This document shows positions 1-64,000 of a stretch of DNA of 64,000 bases, piece by piece. A program made the position numbers and the translations under genes. Source of the stretch: Methylobacterium sp. Leaf123 (GTDB lineage: Bacteria > Pseudomonadota > Alphaproteobacteria > Rhizobiales > Beijerinckiaceae); the NCBI RefSeq assembly GCF_001423405.1, contig NZ_LMNS01000039.1:62001-126000 (forward strand), in the 5' to 3' direction. The number at the start of each line of letters is the position of its first letter. The stretch's first letter is position 1. Below the pieces are notes generated by a model that saw only the letters and a list, made by a program, of their open reading frames with translations, was not told the origin of the DNA and did no database searches.

Positions 1-151
1 CCGCGGAATCGAGGTTTTTGGAGAAACCTCTCACCGCATTCCCTTTTCACCCCGTTGCCGGGGCACCGTCACGAGCCGCTTGTAACGCGGAGCGGCGAGC
101 CTTGCAAAGCGCCATTGCGTGAACGGAGGCACCCGGTGCAAACGAACCGGC

Positions 152-685
152 ATGACGGAGGCTGCACCCGACCGGATGACCCTGGTGCTCGGCGGCGCGC
201 GCTCGGGCAAGAGCGCCTATGCCGAGCGGCTGATCGAGGCCTGTCCCGCGCCTTGGCTCTACATCGCCACGGCGCAGGCCTGGGACGAGGAGATGCGGGT
301 CCGCATCCACGAGCACCGGGCGCGGCGCTCCGGCTCGTGGCAGACTCTCGACGTGCCGATGGCGCTGCCGGAGGCGGTGGCCACGGCGACCGGGCCGGTG
401 CTGGTCGATTGCCTGACGCTGTGGCTCACCAACCTGCTGCTGGCCGAGGCCGATCTCGACGCGGCCAGCGAGGCCCTGGCACGGGCCTGCGCCGCGGCGC
501 CGGGTCCGCTGGTGCTGGTGGCCAGCGAAGTCGGCCTCGGCATCGTGCCGGACAATGCGCTCGCCCGCCGCTTCCGCGATGCGGCCGGACGCCTGCATCA
601 GCGGCTGGCGCGCGAGGCCGACCGGGTCGTGCTCACCGTTGCCGGGCTGCCGCTGACGGTCAAACCCTCACGCGAGAATCCTTGA
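152..685 (+). CDS. cobU: Adenosylcobinamide kinase / adenosylcobinamide-phosphate guanylyltransferase
   Basis: Bifunctional cytoplasmic enzyme of late cobalamin synthesis: it phosphorylates adenosylcobinamide and then transfers GMP to give AdoCbi-GDP. The 177-aa protein has a P-loop GGARSGKS at residues 14-21, the CobU-type RIHEHRARR segment that normally carries the guanylated histidine, and a VDCLTLW Walker-B-like strand near residue 85. Length is typical of the family. I chose the ATG at 152. A GTG at 119 and an ATG at 176 are in frame, and the 176 start would have a GGAGG about 15 nt upstream, so the start is uncertain. The stop overlaps the cobO start by one base (TGATG), so the two genes are translationally coupled. 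Confidence 0.93.
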   Translation: MTEAAPDRMTLVLGGARSGKSAYAERLIEACPAPWLYIATAQAWDEEMRVRIHEHRARRSGSWQTLDVPMALPEAVATATGPVLVDCLTLWLTNLLLAEADLDAASEALARACAAAPGPLVLVASEVGLGIVPDNALARRFRDAAGRLHQRLAREADRVVLTVAGLPLTVKPSRENP

Positions 686-1287
686 TGACCGAAGACGATA
701 CGCGCCACCGCGATAAGATGGCCAAGCGCAAGGCGGTGCAGGACGCCGAGGTCGCCTCGAAGACGATCGAGAAGGGCCTGCTCATCGTCCATACCGGCCC
801 CGGCAAGGGCAAGACCACGGCCGCGCTCGGCCTCGTGCTGCGGATGCTCGGGCGCGGGCACCGGGTCGGCGTGGTGCAGTTCATCAAGGGCGCCTGGGAC
901 ACCGGCGAGGCCCGCGCGCTCAAAAGCTTCGGCGACCAGATCGTGTGGCAGGCGCTCGGCGAGGGCTTCACCTGGGAGACGCAGGACAAGGCCCGCGACA
1001 TCGCCGCCTGCGGCAACGCCTGGGACACGGCCAAGACGCTGATGGCGGATGCCAGCATCCGCCTGCTCGTCCTCGACGAGCTGAACATCGCCCTGCGCTA
1101 CGACTACCTCGACCTTGAGGCCGTGCTCGCCGACCTCGCCGCACGGCGCCCCGACCTCCACGTCGTCGTCACCGGCCGCAACGCCAAGCCGGCGCTGATC
1201 GAGGCCGCCGACCTCGTCACCGAGATGGGCAGCGTGAAGCACCATTTTTCCGCGGGGGTGAAGGCGCAGGAGGGGATCGAGTTCTGA
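685..1287 (+). CDS. cobO: Cob(I)alamin adenosyltransferase (CobO/BtuR type)
   Basis: Transfers the adenosyl group of ATP to the corrinoid cobalt, supplying adenosylated corrinoid to the salvage and de novo routes. The 200-aa protein has the CobO/CobA P-loop HTGPGKGKTTAALG near residue 33, VVQFIKGAW, LDELNIALRYDY and the C-terminal VTGRNAKP segment. All are typical of the CobA/CobO/BtuR family, and the length is standard. It overlaps the upstream kinase/guanylyltransferase gene by one base. No later cobalamin gene follows in the window. Confidence 0.96.
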   Translation: MTEDDTRHRDKMAKRKAVQDAEVASKTIEKGLLIVHTGPGKGKTTAALGLVLRMLGRGHRVGVVQFIKGAWDTGEARALKSFGDQIVWQALGEGFTWETQDKARDIAACGNAWDTAKTLMADASIRLLVLDELNIALRYDYLDLEAVLADLAARRPDLHVVVTGRNAKPALIEAADLVTEMGSVKHHFSAGVKAQEGIEF

Positions 1288-1852
1288 CGCCCTGCCCAAG
1301 GGCCAGGGACCGGGACGCCGCTTCCGGTCGCCGGCGCCCTCCCTCGGACTGAGGGCGTCCGAAGTTCGGGCACGACGCGCGTCGATGTCCGCCAAGTCCG
1401 ATATGGCCAAGTCCGATATGGGCCCGCGTCACGAAATGCCGGATCCCTGACCGTTTCGGCACCGGGCTCGAGGGTGCAGCGGACGTATCCTGAGAAACAC
1501 GCCCATCGGCACGATCGATGCAGACGCGGCGATATTGAATTATATCAGCACAAGATCGACCCTAAGCCTGGAAAATCAGCACTCATCTGCCGTGAACCGC
1601 CAAGGCATCGCGCGAGAGTCCTACAAGACAGGCCAAGTGTCAGGCCTATCCCCTTATAACAATTGATCGCCTGACTTGCGCCGCGCATGGAGCCCCGGTC
1701 GTCGCTCGGCCGGGCTCGTCCCGCCGTGAGCGATGGATCCTTGATCGCGTGCGCCTCGCTGGAGGATCGCGTGCGGGCCGCGGCCGGACGGGGCCGTGAT
1801 CGCCTGTCCTCCCCAGCATGTCGATCTCAAGAGCAAGAAAGGGCACGGCTCC
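1288..1852. other. Intergenic region with direct repeat and weak hairpins
   Basis: 565 bp between cobO and the exported fumarase, with no convincing gene. A stem of CGCCCTC (1335-1341) with GAGGGCG (1351-1357) may end the cob transcript but has no T-tract. A 16-base unit ending AAGTCCGATATGG occurs twice in tandem around 1391-1421. An AT-rich stretch at 1530-1550 and an inverted repeat GTCAGGC (1639-1645) / GCCTGAC (1669-1675) around TTATAA could belong to the fumarase promoter. Short open frames here lack ribosome-binding sites and family resemblance. Confidence 0.5.
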
Positions 1853-3394
1853 ATGGAGCGCAGGGACATCCTCAAGACCGGACTGCTCACGTCGATCGGC
1901 TTGGCGGCCGGTGCGGCCATCCCGAAGGTGGCGGCTGCGGAGACCGGCAAAGCCGGGGTGCAGCTCGCCGGGACTCCTGCGACGGACGGCGGCGAGTGCT
2001 TCCGCGTCGAGAAGGACAGCCTGGGCGAGGTGAAGATCGCCTGCGACAAGCTGTGGGGCGCCCAGACGCAGCGGGCAATCGAGAATTTCGATATCGGCAT
2101 CGAGCGGATGCCGCGTGAACTCGTGACGAGCTACGCGATCCTCAAGAAGGCCGCCGCCAACGTCAATTTCGCGGATGGCCGCCTCGGCGAGACGCAGCAC
2201 AAGCTCATCGTTCAGGTCTGCGACGAGATCCTGGCCGGGAAGCACGCGGACATGTTCCCGCTGCACGTCTGGATGACCGGCAGCGGCACCCAGTTCAACA
2301 TGAACGTCAACGAGGTGATCTCGAACCGGTCCAGCCAGATCGCCGGCCAGCCGCTCGGGAGCAAGAATCCCGTGCACCCCAACGACCACGTCAACATGGC
2401 GCAGTCGTCGAACGACACCTTCCCGACGGCGATGTACATGGCCGCCGCGATCGCGGTCCGGCAGCGGCTCACGCCCTCCATCACCGAGCTGCGGGACAGC
2501 ATCGCCGCGAAGGCGGAGGAGTGGAAGGACATCATCAAGATCGGCCGCACCCATATGCAGGATGCCGTTCCGATCACGCTCGGCCAGGAATGGTCTGGCT
2601 ATTCGGGCATGCTGAGCGACAACCTGGAGCGCTTCGACGACGCGCTGAAGGGCGTCTACCGCCTGGCCCTCGGCGGCACCGCGGTCGGCACCGGCATCAA
2701 CGCGCAGCCGGGCTTCGCCGAGGCGAGCGCCAAGGAGATCGCGCGGCTGACCGGCCTGCCCTTCGTCACGGCGCCCAACAAGTTCGTGGTCCAAGGCGCG
2801 CACGACGCCATCGTCCACCTCTCCGGCACCCTGCGCACGCTGGCCGGCTCGCTCTACAAGATCGCCAACGATATCCGGCTGCTCTCCTGCGGTCCGCGGG
2901 CGGGCTTGGCCGAGCTGATCATCCCGGAGAACGAGCCGGGCTCCTCGATCATGCCGGGCAAGACGAACCCGACCCAGGCCGAGGCGCTGACGATGGTCAC
3001 CCTTCAGGTGATGGGCAACGACGTCAGCACCGGGTTCGGCGGCGCCAGCGGCGCACTCGAGATGAACGTCTACAAGCCGGTGATGATCTACGACGTCCTG
3101 CAGTCGATCCGTCTGCTGAGCGACGGCAGCCGCAACTTCCGCAAGCACCTCATCGAGGGGACGAAGCCCAACCTCAAGCGGATCAAGGAGTATGTCGATC
3201 GCTCGCTGATGCTGGTGACGGCTTTGGCCCCGACGATCGGCTACGACAAGGCGTCGAAGATCGCTCACCTCGCGCACGAGCAGGATCTGAGCCTGCGGGA
3301 AGCGGCGCTCAAGCTCGGCTACGTCTCCGAGGCCGACTACGACCGGATCGTCGATCCGCGCAAGATGATCGCCCCCTACGTCGCCAAGAAGTAG
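1853..3394 (+). CDS. fumC: Class II fumarate hydratase with twin-arginine signal
   Basis: Interconverts fumarate and malate. The 513-aa protein aligns along its length with Fum[11 protein letters not shown] near the N-terminus of the mature part, [33 protein letters not shown]-type region, [10 protein letters not shown], and the signature loop [11 protein letters not shown] around residues 363-373. Unlike ordinary cytoplasmic FumC (about 463 aa) it has about 50 extra N-terminal residues that read as a Tat signal: [10 protein letters not shown] followed by a hydrophobic stretch and a small-residue AAA-type cleavage region near residue 29. This predicts export to the periplasm. The ATG at 1853 was chosen because it starts exactly at the Tat motif; an upstream in-frame ATG (1796) would bury it. 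It is monocistronic and followed by a strong hairpin. Confidence 0.9.
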
Positions 3395-3409
3395 GTTTTT
3401 CGCGCGATT

Positions 3410-3447
3410 CGGTCCGATCGTTCCAAGGTTACGGAATGGTCGGACCG
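3410..3447 (+). terminator. Hairpin after exported fumarase
   Basis: CGGTCCGA (3410-3417) pairs with TCGGACCG (3440-3447). The stem extends inward through GU pairs to TTCC/GGAA around an 8-base loop. It lies 15 bp after the fumarase stop in a convergent gap. There is no clear T-run downstream. Confidence 0.6.
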
Positions 3448-3464
3448 ACTTCGATCTCTCGACC

Positions 3465-3488
3465 GGGGCGCGGCCTGAGCCGCGCCCC
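3465..3488 (-). terminator. GC hairpin after Fae-like gene
   Basis: A perfect 10-bp stem, GGGGCGCGGC (3465-3474) with GCCGCGCCCC (3479-3488), around a CTGA loop. It sits 14 bp beyond the stop of the minus-strand Fae-like gene. The convergent position fits a shared terminator zone, although the U-tract is missing. Confidence 0.6.
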
Positions 3489-3502
3489 GTCGAATGCGCA
3501 AA

Positions 3503-4042
3503 TCAATACTCGATGATGTCTTCGAGCGCGTAGTGCTTGACCGTCTTGCGGTTGGCGATCAGCTCGTCGATCGTCGGCTCGCCCTTCATGGCGCGGGCGA
3601 TGGCGAGCTTCGTCGCCTCGTAGTTGGTGCGGTAGAGATCCTTGCGGTCGAGGTTCTCGTCCTTGCCGCAGCGCTCGTCGAGCCAGATCGTGATGATCAT
3701 GCAGAGCTCGTCGAGACCGTCCTTGGGCAGGATGCCCTCGATCACGCAATCGACGATGGCATCGCCCGTGGCCGCCTGAACCACGCCGCCCAGCAGCTCG
3801 GCATATTCGGCCGTGTGGATCGTGACCTTGGTGGTCATGATCGTGGACGGGCGCACGAGCTGGTTGAGGTCGCGTACCACGAACATGCGGGTATGGCCCT
3901 GCACCTGCCCCAGCATGCTCGCGAAACCGTGGCCCACGGGGCCGCGGGTGGAGCCGATCAGCACCTCCGGCATCGCATCGGTGAACTGCCCTTCGGCCGC
4001 GAGCACCGTCGCCTCGCCGGTGCGGAACCAGATCTCGGACAT
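3503..4042 (-). CDS. Formaldehyde-activating enzyme (Fae) homologue
   Basis: Fae condenses formaldehyde with tetrahydromethanopterin in methylotrophs. This 179-aa homologue keeps the family framework: an N-terminal GEA strand, the LIGSTRGP loop (Fae: IGPRGSP), TKVTI (Fae: NKVTI), EGILPKDGLDEL and TNYEATKLAI (Fae: YNYEATKL). At the position of the histidine proposed as general acid in Fae (AHID segment) it has A-M-P-E, so Met24 replaces His by my alignment. It also has extra residues near DERCGKDENLDRKD. The start at 4042 was chosen because AAGGG lies 9 nt upstream; an ATG at 4051 has no spacing from that site. It stands alone, away from other C1 genes. It may be a paralogue of the Fae2/Fae3 kind with a binding or sensing role rather than catalysis. 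Confidence 0.85.
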   Translation of the reverse strand: MSEIWFRTGEATVLAAEGQFTDAMPEVLIGSTRGPVGHGFASMLGQVQGHTRMFVVRDLNQLVRPSTIMTTKVTIHTAEYAELLGGVVQAATGDAIVDCVIEGILPKDGLDELCMIITIWLDERCGKDENLDRKDLYRTNYEATKLAIARAMKGEPTIDELIANRKTVKHYALEDIIEY

Positions 4043-4220
4043 GTCGGTCATCCCTTGAAGTGTCATGTGGTGTCGCGCCCGGCGGGCGTTGGGCGCGCAG
4101 ACATCATCCCAGGCCGCGCACGTCAATCATCTTCGCCGAGCGCCCGCCCGAACCGCGCCCCTGGTCTGGGGCGGAGAAACCCGCCATGTCAGCGCGGCAA
4201 GGACCGGAAGGATCGATTCG

Positions 4221-4454
4221 ATGAGCGAGCCCGGCAAGGGCAGTGGAATGGGCGGTGAGCGCGGCTGGAGCCTGTCCGCCACGCCGGAGGGCGAGGGCGT
4301 GCGCCTGGAACTGGGCCTGCCCGATCTCGACGGCCGCCCCGTCACCGCGATCCTCAGCCTCGACCGGGCCGAGGCGCGGGCTTTTGCCCGGGCGCTGCTC
4401 GCCGCGGCGGGCGATGCGACGGAGCGGACCTTCGTCACCCCGCCCGAAGCCTGA
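4221..4454 (+). CDS. Small hypothetical protein, 77 aa
   Basis: I do not recognise a family. The protein begins with a Gly/Ser/Lys-rich tail and continues with an LELGLPDLDGRPVTAILSL segment and an Ala-rich helix (RAEARAFARALLAAAG). This could be a small beta-strand plus helix fold. GGAAGG lies about 10 nt before the ATG at 4221. It is divergent from the Fae-like gene and convergent with the lipoprotein gene. No signal peptide or membrane segment is visible. Confidence 0.55.
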   Translation: MSEPGKGSGMGGERGWSLSATPEGEGVRLELGLPDLDGRPVTAILSLDRAEARAFARALLAAAGDATERTFVTPPEA

Positions 4455-4478
4455 AGACGGGCCTGACCGCGCCCCCGA

Positions 4479-4937
4479 TCAGCGCTGGTTGCGCCGTCCG
4501 GGCAGGCGCGGCACCGCCGTGCCGCGCGGCTCCACCGGGGCGTCGCAGGCATAGGCGAACTCGGTCTGGAGATCGCTGAACACGGTCTCGCCGGTGATCT
4601 TGCAATCCTCGCGCACGGTCTCGTCGAGATAGGTGCGCGCCGCCGTGCGGAAGCGGGCGGCCCGTGTCTCGGCCGGGGGACGCCCGTTGCCGACCCGGCC
4701 GACATCGCAGCCCGTCACCTCGCGCAGGGCGTTCGAGACCACCAGAACCCGGCGGCGCTGACGGTTGTCGTAGACCTCGTAGGGCTCGTTGCAGCCGATC
4801 GTGACGACCTGCGGCACCTGGGTGACGTAGGTCTGCGAGATGTAGCCGAAGCCGGTGCAGCCCGAGACGGCGAGGCTGCCGCCCAACACGAGCGGGAGCG
4901 CGCGCCACCGAACCGTCGTCGCCATCTGCCGCCTCAT
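4479..4937 (-). CDS. Putative lipoprotein
   Basis: A 152-aa hypothetical lipoprotein. The N-terminus has basic residues, a hydrophobic core and a lipobox LAVSGC, so the mature chain would start at Cys about 27 residues in and be lipid-anchored in the envelope. The mature part has Cys residues in TIGCNEPYEVYDNRQ, TGCDVG, REDCKITGE and YACDAP, possibly forming disulfides. I do not recognise a domain. ATGs at 4937 and 4925 both precede the signal sequence; the longer was taken because it adds the charged n-region. The C-terminus is Arg/Gln rich. Confidence 0.7.
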   Translation of the reverse strand: MRRQMATTVRWRALPLVLGGSLAVSGCTGFGYISQTYVTQVPQVVTIGCNEPYEVYDNRQRRRVLVVSNALREVTGCDVGRVGNGRPPAETRAARFRTAARTYLDETVREDCKITGETVFSDLQTEFAYACDAPVEPRGTAVPRLPGRRNQR

Positions 4938-5194
4938 ACGGTGCCATCTCTCTCCCGCGACCGGCAGGAATGGACGCATTGAAACGGTCCAGCTTGCCCG
5001 GTCAAGCCGGCCCCGTTCCGGATCGGCCCGACGAGACCTCACGGCACGGGCCTGTGACGGGTCGTGGCGGAACGGACCGGCGGGGCGGCCGCGTTGCCCG
5101 CAGACGGCGTCGCGGGCGGCGGGACGGCAGGAGGGACGGCTGAGCATGGTGGAGATCCGGCACGACACGGTGACGGCGAACGGCGTGCAGATGC

Positions 5195-6031
5195 ATGTCG
5201 CCCGGGCCGGAACCGGCAGCCCCCCTGGTGCTGCTGCACGGCTGGCCGGAATTCTGGCTGACCTGGGAGCCGGTGATGGCCCGGCTCGCGGACCGCTTCA
5301 GTCTGATCGCGCCGGATCTGCGGGGCTTCGGCGCCAGCGAGAAGCCCGATCCCGGCCCCTCGGACAAGGCCGGTCCGGAGGTCCACGCCGCCGACATCAT
5401 CGGCCTGCTCGATGCCCTGAACCTCGCCCGCGTCGGGATCGTCGGGCACGATGTCGGCGCCTATGTTGGACAAGCCCTCGCACGGTCGCATCCGGACCGG
5501 CTCACCGGCCTGTTCTTCTTCGATTGCCCCTATCCCGGCATCGGCCCGCGGCTGGCCCAACCGGAGAGGCTGGCCGAGATCTGGTACCAGTCCTTCCACC
5601 TCAAGCCGTTCGCGGCAGAGGTGGTCGGCGCCAGCCGGGAGAGCTGCCGCGCCTATATCGGCCATTTCCTGCGCCATTGGGCCGGCGGGAATCCTGCCGC
5701 CTTCGACGCCGTGCTCGACGCCTTCACCGACAACTTCCTCGTGCCGGGCAACCTGCAAGGCGGCTTCAACTGGTATCTGAGCCAGCAGGAGGGGCGGCTC
5801 GCCATGCTGCGCGGCGAGGCCCCGGCCCTGCCGCCGATCGATGTGCCGACCTGTATCCGCTGGGGCACGCAGGACCCGCTCTTCCCCTATGCCTGGACCG
5901 ACCGGCTCGGCGAGACCTTCTCGAATCTCGATCTCGCGCCGTTCGAGGGCGCCGGGCACTTTCCGCACCGGGAATGGCCCGACGAGGCGGCGGCGGCGAT
6001 CGCGGGGTTCTTCGCGCGGCAGGAGGCGTGA
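5195..6031 (+). CDS. Alpha/beta hydrolase (epoxide hydrolase / dehalogenase type), N-terminus frameshifted
   Basis: The 278-aa frame has the alpha/beta-hydrolase oxyanion motif HGWP (residues 15-18), DLRGFGAS, a nucleophile elbow GHDVGA with Asp86, an acid strand WGTQDPLFP and the catalytic His in GAGHFPH. An Asp nucleophile with HGWP/GHDxG suggests an epoxide hydrolase or haloacid/haloalkane dehalogenase relative. The expected N-terminal beta strand (MVEIRHDTVTANGVQMHVA) is encoded from an ATG at 5146 in another frame. The two frames join at a run of six C (5220-5225); five or eight C would make one continuous gene. The annotated start at 5195 is only the longest open start in the catalytic frame. 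It may be a sequencing error, a phase-variable tract or a recent pseudogene. Confidence 0.75.
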   Translation: MSPGPEPAAPLVLLHGWPEFWLTWEPVMARLADRFSLIAPDLRGFGASEKPDPGPSDKAGPEVHAADIIGLLDALNLARVGIVGHDVGAYVGQALARSHPDRLTGLFFFDCPYPGIGPRLAQPERLAEIWYQSFHLKPFAAEVVGASRESCRAYIGHFLRHWAGGNPAAFDAVLDAFTDNFLVPGNLQGGFNWYLSQQEGRLAMLRGEAPALPPIDVPTCIRWGTQDPLFPYAWTDRLGETFSNLDLAPFEGAGHFPHREWPDEAAAAIAGFFARQEA

Positions 6032-6313
6032 GGGGCGCGCGCCGCGGGATCGCGAGCACCCGTCAAAGTTGTGACCGCCGGACCAGGATTCGAGGCCTGA
6101 GGGAGCGTTCTCGGCCGACCGGGCCGCGAACTGAGCGCGCCGGTCAGCGTCTCCCGAAAGACACGCGAGGCCCGACATTAAAGTTCACGCAAACGTGGAA
6201 CAACAGGCGTTCCCCAGTTCGGTTCCCGATCAACCGATCGTTCACAAATATCATTGCGTAATCGCTCCCAGCGCCGACGTGGCCAAAATTTCGAAAAAAC
6301 AACTGGGGGGCCG

Positions 6314-8395
6314 ATGCGCGTCCGGAATCTCTTCGTTTCGTGCATGGCCACTGTCGGACTCGTCACGGCGGGTTCGAGTTCCTTCATCGCTTGGCAGGAA
6401 TGGCAGCGCTGGTCGCAGGCCGAAGAGGCCCGTCAGCTCGTCAGCGTTCTCGGCGAGATCGCCCGCTTCAACGAGCGCCTCGCCCTCGAACGCGGCTCCT
6501 ACAACCAGCTCCTGCTCTCGGACAGCGCCGAGCAGGCGCCGATCCGGGCCTCGGCGGAGGCGAACCGCAAGGCGACCGAGGCCGTCACCGGCCGGATCAC
6601 GGGCGCCGTCGCGGCCATGCCCGCCGACAAGCGGGCCGCGCTGGAGCAAGCCCTGCAGCCGACGATCCGCCAGCTCGAGGGCGCGCGTGCGGCCGCCGAC
6701 AGCGAGATCGCCAAGCCGCTCAAGGAGCGCGACGAGCAAGCCGCGAAGACGTTCCAGAAAGCGATCATCGCGGTCGTCGCCCAGAATTCGAAGACGCTCG
6801 GCATGATCGAGATCGACGTCGCGCGGAAGAATCCCGAGGTCGCCCGCTCGGTGCCGGTCGTCAGCCTCGCGATGGAGCTGCGCGACATCGGCGGCAGCCG
6901 CTCGATCTGGTTCAGTCAGTATGCGGGCGGCAAGCAGCGCTTCTCACCGGCCCTGACCGTGCAGATCCACGAGATGAACGGCCGGATCGAGCAGGCTTGG
7001 CAGCGGCTGCAGCGCAGCGTGCTGCAGGTCGAGACGCAAGGCCCTCTGGTCGATGCCCTCACGATGGTCGAGCGCACCTTCATCGCCGATCCGGGACAGG
7101 TGATGGCGGGGATGTTCGCGGCCGGCCGGGACGGGACCGAGCCGCCGATGAGCCTGACGGACTGGCGGCCCCACACCACCAAGGTGCTCCAGTCGATCCT
7201 CACCGTCAGGGACGCCGCCCTGCAATCGGCCCTCGCCACCGCCGACGAGACGATCGCCTCGGCGCTGCATCGCCTCTCCGTGGCGGGTGCGACCCTGCTC
7301 CTCGTCATCCTGTGCACCTTCGGCATCGTGGTGTTCTTCACCCGCCGCGTCGTGCAGCCGCTGGCCTCGCTGGCGCGGACCATCACGCAGCTCGTCGAGG
7401 GCACACGGGACATCGTGGTTCCGGGAACGGAGCGCCGCGACGAGATCGGCGAAATCGCCCGCGCGGTGGATGTCCTGAAGGCGCACGGCGCCGAGGCCGA
7501 GCGCCTGAGAGGCGAGCGCGAGGGTTTGCGGCAATCCGCCGAGATCGAGCGGCGCCAGAGCCTAGAGCGGACCGCGGACCAGTTCGGGAGTTCGGTCGGC
7601 GGCATCGTCGGGCAGGTCGCGACGGCGGCGGGCTCGTTCGAGGCGCAGGCCACGACGCTGGCCGGCACGGCTCGCGAGGCCGACCTGCGCTCGGCGGAGG
7701 CCGCACGGCTCTCCCGCTCGGCCTCGCAGAACATCGAGGCCGTGGCCGCGGCCGCGGAGGAACTCTCGGCTTCGATCGATCAGATCCGCGGACAGGCGCG
7801 GGGCTCGTCCGCGGCGGCCTCGGAGGCGGCACGGGAAGCCGGCCTGACGGAGGCCAAGGTCGCCGATCTCGGCGCCGCCGCCGCGCGGATCAGCGAAGTG
7901 CTCGGCCTCATCCGCGGCGTGGCGGAGCAGACCAACCTGCTGGCGCTCAACGCCACGATCGAGGCCGCCCGCGCCGGGGCCGCCGGCAAGGGCTTCGCCG
8001 TGGTCGCCGCCGAGGTGAAGGCGCTGGCCGGTCAATCGGCTCGGGCGACCGACGAGATCGCGGCGCATATCGGCTCGGTGCGCGTGGCCACCGAGGAAAC
8101 GGTGCAGGCGATCGGCAACATCGCGCAGGCGATCCAGCGCGCCAACGGCATGGCGGACGCGATCGCCCATGCCATCAACGAGCAGTCGGTGGCGACCCAG
8201 GAGATCGCCCACAACATCTCCGCCGCCTCGCAGGGCATGCGGCTGGCCACCGGCGAGATCGAATCTGTCATCGGCGCCTCCAGCGCCACGGGCCGCGCGG
8301 CCGACAAGGTGCTGCAGGATGCCGTCGCGCTGAACGGGCAATCCACCCAGCTCCGCAGCTCCGTCCAGCACTTCGTCGGCTCGATCCGGGCCTGA
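6314..8395 (+). CDS. Methyl-accepting chemotaxis protein
   Basis: An inner-membrane chemoreceptor of 693 aa. TM1 lies near residues 8-28, followed by a mostly helical periplasmic sensor domain of about 290 residues. TM2 lies near 320-342 ([20 protein letters not shown]), then a HAMP domain and a cytoplasmic four-helix signalling domain. Its hairpin tip contains [20 protein letters not shown] (about 530-550) and [15 protein letters not shown]. No CheR/CheB-docking pentapeptide is seen at the C-terminus. The start at 6314 was chosen because it opens with the basic n-region of TM1 and is preceded by a G-rich site; an upstream in-frame ATG adds an unlikely 20 residues. The ligand cannot be predicted. 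Confidence 0.93.
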
Positions 8396-8413
8396 CGGGG
8401 CGGAACCGACGCG

Positions 8414-8436
8414 GCGGCCGGGAAGACCCCGGCCGC
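8414..8436. terminator. Bidirectional hairpin between convergent genes
   Basis: GCGGCCGGG (8414-8422) pairs with CCCGGCCGC (8428-8436) around a 5-base loop. It lies in the 51-bp convergent gap between the chemoreceptor and the hybrid kinase and could serve both. No T-tract is present. Confidence 0.55.
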
Positions 8437-8446
8437 TCCCCACGCA

Positions 8447-11400
8447 CTACCCCCGAGCGATGATCTCGCGGATGCGCAGGCCCAGGGTCTCGACCACGAA
8501 CGGTTTGGTCAGCACCGCCATGCCGGGTTCCAGATGGCCGTTGCCCACCGCCGCGTTCTCGGCGTAGCCGGTGATGAACAGCACCTTGAGGCCGGGGCGC
8601 GAGAGACGGCCCGCATCGGCCATCTGGCGGCCGTTCATGCCGCCCGGCAGCCCGACATCGGAGATGAGCAGGTCGATGCGCACATCCGATTGCAGCACCT
8701 TGAGGCCGCTGGCGCTGTCGGCGGCCTCGATCGCAGTATAGCCGAGGTCTTCCAGCACCTCCGTCACCAGCATCCGCACGGTCGGCTCGTCATCGACCAC
8801 GAGCACCGTCTCACCCTGCTCGGCGCGCGGCGCATCGACCAGGGGACCGAGCGGATCGAGGTCGTCCGCCGCGCCGTGGAAGCGCGGCAGGTAGATGCAG
8901 ACCGTCGTGCCCTGGCCGAGTTCGGAATAGATCCGCACCTGCCCGCCCGTCTGCTTGGCAAAGCCGTAGATCATCGACAGCCCGAGACCCGTGCCCTGGC
9001 CGGTGGGCTTGGTCGTGAAGAACGGGTCGAACGCCTTGGCCCGCACGTCCGGACTCATGCCGGTGCCGGTATCGGTCACGCAGAGCGAGAGGTACTGGCC
9101 GGGCGGAACGTCGTGCTGCTGCGCGGCATGGGCATCGAGCCACTTGTTCGCGGTCTCGATGGTGATGCGCCCGCCCTCGGGCATCGCGTCGCGGGCGTTG
9201 ATGCAGAGGTTGAGCAGCGCATTCTCGAGCTGCGGCGGATCGACGAGGGAGGGCCAGAGCCCGGCCGCGCCCACCACCTCGATGGTGATGGTGGGGCCGA
9301 CCGTGCGCCGGATCAGATCCTCCATGCCCATCACCAGCCGGTTCACGTCGGTGGGCCGCGGGTCCAGCGTCTGGCGGCGGGAGAAGGCGAGCAGGCGGTG
9401 CGTCAGCGCGGCGGCGCGCTTGGCCGCGCCTTGGGCTGCGCCCATGTAGCGGTCGACATCCTTGAGCCGGCCTTGGGCAATGCGGGTCTGCATCAGCTCC
9501 AGGCTGCCGGAGATACCGGCGAGCAGGTTGTTGAAGTCGTGGGCGAGGCCGCCGGTGAGCTGGCCCACCGCCTCCATCTTCTGGCTCTGGCGCAGGGCCT
9601 CCTCGGCCTCGGCGAGCGCGCGGGCCTGCCCCTTGATCGCGGTGACGTCGCGCACCGAGGCGTAGATGAGCCCCTGGCGCGGCACGGTGTTCCAGGAGAA
9701 CCAGCGGTAGCCCCCGGCGCGGGTGCGATAGCGGTTCTCGAAGCCGAGCTGCATCTCGCCGCGGGCAAGGCCGGCGGCGGCGGCGCGCGTCCGCTCCCGG
9801 TCGTCGGGATGGATGAAGTCGAGGAAGGGCACGGCCTTCAGCTCGGCCTCGCTCCAGCCCAGCGTCGCGCTCCAGGCCGGGTTGAGGCTGACGAAATAGC
9901 CCTCGAAATCGGCCACGGCCAGCAGGTCGCTCGATGCCTGCCAGATCTGGTCGCGCTCGGCGGTGCGGGCAGCGACCTGCTCCTCCAGGGTCTCGTTGAG
10001 CCGGTGCAGCGCGTCCTGGGCGGCCCGCAGGTCGGTGATGTCGGTGTTGGTGCCGAACCAGCGCACGACGACGCCCGCCTCGTCGCGGATCGGCACGATG
10101 CGGGTCAGGAAGGGGCGGAAGGCCCCGTCCCGGCCGCGCAGGGGGAAGGTCATGTCGAAGCGCTCGCCCGTGGCCAGCGAGTGCTGCCAGCGTTCCGTGA
10201 CGCTCGGCAGCACGGCGGGATCGTGCACCGCCTTCCAGCCCCAGCCCTGCATGCTCTCGGCATCGGTGCCGGTGTAGTCGTACCAGCGCCGGTTGTACCA
10301 GTAGATGTGCCCGTCGGCCCGGGACATCCAGCACAGGGCCGGGATGTTGTCGGCCAGCGTCTCGAACTCCACCGCCTTCTCACGCAGGAGCGCGGTGGCC
10401 CGGTCGCGCTCGGCCGCGACGGCGCGACGCTCCTCCACGTCGATGAGCACGCCGGGAAAGCTGAGCGGCGTGCCGTCGGGAGCGTGATCGACCCGGCCGT
10501 TGGCCTCGATCCAGTAATAGCGCCCGTCCGCCCGCCGCACCCGGTACTGGTGGGCGTAGGCGCCGCCGCGGGCGATGGCCGCGCCGATCGCCTGCGCCAG
10601 CCCGACCTTGTCGTCGGGATGGACCGTCTCGACCACCTGGGCGAGGCTCAGGCCCTCGCGGCCGAGCGCCGGATCGAGGCCGAAGGCGCGGGCGAACCCC
10701 TCGTCCACGGTGAAGCGGTCGGTGGGCAGATCCCAGAACCACGTGCCGACGATCGCCCCGGCCGAAAGCGCGAGCTGGACCCGCTCGGCGTTGACGCGGG
10801 CGAGCGCCTCGCTCACCCGCAGCCGCCGCTCGACCTCGATCCGCTCGGTCACGTCGAGTTCGGCCACCACGCCGCCGACGATGGCGCCCGCCGCGTCGCG
10901 GATCGGGGCGGCGTTGTTCAGGAACAGCCGCCGCCCGCCGCCGTCGAAGCGCTCGATCTCGACGAGTTCGCCGCGCACGGTCTCCCCGTGCAGCAGGGCG
11001 CGGGCCATGGCCCATTCCTCGGCGCGCAGGCGCTCACCCGTCTCCGGCCAGTAGCCGACCCAATCGCCGTAGCTCTCCCAATTCGCGGTCTGCGGCGGCA
11101 CGCCCCAGATCTCGCGGTTGGCTGCGTTGTCGTGGACGATCCGCCCGTCCGCATCGGCGATGATCACGCCGACCGGCAGCCCCTTCAGGGTCGCCGCCAG
11201 GAGGGATTCGCTGCGGCGCAGGGCGGCCTCGCTCTCCCGCTGGGCCGCCTCCGTGCGGATGCGCTGCGTCGTCTCGTTGGTGAAGACGAACAGGCCGGCG
11301 ACGCGCCCCTCCCCATCGAGCACCCGCGAATAGGAGAAGCTCCACCATGTCTGCGCCTCGCCCCGGTCGGTGGCGAGGGTCCAGGGCAGGTCCTCGAAGC

Positions 11401-11725
11401 GGCGGCTCTTGCCCGCGAAGGCGTCGTCGATGATCGGCTTGGCCTGTTCCCAGCCGTCGGCCCAGACCCGGTCGAAGCGCTCGCCCATGGCCCAGGGAAG
11501 GCGGGGCCCCAGCAGCGGGAAGTAGGTGTCGTTGAAGAAGAAATGCAGGTCCGGCCCCCAGGCCAGGATCATGCTCTCGGGCGAGTTCAGCACGAGGCTG
11601 AGCGCCGTGCGCAGCGATTCCGGCCAGGTCTGCGGGGGGCCGAGGGGATGATCCGACCAGTCGCGCTCGGCGATCATGCGGGCGGCCTCGCCGCCGCCGG
11701 CCAGGAACGGGAGTGAGTCGGTCAT
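8447..11725 (-). CDS. Multi-PAS hybrid sensor histidine kinase
   Basis: A 1092-aa soluble hybrid kinase with no membrane segment. It has an N-terminal stretch with PAS-like folds (DWSDHPLGPPQTWPESLRTA near residue 22 is typical of this family), then several PAS/PAC modules (for example LPVGVIIADADGRIVHDNA, ALCWMSRADGHIYWYNRRW, and DLLAVADFEGYFVSLNPAW). These are followed by a HisKA domain with the phospho-acceptor His in LAHDFNNLLAG (about residue 728), an HATPase_c domain (NARDAMPEGG, TGTGMS, GTGLGLSMI) and a C-terminal receiver with Asp in LISDVGLPGG. The ATG at 11725 was preferred over an upstream in-frame ATG at 11857 because the family sequence begins there. It resembles blue-light/redox or general stress kinases, but no cofactor cysteine motif was found. 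The output is unknown. Confidence 0.93.
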   Translation of the reverse strand: MTDSLPFLAGGGEAARMIAERDWSDHPLGPPQTWPESLRTALSLVLNSPESMILAWGPDLHFFFNDTYFPLLGPRLPWAMGERFDRVWADGWEQAKPIIDDAFAGKSRRFEDLPWTLATDRGEAQTWWSFSYSRVLDGEGRVAGLFVFTNETTQRIRTEAAQRESEAALRRSESLLAATLKGLPVGVIIADADGRIVHDNAANREIWGVPPQTANWESYGDWVGYWPETGERLRAEEWAMARALLHGETVRGELVEIERFDGGGRRLFLNNAAPIRDAAGAIVGGVVAELDVTERIEVERRLRVSEALARVNAERVQLALSAGAIVGTWFWDLPTDRFTVDEGFARAFGLDPALGREGLSLAQVVETVHPDDKVGLAQAIGAAIARGGAYAHQYRVRRADGRYYWIEANGRVDHAPDGTPLSFPGVLIDVEERRAVAAERDRATALLREKAVEFETLADNIPALCWMSRADGHIYWYNRRWYDYTGTDAESMQGWGWKAVHDPAVLPSVTERWQHSLATGERFDMTFPLRGRDGAFRPFLTRIVPIRDEAGVVVRWFGTNTDITDLRAAQDALHRLNETLEEQVAARTAERDQIWQASSDLLAVADFEGYFVSLNPAWSATLGWSEAELKAVPFLDFIHPDDRERTRAAAAGLARGEMQLGFENRYRTRAGGYRWFSWNTVPRQGLIYASVRDVTAIKGQARALAEAEEALRQSQKMEAVGQLTGGLAHDFNNLLAGISGSLELMQTRIAQGRLKDVDRYMGAAQGAAKRAAALTHRLLAFSRRQTLDPRPTDVNRLVMGMEDLIRRTVGPTITIEVVGAAGLWPSLVDPPQLENALLNLCINARDAMPEGGRITIETANKWLDAHAAQQHDVPPGQYLSLCVTDTGTGMSPDVRAKAFDPFFTTKPTGQGTGLGLSMIYGFAKQTGGQVRIYSELGQGTTVCIYLPRFHGAADDLDPLGPLVDAPRAEQGETVLVVDDEPTVRMLVTEVLEDLGYTAIEAADSASGLKVLQSDVRIDLLISDVGLPGGMNGRQMADAGRLSRPGLKVLFITGYAENAAVGNGHLEPGMAVLTKPFVVETLGLRIREIIARG

Positions 11726-11878
11726 CGGGCCGGGATTGCACAGGTCGCGCCCGGCCACCAGAGTCCGGGCCGGTCCCGATTCGAACGTGATCGGGACCGG
11801 CCGGCTGGCGTCGAACTCCCGGCGACAGATGCCGTTCCTCCCGACAGCTTGGACCACGCGCCTGGAAAGGCTGCTGTC

Positions 11879-12781
11879 TCAGGCTTTTGCCAGGGGAAGC
11901 TGAGCAGCCGGGCGGCGCCATCTTCCGAGAACCAGTCCGTTGCCGAGGAGCACGAACAGGAGGCCCAAACCGACCAACGGCGTGACCCGATAGCTTTCGG
12001 CAAAGACCGAGATCGTCAGGGCGACGACGGGGAAGAGCACGGTCATGTAGGCCGCCCGTTCGGGTCCGAGCCGGTGAACGACGGTGAGGTAGGTGGTGAA
12101 GCCGATCACCGAGCCGGGGATGGCGAGATAGAGGAGAGACCCGACATAGACGGGGGAGGCGTCGAAGGCGAAGGGGATGCCCTGGGCCAGGGCGATGAGC
12201 GACACGATCCCGGCCCCGTACAGCATCGCCCAGGCGTTCACCGACGCGACCTGCAGGCCATGGCGCTGGTTGCGGGCCGAGACGAGGTTGCCGGCGGAAA
12301 AGAGCCACGTGCCGAGCAGCGCCAGCCCCAGGCCGAAGGCCGTGTCGGCGCCGAATTGCGTGCTCGTCACCGTTTCCCAGAACAAGCAGGCGATCCCCGC
12401 AACGCCGAACATCGCTCCGCCCAGAACCCGGCCCTCCGGCTTGCGGCGGTGGATCAGGAAGGCGTTCGCCATGTTGAAGATCGTGGCCGCCGAGAACACC
12501 ACCGAGACGATGCCGCTCGGGACGTATTTCGTCGCGTTGTAGAAGCATAGGAAGTTGCACGAGAAGAGGCAGACGGCCTGAAGCGCGACGAAGGGCTGAT
12601 GGCGAAGGGCAAGGGGCTGCAAGCGCCGCATCGCGATCAAGGCCAGGAACAGCACCGATCCGGCCAGGGCGAAGCGGTACACGATCGATGCCTCGATGGG
12701 CACGGACCCGAGCTGGCCCTTGATGGCGATCCACGTCGTGCCCCAGATCAGGACGGTCAGGGCGTAGAAGAAGGCGGTCAC
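11879..12781 (-). CDS. DMT/EamA-family transporter
   Basis: A 300-aa inner-membrane protein with about ten hydrophobic segments arranged as two EamA repeats. Repeat 1 starts at FFYALTVLIWGTTWIAIKGQ and repeat 2 at LGLALLGTWLFSAGNLVSAR; it ends in a short Arg-rich tail. Members export metabolites or amino acids; the substrate here is unknown. The start is a GTG at 12781 with AAAGGA 7 nt upstream, chosen over a longer in-frame ATG whose extra 40 residues are polar. It is divergently transcribed from the AraC regulator, which is its likely controller. Confidence 0.88.
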   Translation of the reverse strand: MTAFFYALTVLIWGTTWIAIKGQLGSVPIEASIVYRFALAGSVLFLALIAMRRLQPLALRHQPFVALQAVCLFSCNFLCFYNATKYVPSGIVSVVFSAATIFNMANAFLIHRRKPEGRVLGGAMFGVAGIACLFWETVTSTQFGADTAFGLGLALLGTWLFSAGNLVSARNQRHGLQVASVNAWAMLYGAGIVSLIALAQGIPFAFDASPVYVGSLLYLAIPGSVIGFTTYLTVVHRLGPERAAYMTVLFPVVALTISVFAESYRVTPLVGLGLLFVLLGNGLVLGRWRRPAAQLPLAKA

Positions 12782-12953
12782 GGTCGGTCCTTTGAAGCCG
12801 GTTGAGGCAGCCGAGAGAACAGCCGATGCCGGGCCGCGATGCTTGCCCGCATCGGTGGCGGCTTTGCACAATCTTGGGCTTTTCCTACGGGTGCGTTGCA
12901 CCGATGCGTGTCACGGTCCAAGGAACGAGGCGTCCTCTCTCTCGTCGGTGAGC

Positions 12954-13820
12954 ATGGAACGCCCGTCCCTCAGCGTTGCCCGCACCCTCTCCCGAACCGG
13001 CGCCCACCTGATGCGGTCGGGAACGGTCGGACGCGGGCTCTCGCTCGCCGAGTGGAGCAACCGCGACAACCAAGCCCGCTACGAGCGGCCCGATCACCAC
13101 ACGCTCAGCATCTATCTCGACGGGGGCGAGCGCGTCGTGCGCGCGGACCGGCACTTGTCGGGCGGCGGGCCGGACAAGCTCTGCCTCTTGCCCGCCGGAC
13201 ATGAGAGCCACTGGCACATCGGCGGATCGCTGCGGATGTTCCACCTCTATGTCGAGCCGGACGTGCTCGCCTATCGGGCGTTGACGGCCTTCGACATCGA
13301 TCCGTCCCGGATCGATGTTCAAGACCTGACCTTTTCCGACGATCCCGCGATGGCGATGATCGTTCGCGGCGGCGTGATGCCGCTCGACTGGACGAAGGGA
13401 GGCGACCGCCCGGCCCTGGATGCCGCCTGCCATCTCCTCGTTCACCGCCTGCTGCGGCAATACGCGAAGAGCGCGAGTCAGGCGCTTGCCCGCGGTGGTC
13501 TCTCGCCCGCGACGCGGCGACGGATTGCAGCGATGATCGAAGCGCATCTGGACGAGCCGCTGACGCTCGATCGGCTGGCCGCGGAGGCGCATCTCAGCAC
13601 GTTCCACTTCGCCAAGATGTTTCGGGTCAGCTTCGGCATGCCCCCGCATCGCTATCTCGGCGCACGGCGGATCGAGCGGGCCAAACAGCTCTTGAGCCGG
13701 GAACCGGCCGGACTTGCCGAGGTGGCGCTGGCCTGCGGCTACGCCTCGCAGAGCCACTTCACGCGCGCCTTCAAGACGGCGACCCAGATGACGCCCGGCG
13801 AATGGAAGAAGCGGTTGTAA
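12954..13820 (+). CDS. AraC-family transcriptional regulator
   Basis: A 288-aa regulator. The C-terminal DNA-binding domain has two helix-turn-helix units: LTLDRLAAEAHLSTFHFAKM and LAEVALACGYASQSHFTRAF, the latter with the family signature. The N-terminal half has a beta-rich region (HHTLSIYLDGGERVV, LPAGHESHWHIGG) resembling a ligand-binding cupin. The start ATG at 12954 gives a normal length. The divergent position, 172 bp from the DMT transporter gene, suggests local control of that exporter. No palindromic operator was obvious in the gap. Confidence 0.92.
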   Translation: MERPSLSVARTLSRTGAHLMRSGTVGRGLSLAEWSNRDNQARYERPDHHTLSIYLDGGERVVRADRHLSGGGPDKLCLLPAGHESHWHIGGSLRMFHLYVEPDVLAYRALTAFDIDPSRIDVQDLTFSDDPAMAMIVRGGVMPLDWTKGGDRPALDAACHLLVHRLLRQYAKSASQALARGGLSPATRRRIAAMIEAHLDEPLTLDRLAAEAHLSTFHFAKMFRVSFGMPPHRYLGARRIERAKQLLSREPAGLAEVALACGYASQSHFTRAFKTATQMTPGEWKKRL

Positions 13821-13841
13821 CAGCCGCTTCCTGAGCGGCTG
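13808..13841. terminator. Overlapping alternative hairpins after araC-type gene
   Basis: GAAGCGG (13808-13814) can pair with CCGCTTC (13824-13830). Alternatively CAGCCGC (13821-13827) pairs with GCGGCTG (13835-13841). They lie at the end of the regulator and 37 bp before the stop of the convergent membrane-protein gene. Confidence 0.45.
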
Positions 13842-13877
13842 CGGTGACGAGAGCCGCCCTGCCGCTCGTCACCTCCC

Positions 13878-15968
13878 CTACGCCGCGCGGCCGCGCCGTC
13901 CCTCGACCAGCCACATCGCCAGCACCGCGGCGGCAAGCGCCACCAGCGCCCAGAGGCCGATGCCGAGGGGATAGACCTCGACGCCGCGCACCGTGGCGCT
14001 GTCGCTCGGGCGGAAGCCGATCCAGTCGGCGCCGCCCAGACGGCCGCCACGGGTGATCTGGAGGCGGGGCACCTCGATGCCGCCGCCGGCCGCCGCGACC
14101 CGGCGCACCGTGCCGCCGGAGCCGTCCGCCACGCCCTTCAGCCGGTCGGTGTCGCTGAACACGTCGGCGAGTTCGCGCGGGTTGGCCGGGCCGACGCTGA
14201 CGAAGGCGACGAGATTGCCCGAGCGGATCGTGTGAAGCCCGAGCCCCTCCGCCTCGAAGGTCGCGGTGAACAGACCGGTCTCGGCCTTCGACAGGTCGAG
14301 GCTGCGCTCCTTGCCGGTCGGACCGGTGATCGTGACGGGGCCCGCCTCCTCGGCCATGGTCTGGCGCTCGACGCGGACCTCGCGGCCCCGGCCCGTCGTC
14401 TGGGCGCGCAGGGCCTCCTCTTCGAGGGCCGGCTCCTTCATCAGCCAGTGGGCGAGGCGCCGCAGCAGATCGAGATAGGGGCCGCCCTGCTGGTAGCCGC
14501 GGGCCCAGAGCCAAGCCTGATCGGACAGCATCAGGGCGACGCGGCCCTTCTCCTCCCGCGAGAGCGCCAAGAGCGGCAGGCCGTTGGCGCCCGACAGGAT
14601 CGGCTGCACGCCCGGCCGGGTCTGCGCCGAGATGATGCGCAGCCAGTCACCCCAGGCCGGCGGGTTCGCCTCCGAACCCGGCAGGGCCCGGGTGACGGGG
14701 TGGCGGTGGCCGGTCTCGGTGAGCGTCGCCTTGAACGGCTGCTCGACCACCTTCATCGAGGGATCGCCCGGCAGGATCGAGGCGAGCCGGGTGCGGGCGA
14801 GGCTGGCGGGGCCGGCAAATTCCGGCCCGGCGGCGATGAGCAGCGCCCCGCCCTCGCGGACGTAGCGGGCGATGTTGTCGAAATAGGCGGAGGGCAGCAC
14901 GCTCTGGTTAGCGTAGCGGTCGAAGATGATGAGGTCGAAATCCTTGATCTTCTGGACGAACAGCTCGCGGGTCGGGAAGGCGATCAGCGAGAGTTCGGAG
15001 ATCGGGGTGCCATCCTGCTTCTCCGGCGGCCTCAGGATCGTGAAGTGGACGAGATCGACGGAGGCGTCCGACTTCAGGAGGTTGCGCCAAGTGCGCTCGC
15101 CCTGATGCGGCTCGCCCGAGACGAGGAGCACCCGCAGTTTTTCGCGAATTCCTTCGATGGGCAGGACAGCGCGGTTGTTGACCGTGGTCAGCTCGCCCGG
15201 CAGCGGCTCGACCTCGATCTCGACCACGTTCGGGCCGCCATGCTCGATATGCGTGGTGAGCGAGAACGGCACGCCGGTGGCGATGCTTTGCCGGTCGATC
15301 TCCTCGCCGTCGCGGCGCACGGTGACGGTCGCCGTGCCGGTGCCGCCACGCTCCATCACCTCGCCGCGTAAGGTCACGTCCCGGCCGACGATGCCGAAGC
15401 GGGGCGCTTCCAGCATCTTGATCTGGCGGTCGCGCTCGTCCGGCCGGCCGGTGACGAGGACATGCAGCGGCGCTTTCAGCCCGAGCGCTTCGAGCGAGGC
15501 GGGGATGTCGTGCACCACGCCGTCGGTGAGCATCACCACGCCGGCGATCCGCTCCGGCGGGACATCGGCGAGCGCCTGGGTCAGCGCCGTGAACAGCTTG
15601 GTGCCGTCGTCGCCCTCCCCGCCCTGCGCGTCGCCGACCTCGATGAAGCGGGGCTCGATATTGGTCAGCGCGCCGAAGCGGCGTTCCAACTCGGCTTTCA
15701 CCGCATCGGTCATGGCCGGGCGCTCGCCCAAGCTTTGCGAGCCGGAGCGATCGACGACGATGGCCGCCACATCCTTCACCGGGTCGCGGTCCTCGCGCAC
15801 GAGCGAGGGGTTGGCGAGCGCGGCGATGACGAGGCCCAAAGCCACCGCCCGCAACAGGGCGGTGCGCCCGCGGGCAAGCACCGCGACGACGGCGAGGATC
15901 ACGGCGAGCACGCCGAATCCGGCGAGCACCGGCCAGGGGACGAGGGGCGTGAAGCTGAGGCTCAGCAT
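13878..15968 (-). CDS. Membrane-anchored VWA / glutamine-amidotransferase-like protein
   Basis: A 696-aa protein and the last gene of the MoxR cluster. It has two N-terminal TM helices (VPWPVLAGFGVLAVILAVVAVL and LLRAVALGLVIAALANPS). A VWA-like domain follows (DVAAIVVDRSGSQSLGER, with VVMLTDGVVHD), then Ig-like strands, a type-1 glutamine-amidotransferase-like fold (VLLVSGEPHQGERTW, DLIIFDRYAN, GGALLIAAGPEF) and a C-terminal TM (LGIGLWALVALAAAVLAMWL). The MIDAS-like DRSGS keeps D and both serines. The bulk is probably periplasmic. In MoxR systems such proteins work with the AAA ATPase in chaperone-like maturation of envelope components; the actual substrate is unknown. Confidence 0.8.
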   Translation of the reverse strand: MLSLSFTPLVPWPVLAGFGVLAVILAVVAVLARGRTALLRAVALGLVIAALANPSLVREDRDPVKDVAAIVVDRSGSQSLGERPAMTDAVKAELERRFGALTNIEPRFIEVGDAQGGEGDDGTKLFTALTQALADVPPERIAGVVMLTDGVVHDIPASLEALGLKAPLHVLVTGRPDERDRQIKMLEAPRFGIVGRDVTLRGEVMERGGTGTATVTVRRDGEEIDRQSIATGVPFSLTTHIEHGGPNVVEIEVEPLPGELTTVNNRAVLPIEGIREKLRVLLVSGEPHQGERTWRNLLKSDASVDLVHFTILRPPEKQDGTPISELSLIAFPTRELFVQKIKDFDLIIFDRYANQSVLPSAYFDNIARYVREGGALLIAAGPEFAGPASLARTRLASILPGDPSMKVVEQPFKATLTETGHRHPVTRALPGSEANPPAWGDWLRIISAQTRPGVQPILSGANGLPLLALSREEKGRVALMLSDQAWLWARGYQQGGPYLDLLRRLAHWLMKEPALEEEALRAQTTGRGREVRVERQTMAEEAGPVTITGPTGKERSLDLSKAETGLFTATFEAEGLGLHTIRSGNLVAFVSVGPANPRELADVFSDTDRLKGVADGSGGTVRRVAAAGGGIEVPRLQITRGGRLGGADWIGFRPSDSATVRGVEVYPLGIGLWALVALAAAVLAMWLVEGRRGRAA

Positions 15969-16000
15969 CGGGCGGGGCCTTCAGTGGAAACTACGAAAAT

Positions 16001-16131
16001 CCCTCCCCCCTCTGCGGGGGAGGGTGCCTGCGGAGCAGGCGGGAGAGGGGCCGGCTCAGGCCCTTCCGGAAGCGACGCTCCCCTCACCCGACCCCCTTCG
16101 GGGGCCACCCTCTCCCGCAGAGGGGAGAGGG
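16001..16131. repeat. Palindromic intergenic repeat, copy 1
   Basis: About 131 bp made of three hairpins: a GGGGGAGGG-type arm at the left end, a central CCCCCTTCGGGGG stem, and a CCCTCTCCCGC...GGGGAGAGGG arm at the right. The same element recurs at 59890-60016 in inverted orientation with most positions identical. It separates the VWA-like gene from the DUF4159 gene inside one transcription unit, so it would be transcribed. Confidence 0.85.
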
Positions 16132-16158
16132 CGATGTCGGAACGTCGCGCGGAAAACA

Positions 16159-18996
16159 TCACTGTCCCAACCGCTCCAGCAGCGCCGGCACGTGGACCTG
16201 ATCGGCCTTGTAGTTCCCGGTCAGGGTGTAGATCACGATGTTGATGCCGCCGCGGAACGCCATCTCGCGCTGGCGCTGGTCGCCGCCGGTGACGGGGTAG
16301 AGCGGCTCGCCGTTGCGACCGACCGCCCAGGCGGCGGCGAGGTCGTTGCCGGTGATGATGAGCGGGGTGACGCCGTCACCGGCGCGGGCCGGACGGCGCT
16401 CGCCGGCATCAGTCGCGGGCGGAATCGTCTCGACCCAGGTCTGGCCGGTGCCGAAGCGGCCGGGGAAGGAATCCACGAGGTAGAATGCCTTGGTGAGCAC
16501 GTGGTCGGCCGGCACCGGCTCCAGCTCCGGCACTTCGAGGGTCGCGAGCATCTTGCGAAGATACGCCGCCTCCGGGCTCGGCGGGCCGCCGGGGCGGGCG
16601 GTCTGGGCATCGCGGGTGTCGAAGATCACCGTGCCGCCATTGCGCATGAAGGCGTCGATCTTGCGGATCGCCGCCTCGCTCGGCTGCGGACGGCCGGCGA
16701 CGATGGGCCAGTAGATCAGCGGGTAAAAGGCGAGTTCGTCCTTCTCCGGATTGAGGCCTGCGGGCTCGCCCGGCTCCAGGGCGGTGCGGGCGGCGAGCAT
16801 CTGGCTCAGGCCCGACAGGCCCGCCCGGCTCGCCGTATCCGTCGCGGCGTCGCCGGTGACGACGAAGGCGAGGCGGGTGGCGAGTGCCGATTCGATGCCG
16901 GTCGGCCGGTTGGCCGGCGAGTCCTGCGCCTGAGCCGGCGGCGGGGCGAAGACCAGCGCAAGGCCGAGCAGTGCCGGCAGAAGCAGGGCGGCCGGCGCCG
17001 CCTTCCCGGGTGAACCGCGACCGAGACTGCGAAGAAATCCGCCGAGCCAGAGGCCGGCCAGGGTGTCGAGGGCCAGCAGGGCCAGCGCGAGGGTGAACAG
17101 CAGCGCGCGCAGATCCAGCGTCTCCGCGCCCGCGAGCGATCCCGTGCGGGCGCCCTTGAGGCCGGCAAGGTCCAGGGGCTGGAGCCGGTCGCCGGGTGCC
17201 AGCGCGTTGACGGCGATGCCGCCCTCCGCCGTGCCGTAGAAGCCGGGCGGGTGTTCGGGGCCGGCGCGGTCGGCGAAATCGGCCGGCACCGCCGTGGCGC
17301 TCGCGGGCGGCGAGCCGAGGGCGCCAAAGCCGTCGAGGGTCAGGCGCGGCGCCAGCAGCGCGGCCTTCGCCGGCCGCCCGTCGCCCTCGCCGAGCTTGGC
17401 CGAGGGGCCGGCGAGCCCGACGACCCGGCGCAGCATGTCCACGAACAGGCCCGACAGCGGCAGGTTCGACCATGTCGTGTCGGCGGTCACATGAAACAGC
17501 ACCACGAGCCCCTGCCCCCGCTTCTGCGCCGTGACGATGGGGGTGCCGTCCTGAAGCGCCGCCCAGGTCTTGCCCGGCAGGTCGCCATCGGGCTCGGCGA
17601 GGATCTGGCGGCGCACGCCGATATCGGCCGGCGGGTTCAGGCCGGCAAAGGGGCTCTCGGCGGCAAACGCCGCGAGCGTGCGCGGCCGGTCCCAGGAGAG
17701 GGTGCCCCCGAGCGAGCGCCCGCCGCGCCGCAGGCGCACCGGCACGAGCGGGTCGTTGCCGGCGGCGAGCCGGGGACCGGCGAAGCGCAGCAACAGCCCG
17801 CCCTCGTCCACGAATTGCTCGACCCGCGCGAGGGTGCGCTCGTCCAGCGCGCCGACATCGGCGAGCGCCAGCACCGAGACCTGATTGTCGAGCATCTGGC
17901 CGATGGACTCGGCCGTGCCCTGGCCGCCGCGGGGTTGCTGCACATCGGCGAAGGGCGTGAGCGCCTTGGCGAGGTAGTAGGTCGGCGCGAGCAGCGGCTG
18001 GGCCTGATCGAGGGTGCCGCCGAAGACGAGGCCGACCCGGCGGCGCTTGCCGCGCTCGTCCATCAGCACCACGGCGCCGGCCGAGCGCTCGCCCTCGATC
18101 TCGATGCGGGCGATGGCGTTGCGCAGTTCCACCGGCAGGTCGAAGCTGACGCGGGTCTCGCGCGCCTCCGGCTCCAGGGTGAAGCGGCTCTCGGCGAGCG
18201 GCAGGCCCTTCTGGTCGAGCGCCCGCACCAGCCCGGTATCGCGGCCGTTGCCTTCCGCCCGCAGCACCTGCGCCGAGAGCTTTTCGCCCGGCTGCACGGG
18301 GGAGCCTTCGAGCGCCAGGGCCGGGGATCGCTCGGCCTTCAGCACGGTCACGGCGCTGCCGTGGCGGGCTGCCATGTCGCCGAGGGATGTGGCGAAATCG
18401 GCCTCGCCGACGCCGCGCACGCCGTCGCTGATCCAGACGATCGAGGCGCCGGGCACCCGCTCCAGGAAGGTGCCGATCGAGGCCAGATGCGCCCCGCGGT
18501 CACCGAGATGCGGGCGCGGCTTGATCGCGCGCAGGCGCTCCAGCGCGGCGGCCGGGGCCTTCGCCTCGAACGGCGCGGGGGGCTCGGCGCTGGCGACCAG
18601 CGCCACCGGGCGACCGTCGCGGGCGGCGGCTTCGATCTCGTCGGTCGCCGCGCGCAGGCGGTCGCGCCAGTCGTGGGCGGCGACGACCCCGTTATCGAGG
18701 ATGAGAAGCAGCGGGTTGCGGCCCGACGCGGCGCCGATGCCGCCGGGATTCCAGACCGGCCCGGCCACCGCGAGGATCAGGCAGGCGGCGGCGAGGATGC
18801 GCAGGATCAGGAGCCAGGGCGGCGTGCGGGCCGGCGTCTCGCGCTTGGGCAGCAGGTCGGCCATCAGCGCCAGCGGCGGAAAGTGGATGCGGCGCGGGCG
18901 CGGCGGCGTGACCCGCAGCAGGATCCACAGGGCCGGCAGCGCGACGAGGGCGGCCAGCGCGAGGGGGGCGGCGAAGGTGAGCGGAACTCCGAACAA
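16159..18996 (-). CDS. BatA-like membrane protein with DUF4159 domain
   Basis: A 945-aa protein. The N-terminus has two TM helices in the BatA arrangement (LTFAAPLALAALVALPALWILLRV and a second near residue 65) with the linker RRIHFPPLALMADLLPKRET. A VWA-like region (LLLILDNGVVAAHDW, ASIVWISDGVRGVG) and a GATase-like segment follow. TM pairs then occur around residue 640-700, including a hydrophobic stretch ending PPPAQAQDSP that resembles an internal signal peptide. The last 210 residues are a DUF4159 domain (KDELAFYPLIYWPI, GGTVIFDTRD, VLTKAFYLVDSFPGRF). It looks like a fusion of a BatA/VWA protein with an exported DUF4159 protein. The start is a TTG at 18996, 13 bp after the DUF58 stop, with AAGG upstream. 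Confidence 0.85.
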   Translation of the reverse strand: MFGVPLTFAAPLALAALVALPALWILLRVTPPRPRRIHFPPLALMADLLPKRETPARTPPWLLILRILAAACLILAVAGPVWNPGGIGAASGRNPLLLILDNGVVAAHDWRDRLRAATDEIEAAARDGRPVALVASAEPPAPFEAKAPAAALERLRAIKPRPHLGDRGAHLASIGTFLERVPGASIVWISDGVRGVGEADFATSLGDMAARHGSAVTVLKAERSPALALEGSPVQPGEKLSAQVLRAEGNGRDTGLVRALDQKGLPLAESRFTLEPEARETRVSFDLPVELRNAIARIEIEGERSAGAVVLMDERGKRRRVGLVFGGTLDQAQPLLAPTYYLAKALTPFADVQQPRGGQGTAESIGQMLDNQVSVLALADVGALDERTLARVEQFVDEGGLLLRFAGPRLAAGNDPLVPVRLRRGGRSLGGTLSWDRPRTLAAFAAESPFAGLNPPADIGVRRQILAEPDGDLPGKTWAALQDGTPIVTAQKRGQGLVVLFHVTADTTWSNLPLSGLFVDMLRRVVGLAGPSAKLGEGDGRPAKAALLAPRLTLDGFGALGSPPASATAVPADFADRAGPEHPPGFYGTAEGGIAVNALAPGDRLQPLDLAGLKGARTGSLAGAETLDLRALLFTLALALLALDTLAGLWLGGFLRSLGRGSPGKAAPAALLLPALLGLALVFAPPPAQAQDSPANRPTGIESALATRLAFVVTGDAATDTASRAGLSGLSQMLAARTALEPGEPAGLNPEKDELAFYPLIYWPIVAGRPQPSEAAIRKIDAFMRNGGTVIFDTRDAQTARPGGPPSPEAAYLRKMLATLEVPELEPVPADHVLTKAFYLVDSFPGRFGTGQTWVETIPPATDAGERRPARAGDGVTPLIITGNDLAAAWAVGRNGEPLYPVTGGDQRQREMAFRGGINIVIYTLTGNYKADQVHVPALLERLGQ

Positions 18997-19009
18997 TGCG
19001 CTTCGCCTT

Positions 19010-19924
19010 TCAGCCGAGACCGCGCGCGGCGGCGACGAGGGTCAGCAGCCGCAGCGCCGCCTCGCTCGCCGGCCGGTCGGTCCGGTGGATCGTCAGCGTC
19101 CAGCCCCGCTGCCGGGCGATCTCGGACAGGCCGTCGCGATGGGCGGCGATGCGGGTGCGATAGGCCTCGCCCCAGGCTGATGCCTCGCCGATATCGAGGC
19201 TGAGACCGCCCTCGGGATCGTGCAGCACCGCTTGGCCGGTGAAGGGGAAGGTTTCCTCCACCGGATCGGCCACCAGCACGAGATGGCCGTGGGTGCCGCG
19301 CGCCGAGATCGTCTGCACGGCGCCCCGCACCCGATCCAGCGGCGTGAGGAAATCGCTGATCAGCACGACTTCGTCGAACCGGCCGGGCGTGGCTGCCGGC
19401 GGCAGATCCTGGGTCAGGCCGGCCCGGTCGTTGACGAGCGCCTGAGCGAGCCTTTCCACGATGCCACGGGTCGCGCTGGCGCGGGTGAGCCCGAGCAGGC
19501 CGACGCGCTCGCCGCCCTCGACGAAGGTGTCGGCCAGCGCCAAGCCCAGCACCAGGGCCCGCTCGATCTTCGAGGTCTGGGCGAGATCCGAGGCGAAGCC
19601 CATGGAGGCGGAGCGGTCGATCCAGATCCAGATATTGTGGGCGGCCTCCCACTCGCGCTCGCGCACATAAAGTTTGTCGTCGCGGGCGGAGCGGCGCCAA
19701 TCGACGCGCGCCGCCGCCTCGCCGGGCACGAAGGGGCGGAACTGCCAGAAGCTCTCGCCCGGTCCTGCGCGGCGGCGCCCGTGCAGGCCGTGCGCCAGGG
19801 TGCCGGAGACGCGGCGCGATTCGAGCACGAGCCGCGGCATCACCTCGGCGAGCGCCAGGGCGCCGCCGGTTTCGGGGCCGCCGGGGCGGCGGCTCTCGGC
19901 CTCGACGAGCCGGGTGGAGGCCAT
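19010..19924 (-). CDS. DUF58 domain-containing protein
   Basis: A 304-aa cytoplasmic partner of MoxR ATPases. The DUF58 signature is clear: FRPFVPGEAAARVDWRRSAR followed by LYVREREWE. After it comes a VWA-like core (IWIWIDRSASMGF, DEVVLISDFLTPLD). It sits between moxR (11 bp gap) and the BatA/DUF4159 gene (13 bp gap), the classic MoxR-DUF58-VWA order. The ATG at 19924 gives the usual length. No transmembrane segment is seen. Confidence 0.9.
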   Translation of the reverse strand: MASTRLVEAESRRPGGPETGGALALAEVMPRLVLESRRVSGTLAHGLHGRRRAGPGESFWQFRPFVPGEAAARVDWRRSARDDKLYVREREWEAAHNIWIWIDRSASMGFASDLAQTSKIERALVLGLALADTFVEGGERVGLLGLTRASATRGIVERLAQALVNDRAGLTQDLPPAATPGRFDEVVLISDFLTPLDRVRGAVQTISARGTHGHLVLVADPVEETFPFTGQAVLHDPEGGLSLDIGEASAWGEAYRTRIAAHRDGLSEIARQRGWTLTIHRTDRPASEAALRLLTLVAAARGLG

Positions 19925-19935
19925 CCGCGGCGGGC

Positions 19936-20946
<1,011 letters not shown>

Positions 20947-21142
20947 GAAGTGAACCTTGCGATGGCCGGGCGCGGAGGCCCGGAAAGTGCGGAGTCTGGC
21001 GCCGAACGCGGGCCGAACGCAAGCGCGGCGCTGCCGCGCGGCAGATCGGCACTATATGGGCGCTCCAGACGCGGCGGGCAGGACGCCCGCGACATCGTGC
21101 ATCGCGGACGGACGGCGTCCGCCCCGAGGAAAGCGAGACCGG

Positions 21143-21577
21143 ATGACGGACGAGGAGCGCGCAGCCTTTCCCGAGGGGTGGGAGGCTTTCACCGATCCGG
21201 GCTTCATCGCCCATGTCGGGCCGGTCTATCACCGGACGGTGGAGGGCACGAAAGCGTTCGCCTTTCGCACCGACGAGCGGCACGGCAACCTCGTCGGCAT
21301 CGTCCATGGCGGCATGCTGCTCACCTTCGCCGACCGGGCGCTCAGCATCGTCGTGCGCGACGCCTGCGACGGGGCACGCGCCGTGACCATCGAGATGTCG
21401 AGCCAGTTCGTCGGCGCGGCCCAGATCGGCGACCTGATCGAGACGGTGCCGGAGATCGTGCGGAAAACCGCGTCCCTCGTCTTCGTGCGCGGCACGCTCA
21501 CGAGCGGTGGCCGGCCTCTGGCGGCGGTGACGGGAATCTGGAAGGTTTTGAAAGACAAGCCCGGCGACCCATCATGA
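21143..21577 (+). CDS. PaaI-like hotdog thioesterase
   Basis: A 144-aa hotdog-fold protein that probably hydrolyses an acyl-CoA. It has HGNLVGIVHGGMLLTFADRAL, in which the HGGM turn and the following acidic residue form the PaaI-family active site, then TIEMSSQFVGAAQIGDLIE and a C-terminal strand. It is the first gene of a plus-strand operon and overlaps the DUF1285 gene by 4 bases (ATGA). The ATG at 21143 follows a GAGGA by about 14 nt. The natural substrate is unknown. Confidence 0.9.
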   Translation: MTDEERAAFPEGWEAFTDPGFIAHVGPVYHRTVEGTKAFAFRTDERHGNLVGIVHGGMLLTFADRALSIVVRDACDGARAVTIEMSSQFVGAAQIGDLIETVPEIVRKTASLVFVRGTLTSGGRPLAAVTGIWKVLKDKPGDPS

Positions 21578-22167
21578 CCCAGAATCCATCGGACGATCCG
21601 GCGCTGGCCCGCCTCAGCGCCGCCCTCGGCGAGATCGGCAAGGACGCAAAGACGCGCGGCCTCCCGCCGGTGGAGCGCTGGAATCCGGAGCATTGCGGCG
21701 AAATCGACATCCGCATCGCTGCCGACGGCACGTGGTTCCACGACGGCTCGGCGATCCGTCGGCCGAAGCTGGTCAAGCTCTTCGCCTCAATCCTGCGCAA
21801 GGAGCCCGACGGCTCGACCGTGCTCGTCACCCCGGCCGAGAAAGTCCGCATCACCGTCGAGGATGCGGCGTTCACGGCCGTGGAGATGGCGGTGGAGGGC
21901 GAGGGCGAAGGCCGCCGCATCGCCTTCCGCACCAACGTGGACGACCTCGTGCCGGCCGATGCCGAGCATCGCTTGCGCTTCGAGGACGGGGCGGAGGGCC
22001 TCAAGCCCTACCTTCATGTCCGCCGCGACCTCTGGGCCCTGGTCAGCCGGCCCCTCACCTACGATCTGGTGGCGATGGGCGAGGAGCACGAGATCGACGG
22101 GCAGAAATGGTTCGGGCTCTGGGCCGGGGGCCATTTCCACCCTATCGCCCCGGCAGAGGCGGCGTGA
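21574..22167 (+). CDS. DUF1285 domain-containing protein
   Basis: A 197-aa cytoplasmic protein of the DUF1285 family, recognised from ERWNPEHCGEIDIRIAADGTW followed by WFHDGSAIRRPKLVKLFASI and the C-terminal VSRPLTYDLVA. The molecular role is unknown. It overlaps its neighbours at both ends (ATGA with the thioesterase, GTGA with the Nudix gene), so it is translationally coupled in the operon thioesterase - DUF1285 - CoA pyrophosphatase - DUF6111 - CCA enzyme. Confidence 0.88.
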   Translation: MTQNPSDDPALARLSAALGEIGKDAKTRGLPPVERWNPEHCGEIDIRIAADGTWFHDGSAIRRPKLVKLFASILRKEPDGSTVLVTPAEKVRITVEDAAFTAVEMAVEGEGEGRRIAFRTNVDDLVPADAEHRLRFEDGAEGLKPYLHVRRDLWALVSRPLTYDLVAMGEEHEIDGQKWFGLWAGGHFHPIAPAEAA

Positions 22168-22862
22168 GGCTGGCCGAAGCGGCGGCCGACTCCGGGCCTG
22201 CGGAGGATTTCGGCTCCGCGCCTGCGGAGGATTTCGGCCTCGACGCCTTCCTCGCGCGGGCGGAAACCCGTCTGAGCCATGGGCCGCCGGGGCCGGGCGT
22301 GCCGCTCTCGAACCCACGCGGCGACCACGACCTCCAGCCGGAGGGCTTCGCCATCGCGCCGGCTACGCCGCATCGGCCCGCCGCCGTGCTGGTGCCGGTC
22401 ATCGACCGGCCGGACGGCATGACGCTGCTGTTCACGCGGCGGGCGGCGCACTTGCGCGACCATTCGGGGCAGGTCGCCTTCCCCGGCGGCAAGGTCGATC
22501 CGGAGGACACCACGCCGATCGACACGGCTTTGCGCGAGGCCTGGGAGGAGATCGGGCTCGAGAGCGACGCCGTGCGCCCGATCGGCTATCTCGATCCCTA
22601 CCTGTCGGGCACCGGCTTCCTCGTGATGCCGGTGGTCGGCCTCGTGGCGCGCGACCCCGTGCTGCGGCCGAACCCGGCGGAGGTGGCGGCCGTGTTCGAG
22701 GTGCCGCTCGCTTTCCTCATGGACCCGGCGCGGCATCTCGTCCGCTCGGCGGAATGGAAGGGCCGGACGCGCTATTTCTACGCCATCCCGTTTGCCGAGC
22801 ACCTGATTTGGGGCGTCACGGCAGGGATCGTGCACAACCTCCAAGAACGCCTTTATCCGTGA
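22164..22862 (+). CDS. Nudix hydrolase, probable CoA pyrophosphatase
   Basis: A 232-aa protein with the extended Nudix box of the CoA-pyrophosphatase (NudL/UPF0035) group: LRDHSGQVAFPGGKVDPED followed by TALREAWEEIGLE, then GYLDPYLSGTGF. The family splits CoA to phosphopantetheine and 3',5'-ADP. A GTG at 22164 overlapping the DUF1285 stop is the likely start. The N-terminal extension holds an 8-residue tandem duplication (PAED repeated), encoded by a 19-base unit at 22196-22214 and 22220-22238. The core begins around residue 70. Confidence 0.88.
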   Translation: MRLAEAAADSGPAEDFGSAPAEDFGLDAFLARAETRLSHGPPGPGVPLSNPRGDHDLQPEGFAIAPATPHRPAAVLVPVIDRPDGMTLLFTRRAAHLRDHSGQVAFPGGKVDPEDTTPIDTALREAWEEIGLESDAVRPIGYLDPYLSGTGFLVMPVVGLVARDPVLRPNPAEVAAVFEVPLAFLMDPARHLVRSAEWKGRTRYFYAIPFAEHLIWGVTAGIVHNLQERLYP

Positions 22863-22930
22863 ACGTCTCTATCCCTTAACGCCTCGACGCTTGACGGGCG
22901 CCCCACGGCCCCTCGCAGATTGCGCCATCC

Positions 22931-23188
22931 ATGCTCCGCCTCGTCCTTCAGGAAATCCTCCTGTTCTCCCTGCCCTTCCTGGCCTTTGCGGGCTGGCTGC
23001 TGTTCGCCCGGCGCTCGCCGCTCGACCATGCCGAGTGGAAGCCGCACTGGACGCGGCTGATCCTGGCCGGGCTGTTCATCGTCATCGCCTCACTCGTCAC
23101 AATCGGCCTGTTCGGGCAGCGCACCCATGACGGCTACGAGCTGCCGCGCTTTGAGAACGGCCGCCTGGTGCCGGGCCATTTCCGATGA
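22931..23188 (+). CDS. DUF6111-type small membrane protein
   Basis: An 85-aa inner-membrane protein with two TM helices: LVLQEILLFSLPFLAFAGWLL and RLILAGLFIVIASLVTIGLF. The C-terminal YELPRFENGRLVPGHF is typical of the DUF6111 family found beside CCA-adding enzymes in alphaproteobacteria. Function is unknown. It follows the Nudix gene by 68 bp, and its stop overlaps the CCA gene start (ATGA). Confidence 0.8.
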   Translation: MLRLVLQEILLFSLPFLAFAGWLLFARRSPLDHAEWKPHWTRLILAGLFIVIASLVTIGLFGQRTHDGYELPRFENGRLVPGHFR

Positions 23189-24471
23189 GCGCCAACACGC
23201 TGCCCACACCTCTTCCCATTCCCCTTGCCCAGCCGCTGGTCGCGGACGGCCCAGCCCGTCTCCTGGCGCGGGCGGGCGTGCAAGCCTGCCTCGCGGCGCT
23301 TCGGATAGAGGGTGAGGAGACGCGCCTCGTCGGCGGCTGTGTGCGCGACGCGCTGCTGGGCACCGTCGTCGCCGATATCGACCTCGCCACGACCCTGCAG
23401 CCTGACGCCGTGATGGCCCGCGCCCGCACGGCCGGGATCAAGGCGGTGGGCACGGGAATCGAGCACGGCACGGTCACCCTCATCGTCGGCGGCAAGCCGC
23501 ACGAGGTGACGACCCTGCGCGAGGACGTGGAGACCGATGGACGCCACGCGGTGGTGCGCTTCGGCCGCGACTTTGTGCGCGATGCCGAGCGGCGCGACTT
23601 CACCATCAACGCCCTCTCGCTCGATGCCGACGGGCGCCTGCACGACACGACCGGAGGTGTCGCCGACCTCGCCGCCGGCCGGGTGCGCTTCATCGGCGAC
23701 GCGGCGACCCGCCTGCGCGAGGACGCCTTGCGGCTGCTGCGCTTCTTCCGCTTTCACGCCCGCTACGGCAGCGGCGCACCGGATGCGGAGGGCCTCGCCG
23801 CCGCCATCGCCGCCCGCGACAGCCTCGACCGGCTCTCGCGGGAGCGGGTGCGGGCCGAGTTCCTGAAGCTGCTGCTCGCACCCCGCGCCGTCGATGCGGT
23901 GGCGATCTTGAGCGAGACCGGCCTGCTCTCCCGCATCCTCGGCGGTGTGGGCGAACTCGGCCGGCTCGCCCGCTGCGCGGCGGCCGAGCCGCACCTCGAC
24001 GCCACCGCCCGCTTCACCGCGCTCGCCGTGCGGACGAGTGAGGACGCGGACCGACTCCAGGAAAGCCTTCGCCTGTCGCGGGCCGAGCACGCGCGCCTTA
24101 CCAGCTACGCCGCGGCGCTCGCGGCCCTCCACGACCGGCCGGTGATCGAGGCCGAGGCGGTGCCAGCTCTCGTCGCCATCCATGGCGCCGGACCCTTGCG
24201 TGAATTGCTCATCACCCTCGACGGCGAGCCGCGCCCGCGCGTGACGCCGGAGGCCCGCACCGTGCTCGACCGGATGGAAGCCGCCGGCACGCGCCCCGTC
24301 CTCCCCGTGACAGGCGCCGACCTCGTGGCGCGCGGCGTACCGCCGGGCCGGGCGGTCGGCGCGGGGTTGCGGGCAGCCCGGGAGCTCTGGCTCGCCAGCG
24401 GATGCCCGGAGGATACGCAGGCGCGCGAGCGATTGATCGCGCGGGCGCTGGAAGCCGCGGCCGCGCCGTAG
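23185..24471 (+). CDS. cca: CCA tRNA nucleotidyltransferase (poly(A) polymerase family)
   Basis: Adds or repairs the 3' CCA of tRNAs. The 428-aa class II nucleotidyltransferase has the catalytic motif LVGGCVRDALLG around residue 50, the metal-binding pair in DIDLATT, RRDFTINAL, and the neck motif RLREDALRLLRFFRFHARYG. A helical body follows, then a C-terminal segment (GADLVARGVPPGRAVG) like the family tail. It is the last gene of the five-gene operon. It could act as a poly(A) polymerase homologue, but the size and motifs fit the CCA-adding group. Confidence 0.92.
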   Translation: MSANTLPTPLPIPLAQPLVADGPARLLARAGVQACLAALRIEGEETRLVGGCVRDALLGTVVADIDLATTLQPDAVMARARTAGIKAVGTGIEHGTVTLIVGGKPHEVTTLREDVETDGRHAVVRFGRDFVRDAERRDFTINALSLDADGRLHDTTGGVADLAAGRVRFIGDAATRLREDALRLLRFFRFHARYGSGAPDAEGLAAAIAARDSLDRLSRERVRAEFLKLLLAPRAVDAVAILSETGLLSRILGGVGELGRLARCAAAEPHLDATARFTALAVRTSEDADRLQESLRLSRAEHARLTSYAAALAALHDRPVIEAEAVPALVAIHGAGPLRELLITLDGEPRPRVTPEARTVLDRMEAAGTRPVLPVTGADLVARGVPPGRAVGAGLRAARELWLASGCPEDTQARERLIARALEAAAAP

Positions 24472-24516
24472 ACGGTTCTCTCGGCAGAATCCGCGAGAAC
24501 CCCGCAAAAAACAAAA

Positions 24517-24540
24517 AAGGCGCCGGTTTCCCAGCGCCTT
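24517..24540 (-). terminator. Intrinsic terminator of the atp operon
   Basis: On the minus strand, AAGGCGC and GCGCCTT form a 7-bp stem around a 10-base loop. It is followed directly by a T-rich tract (T6 G T6). It lies 25 bp after the atpC stop and is the best-formed intrinsic terminator in the window. It faces the end of the CCA-enzyme gene. Confidence 0.88.
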
Positions 24541-24565
24541 CCGAAATCCGAAGCTCTGACGAAAA

Positions 24566-24967
24566 TCAGCGGTTCAGCGTGTTCTTGGCTTCCTGCATCT
24601 GAACGATCTGGGCGTTCAGCGCCTCGCGCTTGGCGAGATCCTGGGTCGCGTCGCGGACGAGTTCCACCGCCTCGATCTCCTGGTCGATCATGGCGGGGGT
24701 GACCTCCTCGATCGGCGCGGCGCGCTCGGCCAGAACCGTCACGCTCTTGGGTCCGATATCGGCAAAGCCGCCCTGGACGTAGATGCGCTTGCCGTTGCCG
24801 GTCGTCTCCGTGACGGTGATGACGCCGACCTTGAGGGTGGTCAGCACCGGGGCGTGGCCCGGCAGCACGGTCATCTCGCCCTCGGAGCCGGGAAGCTGCA
24901 CGGCCTCGACTTCGCCGGAATACAGCGTCCGCTCGGGGCCGACGAAATCGAAGTGGAAGGTGGCCAT
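24566..24967 (-). CDS. atpC: F1F0 ATP synthase epsilon subunit
   Basis: Central-stalk subunit of F1 that couples rotation and inhibits hydrolysis. The 133-aa protein has the N-terminal beta sandwich (FHFDFVGPERTLYSGEVEAVQLPG, GEMTVLPGHAPVLTTLK) and a shortened C-terminal helical region. The ATG at 24967 was taken; a TTG two codons upstream is an unlikely start. It is the last gene of the atp operon, separated from atpD by a small unrelated gene. Confidence 0.95.
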   Translation of the reverse strand: MATFHFDFVGPERTLYSGEVEAVQLPGSEGEMTVLPGHAPVLTTLKVGVITVTETTGNGKRIYVQGGFADIGPKSVTVLAERAAPIEEVTPAMIDQEIEAVELVRDATQDLAKREALNAQIVQMQEAKNTLNR

Positions 24968-24993
24968 CGTCAATCAGGTCCCGAGGTTGGTTG

Positions 24994-25245
24994 TCAGCGC
25001 CGGCTGCGGTCGGCGACGAAGCCTGCTCCGAAGCCGACGACGGCGCCGATCAGGGCGAAGAGCCCGACATGCTGGAGCTGGCCGGTGGTCAGCTCTCCGC
25101 CGCGTGCGCCCACCGCCGAGTCCTTGTCCTGGATCTCGACGCTGAGCGGGCCGAGCTTGAGCTCGGCGGCCTGCGGCCGGGTCAGGTAGCCGACGAGGCC
25201 CCCGACCACGACGCCGACGAGAAGGAGAACGACCTTGGCGTTCAT
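24994..25245 (-). CDS. Small two-TM membrane protein inside the atp operon
   Basis: An 83-aa unrecognised protein between atpD and atpC. It has an N-terminal TM (VVLLLVGVVVGGLVGYL), a short polar region (LGPLSVEIQDKDSAVG) and a C-terminal TM (HVGLFALIGAVVGFGAGFVA) ending in Arg residues. It has a strong AAGGGA site 7 nt before the ATG and lies 21 bp after atpD and 26 bp before atpC, so it is clearly part of the operon. Glycine-rich helices might pack against F0 subunits, but this is speculation. It is not a typical F1 gene. Confidence 0.8.
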   Translation of the reverse strand: MNAKVVLLLVGVVVGGLVGYLTRPQAAELKLGPLSVEIQDKDSAVGARGGELTTGQLQHVGLFALIGAVVGFGAGFVADRSRR

Positions 25246-25266
25246 GATCGTTCCCTTGCTCTGGCC

Positions 25267-26748
<1,482 letters not shown>

Positions 26749-27633
26749 TCAGAGCGCTTCCGCGCCCGAAATGATCTCGATGAGTTCCTTGGTGATCATG
26801 GCCTGACGCGTCCGGTTGTAGATCAGCGTCTGCTTCTTGATCATCTCGCCCGCGTTGCGGGTCGCCGAATCCATGGCGCTCATGCGTGCGCCCTGCTCGG
26901 AGGCGGCGTTCTCGAGCAGCGCCCGAAAGATCTGGACGGTGAGGTTCTTCGGGAGCAGCGTCTCGAGGATCGTCTCCTCGTTCGGCTCGAATTCCATCGC
27001 GGCGTCGGAGCCGACGGCGGTCGCGCCCTCGGCCTTCGGCAGTTCGGCCGGGATGAGCTTCTGCGCCGTCGGGATCTGCGAGATCACCGAACGGAACTCC
27101 GAATAGAACAGCGTCGCGACGTCGAACTCACCGGCCTCGAAGCGGGCGAGGATGTCGTCGGCAATCTCGGCGGCGAAGGGATAGTCGACCGGCTTGTTGC
27201 CACGGATGTCGCGCGAGGCGACGATCTGGTCGCGGAACTGCCGGCGCAGGACGTCGAGGCCCTTCTTGCCGACCGTCATGATCTTGACGGTCTTGCCCTC
27301 GGCCATCAGCCGGTTGGCGTGGTCGCGGGCCAGACGGGCGATCGAGGAGTTGAAGGCGCCGGCCAAGCCGCGGTCGCCGGTGCAGACGACGAGCAGGTGC
27401 ACTCGGTCCTGGCCCGTGCCGGAGAGCAGGCGCGGGGCGCCGACGCCGCCGATCAAGTTGCCGGCGAGGTTGCCGAGCACCTGGGCCATTCTCTCGGCGT
27501 AGGGACGCCCGTTCTCGGCAGCATTCTGGGCGCGCCGCAGCTTTGCGGCGGCGACCATCTGCATCGCCTTGGTGATCTTCTGCGTCGCCTTCACCGAGGT
27601 GATGCGGTTCCGCAGATCCTTCAAGCTAGCCAT
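26749..27633 (-). CDS. atpG: F1F0 ATP synthase gamma subunit
   Basis: Rotor shaft of F1. The 294-aa protein has the N-terminal signature [36 protein letters not shown] (split here as two helical segments), the central [15 protein letters not shown], and the C-terminal helix with [14 protein letters not shown] and [23 protein letters not shown]. Length is normal. A 166-bp spacer containing a palindromic repeat separates it from atpA. Confidence 0.98.
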
Positions 27634-27665
27634 CGGTGGGCGTCCGGGTCCGTTCGGAAGGGCCT

Positions 27666-27770
27666 CTCCTCACCCTACGGGGAGGAGCCGGAGGTCGGGG
27701 TGGCTCGTGCGGCGCCGGGAGCTTCGTCCGGCACCGCCCGACCCCTGCCCCCTCCCGCATGCGGGAGGGG
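27666..27770. repeat. Palindromic repeat between atpA and atpG
   Basis: A GC-rich element inside the atp transcript. It has a stem CTCCTC (27666-27671) / GAGGAG (27682-27687) and, further on, a perfect 22-bp palindrome at 27749-27770 (half-site CCCCTCCCGCA). It is similar in style to, but different in sequence from, the repeats at 16001 and 59890. It could modulate mRNA stability or gamma-subunit stoichiometry. Confidence 0.7.
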
Positions 27771-27799
27771 ACGTGCGTTCGTCAGGCGAACGGCGTTCT

Positions 27800-29329
<1,530 letters not shown>

Positions 29330-29403
29330 CGTCGGGCCTCTTTAAAGGTCTGGGGCTGTCTGTTCGGCTGTCGGGAGGTTCGCGAGGGTCTTCGTGAGAC
29401 CGC

Positions 29404-29973
29404 TCAGCGGGCTTCCCGCATGGCGAGGCGGATGCTGTTGAGCTTGGTCCGGAGCGAGGCGTCGACCATGCGCGAGCCCATCTTGACGACGATGCCGCCG
29501 ATCAGGCTCGGGTCGATGTGGAGATCGAGGTCGATCTCGCTCTTGGCGACGTCGCGCAGCGAGGCCTTGATGTCCTCGATCACCGCGTCGGACGGCTTCT
29601 CGGCGACGCGGACCTCGGCGCGGATGATGCCCTTGGACTCACGCACCTTCTCGCGATAGGCGCGGATCATGCCCGGCAGGGCGAAGAGGCGGCGGTTGGC
29701 GGCCGAGAGCTTGATGAAGTTGGCGGCCAGACCCGAGATGCCCGCCCGATCGAGCAGGGCGCCGATGGCCGCCGTCTGCTCCGAGGCCGAGTAGGCCGGG
29801 CTTTTCACGAGGCGGCGCAGGTCATCGCTCTCGCGATAGAGCGCGTCGAACGCATCGAGGTTCTTCGCGACGTCATCGACCTGACCCTGATCGTGAGCCA
29901 GTTCGTACAAGGCCAACGCGTAGCGGCCCGCCACACCGGCCAACAGGGGACCCTCGGAACCGTTCTGCGCCAC
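29404..29973 (-). CDS. atpH: F1F0 ATP synthase delta subunit
   Basis: Peripheral-stalk (OSCP-like) subunit joining F1 to subunit b. The 189-aa protein has AGRYALALYELA near the N-terminus, a helical N-domain (SPAYSASEQTAAIGALLDRAG) and the C-terminal signature DPSLIGGIVVKMGSRMVDASLRTKL. The start is a GTG at 29973 with GAGAGA-type sites just upstream. It is the first gene of the operon. The F0 genes are not in the window, as is usual for alphaproteobacteria. Confidence 0.97.
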   Translation of the reverse strand: MAQNGSEGPLLAGVAGRYALALYELAHDQGQVDDVAKNLDAFDALYRESDDLRRLVKSPAYSASEQTAAIGALLDRAGISGLAANFIKLSAANRRLFALPGMIRAYREKVRESKGIIRAEVRVAEKPSDAVIEDIKASLRDVAKSEIDLDLHIDPSLIGGIVVKMGSRMVDASLRTKLNSIRLAMREAR

Positions 29974-30241
29974 CCGTCGCTCTCTCTTGTCCTTGCCCGC
30001 CGGCCCCTCATGCTCGAACTCGCCTTGCGGCGACGGCGTGAGACCCGTGGGGATTGGAATTGCACCGGGCTCGGAAGGCCTTGATCGGTCTCCCCGCGGC
30101 GCGGCTGTCGCCTAGCATGCGTTCCGAGGGGGCGCAAGGCAACGTTAGGGCGATGATGGAGCGCTTTCGCGGCATGGCGAACCGCCGCGCAGGATCACGA
30201 CGGACCCTACGCGGCGTTCGTCGAGCCCCGTGCGAGCCCCG

Positions 30242-31312
30242 TCAGATCCAGCCCTGCAATTCCCGGCGCACCACGTTCTCGATCACCCGCATGCCGAGAT
30301 CGGAATCGTTGAGGCAGGGAATGAAGGCGTATTTCTCGCCGCCATTCTCCTCGAAATAGTGGCGGTTCTCGCCGTCGAGTTCCTCCAGCGTCTCCAGGCA
30401 GTCGGCGGTAAAGCCCGGCGCCACGATCGCCATGCGCTTCACGCCGGACTTGGCCAGCGCCTGCACGGTCTCGTCGGTATAGGGCTTGAGCCATTCCTCG
30501 TTGCCGAAGCGCGACTGGAAGGTCACCCGCATCTGCTCGGGCGTGTAGCCCATCGCCTCGCGGATCAGCCGGCCGGTCTTGAGGCACTGGCAATGGTAGG
30601 GGTCGCCCTTGAGCAGGTAGCTCTTGGGCACGCCGTGGAACGAGGTGAGGATCACCTCCGGCTCGAAATCGAGCTTGGCCAGCCCCTCGCGGATCGATTG
30701 GGCCATGGCTTCGATGTAGACCGGATCGTCGTGGTAGGGCGGGGAGACCCGCACGGTCGGCTGCCAGCGCATCTGCATCAGGGCCTTGAAGGCTTGATCG
30801 CAGGCGGTGGCCGAGGTCGCCGCCGCGTATTGTGGATAGAGCGGCACCAGCAGGATGCGGTCGCAGCCCTGGTCGAGCAGCGCCTGGATGCGCAGGCTCA
30901 CCTCCGGCTTGCCGTAGCGCATCGCCCAATCGACCACGACGGAATCGCCCATCGCCGCCTGGAGCTTCTCGCACTGGCCGCGGGTGATCGTCTTGAGCGG
31001 GCCCTCGTCGCGCTCGTTGTTCCAGATGCTGGCGTAGTCCCGGCCCTTCGGCCCCGGCCGCTTGGTCAGGATGATGAGATTGAGCAGGGGCCACCAGATC
31101 AGCCGCGGCACCTCGATCACCCGGCGGTCGGACAGGAACTCCTTGAGATAGCGGCGCATCGGCCAGTAGCTCGTGCCCTCGGGAGTGCCGAGATTCATCA
31201 GCAGCACGCCGACGCGGCCGGTCCGCACCGCCGGGTGGTCGGGCGGCAGGGCGGTGGGCGCGACCGGCACGGGATCGCGCAGGAGGGTTTGAGGTTCGAC
31301 GCGTTCGTTCAT
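30242..31312 (-). CDS. hemH: Ferrochelatase
   Basis: Inserts Fe2+ into protoporphyrin IX, the last step of haem synthesis. The 356-aa protein has VLLMNLGTPEGTSYWPMRRYL near residue 35, PLYPQYAAAT, the catalytic His in ILTSFHGVPKSYLLKGDPY, QSRFGNEEWLKPYTDE and the acidic motif PGFTADCLETLEEL. Length is typical. The ATG at 31312 was chosen; a further upstream in-frame ATG would add an unlikely N-terminal stretch. Other haem genes, hemE and hemJ, lie near 53-55 kb. Confidence 0.97.
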   Translation of the reverse strand: MNERVEPQTLLRDPVPVAPTALPPDHPAVRTGRVGVLLMNLGTPEGTSYWPMRRYLKEFLSDRRVIEVPRLIWWPLLNLIILTKRPGPKGRDYASIWNNERDEGPLKTITRGQCEKLQAAMGDSVVVDWAMRYGKPEVSLRIQALLDQGCDRILLVPLYPQYAAATSATACDQAFKALMQMRWQPTVRVSPPYHDDPVYIEAMAQSIREGLAKLDFEPEVILTSFHGVPKSYLLKGDPYHCQCLKTGRLIREAMGYTPEQMRVTFQSRFGNEEWLKPYTDETVQALAKSGVKRMAIVAPGFTADCLETLEELDGENRHYFEENGGEKYAFIPCLNDSDLGMRVIENVVRRELQGWI

Positions 31313-31503
31313 CGGATTTCCGGTCACGGGCTTCCCGCCTCCCTCAATGCGGCAAGCGATCCGGTTGTGCGGACCGGCCGTTCGATCTAGAGCAGGCGGC
31401 TTTTCAAGGCCAAGGCTCACCCGAGAGAGAACACTCTTGCGGGGAGTCCGGCCCGAATCTCGGCAAACCCTTTGCCCGAAATCGCTCCGGAGGCCAGCGC
31501 GAC

Positions 31504-32475
31504 ATGCCGTCCCCCCGCTACTTCCTGAAGCACTTCGTGCCGTTCACCGGCTACCCCTACGAGGGGGCGCCGGCCGCGTGCAACCTGTGCGGATGTCGCG
31601 ACGCCGTCACCGTGGCCGAGACCGACCGGCGGCTCAAGACCCTGCGCTCGATCGCCTGCCTGCAATGCGGGCTGATCCGCACCGATCCGATGCCGACGCC
31701 GGACGAGCTGGCCGAATATTATTCGACCGCCTACCGCGCCGATTATCAGCTCGCCTTCGCGGGCGGGCCGCCGCGCCACCACCTCAACCGCTCGGCCCGC
31801 GAGGCGACGTTCCGCGCCGACCTGCTGGCGCCGAAGCTGAAGCCCGGCGCGCAGTTGCTCGATTTCGGCTCAGGCTCCGGCGAGTTCCTGGCGGAGGCCA
31901 AACGGCGCGGCTGCGAGGTGATCGGCGTCGAGCCCGGCCGCGACTACGCGACCTTCGCCCGGACGCATCACGGCGTCGAAGTGCTCGACGAGGCCGAGGA
32001 TCCGAACCGCTTCCCCACCGGCCATTTCGACGTGATCTCGACGCACCATGTGCTGGAGCATCTGCGCAACCCGGCCGAGACGATGGAGCGGCTCGCCCGC
32101 TGGCTGAAGCCCGACGGCATCCTCTACGCCGCGGTGCCGAACATGGCCGCCACCGGCAAGCCGCCGCACGAGCGTTTCCACTTCGCCCATGTCCACGGCT
32201 ACGTGCGCGAGACCTTCGATCTCCTGGCCCGCCGTGCCGGCCTCGTGCCGCATACCGAGTATTGGCGCGAGGACACCACGGTGGTCTACCGCAAGACCGA
32301 TGCGCCCGCCGTGTCGCTGAAGAATCCCGGCCTCGCCGACCGGCTCGCCGTTGATCTGAAGCCGATGTCGGCGGGGCTCTACTTCGCCTCGGGCGCCTGG
32401 ATCTGGCCGGCGCTGCGGCGCAACGCCAAGGCAGTGCGGGACGGGATGAGCAAGGACGGGCTCACCAAGCGCTGA
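31504..32475 (+). CDS. Class I SAM-dependent methyltransferase with N-terminal zinc ribbon
   Basis: A 323-aa protein. The N-terminus carries four cysteines in CNLC (26, 29) and CLQC (52, 55) that could form a zinc ribbon, as in sugar or secondary-metabolite C-methyltransferases. The SAM domain has motif I LLDFGSGSGEFLAEA near residue 119, the acidic residue ending motif II in VIGVEPG, and FDVISTHHVLEHLRNP in motif III. The acceptor is unknown. It is followed after 7 bp by the 5'-nucleotidase-like gene, so the two are likely co-transcribed. Confidence 0.88.
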   Translation: MPSPRYFLKHFVPFTGYPYEGAPAACNLCGCRDAVTVAETDRRLKTLRSIACLQCGLIRTDPMPTPDELAEYYSTAYRADYQLAFAGGPPRHHLNRSAREATFRADLLAPKLKPGAQLLDFGSGSGEFLAEAKRRGCEVIGVEPGRDYATFARTHHGVEVLDEAEDPNRFPTGHFDVISTHHVLEHLRNPAETMERLARWLKPDGILYAAVPNMAATGKPPHERFHFAHVHGYVRETFDLLARRAGLVPHTEYWREDTTVVYRKTDAPAVSLKNPGLADRLAVDLKPMSAGLYFASGAWIWPALRRNAKAVRDGMSKDGLTKR

Positions 32476-32482
32476 GCTGGTG

Positions 32483-33982
32483 ATGCGCCCGAGCCGCCGC
32501 GAGACCGTCGTCGGGCTCGGTGCCGGTCTCCTTGCAGCCGGGACCGGCGCGGCGCTCGCCGGCACGCCGACCTTCACCCTGCTCCTCGTCAACGACATCT
32601 ACGCGATGGACGAGGTGGAGGGGCGCGGCGGCTTTGCCCGGCTCAATGCGGTGGTGAAGACCGAGCGCGCCCGCGGCGTGCCGCTGCTCTATGCCCATGC
32701 CGGCGACAGCTTCTCGCCCTCGCTGATGTCGGGCTTCGACCGGGGCGCACATATCGTCGAACTGCTGAATCTGGCGCCCCCCGACGTGTTCGTGCCGGGC
32801 AACCACGAATTCGATTTCGGCCCCGAAATGTTCGCCCAGCGACGGAGGGAGGCCCGCTTCCCCTTCCTCGCCGCCAACCTGCGCGGGGCCGATGGCCAAA
32901 GACTTCCCGGCGTTGAGGATGCGCGGCTGATCGAACTCAGCGGCATCCGCCTCGGCCTCGTCGGCATCGCCCTGCAGGCGACGCCGGAAAAATCGCAATC
33001 CGGCAACCTGCGCTTCGGCCCCGAGATCGAGACCCTGGCGCGCGAGGCGGATGCCCTGCGCAAGGCCGGCGCGCAGATGATCGTCGGGATCGCCCACACC
33101 GCGCGGGTGACCGACGACGCGATCGTGCGGGCGCGCCTCGTCGATATCCTGCTCTCGGGCCACGACCACGACCTCGTCGTGCGCGACGACGGGCAAACGG
33201 TGATGGTCGAATCGAGCCACGACGCCCACTACGTCACCGCGATCGATGTCTTCGTCACGGCGAGCGGCGACGGGCCGGTGCGCTGGCGCGCCGGCTTCCG
33301 CATCCACGACACCGCCGAGGTGACGCCCGATCCGGACACGCTCGCCGTGGTGCGCCGGCTCGGGGGCGAGCTGTCGCGGGAGCTCGACGTGGTGATCGGC
33401 ACGACGCAAGGCGCGCTCGACAGTCGGATCGCCTCGGTGCGGGTGCGGGAGGCGAGCTTCGGCGATCTCGTCGCCGACGCGGTGCGGGTGGGCACCGGCG
33501 CCGAGATCGGCCTGATGAACGGCGGCGGCATCCGCGGCGACCGGCTCTACCCGGCGGGCACCGCGCTGACCCGGCGCGACATCCTCAGCGAACTGCCCTT
33601 CGGCAACACCACCGTGCTGGTGGCGATCGACGGCGCGACCCTGCGCGAGGCCCTGGAGAACGGGTTTCGCGACCTCGGCCGCCCCTCGGGCCGGTTCCTG
33701 CAACTCTCCGGAATGGTGGTGACGCTCGATCCGAACGCCGCGCCCGGCCGGCGCGTCGTCTCCGCGGCGATCACTGGCGCCCCCCTGGACGACGCCCGCA
33801 TCTACCGCGTGGCGGCCAACGACTTCATGCTGCGCGGCGGCAACGATTACGGGATGCTGGCCAAGGGCCGCGTCCTGATCGGCGGCACCGACGGGCGGCT
33901 GCTCGCCAACGAGGTGATGGCCTATATCCGCGCCCGCGCGCCGCTGCCGCCGGAGACCGGCGGGCGGATCCGGGTGCTTTGA
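32483..33982 (+). CDS. Exported 5'-nucleotidase-family metallophosphatase
   Basis: A 499-aa protein with a twin-arginine-like signal (MRPSRRETVVGLGAGLLAAG, cleavage near ALAG). It has a calcineurin-like N-domain (HAGDSFSPS, VPGNHEFDFG, GIAHTARV, LLSGHDHD) and a 5'-nucleotidase C-domain (LMNGGGIRGDR, DILSELPFGNT, MLRGGNDYGM). The first metal motif, NDxH in UshA-type enzymes, reads NDIY here, so one metal-ligand His appears replaced by Tyr. Activity on nucleotides is likely but unproven. The ATG at 32483 was preferred to a GTG one codon upstream. It belongs to the periplasm. Confidence 0.87.
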   Translation: MRPSRRETVVGLGAGLLAAGTGAALAGTPTFTLLLVNDIYAMDEVEGRGGFARLNAVVKTERARGVPLLYAHAGDSFSPSLMSGFDRGAHIVELLNLAPPDVFVPGNHEFDFGPEMFAQRRREARFPFLAANLRGADGQRLPGVEDARLIELSGIRLGLVGIALQATPEKSQSGNLRFGPEIETLAREADALRKAGAQMIVGIAHTARVTDDAIVRARLVDILLSGHDHDLVVRDDGQTVMVESSHDAHYVTAIDVFVTASGDGPVRWRAGFRIHDTAEVTPDPDTLAVVRRLGGELSRELDVVIGTTQGALDSRIASVRVREASFGDLVADAVRVGTGAEIGLMNGGGIRGDRLYPAGTALTRRDILSELPFGNTTVLVAIDGATLREALENGFRDLGRPSGRFLQLSGMVVTLDPNAAPGRRVVSAAITGAPLDDARIYRVAANDFMLRGGNDYGMLAKGRVLIGGTDGRLLANEVMAYIRARAPLPPETGGRIRVL

Positions 33983-34127
33983 ACCCGATCGCTCGGCCCT
34001 GCCCGCCCGTTCGTCGTCGTCGTGAGGGGCGAGCCGAACCGATCGAGGACCGCGATCCGTCCGGAACGGTCGCGCCGCTGGATGGCTTCGGCTGAAAGCC
34101 TCTCAAGAACGATAAGCGGGAGTTTCC

Positions 34128-34874
34128 ATGGCCGATCTCTTCTCTGCAAACGGGATGTCGGATGGCGGCGGGACCGGACCCGTCGAGGCCGCGCTCGCCG
34201 CGTTTCGCGCCAGCGGCTCCCCCTGGCTCGACCTGCCCTTCTTCCGGGAAGGCGCGGCGGATCGGGTCGCGAAAAAGGTCGATGCGCGTGTCGCGGCCGG
34301 GGCGACCGTGCTGCCGGAGCCCGCGGCGATCTTCCGGGCGCTGACCCTGACACCCTTACCTGCGGTGAAGGCGGTGATCCTCGGCCAGGACCCCTACCCG
34401 ACGCCGGGCGACGCCAACGGATTGGCCTTCTCCTATGTCGGCCCGCGCCGCCTGCCGGCCTCGCTCAAGGTGATCCTGGCCGAATTGGCGCCCGAGGGGG
34501 AAAAGCCCGACCTCTCCACCGGCGATCTCACGCTCTGGGCGGAGCGCGGCGTGCTGCTTCTGAACGCGGCGCTCACGACGGAGGCCGGCAAGTCCGGTGC
34601 GCATCTGCGGTTCGGCTGGTCGCAACTCACCGACGAGGCGGTCGACGCCGTCTCCGCCCGCGACGAGCCGGCGGTGTTCCTGCTCTGGGGCGCCCAGGCC
34701 CGCGCCCGCGAGGCGCTGATCGACACCGGCCGCCACGGCGTCGTCGCCTCGGGTCACCCCTCCCCGCTCAACCGCGCCCGCGACTTTCCGGGCTCGCGGC
34801 CGTTCGACCGGGCGAATGCGTGGCTCGAAGCACATGGCCGCGCGCCGATCGATTGGCGGCTTGGTGAGGGTTAA
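34128..34874 (+). CDS. ung: Uracil-DNA glycosylase, family 1
   Basis: Removes uracil from DNA. The 248-aa protein has the water-activating motif VILGQDPYPTPG (catalytic Asp retained, the His that usually follows PY replaced by Pro), GLAFSYVG, GVLLLNAALTT, and the C-terminal HPSPLNRARDF with the catalytic His. It is slightly longer than E. coli Ung because of an N-terminal extension. CGGGAG lies about 7 nt before the ATG. It is monocistronic. Confidence 0.92.
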   Translation: MADLFSANGMSDGGGTGPVEAALAAFRASGSPWLDLPFFREGAADRVAKKVDARVAAGATVLPEPAAIFRALTLTPLPAVKAVILGQDPYPTPGDANGLAFSYVGPRRLPASLKVILAELAPEGEKPDLSTGDLTLWAERGVLLLNAALTTEAGKSGAHLRFGWSQLTDEAVDAVSARDEPAVFLLWGAQARAREALIDTGRHGVVASGHPSPLNRARDFPGSRPFDRANAWLEAHGRAPIDWRLGEG

Positions 34875-34966
34875 AGCCAAGTCCTTTCAACGGAGCGGGG
34901 CCTGTTTGCGAGCCTTCGCAAGCCTCGTGAAGATGTTCTGTCCGGGGTCCCGGCCGGGGACACCCT

Positions 34967-35152
34967 ATGACGGCCGAACAGACGAACCACGAAATGGCTC
35001 CGGCCCCGGCCGCGGCCGACATCACAGCGCGCGACACTCCGCAAGACGCTGTTTTCTTTCAAAAAGTTACCAGGTTGTGTGCAGTTTTAATACAAATTTT
35101 ACGTGTTGATATACTTTATAAAAGATACCAACCTCCATTTTGGCTCACGATC
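34967..35152 (+). promoter_or_regulatory. AT-rich leader and putative promoter of the second chemoreceptor
   Basis: From about 35045 the composition falls from GC-rich to strongly AT-rich, which is exceptional for this window. A TATACT at 35110-35115 could be a -10 element, with TTAATA at 35087-35092 spaced 17 bp upstream. TTAA-N7-TTTA at 35087-35101 is one mismatch from a CtrA site. An ATG at 34967 is in frame with the receptor, but that reading would cross this region, so I treat 34967-35152 as non-coding. Confidence 0.45.
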
Positions 35153-36850
35153 ATGCGGTTCCTCGGCAACGCGAAAGTCATCACCAAGGTGGCGCTGCCC
35201 CTTGTGATCTTGTCCCTGCTCGCCGCAGGGCTCGTGCTCTACTCACGTGCGACGCTCGGCGACCTTGCTCTGCAAACGAAGAGAATCGTGGATGTGCAGG
35301 CCACGCGATTAGAGGGCATCCTCAACGTTCGGATCAACGTGAACGAGGCGTCCATTCAGGCTCGCAATATCCTGATCGAAACACGCCAAAACGAAATGGC
35401 ACAATACAAAGCTCGGTACGATGCGGCCGTTAAGTCCGCCTTCGAGAATGCCGACAAGCTCATTGCGATGTCCGATACGCCCGATCGCAAGGCCATCAAC
35501 CAAACTCTTCGAGAGACCCTGGGAGAGCTCTTCGCGATCATGGATCGCGCGAACGTGGCGGGTCTGAAGAACGAGAATGAAACCGCGAGCAAGATCCTGC
35601 TGAGTGAAGCCACGGTCGGCCGCGCGAAGGTTCGGTCGATCACGCAGCCCCGGATCGAGCGTCTCACGGCCGAACTCCGCCAAGCGCGTGACGAGACCGA
35701 ACAGGCCGTATCGCAAGCCACCAACATGCTGATCGCCGCCTCCGTGGTCGGCCTGCTCAGCGCCCTGACGCTTGCCTCCCTGATCGTCGTCTTCGGCCTC
35801 ACGCGGCCCATGAGCAGCCTGGTGACCGTGCTTCAGCGCATGGCCCAGGGAGAGACGGATGCCGAGATCCGGGAAGCGCGGCGCGGTGACGAGATCGGCG
35901 CCGTTGCCCGTGCCGTCGAAGGCATCAAGGCCATGGTGGCGCAGAAGGCCGCCGAGCAGGCCGAAATCAAGCGCATCGCCGACGAGGCCGCGGCCGTCGA
36001 ACGCAAGCGGACGATGGTGGAACTGGCCGATGGGTTCGAGAGCGCGGTCGGCGGGATCGTCGGCATGGTTTCCTCATCGGCCACGGAACTCCAGGTCACC
36101 GCGCAGCAGATGACGGCGACCGCCAACGAGACGGCCTCCCAATCCACCACCGTGGCGGCGGCCGCGGAGGAAGCGGCCTCCAACGTTCACACAGTGGCGG
36201 CGGCTGCCGAGGAGCTTGGCTCCTCCGTGCAGGAGATCGGCCGGCAGGTGTCCGGTTCGGCCCATCTGGCTCAGAGTGCCGTCGGCGAGGCCGATCAGAC
36301 GGCGGCTCTGGTCCAGGCGCTCAGCCAGACTTCGGCGCGGATCGGCGACATGGTCGGCATCATCTCCTCGATCGCCGGCCAAACCAATCTGCTGGCGCTC
36401 AACGCCACCATCGAGGCGGCGCGCGCCGGCACGGCGGGCCGCGGCTTTGCCGTGGTGGCGTCGGAGGTGAAGGCGCTCGCTGAGCAGACCGCGAAAGCCA
36501 CCGAGGAAATCTCCCGGCAGATCGGCGAGGTTCAAGACGTGACGGGGAAGGCTGTCACCGCCATCGCCTCCATCACGACGCGGATCCGTGAGATCAACTC
36601 GGTCTCGGCCTCGATCGCCGCGGCGGTCGAGCAGCAGGGCGCGGCCACGCAGGAGATCGTCCGCAACGTGGCTCAGGCCGCGATGGGCACCCACGAGGTG
36701 ACGAGCAACATCACCGGCGTCGCCCACGCATCGGAGGAAACCGGCGCGGCCTCAAGCCAGGTTCTTTCGGCCGCCTCCGAGTTGTCGCGCCAGTCGGAGC
36801 ATCTCGGCGCGGAGGTCGCCCGCTTCCTCTCCACCGTGCGGGCGGCCTAG
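35153..36850 (+). CDS. Methyl-accepting chemotaxis protein
   Basis: A 565-aa inner-membrane chemoreceptor. TM1 lies near residues 12-33 ([19 protein letters not shown]), followed by a helical periplasmic four-helix-bundle-like sensor of about 155 residues. TM2 lies near 195-217 ([23 protein letters not shown]), then HAMP and the signalling domain. Its tip contains [20 protein letters not shown] and [25 protein letters not shown]. It lacks a C-terminal receptor pentapeptide. The ATG at 35153 opens with the basic residues before TM1 ([12 protein letters not shown]). The ligand is unknown. Confidence 0.92.
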
Positions 36851-36964
36851 AGCGGCGTCCGACGAAGGGGTTCCTGGTTCGTCGAAAGACGACGCGTCAC
36901 AACGAAGTCCTCGATCATCGCCCCGGAGAGCGGATCGAGGACGGCGACCCGTCGCCCAAAAAGA

Positions 36965-36997
36965 AACCGCCCCCGGCCTCAAGGCACGGGGGCGGTT
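36965..36997 (-). terminator. Intrinsic terminator of the small membrane-protein gene
   Basis: AACCGCCCCC (36965-36974) pairs with GGGGGCGGTT (36988-36997). Read on the minus strand the stem is followed by TTCTTTTT. It lies 25 bp after the stop of the 66-aa gene. The chemoreceptor ends 114 bp away on the other side and may share the hairpin. Confidence 0.8.
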
Positions 36998-37021
36998 CTG
37001 ATTCGACGGGCTGTGATGGTG

Positions 37022-37222
37022 TCAGGCGGCGATCTTGGTCGCGGTCGCGGCGATATTCTCATTGGCCAGCGTGACGGCATGGGCCGAGCGGCCGACGGGC
37101 TGGAAGCTGGTCAGTTCGCCAGCGGAGACATGCACGCCACCCTCGGAGCCGAAGCGCTCGGCCAGCAGCACGACGAGGGTCACGTTGGCGATGGCGGCGG
37201 CGAGAACGACGAGGGCGATCAT
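37022..37222 (-). CDS. Small single-TM protein, 66 aa
   Basis: An unrecognised small membrane protein. One N-terminal helix (IALVVLAAAIANVTLVVLLAERFG) is followed by a 40-residue polar tail (VHVSAGELTSFQPVGRSAHAV). The gene is flanked by a good terminator on one side and a 32-bp perfect palindrome 49 bp upstream of the ATG on the other, which supports it being real and regulated. No obvious Shine-Dalgarno sequence is present, so the start is only moderately certain. Confidence 0.6.
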   Translation of the reverse strand: MIALVVLAAAIANVTLVVLLAERFGSEGGVHVSAGELTSFQPVGRSAHAVTLANENIAATATKIAA

Positions 37223-37270
37223 GGCGGGCAGGTCCGTTGCTGCGTTGCGATAAAGCCTATATCGCACCGC

Positions 37271-37302
37271 ACTTCGGTATCTGGTATACCAGATACCGAA
37301 GT
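37271..37302. promoter_or_regulatory. Perfect 32-bp palindrome, probable operator
   Basis: Each half reads ACTTCGGTATCTGGTA, and the centre is GGTATACC. It lies 49 bp upstream of the 66-aa membrane protein gene and 54 bp past the stop of the minus-strand PPIase gene. The TGGTATACCA core resembles operators of GntR-family (FadR/HutC-type) repressors. No GntR gene is nearby. Confidence 0.7.
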
Positions 37303-37355
37303 TCAGGCATGCCGCCGACGCATGACAACGCGCCGGATTGCCGTGACCCATTCAA

Positions 37356-38258
37356 TTACGGCTTCTTGGTCTCACCCGCAGCCGGCGTCGCGATGCTGCC
37401 GGCGCGCTCAACCTTGGCCGCCTCGCGCAGCTTCACGATAGTGTCCTGCTGCGCCTTGCGAGTGAGGTACTGGTCGATCTGCTCCTTCATCTCGTCGAAG
37501 GTCGGCACGGGTTTCGTCCGCTTCTCCTCGACGCGCAGCACGTGCCAGCCGAACTGGGTCTTCACCGGATCGGAGACCTGCCCCGGCGTCATCTTAAAGG
37601 CCGCGTCGGCAAACGGCTTCACCATCCGCTCCTGGGTGAACCAGCCGAGATCGCCGCCCTCCGTCTTGGAGCCGGGATCCTTCGAGACCTCGCCCGCGAT
37701 TTTGGCGAAATCCTCGCCGCCCTTGATGCGCGCGGCGATCTTCTTGGCCTCGTCCTCGCTCTCGACGAGGATGTGGCGGGCGCGCACTTCCTCCTCGGGC
37801 TTCATCGACTTCACGGTCTGTTCGTAGAGCGCCTTGGCGGCCTCGGGCGTCACCGCCTTCTTGGCCTCGCGCTCGAGGTAGTCGTCGAGCAGGAGCTTGT
37901 CGCGGAAATAGGCGAGCTTGCGCTTGAACTCGGGCGCGTCGCCGACCTTGGCCGCTTCGGCCGCCTGCGCGCCGACCTTGAGATCGACCATGTAATCGAC
38001 GAGCAGGTTCTGCTTAGCCCCCTCATCGACGCCCGGCAGCGACAAGGCCGGATCCTCGCCAGCGATGGCGAGGTCGGCGGCGGTGATCGGCTGACCGTTG
38101 ACCCGCGCCACCACCGTCTCGGGCGGGACCGCCGCCGAGACGGGAGCGGGGGCGCTGGGCGACTTCTGGGCCGCAGGCGCCTGTGCGAGGGCGGCGCCCG
38201 GCAGGGTGAGCATCAGCGCGAGGGCGCTCGCGCGCCGGAGGGAGAACGGAATCGGCAT
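37356..38258 (-). CDS. Periplasmic peptidyl-prolyl isomerase (parvulin type)
   Basis: A 300-aa SurA/PrsA-like foldase. A Sec signal peptide ([23 protein letters not shown]) precedes an N-terminal helical chaperone region ([20 protein letters not shown]). A parvulin domain follows ([62 protein letters not shown]) with a Lys/Pro tail. It probably assists outer-membrane protein folding. The ATG at 38258 has AAGGA about 12 nt upstream. It is divergent from secA. Confidence 0.92.
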
Positions 38259-38725
38259 CGGAAGCGTCGTTCCTTGGGCGTCGTCCCCGCCGGGCCGGTC
38301 TTTACGCCGTCCGGCTGCGTCCCGCGGGGCTCGTCGGGAATGCGGCAGGCGCCGCGAAGCGCGACACAGGTGGAACCTCTTCCGGGCAAAGGCAAGCGGG
38401 GCCGCCATCGCCGCGCGCGCTCGTGACCGCGGGTCGATGCGGCCGCCGCTCGAAGAGCGATGGCACAGGCTGCCGAGCGCGAAGAGCACCCCGGCGCGGG
38501 CTTTTCGGAGCTTGGGGCCCGAACCGCATCGAGCGGCGCGAAAGCGTGAGCCGGTGGAGGCCCGCCAAAAAGCCGGACCGTGCGACCGGCCGTCGCCAAG
38601 GTCCGAAACGACCGCCGGCACTACCGGATGCGCCTGCGGATATTTACCTCTATAAGCCCGCCCAACGCAGGCCGGCGGCGCCCGATAAATGCCGCCCGCG
38701 ACGACCTCACGACCGCAGGTTCACG
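38259..38725. other. Divergent intergenic region between PPIase and secA
   Basis: 467 bp holding the promoters of both genes. TATAAG at 38651-38656 is the only good -10-like hexamer on the plus strand, with no matching -35. I see no RNA gene, repeat or supported small ORF. Open frames running through it into secA lack signals and are GC-bias artefacts. Confidence 0.5.
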
Positions 38726-41638
<2,913 letters not shown>

Positions 41639-41645
41639 ACTCTCG

Positions 41646-42056
41646 GTGAGCGGCGCGCTCGTCTACGGGCTGGAGCCGGATCTCGACGCGGAGACCTTTC
41701 ACGGTGTCCTCGTCGAATCCGGGCTCGAGCCGTGGCGACCGGACGAAGATCTCGGACGGCTCCGGCGGATCCTGAAGGGTTCCGACCTCATCGTCACCGC
41801 CCGGCTCGGCGGGCGCCTCGTCGGCGTGGCGCGCACGCTCACCGATTTCGCCTTCTGCGCCTATCTCGCCACCCTCGCGGTCGCCCGTGATGGCCAGGGC
41901 CGCGGCATCGGCCGCCGGCTGATTGCGGAAACGCGGATGGCGGTGGGCCCCGACGTCTCCCTCCTGCTCACCGCCGCGCCGGGGATCGAGGGCTATTACG
42001 AGACCCTCGGCATGCCGCGCGTGCCGCACGCCTTCCGCTACGACCGGGAGCGGTGA
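41646..42056 (+). CDS. GNAT-family N-acetyltransferase
   Basis: A 136-aa acetyltransferase. The acetyl-CoA pyrophosphate loop is ARDGQGRGIGRRLIAET (motif A), preceded by LIVTARLGGRLVGVART and followed by LLLTAAPGIEGYYETLGM. This is close to the YhbS/PA4866-like small GNATs. It starts with GTG at 41646, 7 bp after secA, and is probably co-transcribed. The substrate is unknown. Confidence 0.85.
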   Translation: MSGALVYGLEPDLDAETFHGVLVESGLEPWRPDEDLGRLRRILKGSDLIVTARLGGRLVGVARTLTDFAFCAYLATLAVARDGQGRGIGRRLIAETRMAVGPDVSLLLTAAPGIEGYYETLGMPRVPHAFRYDRER

Positions 42057-42060
42057 CGGG

Positions 42061-43233
42061 TCAGGGCGCCTCGGCTGCCAACGCCTCCAGCACCGCATGC
42101 GCCGCCGCGATGCGCGCCGGCATCGGAAACGCGCGGTTGGCCAGCATGACGAGGCCGATGCGTTGGGCCGGCACGAAGGCGACATAGGCGACATAGGCGC
42201 CAAAGCCGTTGGTCGAGCCGGTCTTGTTGAATAGCATTGCCCCCGTCGGCCGCTGCGGCGGGTCGAGCCGCGTGGCGGGTTGCGCCTCGAACCGCATCGG
42301 CTCCCCATTGCCGGCCTGAAGGCGTTCCAGCGAAATCGGATAGGGAAACTGCTCCCAGCCGAGCCCCTGCACCATTTCGCCGACCCTGAGATAGCCGAGT
42401 TGCGTGCCGTGAACCGCCTGCCGCATCGGCGGGTCGAGGCGGGCGGGATCGAGATTGGCCTCGACGAAGCGGATCATGTCGGCGGCGCTCGATTTGACGC
42501 CGTAGGCCTCCCCGGCAAAGACGCCCGGATTGACCCGGATCGGCGTGCCGTCCTTGCCGGAGCCCCAGGCGTAGCGCTCGCTCTCTGACGCCGGCACGCG
42601 GATGAAGCTGTGCGTTAGGCCGAGCCCCGGAAACAGCCGCGTTTCCATCAGGCCGGCGAAGTCGCCGCCCATGGCCGCGGCCGCGGCGGCTCCGAACAGA
42701 CCGAGGCTCGGATTGGAATAGAGCCTCTGCCTTCCCGGCGGCGCGGAGGGGTGCCACCGGCGAAAGTAGGCGATCATCGCCGCCTCGTCGGTGACGCTGT
42801 CAGGAAATTGCAGCGGCAGGCCGCCCGCGCTGTAGGTGCCGAGGTCGCGCAGGCTGACGCGATCGAGCGCGCTGCCCCGCAGCGACGGCAGGAACCGGCT
42901 CGGCGCATCATCAAGCGAGAGTTGGCCGAGCCCCTGCGCGTAGGCGACGAGCGTCGCCGTGAAGGTCTTGCTGACCGAGCCGATCTCGAACAGCGTGTCG
43001 CGCGTCACCGGCCGCTGCTGCTCCCGGTCGGCGAGCCCGAAGGTGAAGACGGTGGAATGCCCCGCGCGGGTGACGGCGACGGCGATGCCGGGCACATCGT
43101 ATGCCTTCAGGAGCGGGCGGTAGGCCTGCTCGACCGCGGCGGCCACCCGCGCGGACGGGTCGGCGGCCGGAGCGGGCGCCGGAACGAGCGGTAAGCCGCT
43201 CAGAACGAGGGCGGCCAGCGCGCGCTTTCGCAT
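42061..43233 (-). CDS. ampC: Class C beta-lactamase / serine hydrolase
   Basis: A 390-aa exported serine hydrolase. A signal peptide ([23 protein letters not shown]) leads into the AmpC fold. The nucleophile motif is S86-V-S-K, the tyrosine motif is YSN ([11 protein letters not shown]), and KTG occurs near residue 345 ([13 protein letters not shown]). The order, spacing and length fit class C enzymes rather than generic esterases. No AmpR regulator is adjacent. The ATG at 43233 was chosen for the signal peptide. Confidence 0.88.
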
Positions 43234-43288
43234 TGCGGAGATGGCGCTTTTCCTTCTTGGCTGAGGCAGGTGACGTGAATGGGCGGCC

Positions 43289-44134
43289 ATGACGGGTGAG
43301 GAAAGCGCCGAAAGCGCGGCAGGTGCAGCCGCCGCCGTCCCGCTGGTGCGGAGCCTGCGCCTGACGCTCGATGCGCCCCGCACCGGCCCGATCCAGGCCG
43401 TTCTGGCGCTCGCGTACGCGCCGCTCGATTGGCTCGACGCCCATCGCGGCGGTTTCCTTCACCCGGACGAGGAGGCGCTGCTTACCGACCGGCTCCATGC
43501 CCGCCGTCGCCACGGCCTCTTGATCGGGCGCTACGCCGCGAAATGCGCGCTCGCTGCGCTTCGGCCCGACCTCGACCCGCGGGATCTGACGATCCAGCCC
43601 GGTGTGCTGGAGCAGCCGGTCCTGTCCGGCGCCGGGGCCGAAAATCTCGGCATCAGCCTGTCCCATGCCGGCCCGGTCGCCGTGGCGGTGACCTTTCCCG
43701 AGGCCTGCCCGATGGGGATCGATCTGGAGCGGATTCAGCCGTCCAACGTCGCGCTGCTGACGCGCCAGACCCTTGCCGCCGAGCGCCAGCACCTCGCCGC
43801 CCGGCTCGACGCGCCGGAGGCCGAGCGGCTGACCCGGTTGTGGTGCCTGAAGGAGGCGCTGTCCAAGGCCCTGCGCTGCGGTCTCACCGTGCCGCTCGAA
43901 CATCTCGCCGTCGGCAGCGTCGTGGCGGAGCCGCCGGGGCTCGGCGTCACCTTCGCGAATTTCGCACAATACCGGGGCCTGAGCCTCGCCGCGGGGGATC
44001 TCGCCGCTGCCCTCGTCCTGCCGCGCCCTCCGGCGGCGACGCTTGCGGTCGATGCGGCGGCCTGGGAGGATTTGCGGGCGGGCTTGGCCGAAGCCGCGAC
44101 GCGGTGGCAGAGCGAAGAGCGCGACTCGGGCTGA
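43289..44134 (+). CDS. 4'-phosphopantetheinyl transferase (Sfp type)
   Basis: Transfers phosphopantetheine from CoA to carrier proteins. The 281-aa protein has the Sfp-type core [23 protein letters not shown] with the Mg2+-binding acidic residues, and [17 protein letters not shown]. The N-terminal 40 residues are Ala-rich and less certain. No polyketide or peptide synthetase is nearby, so the target carrier is unknown. It is 38 bp upstream of the Nudix gene and probably co-transcribed. Confidence 0.9.
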
Positions 44135-44172
44135 AGACGCCAACCGCCCGACCGCGAAAGGAGCGGACACCG

Positions 44173-44628
44173 ATGACGACCTGGCGCCCACCCCAACAGA
44201 TCCGCGTCAAGGTGATCGGTCTGGCGTGGCGCGGGGATGCGCTACTGGCCGTCGAAGTCCTTGATGATGGCGGCCGGATCAAGGGCGTGCGTCCGCTCGG
44301 CGGCAGCGTCGCCTTCGGCGAGACCCGCGAACAGGCCCTGGACCGGGAATTTCGCGAGGAGCTGGGCTGCGGCGTGACGATGACCGGGCCCTGGACGGTG
44401 TTCGAGAACATCTATCGCCACGAAGGCGCGCTCGGCCACGAGATCGTCTTCGCGGCCGACATCCGCCTTCACGACGCGGCCCTCTACGACCGCGACGTGA
44501 TCCGTTTCAGCGAGGATGACGGCACGGCCTGCACCGCACGTTGGTTCCGGCCGACCGCCCTTCCGGACGGCGCCGCCCTCTTCCCCGACGGCCTTGCGGC
44601 CGCGCTGGAGCCTCTTCCCGACCGGTGA
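44173..44628 (+). CDS. Nudix hydrolase
   Basis: A 151-aa protein with the canonical Nudix box GGSVAFGETREQALDREFRE followed by ELGCGV. It also has an ENIYRHEGALGHEIVFAADI strand. The substrate cannot be deduced, but it resembles the group acting on nucleotide sugars or (d)NTPs. AAGGAG lies about 10 nt before the ATG. It follows the phosphopantetheinyl transferase gene. Confidence 0.9.
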   Translation: MTTWRPPQQIRVKVIGLAWRGDALLAVEVLDDGGRIKGVRPLGGSVAFGETREQALDREFREELGCGVTMTGPWTVFENIYRHEGALGHEIVFAADIRLHDAALYDRDVIRFSEDDGTACTARWFRPTALPDGAALFPDGLAAALEPLPDR

Positions 44629-44653
44629 GGACCGGCTTTCGGGACGAGGCTCC
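44608..44653. terminator. Hairpin between convergent Nudix and esterase genes
   Basis: GGAGCCTC (44608-44615) pairs with GAGGCTCC (44646-44653). Inside it CCCGA and CCGG form further stems. It overlaps the end of the Nudix gene and lies 14 bp past the stop of the minus-strand esterase. There is no T-tract. Confidence 0.4.
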
Positions 44654-44667
44654 AGCCTCTCGAAGGC

Positions 44668-45948
44668 TTAGTCCCGCCCGCCCGTGAGGCTGTGGCTGAG
44701 GAAGAAATCGAGCATCGCGCGCGAGGCGTCCGGCCCGTTCGGGTCGGTGTAGCTGCCAGCCGAGCTGCCGCCGCACCACGCGTGGCCCGCGCCCTGCACC
44801 GACCAAGCCTCGACCTGAACGTGGCCGGACTCGTCGGCGTAGCGGGTGCGGGTGTAGCTGTGACGGCCGTTGCTGCCGCCCTCCTGGCGCGGCGTCAGAG
44901 CGTCGATGCCGGCCTGCGCCAGCACCGCGTCGGCGTTGCGGGGGTGGACGGTGCCGTCACCCTCGCCGTGGAAGACGATGGTCGGCACCCGCAGGTTCTG
45001 CGTCACCGCGCCGGCGCCGAAGCCGGCCGCGCCCCCCGGCTCGGCCGCACCGGGCGCGCCGACCCGCATCGCCGAGAGCGCCGAGGACAGGTCGCGGGCG
45101 CAGCCGGCCGCGAGGCCCGAATGCACGCCGAGGCCCGCGAACAGGTCGGGATAGGCCCGGGCGATGTTGGCCGCCGCCGCACCGCCCGCCGAAAGCCCGG
45201 CGATGTAGATGCGGGAGCGATCGATCGGATGATCGGCGCAGATCGCGCGGACGAGGCCCGCAACGATGCCGGCCTCGCCCATCTCCCGGCCCTGGTCGCC
45301 GGGCTCGAACCAGTTCCAGCACTTCTGCGCGTTGGCCCGGCTCGTCTGACGGGGATAGGCGACGTAGACCCCCTCCTCCTCGGTGAGGGTGTTCATCCGC
45401 GTTCCCGCCGCGAAATCCTCCGGCGACTGGCCGCAGCCGTGCAGCATCACGAGCAGCGGGCGCGGTCCGCTCCGCCGGCTCGGGATGAACAGCTTGTAGT
45501 CCCGCGCCCCGGCGGCGTTGGAGAAGCTGCGCTCGACGAACTGGCCGCCCTCCGGCTCGACGCCGTCGGGTCCGTTACCGTCGGGTTGGGGGGCGTGCAG
45601 GCCACCGCCGGTCAGCCCCTTCAGCGAGGGCGCCAGCGTGCGCAGGCCCTGCATCACGTGGTCGATGTTCTCGCGTAGCCGTTCGGGGATCAGCGTCGCA
45701 TGATCCGTATCCTGAGCCGCATCCGCCTGCGAATCGATCCGGGTCGCCGGGCCTTCGAGCCGATGCGTCTCCTTTTGCGTCCCCTGCGGGGCGGGCGAGG
45801 CAGAAGCCGGCTGCGGTCCTGCCGGGGCGAAGTCCGCCCCACCGAGGCTGCGCTGGATGAGGGCGGTTGCCTCGCCGAACCGTCCGGCCTGAGTCAGGCG
45901 GGTGGCTTCGGCCATGTCCGAGAAGAAGGCGTTGTGACGTTCGGTCAT
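44668..45948 (-). CDS. PHB-depolymerase-family esterase
   Basis: A 426-aa alpha/beta hydrolase. The first 130 residues are low-complexity. The catalytic part follows: oxyanion region LVMLHGCGQSPEDFA, nucleophile IAGLSAGGAAAANIARAYPD (about residue 250), acidic HGEGDGTVHPRNA, and His in GAGHAWCGGS. The motifs match the esterase PHB-depolymerase (LpqC-like) family. No clear signal peptide is present, so it may act on intracellular polyhydroxybutyrate or another ester. It lies 72 bp downstream of the RHH regulator gene. Confidence 0.88.
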   Translation of the reverse strand: MTERHNAFFSDMAEATRLTQAGRFGEATALIQRSLGGADFAPAGPQPASASPAPQGTQKETHRLEGPATRIDSQADAAQDTDHATLIPERLRENIDHVMQGLRTLAPSLKGLTGGGLHAPQPDGNGPDGVEPEGGQFVERSFSNAAGARDYKLFIPSRRSGPRPLLVMLHGCGQSPEDFAAGTRMNTLTEEEGVYVAYPRQTSRANAQKCWNWFEPGDQGREMGEAGIVAGLVRAICADHPIDRSRIYIAGLSAGGAAAANIARAYPDLFAGLGVHSGLAAGCARDLSSALSAMRVGAPGAAEPGGAAGFGAGAVTQNLRVPTIVFHGEGDGTVHPRNADAVLAQAGIDALTPRQEGGSNGRHSYTRTRYADESGHVQVEAWSVQGAGHAWCGGSSAGSYTDPNGPDASRAMLDFFLSHSLTGGRD

Positions 45949-46020
45949 GCGGGTCTCGCTTTCCGGGTCGACGACGGGCGCGCGCGAGCGCAGCGGGTCA
46001 CGAGGGGGATTTTCGGAGGG

Positions 46021-46470
46021 TCAGGGCAGACGGTCGGCCAGCACCCGCTTCACGGCGGGGCTTGCCTGGAGGCTGCCGAGCACTTCGATCGAAGCGATCG
46101 CGGCACTGGCGAGGTCGGCGGGAACGTCGTCGGCGATGACGGCGAGGCCGAGGACGCGGATATCGAGCCGTGTCCCCGCGGCCTGCGCCGCTTCCAGTTC
46201 GGCCCGGCCGTAGCGTCGCAGGCCGACTTCGATCGGTTTGCGGGCCACCGATTGACGGGTGATGTCGGCGTGCCGCTCGATCTGATTGCGGACCGCCGTG
46301 CGGATGAAGTCGCTGCGGTTGGCGTAGACGCCCTCCGAAACGAGCAGATCGACATGCCCGAGATCGACGAAGCCGAGATTGACCGTGATCTTCTCATGGT
46401 CGCCGGGCTTGGGGCCCAACCGCACCGCGATCGGGGCATCCGGCCGTCTCTCCTGAACCACATCCATCAT
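46021..46470 (-). CDS. Ribbon-helix-helix (CopG-like) regulator
   Basis: A 149-aa protein. An N-terminal ribbon-helix-helix core (EKITVNLGFVDLGHVDLLV, SEGVYANRSDFIRTAVRNQI) is followed by a C-terminal helical domain of about 60 residues (TRLDIRVLGLAVIADDVPAD) that may bind a ligand or oligomerise. It starts at ATG 46470 with AGGGA 10 nt upstream. The upstream gap carries direct repeats that may be its operator. It lies 72 bp before the PHB-type esterase gene and could regulate it. Confidence 0.85.
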   Translation of the reverse strand: MMDVVQERRPDAPIAVRLGPKPGDHEKITVNLGFVDLGHVDLLVSEGVYANRSDFIRTAVRNQIERHADITRQSVARKPIEVGLRRYGRAELEAAQAAGTRLDIRVLGLAVIADDVPADLASAAIASIEVLGSLQASPAVKRVLADRLP

Positions 46471-46520
46471 CGCGCGACATCCCTGCGCCATCCCTGAGGA
46501 TGGTATGGGAAGGCTTATGC

Positions 46521-46551
46521 TGCATCGCAAGATGAAGTTTTTTGCATCGCA
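46521..46551. promoter_or_regulatory. Direct repeat TGCATCGCA upstream of RHH regulator
   Basis: TGCATCGCA occurs at 46521-46529 and 46543-46551, 22 bp apart from start to start, about two helical turns. This is typical for ribbon-helix-helix dimers binding the same DNA face. A T6 stretch lies between them. It is 51 bp upstream of the regulator start and suggests autoregulation. Confidence 0.5.
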
Positions 46552-46689
46552 GCAAACGAGGTGATGGGGGCAGGGGCGGTTCCGCTTGCGCCTCGCCAAC
46601 TGGCTGACGGGCGATTCGACGCCAAAGACCGCGCGCGACGAAAGACTTAACGGATCGTTTCCGGTGCCGTCGCCGCTGCGGTCATGGGC

Positions 46690-47400
46690 TCACGGTTCCA
46701 TGTATTCCCGCCAGACGGCGTTTGTTCCGAGACTCTCGACAAAGCTGTCATGCCGTAGGCGCTCGCCCTCGGAGAGCCGGCTGCGTATCGGGCGCGGGCC
46801 GACCGGACCCGAATCAGTCAGGGCGCCGAGCGCCACAGTCTCGGCCGGCTCGGCGATGCTGAGGCCCAGGGTGGTCTGCTTGCCGCCGAGCAGCTCGACA
46901 TAGACCTCGGCCAGGATCTGCGCGTCGAGCAGCGCGCCGTGCTTGACGCGGCGGGTGGTGTCCACGCCGTAGCGGTTGCACAGGGCATCGAGGTTGTTGG
47001 CCGCGCCCGGATGCTTGCGGCGGGCGAGCAGCAGGGTATCGACCACGTCCTCCAGCGCGATCGCCTTCGGCGCGGCGGGCCCGAGCCGGGCGAACTCCAT
47101 ATTGAGGAAGCCGACGTCGAAGGGCGCGTTGTGGATCACCAGCCGCGCATCGCCGCAGAATTCGAGGAAGGCATCGACCACCTCGGCGAAGACCGGCTTG
47201 TCGGCGAGCATCGCATCCGAGATGCCGTGCACCGCGAACGCCCCTTCGGACACCGCCCGCTGCGGGTTGATGAGCCGGTGGAAGGTCTCGCCCGTCTGGA
47301 CGTGGTTGATGAGTTCGACGCAGCCGATCTCGATCAGCCGGTCGCCGTTTCGAGCCTCCGTGCCGGTGGTCTCGGTATCGAGGACGATCTCGCGCAGCAT
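46690..47400 (-). CDS. dnaQ: DNA polymerase III epsilon subunit (3'-5' exonuclease)
   Basis: Proofreading exonuclease of the replicative polymerase. The 236-aa protein has the ExoI motif VLDTETTG (residues 6-13), ExoII HNAPFDVGFLNMEF, ExoIII with HGALLDAQ, and the C-terminal tail (VWREYMEP) used for alpha-subunit contact. It belongs to the DEDDh family. It is the distal gene of the origin-proximal group, with 70 bp separating it from coaE. Confidence 0.96.
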   Translation of the reverse strand: MLREIVLDTETTGTEARNGDRLIEIGCVELINHVQTGETFHRLINPQRAVSEGAFAVHGISDAMLADKPVFAEVVDAFLEFCGDARLVIHNAPFDVGFLNMEFARLGPAAPKAIALEDVVDTLLLARRKHPGAANNLDALCNRYGVDTTRRVKHGALLDAQILAEVYVELLGGKQTTLGLSIAEPAETVALGALTDSGPVGPRPIRSRLSEGERLRHDSFVESLGTNAVWREYMEP

Positions 47401-47470
47401 GTTTTTCCGATCCGATGCAGGAGAACAGCCTGCGCGCGGCTCGCCAAGGATGCGTTAACCGGCAGACCCT

Positions 47471-48091
47471 TCAGCGGGTTCGGCGGGCCAGTTCCTCGAC
47501 GATCCGCCCCACCTCCGCTTCCGCGTGTTCGAACCCGCGGCTCGTGTCGATCACGTAATCCGCCCGCGCCCGCTTCTCGGCATCCGGCATCTGCTTGGCG
47601 CGGATCGCCTCGAACGCATCCTCGGTCATGCCGGGGCGGGCGAGCACGCGGGCGCGCTGCACCTCTGCCGGAGCGGTGACGACGAGAACGGCATCGCAGC
47701 GGGCATCGGCCCCGGTCTCGAACAGGAGCGGGATATCGAGGACGACCAGCGGTGCCCCGGCGTTGCGGGCGAGGAAGGCGCGGCTCTCCTCGCGGACCAG
47801 CGGGTGCACGATCGCTTCCAGCCGGGCGAGTTTTTCGGAATCCCCGAGCACCGCCGCGCGCAAGGCCGGGCGATCGACGCCGCCCTCCCGTGTCAGGGTG
47901 CCTGGAAAGGCTTCGCCGATCGCCTGCGCCGCGGCGCCGCCCGGCCCGTAGAGGGCGTGGACCGCCGCATCCGAATCGTGGACCGGGACGCCGCGGGCGG
48001 AGAACATCGCGGCGGTGGCGGACTTGCCCATGCCGATCGAGCCGGTGAGGCCGAGCACCACGGGGGGGCGGGGTTGGTCGGGCTTGCTCAT
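47471..48091 (-). CDS. coaE: Dephospho-CoA kinase
   Basis: Last step of CoA synthesis. The 206-aa protein has the P-loop [17 protein letters not shown] (residues 14-30), [17 protein letters not shown] and [12 protein letters not shown]. Length is normal. Its ATG overlaps the aroE stop by four bases (ATGA), so it is translated with aroE. Confidence 0.97.
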
Positions 48092-48924
48092 TTCGCGACG
48101 AGATCCGCGACGATTGTTTGGCGCAGGGCCGGCGTCACCGTGGGCCGCAGGCCGAACCAGGCTTCGAAGCCCGGCACCGCTTGGTGCAGCAGCATGCCGA
48201 GCCCATCGACCACCGCAAGCCCCCGCGCCCGTGCCGCGGCGAGAAGCGGCGTCTCCAGGGGCACGTAGACGATGTCGGCCACCGCCGCGCGGTCCGGGAG
48301 GGGAGCGAGGTCGATGTCGAGCGGCGGGTGCCCGGCCATGCCGAGCGAGGTGGTGTTGACGAGAAGCCCGGTGTCGAGAAGGGCGTCCGACACGGCCTCC
48401 CAGGCCAGCGCCTCGATATGTTCGGGGTCGAGTGCGGCGAGCGCCCGCGCCCGCTCGGGGCTGCGGTTGGCGACGCGGACCGAGAGCCCCCGCTCCACCA
48501 GCCCGACGACGATGGCCCGCGCCGCGCCGCCCGCGCCCAGCACGAGGGCGGACCCGCCGGTCCGCTCGGGCCAGCCTTCGCCGAGGCTCTGGTCGAGATG
48601 GGCAATGAAACCCGGCGCGTCGGTGTTGTCGCCGCGCACTCGGTCGCCCTCGACGATCAGCGTGTTCACGGCGCCGATCTTTTTTGCCCGCTCCGTCAGG
48701 GAATCGGCCAACCGATAGGCCACCTCCTTGTGCGGGATGGTGACGTTGCCGCCGGCAAAGCCCGCGGCGGCGAGCCCGCGAAAGAAGGCTTCGAAGGCGT
48801 CGGGCGCCACGTCGATGCGCTCGTAGCTGCCATCCAACCCGTGCTCGGCGAGCCAGTGCCCGTGGATCAGCGGCGAGCGGGAATGCCGGATCGGATGGCC
48901 GACGACGAAGGCCCTGGCTGTCAT
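48088..48924 (-). CDS. aroE: Shikimate dehydrogenase (NADP+)
   Basis: Reduces 3-dehydroshikimate in aromatic amino-acid synthesis. The 278-aa protein has [19 protein letters not shown] at the N-terminus, the catalytic Lys in [18 protein letters not shown], the NADP loop [22 protein letters not shown] and NTTSLGM. The ATG at 48924 has AGGA 5 nt upstream. An in-frame ATG at 48954 overlaps the stop of the cation-exporter gene by one base and cannot be excluded. Confidence 0.96.
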
Positions 48925-48953
48925 GGGATCCTGCTTGCGAAAGTCGAGAGACA

Positions 48954-49955
48954 TCACGCGACGCACGACTTCGGCAGCGTGCAGGCGGTCTGCCCTTCGA
49001 TCTCGATCTGAAGGGTGGTGTGACCGATCCCGAAGCGCGCCCGCAGCGCGTCCGCCGTCTCCTTGAGGAAGAGCCGGCCGTGCGCCGCGTCGGCGATCAC
49101 GAGATGGGCGGTGAGGGCGACTTCGGTGGTGCTCATCGGCCAGATGTGCAGGTCGTGCAGCCCGCGCACGCCGGGCCGGGCGGCGAGATAGGCGCGCACC
49201 GCTTCCGGATCGATGCCGGCCGGCACCGCGGCAAGCGACATCGCCACGCTGTCGCGCAGGAGCCCCCAGGTCGCGGCGATGATGAGCGCGGCGATGGCGA
49301 GGCTCACCAGCGGGTCGATCCAGTCGAAGCCGGTGGCGAGGATGACGAGACCCGCGAGCACCACGCCGGCCGAGACCGCCGCATCGGCCACCATGTGCAG
49401 GTAGGCGCCGCGGATGTTGATGTCGTCCTTGGAACCCGAGGCGAACAGCCACGCGGTGAAGCCGTTGATGAGGATGCCGATGCCGGCCACGACCATCACC
49501 GTGGTGCCGGCGACGGGGGCCGGCTCGAGGAAGCGCTGCACCGCTTCCACGATGATGCCGCCGGTGGCGACCAGAAGCACCACGGCGTTGAACAAAGCGG
49601 CCAGGATCGACGAGCCGCGCAGGCCGTAGGTGAAGCGCGCGGACGGCGCCCGCTTCACCAGCACCGCGGCGATCCAGGCGGCGGCAAGGCCGAGCACGTC
49701 GGAGAGGTTGTGGCCGGCATCGGCCACCAGGGCCATGGAATTCGAGAGCCAGCCATAGGCCGCCTCGACGCCGACGAAGCCGAGATTCAGCGCGATGCCG
49801 ATGGCGAAGGCCGGCCCGAAATTTTTCGGGGCGTGAACGTGGCCAAGTCCACTATGGCTATGCCCCCCATGTCCGTGATCGTGATCATGGGAATGCTCGT
49901 GATCATGACCGGCATGATCGTGGTCGTGTCGATGATCCTGCCGGTGGTCGTCCAT
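48954..49955 (-). CDS. CDF-family divalent cation exporter
   Basis: A 333-aa inner-membrane cation diffusion facilitator of the CzcD/ZitB type. The N-terminus is a His/Asp-rich metal-binding tail ([20 protein letters not shown]). Six TM helices follow, including the metal site motif DAGHNLSD (TM2) and [11 protein letters not shown] (TM5). The cytoplasmic C-terminal domain has [20 protein letters not shown]. It probably exports Zn2+, Co2+ or Cd2+. GAGGG lies 3-5 nt before the ATG at 49955. It lies between maf and aroE; I infer it is not a usual member of the origin-flanking set. Confidence 0.92.
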
Positions 49956-49969
49956 CGTCCCTCGCCGTG

Positions 49970-50584
49970 TCAGAACGCCAGCAGGCCCATGCCGCGCAGC
50001 CGCGCGAGAAGGGGCGTGAGCGGCAGGCCGAGGACCGTCGAATGGTCGCCCTCGACCCGCTCGAACAGGTGGATGCCGAGCCCCTCGAGCTGGTAGGCGC
50101 CGACCGAACTCGTGACCGCTTCCCCTGCGAGCCGCAGATAGGCGTCGATCGCGCCCGCATCGAGGGGGCGCAGGGTCAGCCGCGCGGTTTCGACGAAATC
50201 CTCCGCGTGGCCGTCGCGCCGGATCGCGACCGCCGAATGCAGCGCGTGGGTCCGGCCCTGGAGCCGGGCGAGATGGGCATGCGCGGCCGCGAGGTTGGCG
50301 GGCTTGTGGAAGACCTCGCCCTCGCATTCGAGCACTTGGTCGGCGCCGATCACGACGCGGCCGGGATGGCGGGCCGCCACCTCCTCCGCCTTGGCCTGTG
50401 CGAGCTGCCGCGCCAACGCGACCGGGGCCAGGGCACCGCCCTCGGCCTCCAGGGCGCGCTCGTCGATCCGCGCGGGCGCCGTCTCCACCGGCAGGCCGGC
50501 CCCCGTCAGGAGATCGCGCCGGGTGGCGCTCGCCGAGGCGAGAAGGAGCGGGGCAGGCGCAAGCCAGAGGGGGGAAGCGTTCAC
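49970..50584 (-). CDS. maf: Maf-family nucleoside triphosphate pyrophosphatase
   Basis: A 204-aa Maf-like protein that hydrolyses non-canonical or 7-methyl nucleotides. It has LLLASASATRRDLLTGAGLP at the N-terminus, VVIGADQVLECEGE with the conserved Asp, SAVAIRRDG, and SSVGAYQLEGLG. The start is a GTG at 50584. It is one of the genes typically found beside alphaproteobacterial origins, between the PPDK regulator and aroE. Confidence 0.92.
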   Translation of the reverse strand: MNASPLWLAPAPLLLASASATRRDLLTGAGLPVETAPARIDERALEAEGGALAPVALARQLAQAKAEEVAARHPGRVVIGADQVLECEGEVFHKPANLAAAHAHLARLQGRTHALHSAVAIRRDGHAEDFVETARLTLRPLDAGAIDAYLRLAGEAVTSSVGAYQLEGLGIHLFERVEGDHSTVLGLPLTPLLARLRGMGLLAF

Positions 50585-50600
50585 GTCGAAAATGATTCCG

Positions 50601-51737
50601 TCAGCGCAGGCCGCGCCAGTCGAGCCAGTCGAACAGGAAGTCGATATCCTCGGGCGCCACGGAGAAGAACCCCTCCTCCGAGCGTTCCGAGCCGATCACA
50701 TAGCCGCTGGCATGGCCGAGCGTGTGGTCGATCGAGCTTTGCAGGAAGCCAAGTTCGAGCCCATTGTCGCGCAGGGCCACCACGGTGGTGCCAGGGGGCG
50801 CGAACAGCGAGCCGTGCAGCCCCGAACCGTATTCGCCGATGATCGTGCCGGCCGAGCGGAACAGGGCGATCTGTTCGGGCACGCTCAGCCGCTCGGGCCG
50901 GACGGGGGTGAAGCCGCGGGCCACCGCCTTCGCCTCGAACGCCGCCCGCTCCGCGAGGGTGCGCCGGTTGAGCGTGTCGGCATTGTCCGAGCGGGAGATC
51001 AGGAGTTTTTCGCTCCCCTGTTTCTCGCGGCGGCGACCGAGGCGCCAGCGGGGCGGCCAGCGAGAGCCGGGCGCGGCGCGATCGAGAAGGAAGCGGCGGG
51101 CCTGCCGCATCAGCGGCGAGGCGCGGCTGATGAAGCGGAGCGCCGTCGGCACGAGGAGCGAGCGGCAGACGACGAGATCGCGGCTGCGATCGTAGACGAC
51201 GAGCCGATCCTCGCCGATGCCGAGGAGGCCGAGCCAGTCCCGCGCGAAACGCGGCGTGTCGGCGGGCAGGAGGTAGCGCAGCCGCGTGATGTCGTGGCCG
51301 GCCCGGTCGAGCAGGAACAGCTTGGGCAGGAAATCGACCAGCCAATGGCCGTACATCTGGTGGCCCATGCCGGTCAGCAGCACCACCGGCTCCTCGACGG
51401 TGACCCGCCGCAGATCCGGCAGCCGCGCGGCGATGGCGCGGAAATGCCCCTCGAAATTGACGGAGAAGATGTTGAGCTGGGCGGCGTACTGAAACACGCC
51501 GTCGAGGAGCACAACGCCCTCCTCGGTCACCTCCGCCCCCGGCAATTCGTAGAGGCTCGTCCCGAGGACGGTGGTCTGCTCGTGGTAGACGCGCAGCAGT
51601 TTGGGCGTCACCGCGCCGACCAGCAATTCGGGCGGGGGCGCCCAATCCCGGTAGGACAGGCTGAGATCGGTGCAGCGCCCGCGCCCGGCCCCGACGGTCT
51701 CGCGCAGATCGGCCGCGGGAAAGCCCGCGTCTTCCAT
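50601..51737 (-). CDS. Glycosyltransferase family 61 protein
   Basis: A 378-aa GT61 (DUF563) protein. It has HQMYGHWLVDFLPKLFLLDRAG in the middle, KLLISRSDNADTLNRR, and the C-terminal signature IIGEYGSGLHGSLFAPPGTTVV. It probably adds a sugar during envelope polysaccharide synthesis; the acceptor is unknown. It lies between maf (16 bp) and the PPDK regulator (10 bp), so it is inserted in the origin-flanking operon. Confidence 0.88.
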   Translation of the reverse strand: MEDAGFPAADLRETVGAGRGRCTDLSLSYRDWAPPPELLVGAVTPKLLRVYHEQTTVLGTSLYELPGAEVTEEGVVLLDGVFQYAAQLNIFSVNFEGHFRAIAARLPDLRRVTVEEPVVLLTGMGHQMYGHWLVDFLPKLFLLDRAGHDITRLRYLLPADTPRFARDWLGLLGIGEDRLVVYDRSRDLVVCRSLLVPTALRFISRASPLMRQARRFLLDRAAPGSRWPPRWRLGRRREKQGSEKLLISRSDNADTLNRRTLAERAAFEAKAVARGFTPVRPERLSVPEQIALFRSAGTIIGEYGSGLHGSLFAPPGTTVVALRDNGLELGFLQSSIDHTLGHASGYVIGSERSEEGFFSVAPEDIDFLFDWLDWRGLR

Positions 51738-51747
51738 ATCCCCGCCT

Positions 51748-52578
51748 TCAGGTCGCGATGAACTTGAGGCGGTGCTCGCGGTAGAGGTCGAGGATCGCGG
51801 CGGCCGTCTCCTCGATCGAGCGGCGGGTCACGTCGATGGTCGGCCAGCGGTATTTGGCGCAGAGCCGGCGCGAGGCGGCGATCTCGTCGGAGACCGATTG
51901 CCGATCGACATAGGAGGAGTTGTCGTCGGCCTTCAGGCTGAGCAGGCGGTTCTGGCGGATCTGCACGATCCGCTCCGGGCTGGCGATCAGCCCGACGATC
52001 AGCGCCTTCTTCGCCCGCTCGAAGCTCGGCGGCAGCGGCATCGAGGGGACCAGCGGCAGGTTCGCGGTCTTCAGCCCACGGTTCGCGAGATAGATCGAGG
52101 TCGGCGTCTTCGAGGTGCGGCTGACGCCGACCAGCACCACGTCGGCCTCGTCGAGATCGGCCGGCAGGTTGCCGTCGTCATGGGCCAGGGTGAAGTTCAT
52201 CGCGTCGATGCGCTTGAAGTACTCGGCGTTCAGCATGTGCTGGGCGCCCGGCCGCTCGGTCGAAGTCGCACCGAGATAGGAGCGCAGGAGCGCGTGCACC
52301 GGCTGGAGCACGTTGAGCGTCGGCGAGCCGGTCTCGCGGCAGGCCTCCTCCAGGCGCTCGATCAGCTCGTGGCCGACCAGCGTATAGAGCACGAGGCCCG
52401 GCGCCGCCTTGATCTCGGAGATCACCCGTTCGAGCTGCGCGCCCGAGCGCACCAGCGGATAGACGTGCTCGATCGCCGAGATGCCCTCGTACTGCACCGC
52501 TGCGGCGCGCCCGACATTGATCAGGGTCTCGCCGGTGGAATCCGAGACGAGATGAAGATGGAAATAGCTGCGGCTCAT
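51748..52578 (-). CDS. Pyruvate, phosphate dikinase / PEP synthase regulatory protein
   Basis: A 276-aa bifunctional kinase/pyrophosphorylase of the DUF299 family that switches PPDK or PEP synthase by ADP-dependent phosphorylation. It has [20 protein letters not shown] at the N-terminus and the P-loop-like [21 protein letters not shown], then PLVPSMPLP. Length is normal. It is the first gene left of the putative origin, and hemE lies on the other side, as in Caulobacter and rhizobia. Confidence 0.95.
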
Positions 52579-53325
52579 CGTCAGCCCGTCTCTGCCGTGA
52601 CGCTCGGTCCGGGGCGGCAGACCGCCCCGAGGGATGCTTAGAGCATTTTCTCGGGCAAGCGCGATGCCGAATTGCCGTCGGCCGTGGCGGAGATCGGTTG
52701 CCGTGCGGCCGGACGGGCGATCATCGCGGTGGCCGGATCGCCTCGCCGACCCTCGCGGATATCGCCGAGGCCCGATCCGTGCCGTGATCGAAAGGCGGAG
52801 CCGAACCGCTCCGGCAGGGCGGCGCAGCGGGTGCTGACGCCCCCGATCCAGCGATATTCGATTGGTTTGTCAGTGATTTAGCGTTCCACCACTGCCACGC
52901 TGTCCCCAGGGCGGGTCCAGGGAGTCGATAAGTGGGGAAAACCAGGCCCGATCCGAGCGCGACGGCGGGTTGCCCCGAAATCCATCGACTCCGCCCTCAA
53001 CACCCCGACCTTGCGCACATGGTGGAGTCGCCCGAATGGGAGAATCCGGGACCGAGGCGGCCATCAGGGCAGACGGGCCCACGCAAGCCTCTGCTGAGCT
53101 TGGCCTATCGTGGACATTAGATCCAATCCATTAAGAGGCGATTAACGCCGTGGCGGTGGGGAGGGCCTGTGGACGCGCTTGCGGCATCACGATCCAACGT
53201 CCAAGAGAAAAAACAGAGATTCTAGAATCTCTCTTTCTTTGAATAGGGCCGGGGTGGGGATGGCGCGGTCGCGATCCCTCCGGTCACCCCCCGAACGGCA
53301 ATCAGGCAGGATACGGGCTTCAGGC
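52579..53325. other. Putative chromosomal replication origin (oriC)
   Basis: 747-bp gene-free gap between the minus-strand PPDK-regulator gene and plus-strand hemE, the position of oriC in Caulobacter and many other alphaproteobacteria. It holds a complete CtrA-type site TTAA-N7-TTAAC (53131-53146) and TCCCCA motifs (Caulobacter W-box type) at 52903-52908 and, reversed, at 52933-52938, 53157-53162 and 53255-53260. It also has GATCCAA twice (53120-53126, 53191-53197), a TGTGGAC near-DnaA box (53168-53174) and an AT-rich palindrome (53215-53232). Perfect TTATCCACA boxes were not found. No ORF or RNA gene is convincing. It also contains the hemE promoter. Confidence 0.7.
53131..53146. promoter_or_regulatory. 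CtrA-type binding site
   Basis: TTAA, seven bases (GAGGCGA), then TTAAC: an exact match to the full CtrA consensus. It lies 180 bp upstream of hemE and inside the putative origin. In Caulobacter, CtrA bound at such sites blocks initiation. Confidence 0.65.
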
Positions 53326-54408
53326 ATGGCGGAGGCAAAGACGGCGGCAACGGTGGCGGAAAGGCCGGTGCTGCGGGTGCTGTCGGGAGAGGCGATCTCC
53401 CCTCCCCCGGCCTGGATGATGCGCCAAGCGGGCCGCTACCTGCCGGAATATCGGGCGACCCGAGCCGAGGCCGGCTCCTTCCTCGATCTGTGCTACAACC
53501 CGGCCTTCGCCACCGAGGTGACGCTCCAGCCGATCCGCCGCTTCGGCTTCGAGGCGTCGATCCTGTTCTCCGACATCCTCGTCATCCCGCACGCGCTGGG
53601 CCAGGACGTGCGCTTCGTCGAAGGTGAGGGGCCGCGCCTCGATGCGCTCGAAGGCCGCGCCCAGTTCGACCGCCTCCGCGAGGCGGGCGATCCGGCGATC
53701 TTCTCGCACCTCGCACCGGTCTTCGAGGCGGTCGAACGCATCCGCGGGGCGCTTCCCCACGAGACCACGCTGCTCGGCTTCTGCGGCGCGCCCTGGACCG
53801 TGGCGAGCTACATGATCGGCGGGCGCGGCACGGTGGATCTCGCCCCGGCCCGGACGCTGGCGGCGGCCGACCCCGCTTTGCTCGACGCGCTGCTCGACCG
53901 GCTCGTCACCGTCCAGACCGAATATCTCGTGCGCCAGCTCCGCGCCGGCGCCGACGTGGTGCAGATCTTCGAGTCGCATGCCGGCGTGCTGCCCGTGTCG
54001 AGCGACGGCGACGCCCTCAAGCGCTTCTCGCTCGGTCCGATCGCGCGGATGGTCCAGGGCATCCGGGCGCAGGTGCCGGATGCCAAGATCATCGTCTTCG
54101 CCAAGGGCTCGGGGCTGGAGGGCCATGCCCGCGTCGTGCCCGAGACCGGCGCGAGTGCCGTCGGCGTCGATTGGGGTGTCGATCTCGCGGCCCTGCGAGC
54201 CCGTGTGCCGGCCTCGACGGTCACCCAGGGCAACCTCCACCCCGAGACCCTGATCGAGGGTGGGCGGGCCCTGGACGCGGCTGTGGATGCCATCCTGGCG
54301 GCGACCGAGGGTCTGCCGCACATCTTCAACCTCGGCCACGGCATCACCCCGCAGACGCCGATCGCCCATGTCGAGCAGATGCTGGCCCGGCTCAGAGGCG
54401 GCCGGTGA
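53326..54408 (+). CDS. hemE: Uroporphyrinogen decarboxylase
   Basis: Decarboxylates uroporphyrinogen III to coproporphyrinogen III. The 360-aa protein has PPAWMMRQAGRYLPEYRATR near residue 30, FSDILVIPHALGQ, the signature GFCGAPWTVASYMIGG, and VDWGVDL. Length is typical. The ATG at 53326 gives the normal N-terminus; open codons upstream extend into the origin and are not used. The stop overlaps the next gene's GTG by four bases. Confidence 0.97.
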   Translation: MAEAKTAATVAERPVLRVLSGEAISPPPAWMMRQAGRYLPEYRATRAEAGSFLDLCYNPAFATEVTLQPIRRFGFEASILFSDILVIPHALGQDVRFVEGEGPRLDALEGRAQFDRLREAGDPAIFSHLAPVFEAVERIRGALPHETTLLGFCGAPWTVASYMIGGRGTVDLAPARTLAAADPALLDALLDRLVTVQTEYLVRQLRAGADVVQIFESHAGVLPVSSDGDALKRFSLGPIARMVQGIRAQVPDAKIIVFAKGSGLEGHARVVPETGASAVGVDWGVDLAALRARVPASTVTQGNLHPETLIEGGRALDAAVDAILAATEGLPHIFNLGHGITPQTPIAHVEQMLARLRGGR

Positions 54409-54854
54409 CGCGCATTCGCGTCGCGGCCTTGGCTCTGACGCGCCGGGACGAGACCGGCGAGGCGTTGCTGCTGGTGCGCAAGCGCGGCAGCCGCCGCTTC
54501 ATGCTCCCCGGCGGCAAGTTCGAGGCGGATGAGACCGACGCCGCCTGTCTTGCCCGCGAAATCCGGGAGGAACTCGCTCTCGCCTTCGACCCCGGCACGG
54601 CTGTGCGGCTGGGCCGGTTCGAGGCGCAAGCCGCCAACGAGCCCGGCCACATCGTCGAAGCGACCGTCTATCGGCAGGACGCCGCACCCGGCCTGAACCC
54701 TGTCTGCGGTGCGGAGATCGAAGAGATCCGCTGGCTCGCGCTCACCGGCGGAACGGACGAGGCCGCTTTGCCGCTCGCGCCGCTTCTGACCGGACCCTTC
54801 CTGGCGCGCCTGCGCGCCGCATCCCCCACACGGAGTGCCTCACCCGGTGCTTGA
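54405..54854 (+). CDS. Nudix hydrolase
   Basis: A 149-aa protein with a Nudix box GGKFEADETDAACLAREIRE followed by ELALAF. The glycine that usually follows the EE pair is Ala here. The N-terminus (RIRVAALALTRRDETGEALLLVRKRGSRRFMLPGG) is MutT-like. It starts with a GTG overlapping the hemE stop. Its end overlaps the hemJ start by 20 bp. The substrate is unknown. Confidence 0.85.
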   Translation: MTRIRVAALALTRRDETGEALLLVRKRGSRRFMLPGGKFEADETDAACLAREIREELALAFDPGTAVRLGRFEAQAANEPGHIVEATVYRQDAAPGLNPVCGAEIEEIRWLALTGGTDEAALPLAPLLTGPFLARLRAASPTRSASPGA

Positions 54855-55287
54855 GACCCTGTACCCCTGGATCAAGGCCTTCCACGTCATCGCGGTGATC
54901 GCCTGGATGGCGGCGATGCTCTACCTGCCGCGCCTGTTCGTCTATCACGCGGCGTTGCCGGCCGGTTCGCGGGTGCAATCCGAGACCTTCAAGGTCATGG
55001 AGCGGCGCCTGCTCAAGGCGATCATGACGCCGGCCATGATCGTCACCTGGATCCTCGGCCTGTGGCTCGCGTGGCAGAGCGGCTACTACGCCGCGCCCTG
55101 GCTCCAGGCGAAGTTCGCCCTGGTGCTGGCGATGAGCGGCGTGCACGGCTTCCTCTCCCGCGCGGTCAAGGACTTCGCCGCCGACCGCAACACGCGGAGC
55201 CAGCGCTTCTACCGGGTCATCAACGAGGTGCCGACGCTGCTGATGATCGGCATCGTCATCCTCGCGATCGTGAAGCCCTGGGGCTGA
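54835..55287 (+). CDS. hemJ: Protoporphyrinogen oxidase HemJ
   Basis: Oxidises protoporphyrinogen IX; it replaces HemY/HemG in many alphaproteobacteria. The 150-aa integral membrane protein has four hydrophobic segments, the conserved His in KAFHVIAVIAWMAAMLYLPR, VYHA, MTPAMIVTWILGLWLAWQ and FYRVINEVPTLLMIGIVILAI. It starts with GTG at 54835 (a GTG at 54847 is possible). Grouping with hemE in one operon supports the assignment. Confidence 0.9.
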   Translation: MPHPVLETLYPWIKAFHVIAVIAWMAAMLYLPRLFVYHAALPAGSRVQSETFKVMERRLLKAIMTPAMIVTWILGLWLAWQSGYYAAPWLQAKFALVLAMSGVHGFLSRAVKDFAADRNTRSQRFYRVINEVPTLLMIGIVILAIVKPWG

Positions 55288-55373
55288 TTCTTTTTGGCCG
55301 GGCGCGGCACCGGGGCGGGCGCCATCCGTTGGAAGGGCAAAGCGTGGCCGTTGCCCGCGATGGAGCCTTGCCG

Positions 55374-55715
55374 ATGCGTCTCCCGTTCCTCGCCCTCGCT
55401 GTGAGCCTCGCCGCGGTCTCCCCCGCGGCGGCGGCGAGCTTCGCCTGCGCCAAGGCCGAGACGCCGGACGAGAAGACGATCTGCGACACCCGCAGCCTCA
55501 ACGACCTCGATGTCGAGATGGCGGTGCGCTTCGACATCCTCAAAGACCTGCTGCCGATGGGCAACCGCACCAAGATGCAGGACGATCAGGAGGCCTGGCT
55601 CAAGGATCGCCGCGCCTGCGGCACCGACGTCGCCTGTCTGAATGCGGCCTACGAGAGCCGGCTCAAGGTGCTGCGGGGCGTGCTGTCGGAGTTCGCCAAG
55701 CAGGGCGGGCAGTAG
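55374..55715 (+). CDS. LprI-like exported protein (DUF1311)
   Basis: A 113-aa protein with a signal peptide (MRLPFLALAVSLAAVSPAAAA). The mature part has the DUF1311/LprI pattern: four cysteines in FACAKAETPDEKTICD and RACGTDVACLNAAYESRL, with a helical WLKDRR segment. LprI-type proteins inhibit lysozyme in some bacteria. Here the role is inferred only from fold and export. It lies 86 bp after hemJ. Confidence 0.8.
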   Translation: MRLPFLALAVSLAAVSPAAAASFACAKAETPDEKTICDTRSLNDLDVEMAVRFDILKDLLPMGNRTKMQDDQEAWLKDRRACGTDVACLNAAYESRLKVLRGVLSEFAKQGGQ

Positions 55716-55743
55716 GGGCCGAGCCGACTGTCCCACCAAACCC

Positions 55744-55840
55744 CCTCATCCTGAGGTGCGCAGCGGCCTCGAAGGATCCTCCAGCCCATCGCGCGGGATC
55801 TGGAGGATCCTTCGAGGCCGCTGCGCACCTCAGGATGAGG
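55744..55840. repeat. Long inverted repeat with 41-bp arms
   Basis: A 41-base arm at 55744-55784, beginning CCTCATCCTGAGG, is repeated perfectly inverted at 55800-55840 around a 15-base loop. The arms also hold small palindromes such as CCTCATCCTGAGG-type and GGATCC centres. It sits in the convergent gap between the LprI-like gene and hisG and could terminate both. It resembles the dispersed palindromic elements of Rhizobiales. Confidence 0.85.
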
Positions 55841-55864
55841 TTGTGGACCGGAGGGGCCGGCCTC

Positions 55865-56842
55865 TCACAACCGCGCCAGCAGCCGTTCCGCCAGCGGGTT
55901 CTCCGCCGCGAAGGCGTAGTCGATCCGCCGCACGGTGACGGACCGCGCTCCGGCTTGAACCAGGGCGTCGGAGAGGTCGAACACCGCGTCCACGGGGCAG
56001 CGCATCACGATCTCGCCGTCGGCGCCGCGCGGGGCGCCGTAGGGCAGCTCGGCCTCGTGCAGGCCGGCGATGGTCGCCAGATCGATCTCGCCGGATTCGG
56101 GTAGCCCCGCGCGCACCTCGCGGCTGGTGCGGGCGCGCTCCTCCGCCGCGATCCGGCCGAGCACGGTGCGCAAGGCGGACCGCGCCGTCTCGCCCCAGGG
56201 GGCTTTGAGCGAGGCGACGAGGTTGGCCTCCGAGCGCAGCATCACCCCGTCATCGAGAATCTTCAGCGCGTTGGCCGCGAGCGTGGTGCCGGTGGTGGTG
56301 ATATCGACGATGATCTCCGCCGAGCCTGCCGCCGGGGCGCCCTCGGTGGCGCCCAAGCTCTCGACGATGCGGTAATCGGCGATGCCGGCCTCGGCGAAGA
56401 AGCGGCGGGTCAGGTTCACGTATTTCGTGGCGATGCGCATCCGCCGGCCCTGGCGCAGGCGCATTTCGCTGGCGACCTCGTCGAGGTCGCTCATGGCGCG
56501 CACGTCGATCCAGGCCTGCGGCACCGCCACGACCACGCTGGCATGGCCGAAGCCGAGCGGCGTCAGGAGTTCGACGCTCGCGGCCGGATCGGGCAGCATC
56601 TCGCGGATCAGGTCCTCGCCGGTCACGCCGAGATGGGCGGCGCCGCTGGCGAGCTGGCCGGCGATCTCGGAGGCCGAGAGGTAGCGCACCTCGACGCCGG
56701 GCAGCCCGGCGAGCGTGCCGCGATACTCACGGGCGCCCGCCTTCTGCACCAGCTTGAGGCCGGCGCGGGAGAAGAAGGCGCTGGCATTCTCCTGAAGCCG
56801 GCCCTTCGAGGGGACGGCGAGAACGAGGGGCGAATCGGTCAC
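55865..56842 (-). CDS. hisG: ATP phosphoribosyltransferase catalytic subunit
   Basis: First enzyme of histidine synthesis. The 325-aa protein has VLAVPSKGRLQENASAFFSR at the N-terminus, LGVTGEDLIREM, RIATKYVNLTRRFF and the signature IIVDITTTGTTLAAN. It is longer than the usual short HisG (about 210-230 aa) and carries about 95 further residues (SGEIDLATIAGLHEAELPYG onward), yet a HisZ partner is adjacent. The start is a GTG at 56842 overlapping the hisZ stop (GTGA). Confidence 0.95.
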   Translation of the reverse strand: MTDSPLVLAVPSKGRLQENASAFFSRAGLKLVQKAGAREYRGTLAGLPGVEVRYLSASEIAGQLASGAAHLGVTGEDLIREMLPDPAASVELLTPLGFGHASVVVAVPQAWIDVRAMSDLDEVASEMRLRQGRRMRIATKYVNLTRRFFAEAGIADYRIVESLGATEGAPAAGSAEIIVDITTTGTTLAANALKILDDGVMLRSEANLVASLKAPWGETARSALRTVLGRIAAEERARTSREVRAGLPESGEIDLATIAGLHEAELPYGAPRGADGEIVMRCPVDAVFDLSDALVQAGARSVTVRRIDYAFAAENPLAERLLARL

Positions 56843-58002
56843 GCGACAACTCCTTCGCTTCCGCCCGTGCTGTCTTCGGTGCAGCGCGACAGCCAGAAGG
56901 CGCAGCCCACCGCCGGCAGCGGCACCGGACTGCCGAGCTGCTGCAGGAGCCCGTCATAGCGCCCGCCGCCGACCAGGGTCGGGCCACCCTGCGGACCCGT
57001 CACCTCGAAGATGAAGCCGGTGTAATAGTCGAGGTTGCGCGCGAACCCGCCGTTGAACCGGAAGCGCTCGACCGGCAGACCCCGCGCGGCCATGAAGCCG
57101 GTGCGCTCCTCGAACAGGGCGAGCGCCGCCTCCAGCCCGTCATGGGTCAGGCCCGCCTCGCGCGCCAGCGCCCGCACCGCGGCCACCGCCGCATCGGGAT
57201 CGCCGGAGATGGCGCAGTAGCGCTCGATCAGTTCGCGGTTCGTCGTGTTGAGGCCGGCGCCCCCATGCGCCTGCGCCGAAGCCTTGGCGAGGAAGCGCTC
57301 GGCGATGGCCCCGGCGCTGCGCCCGCCCACCTGCGAGATGCCGGCGATCGACAGCACGTCTTCCACGAAGGCGCGTACGGCGCCCGCATCCTGGCCCTGG
57401 ATCGCGGCGAGCAGACCGGCATGGCGGTCCTCGGCCTGCACGGTGTTGGCGACCTCGTCGAGGGAGCGCCCGGCGGCGATGGCCCGCAGGGTCCGGCGCT
57501 TGGCCACCGGCGGCACGTGGAGCGCGTCGAGGAAGGCGTGGGTCAGGCCCATATCGCCGAGCCGCACGGTGACATCGGCGCGCCCGAGCAGGGCGAGCCC
57601 CTCGAAGGCGAGCCCCAGCACCTCGGCATCCGCCGCCGGGGTGTCGGTGCGCCCGATCGACTCGATGCCGCCCTGGACGAACTCGTCGGGCTCGCCGGCC
57701 ACGAGGCGGAAGACCGGGCCGAGATAGCTGTAATCGGCGCTCTCGTCGGGCCGGGTCGCCTGATGCAGGCGGCAGACGGGAATGGTGAATTCCGGCCGCA
57801 GGCACAGCTCGGCCCCGTTCGCATCCTGCGTCACGAAGATGCGCCGCCGGATGTCCTCGCCCGACAATTCGAGGAACGGCTCCACCGGCTGCAGCACGGG
57901 GGGCGATGCGGGCACGTATCCGCAGGCGGAAAAATGCGCCGACAGTCGCACATGGCGCAACGCCTCCGCGCCGCTCGGGCCGCCTGCCTCCGGTCTCGTC
58001 AT
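56839..58002 (-). CDS. hisZ: ATP phosphoribosyltransferase regulatory subunit HisZ
   Basis: A histidyl-tRNA-synthetase-like regulatory subunit that activates and feedback-controls HisG. The 387-aa protein has the class II aaRS core (QPVEPFLELSGEDIRRRIFV, LCLRPEFTIPVCRLH, and the late motif YYTGFIFEVTGPQGGPTLVGGGRYDGLL, given here in parts). It lacks the anticodon domain. It overlaps hisG by four bases. Length fits HisZ. Confidence 0.93.
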   Translation of the reverse strand: MTRPEAGGPSGAEALRHVRLSAHFSACGYVPASPPVLQPVEPFLELSGEDIRRRIFVTQDANGAELCLRPEFTIPVCRLHQATRPDESADYSYLGPVFRLVAGEPDEFVQGGIESIGRTDTPAADAEVLGLAFEGLALLGRADVTVRLGDMGLTHAFLDALHVPPVAKRRTLRAIAAGRSLDEVANTVQAEDRHAGLLAAIQGQDAGAVRAFVEDVLSIAGISQVGGRSAGAIAERFLAKASAQAHGGAGLNTTNRELIERYCAISGDPDAAVAAVRALAREAGLTHDGLEAALALFEERTGFMAARGLPVERFRFNGGFARNLDYYTGFIFEVTGPQGGPTLVGGGRYDGLLQQLGSPVPLPAVGCAFWLSRCTEDSTGGSEGVVA

Positions 58003-58213
58003 CGTCTCGGATCCAGCTTGATTTCGGCCCCCATAGCAATCGCGTTCCCGATTGGCGACCGTGCTGAGGGATTTCCGGGCGAATCGGACTGCGTAAGCGC
58101 TCTGGATCGGAAAGATTTTCCGTCGAACGATCCGGTTTCACCGCCCTCATCGCGAGCGGATGCCATGCGATCCGTCCGCGTGACTTTGCCGGGAAACCGC
58201 ACTCTCGCGTGCG

Positions 58214-58852
58214 TCAGCCGACGACCGGCGGGGTCCAGCGCCGCAGCGGGGTTTCGGCCTCGTAGGGCAGCGGCGACGGATAGGTGAGGAACTCCACCAG
58301 CGCCCCGAACGGCGCGCGGGCGTAGCAGAAGCGGTTGCCGCTCCCCTGCTCGCTGGACGGCATGTCCTGCGGGCGGCTCAGAGCCGTTCCGCCCGCCGCC
58401 TCGAACCGGCGCAGGGCCGCATCGAGGTCGTCGGAATAGACGGCGATGTGCTGCCATCCGAGATCGCTGGCACGGGCCGGCGCCCGCTGATCGGGGGCCT
58501 CGATCTGGAACAGCTCGATCCCCGGCCCGTGGCCGAGCCGCAGCATCCGGATCGCGGTGATGCGCGCGCCGTTGGCGAGGTCGAGCCGCCGCTCGGCGTC
58601 CGGCCCTTCTTGCGGCGCGTCGCCCTTCTTCAGCGTCTCGTAGATCAGCTTGGCACCGAGGCCCTTGCGCAGGAATTCGGTGGCCGCCTCGATATCGTGG
58701 ACCGCGAGCCCGACATGGTCGATGCCGCGAATCGGCCGGCCGCTCGGGCGCCCCGCACCCGCATCGTCGTCCGCGAGGCTGCGGCCCGGCATCTGCGTCG
58801 CGAGTGCCGAGCCTGCGAAGAGACCGCTCAGGATCAGCCGTCGTCCGATCAT
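58214..58852 (-). CDS. Exported VOC-family (glyoxalase/dioxygenase fold) protein
   Basis: A 212-aa protein. The N-terminus (MIGRRLILSGLFAGSALATQ) resembles a short Tat or Sec signal. The mature part is a VOC fold with paired betaalphabetabetabeta modules: GIDHVGLAVHDIEAATEFL, GPGIELFQIEAP, GWQHIAVYSDDLDAALRRF and GALVEFLTYPS. The His, Glu, His and Glu that would bind a metal are all present. The reaction is unknown. It lies 58 bp downstream of the HAD hydrolase gene on the same strand. Confidence 0.82.
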   Translation of the reverse strand: MIGRRLILSGLFAGSALATQMPGRSLADDDAGAGRPSGRPIRGIDHVGLAVHDIEAATEFLRKGLGAKLIYETLKKGDAPQEGPDAERRLDLANGARITAIRMLRLGHGPGIELFQIEAPDQRAPARASDLGWQHIAVYSDDLDAALRRFEAAGGTALSRPQDMPSSEQGSGNRFCYARAPFGALVEFLTYPSPLPYEAETPLRRWTPPVVG

Positions 58853-58910
58853 CGTCCTGCCGCCAAATGTTGCGTCGCAACAATGGGTGGATCGCCGGAC
58901 GGTTCCCGCG

Positions 58911-59798
58911 CTACCAGACCAGCCGCTCGATCACCGCGTCCGGCCGCACCGGCTGGCGGTTGAGCCATTCGGCGATATCGCCGAGGCTGTGGTGCTCGGC
59001 TGTGACGCCGAGTTCCTCGCCATGGATGCCCCGGGCGACGAGGATCGAGGGGATGCCGTAGCCGGCCGCACCGGCGATGTCGGTGCGGATCGCATCGCCC
59101 ACGGCCACCGTGCGGCGCACCTCCGGCGCCGGCATGGAATCGAGTTCGCCGGCCATGGCCAGCGCCGTCTCGTAGACCGGCCGATACGGCTTGCCCGCAT
59201 AGACGACCGCGCCGCCGATGGCCTCGTAGGCCTGAGCGATCAGGCCGGCGCAGGGGATCAGCTTCTTGTCGCGCTCGACCACGAGATCGGGGTTGGCGCA
59301 GATCATCGGCACGTCGCGGGCACGGAAGGCGGCCAGCGCCTCGCGGTAATCCTCCGCCGTCTCGGTGTAATCGTCGAACAGGCCGGTGCAGACGATGCGT
59401 TGCGCGTCCGCCCCCGGCACCAGGGTGAGGTCGAGCCCGTCGAAGACCGGCGCGTCGCGCTCCGGCCCCAAGTGATAGACCCGCTCGCCCGGATGCTCGG
59501 CGATCAGCCGCCGGGTCAGGTCACCGGAGGTGAGGATCGCGTCGTAGGCCTCCCGCGGCACGCCGTAGCCGTCGAGGATCTTCTGCACGCCCTGCCATGG
59601 GCGGGGCGCGTTCGAGACCAGGATCACCCGGCGCGGACGCGCACCCGGCAGGCCGCGGAAGCGGATCAGCGCCTCGCCGGCCGCGACATGGCCCCGCGTC
59701 CCGTCATGCAGCACACCCCAGACGTCGCACAGGATCAGGTCGTAGCGCTCGGCCACCTCCTTGAAGTGGCGCAGCGTCGGGACGGGGGAATGGGTCAT
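58911..59798 (-). CDS. HAD-superfamily hydrolase (TIGR01459 type)
   Basis: A 295-aa HAD phosphatase of the NagD-like class IIA. Motif I is DLILCDVWGVLHDG, motif II is VILVSNAPRP, motif III is the Lys in YAGKPYRPVYETAL and motif IV is VAVGDAIRTDIAGAAGYG. The length fits the TIGR01459 family found in alphaproteobacteria. The substrate is unknown. The start is the ATG at 59798; the open frame continues upstream through a repeat and is not coding there. Confidence 0.88.
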   Translation of the reverse strand: MTHSPVPTLRHFKEVAERYDLILCDVWGVLHDGTRGHVAAGEALIRFRGLPGARPRRVILVSNAPRPWQGVQKILDGYGVPREAYDAILTSGDLTRRLIAEHPGERVYHLGPERDAPVFDGLDLTLVPGADAQRIVCTGLFDDYTETAEDYREALAAFRARDVPMICANPDLVVERDKKLIPCAGLIAQAYEAIGGAVVYAGKPYRPVYETALAMAGELDSMPAPEVRRTVAVGDAIRTDIAGAAGYGIPSILVARGIHGEELGVTAEHHSLGDIAEWLNRQPVRPDAVIERLVW

Positions 59799-59889
59799 TG
59801 AGGATAAGATCCGGCCGAACAGTGTTGGGGGCTCTATAGCGGGGTTTGCGGACCACTGAAGGCCAGCACACGATCCTTCGTGCGCATCT

Positions 59890-60016
59890 CCCTCTCCCCT
59901 CCGCGGGAGAGGGTGGCCCCCGAAGGGGGTCGGGTGAGGGGCTGGCTCCGCACTTTCCGGAAGCGTTGCCCCCTCTCCCGCCTGCTCCGTAGGCACCCTC
60001 CCCCGCCGAGGGGGGG
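59890..60016. repeat. Palindromic intergenic repeat, copy 2 (inverted)
   Basis: About 127 bp that, reverse-complemented, matches the element at 16001-16131 over nearly its full length: the same left and right arms and the same central CCCCCTTCGGGGG stem. The middle differs (GCAACGCTTCCGG against CCGGCTCAGG). It lies between the TetR gene end and the HAD hydrolase start. Confidence 0.85.
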
Positions 60017-60029
60017 TTGAAAAAGCGGC

Positions 60030-60698
60030 TCACCCCAGGAACCGCCCCACCAGCAGCCGGGCGAGATCCCGCGGCGGGTCGGGGGTGAGCACGGCGAGCT
60101 TGCGCGAGGTCGAGAGCGAGGCGAGCCCGTGCAGGGCGGCCCAGAGGGCGGCCACCGCCCGGCGGCGCTCGTCGGGCGGGACGATCAGCGGCGCCAGCAC
60201 CGTATCGACGAGGGCGACCGGCTCGGCCAGGGCCGCGGCGTACCAATCCGGAAACGGCTGGTCCGGCGCGACGAGATGCTCGAACAGCAGGCTCCAGACC
60301 CGCGGGTCGGCGGCGACGAAGACGAGATAGGCGTCGGCCAGCGCCAGGGCGTTGTCCCGTGCCGCCCGCTCCGGATCGATCACGGCGCCCAGCGCCGTGT
60401 GCAGCCGGGCCAGCGTGCGGGCATTGACCCGCAGGACCACCTGATCGAGGTCGCCCACCGCGTTGTAGATCGAATTCGGCGCGTAGCCGATGGCCGCCGC
60501 CAGCCGCCGCATGCCGAGCGAACGATAACCCTCGTTGCGCACGAGGCTCTCCGCCGCGCCCGCGACCAGGGCGACGAAGCCCTCGCGGTCGTGCTCGCCC
60601 CGCGGTCCGCTGCCCCGTGCCTTGCGTGACGCGTCTCCTGCCAAATCCGTCTCCGTCCCTGTGCGCGGCCGGTTCTCGTGCCGGTTCGCACCCTTCAT
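60030..60698 (-). CDS. TetR-family transcriptional regulator
   Basis: A 222-aa repressor. The N-terminal HTH is AAESLVRNEGYRSLGMRRLA followed by AAIGYAPNSIYNAVGDLDQV. A C-terminal all-helical ligand domain follows, with the YLVFVAADPRVWSLLFEH segment seen in WHG-type TetR proteins. The start ATG at 60698 is 9 bp from an inverted repeat. It is divergent from the acyltransferase/acyl-activating fusion, which it probably regulates. Confidence 0.9.
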   Translation of the reverse strand: MKGANRHENRPRTGTETDLAGDASRKARGSGPRGEHDREGFVALVAGAAESLVRNEGYRSLGMRRLAAAIGYAPNSIYNAVGDLDQVVLRVNARTLARLHTALGAVIDPERAARDNALALADAYLVFVAADPRVWSLLFEHLVAPDQPFPDWYAAALAEPVALVDTVLAPLIVPPDERRRAVAALWAALHGLASLSTSRKLAVLTPDPPRDLARLLVGRFLG

Positions 60699-60707
60699 AG
60701 GGGGTAG

Positions 60708-60724
60708 ATTGCACGTCGTGCAAT
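60708..60724. promoter_or_regulatory. Inverted repeat, probable TetR operator
   Basis: ATTGCAC-N3-GTGCAAT lies 9 bp upstream of the TetR start, in the divergent gap. A further GTGCAA half-site lies at 60768-60773 and GTTCA-N3-TGAAC at 60752-60764. Placement suits autorepression and control of the divergent gene. Confidence 0.65.
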
Positions 60725-60835
60725 TTCAAGCTTGCGGCCGGCTCTGACCACGTTCATTTTGAACAACGTGCAAAACGCGGATTTGACGCCTTCGCCGTCG
60801 GCAGGCAGTCATGCCCGGAGCCGGGAGAGACCACG

Positions 60836-63800
60836 ATGTTCCGCACACTGATGACGACGCGACGCTTCGCGCCGCTGTTCTGGTGCCAATTCTTCTCAGC
60901 CTTCAACGACAATTTCCTCAAGAACGCGCTCGCCCTGCTGATCCTGTTCCAGGTGAGTGCGCGAGGCGAGAGTTCGGGCGGGGTGTTGGTGACGCTGGCG
61001 AGCGCCGTGTTCATCGGCCCGTTCTTCATCCTGTCGGGCCTGGGCGGGCAGATGGCCGACCGCTACGACAAGGCGGTGCTGGCCAAGCGGCTGAAATTCG
61101 CGGAGATTTTCGCGGCCCTGCTCTCGGTGCTCGGCTTCTGGCTGCACTCGGTGCCGCTCTTGTTCGGCGCGCTCGGCCTGTTCGGAATCATCGCGGCGCT
61201 GTTCGGGCCGATCAAGTACGGCATCCTGCCCGACCACCTGAAGCGCGAGGAACTGACCGCCGGCAACGCCTTGGTCGAGGCCGCGACCTTCCTCGCCATC
61301 CTGCTCGGCACCATCACTGCGGGTCTGGCCATGGCGATGGGCGGCCACGCGCTGGGGCTCGGCGCCGGGCTGATGGGCATGGCGGTCCTGTGCTGGCTCG
61401 CCGCCCGGATGATCCCCGCCACCGGCGAGGGCGCGCCCGACCTGCATGTCGACCGCAACATCGCCCGCTCCACCGCCGAACTCCTGCGTGACCTGTGGTC
61501 CGATACGCGGCTGTGGCGCGGCTCGGTGATCGTGAGCTGGTTCTGGCTCGTTGGCGTGGTCATCCTCTCGCTGCTGCCCGTGCTGGTGCGCCAGACCCTC
61601 AACGGCACCGAGATCGTCGCCACCACCCTGCTCGCCATCTTCTCCGTCGGCATCGCGGTCGGCTCCGGCCTCGCCTCGTGGCTCGCCAGCGGGCGCATCG
61701 TGCTGCTGCCGACGCCGATCGGTGCGGTGCTGATGGGCCTGTTCGGGCTCGACCTCGCCTGGACGGTCTCGCAGGTCAGCCCGGCCGTCGGCGAACCGGT
61801 CGGCGCCTGGGACTTCATCACCAGCGGCTCGGGCCTGCGCATCGCCATCGACTTCTTCGGTCTGGCCGTCGCGGGCGGGCTCTATGTCGTGCCCTCCTTT
61901 GCCGCGGTGCAGGCCTGGACCGAGAAGGCCAAGCGCGCCCGCGTCATCGGCGCGGTCAACGTGCTGACGGCCGCCTTCATGGTCGGCGGCACCCTGGCGC
62001 TCGCGGTGCTTCAGGGCCTCGGGCTCTCGACGGCGCAGCTTCTCGGCCTCGTGGCCGTGCTGAACCTGATCGCCGGCGCGGTGATCCTTGTGACCCTGCC
62101 GACGAACCCCCTGCGCGACGCCCTCTCGATCCTGTTCCGCGCCTTCTACCGTCTGGAGGTGAAGGGCCTGGAGAACGTGGAGAAGGCGGGCCCGAACGCC
62201 ATCGTCGCCCTCAACCACGTCTCCTTCCTCGACGCGCCTCTGGCGCTCTCGCTCCTCGACAAGGAACCCGTCTTCGCCATCGACCACGGCATCGCCCAGC
62301 GCTGGTGGGTGAAGCCGTTCCTCAAGGTGACGAAGGCGATGCCGCTCGATCCGACCCGGCCGCTCGCCACCCGCACGCTCATCAACGCGGTCAAAAGCGG
62401 CGAGACGCTGATCATCTTCCCCGAGGGCCGGCTCACCGTCACCGGCAGCCTGATGAAGGTCTATGACGGGGCGGGCCTCATCGCCGACAAGTCCGGCGCC
62501 ATGGTCGTGCCGGTGAAGATCGACGGGCCGGAGCGCACCATCTTCTCGCGCCTCAAGCGCGATCAGATCCGCCGGGCATGGTGGCCGAAGGTGACGGTGA
62601 CGATCATGCCGCCGGTCCGCCTCTACGTCGATCCGGAACTCAAGGGCAAGAACCGCCGACGGGCCGCGGGCGCGGCGCTCTACGACATCATGTCGGACCT
62701 CGTCTTCGAGACCGCCGACATCGAGCGCGGCGTCTTCTCCGCGCTCATCGAGGCCGGCCAGCTTCACGGCTGGCGGCGCACGGCGCTCGAAGACCCGGTG
62801 ACGGGCAAGATGAGCTATGCGCGCCTCGTGATGGGCGCCAACATCCTGGGCCGGAAGCTTCAGGCGCTGCTGCCCGACGCGAAAAAACCGGTCGGGCTGA
62901 TGCTGCCCAACGCCAACGGCGCGGCGGTGACGTTCTTCGCGCTGGCCAGCTCCGGCCGCGTCCCGGCGATGATCAACTTCTCCGCCGGCCCCACCGCGGT
63001 GCTCTCGGCTTGCCGGGCGGCGCAGGTCGATACCATCCTGACCTCCCGCGCCTTCATCGAGAAGGGGCGCCTCGGCACCCTGATCGAGGGCATTGAGGGG
63101 ACGATCCGCCTGATCTATCTCGAGGACGTGCGGGCGGGCGTCACCACGGGCGACAAGATCCGCGGGTTCCTGAGCCCCCGCCGTCCGCTCGTGGCGCGCA
63201 AGGGCAGCGATCCGGCGGCGATCCTGTTCACGTCGGGCAGCGAGGGCACGCCGAAGGGCGTGATGCTCGCCAACCGCGCCATGCTCGCCAACACCGCGCA
63301 GGTGGCCGCCCGCATCGATTTCGGGCCGCGCGACAAGGTGTTCAACGTGCTGCCGGTGTTCCACGCCTTCGGGCTGACGGCCGGTCTGGTGCTGCCGCTG
63401 ATCTCGGGCGTGCCGGTCTACCTCTACCCCTCGCCGCTGCACTACCGGATCGTGCCCGAACTCATCTACGGCACAAACGCCACGGTCCTGTTCGGCACCG
63501 ACACCTTCCTCACCGGCTATGCCCGGATGGCGCATTCCTACGACCTGCGGAGCTTGCGCTACGTCGTGGCCGGCGCCGAGCCGGTGAAGCAGGCGACCCG
63601 CAAGACCTGGGCGGAGAAGTTCGGCCTGCGCATCCTCGAGGGCTACGGCGTCACCGAGTGCGGACCCGTGCTCGCGCTCAACACGCCGATGTTCAACCGC
63701 TTCGGCACCGTCGGCCAATTGCTGCCGGGGATCGAAGCGCGCCTCGAACCGGTGCCCGGCATCGAGGAGGGCGGGCGCCTCGCCGTGCGCGGCCCCAACA

Positions 63801-64000
63801 TCATGCTCGGCTACCTGCGGGCGGAGAATCCCGGCGTGCTCGAGCCGCCCGCGGACGGCTGGTACGACACCGGCGACATCGTCGCCTTTGACGCCGACGG
63901 CTTCGTCACCATCAAGGGCCGGGCCAAGCGCTTCGCCAAGATCGCGGGCGAGATGGTGTCGCTGGCCAGCGTCGAGGCGCTCGCCGCCGAACTCTGGCCC
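60836..64000 (+). CDS. aas: MFS / PlsC acyltransferase / acyl-activating fusion protein (partial)
   Basis: At least 1055 residues, open at the window end. The N-terminal 400 residues are an MFS-type membrane domain (FAPLFWCQFFSAFNDNFLKN, LSGLGGQMADRYDKA) like the LplT lysophospholipid flippase. The PlsC domain follows (NHVSFLDAPLALSLL near 460, FPEGRLTVTGSL). The AMP-binding domain has ILFTSGSEGTPKGVMLANRA near 795, EGYGVTECGP near 936 and WYDTGDIVAFD near 1008. The order is that of LplT-Aas fusions, which import lysophospholipid and reacylate it with an acyl-ACP made in place. GGGAGA lies 8 nt before the ATG. It is divergent from the TetR gene. Confidence 0.92.
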   Translation, partial: MFRTLMTTRRFAPLFWCQFFSAFNDNFLKNALALLILFQVSARGESSGGVLVTLASAVFIGPFFILSGLGGQMADRYDKAVLAKRLKFAEIFAALLSVLGFWLHSVPLLFGALGLFGIIAALFGPIKYGILPDHLKREELTAGNALVEAATFLAILLGTITAGLAMAMGGHALGLGAGLMGMAVLCWLAARMIPATGEGAPDLHVDRNIARSTAELLRDLWSDTRLWRGSVIVSWFWLVGVVILSLLPVLVRQTLNGTEIVATTLLAIFSVGIAVGSGLASWLASGRIVLLPTPIGAVLMGLFGLDLAWTVSQVSPAVGEPVGAWDFITSGSGLRIAIDFFGLAVAGGLYVVPSFAAVQAWTEKAKRARVIGAVNVLTAAFMVGGTLALAVLQGLGLSTAQLLGLVAVLNLIAGAVILVTLPTNPLRDALSILFRAFYRLEVKGLENVEKAGPNAIVALNHVSFLDAPLALSLLDKEPVFAIDHGIAQRWWVKPFLKVTKAMPLDPTRPLATRTLINAVKSGETLIIFPEGRLTVTGSLMKVYDGAGLIADKSGAMVVPVKIDGPERTIFSRLKRDQIRRAWWPKVTVTIMPPVRLYVDPELKGKNRRRAAGAALYDIMSDLVFETADIERGVFSALIEAGQLHGWRRTALEDPVTGKMSYARLVMGANILGRKLQALLPDAKKPVGLMLPNANGAAVTFFALASSGRVPAMINFSAGPTAVLSACRAAQVDTILTSRAFIEKGRLGTLIEGIEGTIRLIYLEDVRAGVTTGDKIRGFLSPRRPLVARKGSDPAAILFTSGSEGTPKGVMLANRAMLANTAQVAARIDFGPRDKVFNVLPVFHAFGLTAGLVLPLISGVPVYLYPSPLHYRIVPELIYGTNATVLFGTDTFLTGYARMAHSYDLRSLRYVVAGAEPVKQATRKTWAEKFGLRILEGYGVTECGPVLALNTPMFNRFGTVGQLLPGIEARLEPVPGIEEGGRLAVRGPNIMLGYLRAENPGVLEPPADGWYDTGDIVAFDADGFVTIKGRAKRFAKIAGEMVSLASVEALAAELWP

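Follow-up and report, generated by a model that had tools for sequence, protein, structure and literature searches.

A Cori-like candidate replication origin beside hemE in a Methylorubrum-type bacterium and its distance from parS and the KOPS switch

Known origins and the hemE locus

The origin of a bacterial chromosome and its segregation axis normally lie too close together to be distinguished; in Caulobacter, parS reportedly sits ~8 kb from the origin. The Caulobacter origin, Cori, lies between hemE and a COG1806 gene and carries sites for DnaA, CtrA and IHF (PMC1914354). Its W-box has the sequence TCCCCA and its G-box the sequence TGATCCACA (PMC4285127). In P. aeruginosa, parS must lie within a competence zone of ~650 kb around oriC, and the same study cites work in which Caulobacter parS was moved 400 kb without a defect (PMC5098823). 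Across the alphaproteobacteria, nearly every genome has parAB near ori, although exceptions exist, also among Rhizobiales; in that survey, whose text does not mention Methylobacterium, ori was taken from Ori-Finder and parAB was suggested as an ori anchor (PMC8116508). The polar sequences that orient FtsK, known as KOPS, read GGGNAGGG, and in P. aeruginosa PAO1-UW, which has unequal arms, KOPS polarity follows dif (PMC6199493). Among the matches listed for the open-licence literature, as judged by titles and the beginnings of abstracts, we found no description of oriC in Methylobacterium or Methylorubrum.

The DNA analyzed here, called the window, is a 64-kb stretch that corresponds to positions 62001-126000 of contig C39, which belongs to a 40-contig draft genome (G000). 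The best matches of its ppsR among named records are from Methylorubrum species. The original prediction placed a chromosomal origin in the gap at 52579-53325 of the window, between a DUF299 regulator gene and hemE, with maf, aroE, coaE and dnaQ to the left. Those gene identities hold, with two extra ORFs interrupting the series. The left neighbor is ppsR (51748..52578, minus strand), a DUF299/COG1806 regulator of PPDK/PEPS (NCBIfam NF003742, 342 bits), and the right neighbor is hemE (53326..54408, plus strand; TIGR01464, 348 bits). The gene directions are also as described, with ppsR, maf, aroE, coaE and dnaQ all on the minus strand and hemE and hemJ on the plus strand. Two ORFs break the leftward run: one (50601-51737) encodes a protein that matched no NCBIfam model, and the other, from our reading of the ORF list, is a cation-efflux-type ORF with its end at 48954. 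The gap is intergenic and sits beside hemE and a COG1806 gene, the location that characterizes Cori-like origins, and hemE and ppsR are adjacent in 79 of the 80 loci fetched from relatives.

Flanking by hemE and/or a DUF299/COG1806 gene is shared with Cori and with the predicted origins of Rickettsia and Wolbachia, and the gap also shares with Cori a CtrA site of the form TTAA-N7-TTAA, weak TCCCCA W-boxes and an AT-rich stretch (PMC1914354, PMC4285127). Because gene neighbors, CtrA site, W-boxes and AT-rich stretch all match Cori, we judge the conserved core of the gap (52895-53265) to be the Cori-like chromosomal oriC of this Methylorubrum-type bacterium, with a probability of roughly three in four.

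Motifs and conservation of the gap

The gap consists of a poorly conserved spacer (52579..52894), which is gapped in most of 31 aligned genomes, and a conserved core (52895..53265) that forms the origin-like element and carries invariant motif footprints. Motif scans recovered everything that had been reported for the gap: a full CtrA site, four TCCCCA motifs, two GATCCAA motifs and an AT-rich palindrome. The first W-box is at 52903..52908 (plus strand), the second is included in a degenerate DnaA box, TTTTCCCCA, at 52933..52941 (minus strand), and the third and fourth are at 53157..53162 and 53255..53260 (both minus strand). In the 31-genome alignment the genus consensus at 52933..52941 is TTATCCACA, where the window reads TTTTCCCCA. 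The reported absence of exact TTATCCACA extends over the entire 64-kb window, and unlike in Cori, none of the 9-mers in the window's gap comes within one mismatch of a DnaA box. GATCCA occurs at 52845, 53120 and 53191, with the last two extending to the G-box-like GATCCAA (53120..53126 and 53191..53197, plus strand). Between them lie the sole full CtrA site in the window (53131..53145, plus strand), compared with five such sites in Cori, and TGTGGAC (53168..53174, minus strand), the core of a DnaA-box-like site (GTCCACA) seen in the alignments. The two arms of an inverted repeat, GGAGTCGAT (52921..52929) and ATCGACTCC (52984..52992), each contain a GANTC site and are invariant at most columns across the 31 aligned genomes, and a third GANTC site falls within the conserved sequence GGGAGAATCCGGGAC at 53038..53052 (all plus strand). 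By composition and alignment, the stretch at 53201..53245 (69% AT) is a candidate unwinding element. It contains the perfect 18-bp palindrome AGAGATTCTAGAATCTCT (53215-53232), and equally AT-rich windows occur at only two places in the 64-kb window, this 45-bp stretch being one of them.

Loss of the 52.9-53.3 kb motifs in close relatives would have counted against the original prediction; when the check was run, their conservation was strong. A search with the core at E <= 0.001 returned matches in 108 of 111 genus genomes, many of them partial and a few weak. At that threshold G033, G036 and G093 gave no match, although the gap of G036 has a CtrA site and an exact DnaA box. A first set of excised gaps came from 31 genomes, after L115 was removed from 32 as the same genome as L010; the full CtrA site is present in 31/31 and exact TTATCCACA in 8/31. 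The near-invariant blocks in their alignment are GTCC at 52902, the inverted repeat GGAGTCGAT/ATCGACTCC with its GANTC sites, GAGAATCCGGGA, the CtrA site, TGTGGAC, the AT-rich stretch and GTGGGGAT. The second set comprised 79 loci, among them MAGs, Microvirga and one Enterovirga, and probably shares species with the first; of these loci, 77 have the full CtrA site, 72 have a DnaA box with at most one mismatch and 23 have an exact box. Judged by these alignments, the gap is a conserved non-coding element.

Two genomes depart from this arrangement. L168 (Methylorubrum podarium), kept outside the 79 loci with hemE out of reach, has no hemE or core motifs within 2.5 kb of ppsR; the genes upstream of its ppsR (L168 1-2500) correspond to 43-44 kb of the window. 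With these genes there in place of the core and hemE, a rearrangement breakpoint is placed in the spacer left of the core. In G100, a genus member assembled as one contig, two partial core copies (C1:821074-821233 and C1:933784-933943; 79-80% identity) lie ~113 kb apart, both equivalent to window positions 53103-53263, from the CtrA site to the AT-rich stretch.

Within the window's own Methylorubrum group, we compared the window with ten relatives (11 sequences, 55 pairs). Mean identity of the spacer at 52579-52840 is 56% and exceeds that of fourfold sites in 0/55 pairs, and the mean identity of the core is 0.806 versus 0.809 at the fourfold sites of ppsR. As the core mean only equals the fourfold sites, constraint resides in the motif blocks and not in the mean. 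All four TCCCCA W-boxes are unchanged in 11/11 sequences while the spacer drifts, and TCC[AC]CA motifs number 5-6 in this group versus mostly 2-4 elsewhere. The exact DnaA box, in contrast to Cori, is found in none of the ten relatives; four have a box with at most one mismatch and six have none. As far as these sequences indicate, the strong DnaA box is decayed or lost in the Methylorubrum group.

The motif content was compared with dinucleotide shuffles. The gap has five TCC[AC]CA per 400 bp, which ranks first of 17389 windows on C39 and is reached by 1/100 shuffles of the window's gap, and a full CtrA site arose in 0/100. TCCACA and GANTC are not beyond chance in the window's gap (22/100 and 24/100 shuffles reach their counts), leaving TCC[AC]CA, TCCCCA and the CtrA site as the only motifs that exceed shuffles in this gap alone. 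Across the gaps of the 31 genomes, TCC[AC]CA occurs 112 times versus a shuffle mean of 18 (maximum 29), DnaA boxes with at most one mismatch occur 33 times versus a mean of 0.7 (maximum 4), and the excess of GANTC is also large. The exact DnaA box is sparse, with 3-8 per genome in the eight genomes searched whole.

Strand polarity and the parS region

A minimum of GC skew had been expected at the gap, and this expectation failed: across the window, cumulative GC skew reaches its maximum there. In sampled stretches, skew at fourfold sites tracks gene direction with no visible replication component, and for this reason GC skew is uninformative here and was dropped as a test. The 16S rRNA was also considered as a strand marker but was found in 1/11 genomes and was unusable. 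We then turned to strand-polar octamers, ranked in 15 far stretches of G005 (four contigs, the main one of 5.01 Mb). The polar octamers were GGGCAGGG (33:3) and GGGGAGGG (23:2), with the motif GGG[CG]AGGG, and both are forms of KOPS (PMC6199493). This ranking is partly circular, since the arms had been oriented by a KOPS switch already seen.

On C39, where the gap lies at ~114.6-115.3 kb and parS at 287236, the KOPS minimum falls at 295992-299591, ~182 kb to the right of the gap and 9-12 kb past parS. In G005 the KOPS switches are at ~4.30 Mb (4300476-4302684) and ~1.77 Mb, with parS at 4.3125 Mb and the gap at 4.529 Mb, ~227 kb from the former switch. G036 flips at 1578652-1582005 and has its parS sites at 1581019 and 1583057; its gap lies at 1153 kb. 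A polarity switch at the gap, of the kind that commonly but not by definition marks a chromosomal oriC, was not found. In G019, where parS is 18 kb from the gap, KOPS cannot separate the two positions. A fixed-rate change point exaggerates the contrast, and the free-rate version is preferred; with it, the gap falls below the best position by 6.6 (C39), 8.5 (G005) and 15.6 (G036, over 0.1-2.82 Mb) log units. The parS site falls short of the best change point by 4.3 units in G000 and 2.9 in G005, placing the switch slightly beyond parS in these two genomes. With GGGCAGGG alone the free-rate change point resolves nothing, and with GGGNAGGG the support interval on C39 stretches to 103573-302461, with the gap itself 4.1 units down.

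The KOPS switches of G005 give arms of 2.53 + 2.48 Mb, and the gap would give 2.76 + 2.25 Mb. The dif pattern was found in 0/11 genomes, so the terminus is placed by KOPS only, in G005, where the point opposite dif is at 4.27 Mb. In 40 sampled stretches of a single G036 chromosome, KOPS polarity switches three times in the sense of an origin and three times in that of a terminus, making the clean G036 flip at parS weaker evidence than it appears. With G036 heavily rearranged and G000 and G005 near relatives, the three genomes are not three clean independent tests. The multiple switches of G036 point to large inversions or a fused replicon.

We searched for parS in 31 genomes picked for few contigs, the window's own included. 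Of these, 22 had an exact parS, 21 of them in the genus, and nine had none. Each of the 21 genus genomes has an exact parS on the contig that carries the core, 18-427 kb away (nearest sites at about 18, 45, 47, 49, 58, 84, 86, 89, 96, 97, 131, 168, 172, 181, 205, 216, 232, 258, 315, 402 and 427 kb); in G065, from another genus, it is ~4-6 kb away. The sole exact parS of the window's genome is ~172 kb from the gap, unlike in Caulobacter, and outside the ~20 kb within which parS usually accompanies oriC. The nearest parS lies on the hemE side in G000, G005, G010, G018, G019, G026, G027 and G036; in G007 the nearest parS is 97 kb off, on the ppsR side. The parS cluster includes parB, mnmG, mnmE and leuS by Pfam and parA by position and tblastn, and its arrangement differs among G000/G005, G019 and G036. 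A short ORF resembling a DUF6894 gene and an AT-rich spacer lie between mnmG and mnmE (L081:3300-4040; C39:289300-290040).

Separate or relocated origin

Motif conservation, as read from these genomes, says that the hemE element would be a working origin of the DnaA/CtrA type, G036 included, and KOPS polarity says that the chromosome axis lies near parS. These signals are compatible if the position of the axis is tied to the centromere, or to the point opposite dif, rather than to the origin; they conflict if polarity marks the true origin. This leaves two possibilities: a separation of the origin from the centromere/KOPS axis, or a working origin that has shifted towards parS. The gap as chromosomal origin is still the best reading and has gained from the conservation, while the skew minimum is absent and the GGG[CG]AGGG polarity switches ~182 kb away.

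Relocation of the working origin to the parS region (~C39:284-302 kb; parB-parA-rsmG-mnmG-mnmE-leuS and genes beyond), with the hemE gap an ancestral origin kept for other reasons, is in our judgment unlikely, though it is the most substantial of the rival explanations. It would account for the positions of the KOPS switches in C39, G005 and G036 and for the balanced arms of G005, and the Methylorubrum group has lost the strong DnaA box. Between gap and parS, 60% of coding length is oriented as it would predict in G000 and G005, and 50% in G036; this support is weak because the far arms of G005 are only 57% and 51% leading in the same count. The DnaA-box comparison divides by genome. By 9-mer score, the best near-parS window beats the gap in G000 (109th versus 385th of 6787) and G005 (499th versus 735th of 22892), but in G036, over sampled stretches, the gap is the top of 7760 windows, and in G019 it is twelfth of 7760, tied with the top score, far ahead of near-parS windows in both. 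Since the gap of G036 tops its ranking with parS 427 kb off, the element is undecayed there. Also against a shift, the Methylorubrum group retains the gap's W-boxes and CtrA site with little or no change. Across four genomes the length of the mnmG-mnmE spacer ranges from about 0.2 to 1.9 kb (1.9 kb in G005). At the KOPS minimum, the G000 and G005 spacers align well with each other but poorly with that of G019, and inspection by eye revealed no DnaA boxes there. In 282-304 kb of C39, around parS, no 400-bp window has more than two TCC[AC]CA, versus five in the gap, and no origin-like intergenic stretch was seen near parS in the mnmG-mnmE and YkuD-regulator spacers or in windowed motif counts.

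CtrA sites occur at promoters too, and the element sits between two divergent genes, so it could serve as a promoter region of hemE and ppsR under CtrA control and play no part in replication. We consider this very improbable, as DnaA-type motifs over ~360 bp, GANTC sites, an inverted repeat and an AT-rich stretch exceed what a promoter needs, and the DnaA-box enrichment over 31 genomes is specific. An origin at dnaA deserves hardly any weight. In 5/10 relatives searched, the gene is located in the first 1.7 kb of a contig, which probably reflects an annotation habit, and G000, G005 and G027 have a pair of exact DnaA boxes ~5-7 kb from dnaA, but the other five genomes searched lack such a pair, dnaA is on a contig other than C39, and in G005 it is at 0.78 Mb, within uniform KOPS polarity. 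The DnaA ATPase family also has 14 matches in G018 and 25 in G010, all but one in each genome weak and many in repeated copies; the weak ones are probably IstB-like transposition proteins.

If the hemE gap is the origin, we propose that DnaA would assemble on a mostly weak array of TCCCCA W-boxes, GTCCACA and GATCCAA and, once assembled, open the AT-rich stretch (53201-53245). Initiation would be restrained by CtrA bound between the DnaA sites, at 53131-53145, and CcrM methylation of the GANTC sites may contribute timing. With parS and the KOPS switch ~170-180 kb rightward, oriC and the segregation axis would be separated. Extended to Methylorubrum and Methylobacterium, this becomes a tentative proposal that we hold at clearly less than even odds: the hemE-gap origin and the segregation axis lie 18-427 kb apart, with KOPS organized around parS or the point opposite dif. 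Were KOPS polarity organized around the centromere, the direction of FtsK pumping would be as well, and not around oriC. As in P. aeruginosa, parS would then be tolerated within a few hundred kb of oriC, and the 427-kb maximum is comparable, but displacements there were engineered, whereas the 18-427 kb distances in 21 genus genomes are natural (PMC5098823). PAO1-UW likewise indicates that KOPS polarity can uncouple from equal replication arms, although there the terminus-side switch is displaced and here the origin-side switch is away from the origin-like element (PMC6199493).

An origin-like gap ~170-180 kb from both parS and the polarity switch makes this locus a useful case for testing the linkage of origin and centromere. 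If the hemE gap is active, the genus would be a natural experiment in which origin-centromere distance varies by species, and it would reveal which of the two, origin or centromere, FtsK polarity follows. It would also be a warning against the use of parAB as an origin anchor in alphaproteobacteria (PMC8116508). The origin would be one that apparently depends on weak DnaA sites of the W type, and the gap is a candidate from which chromosomal replicons for methylotrophs could be constructed.
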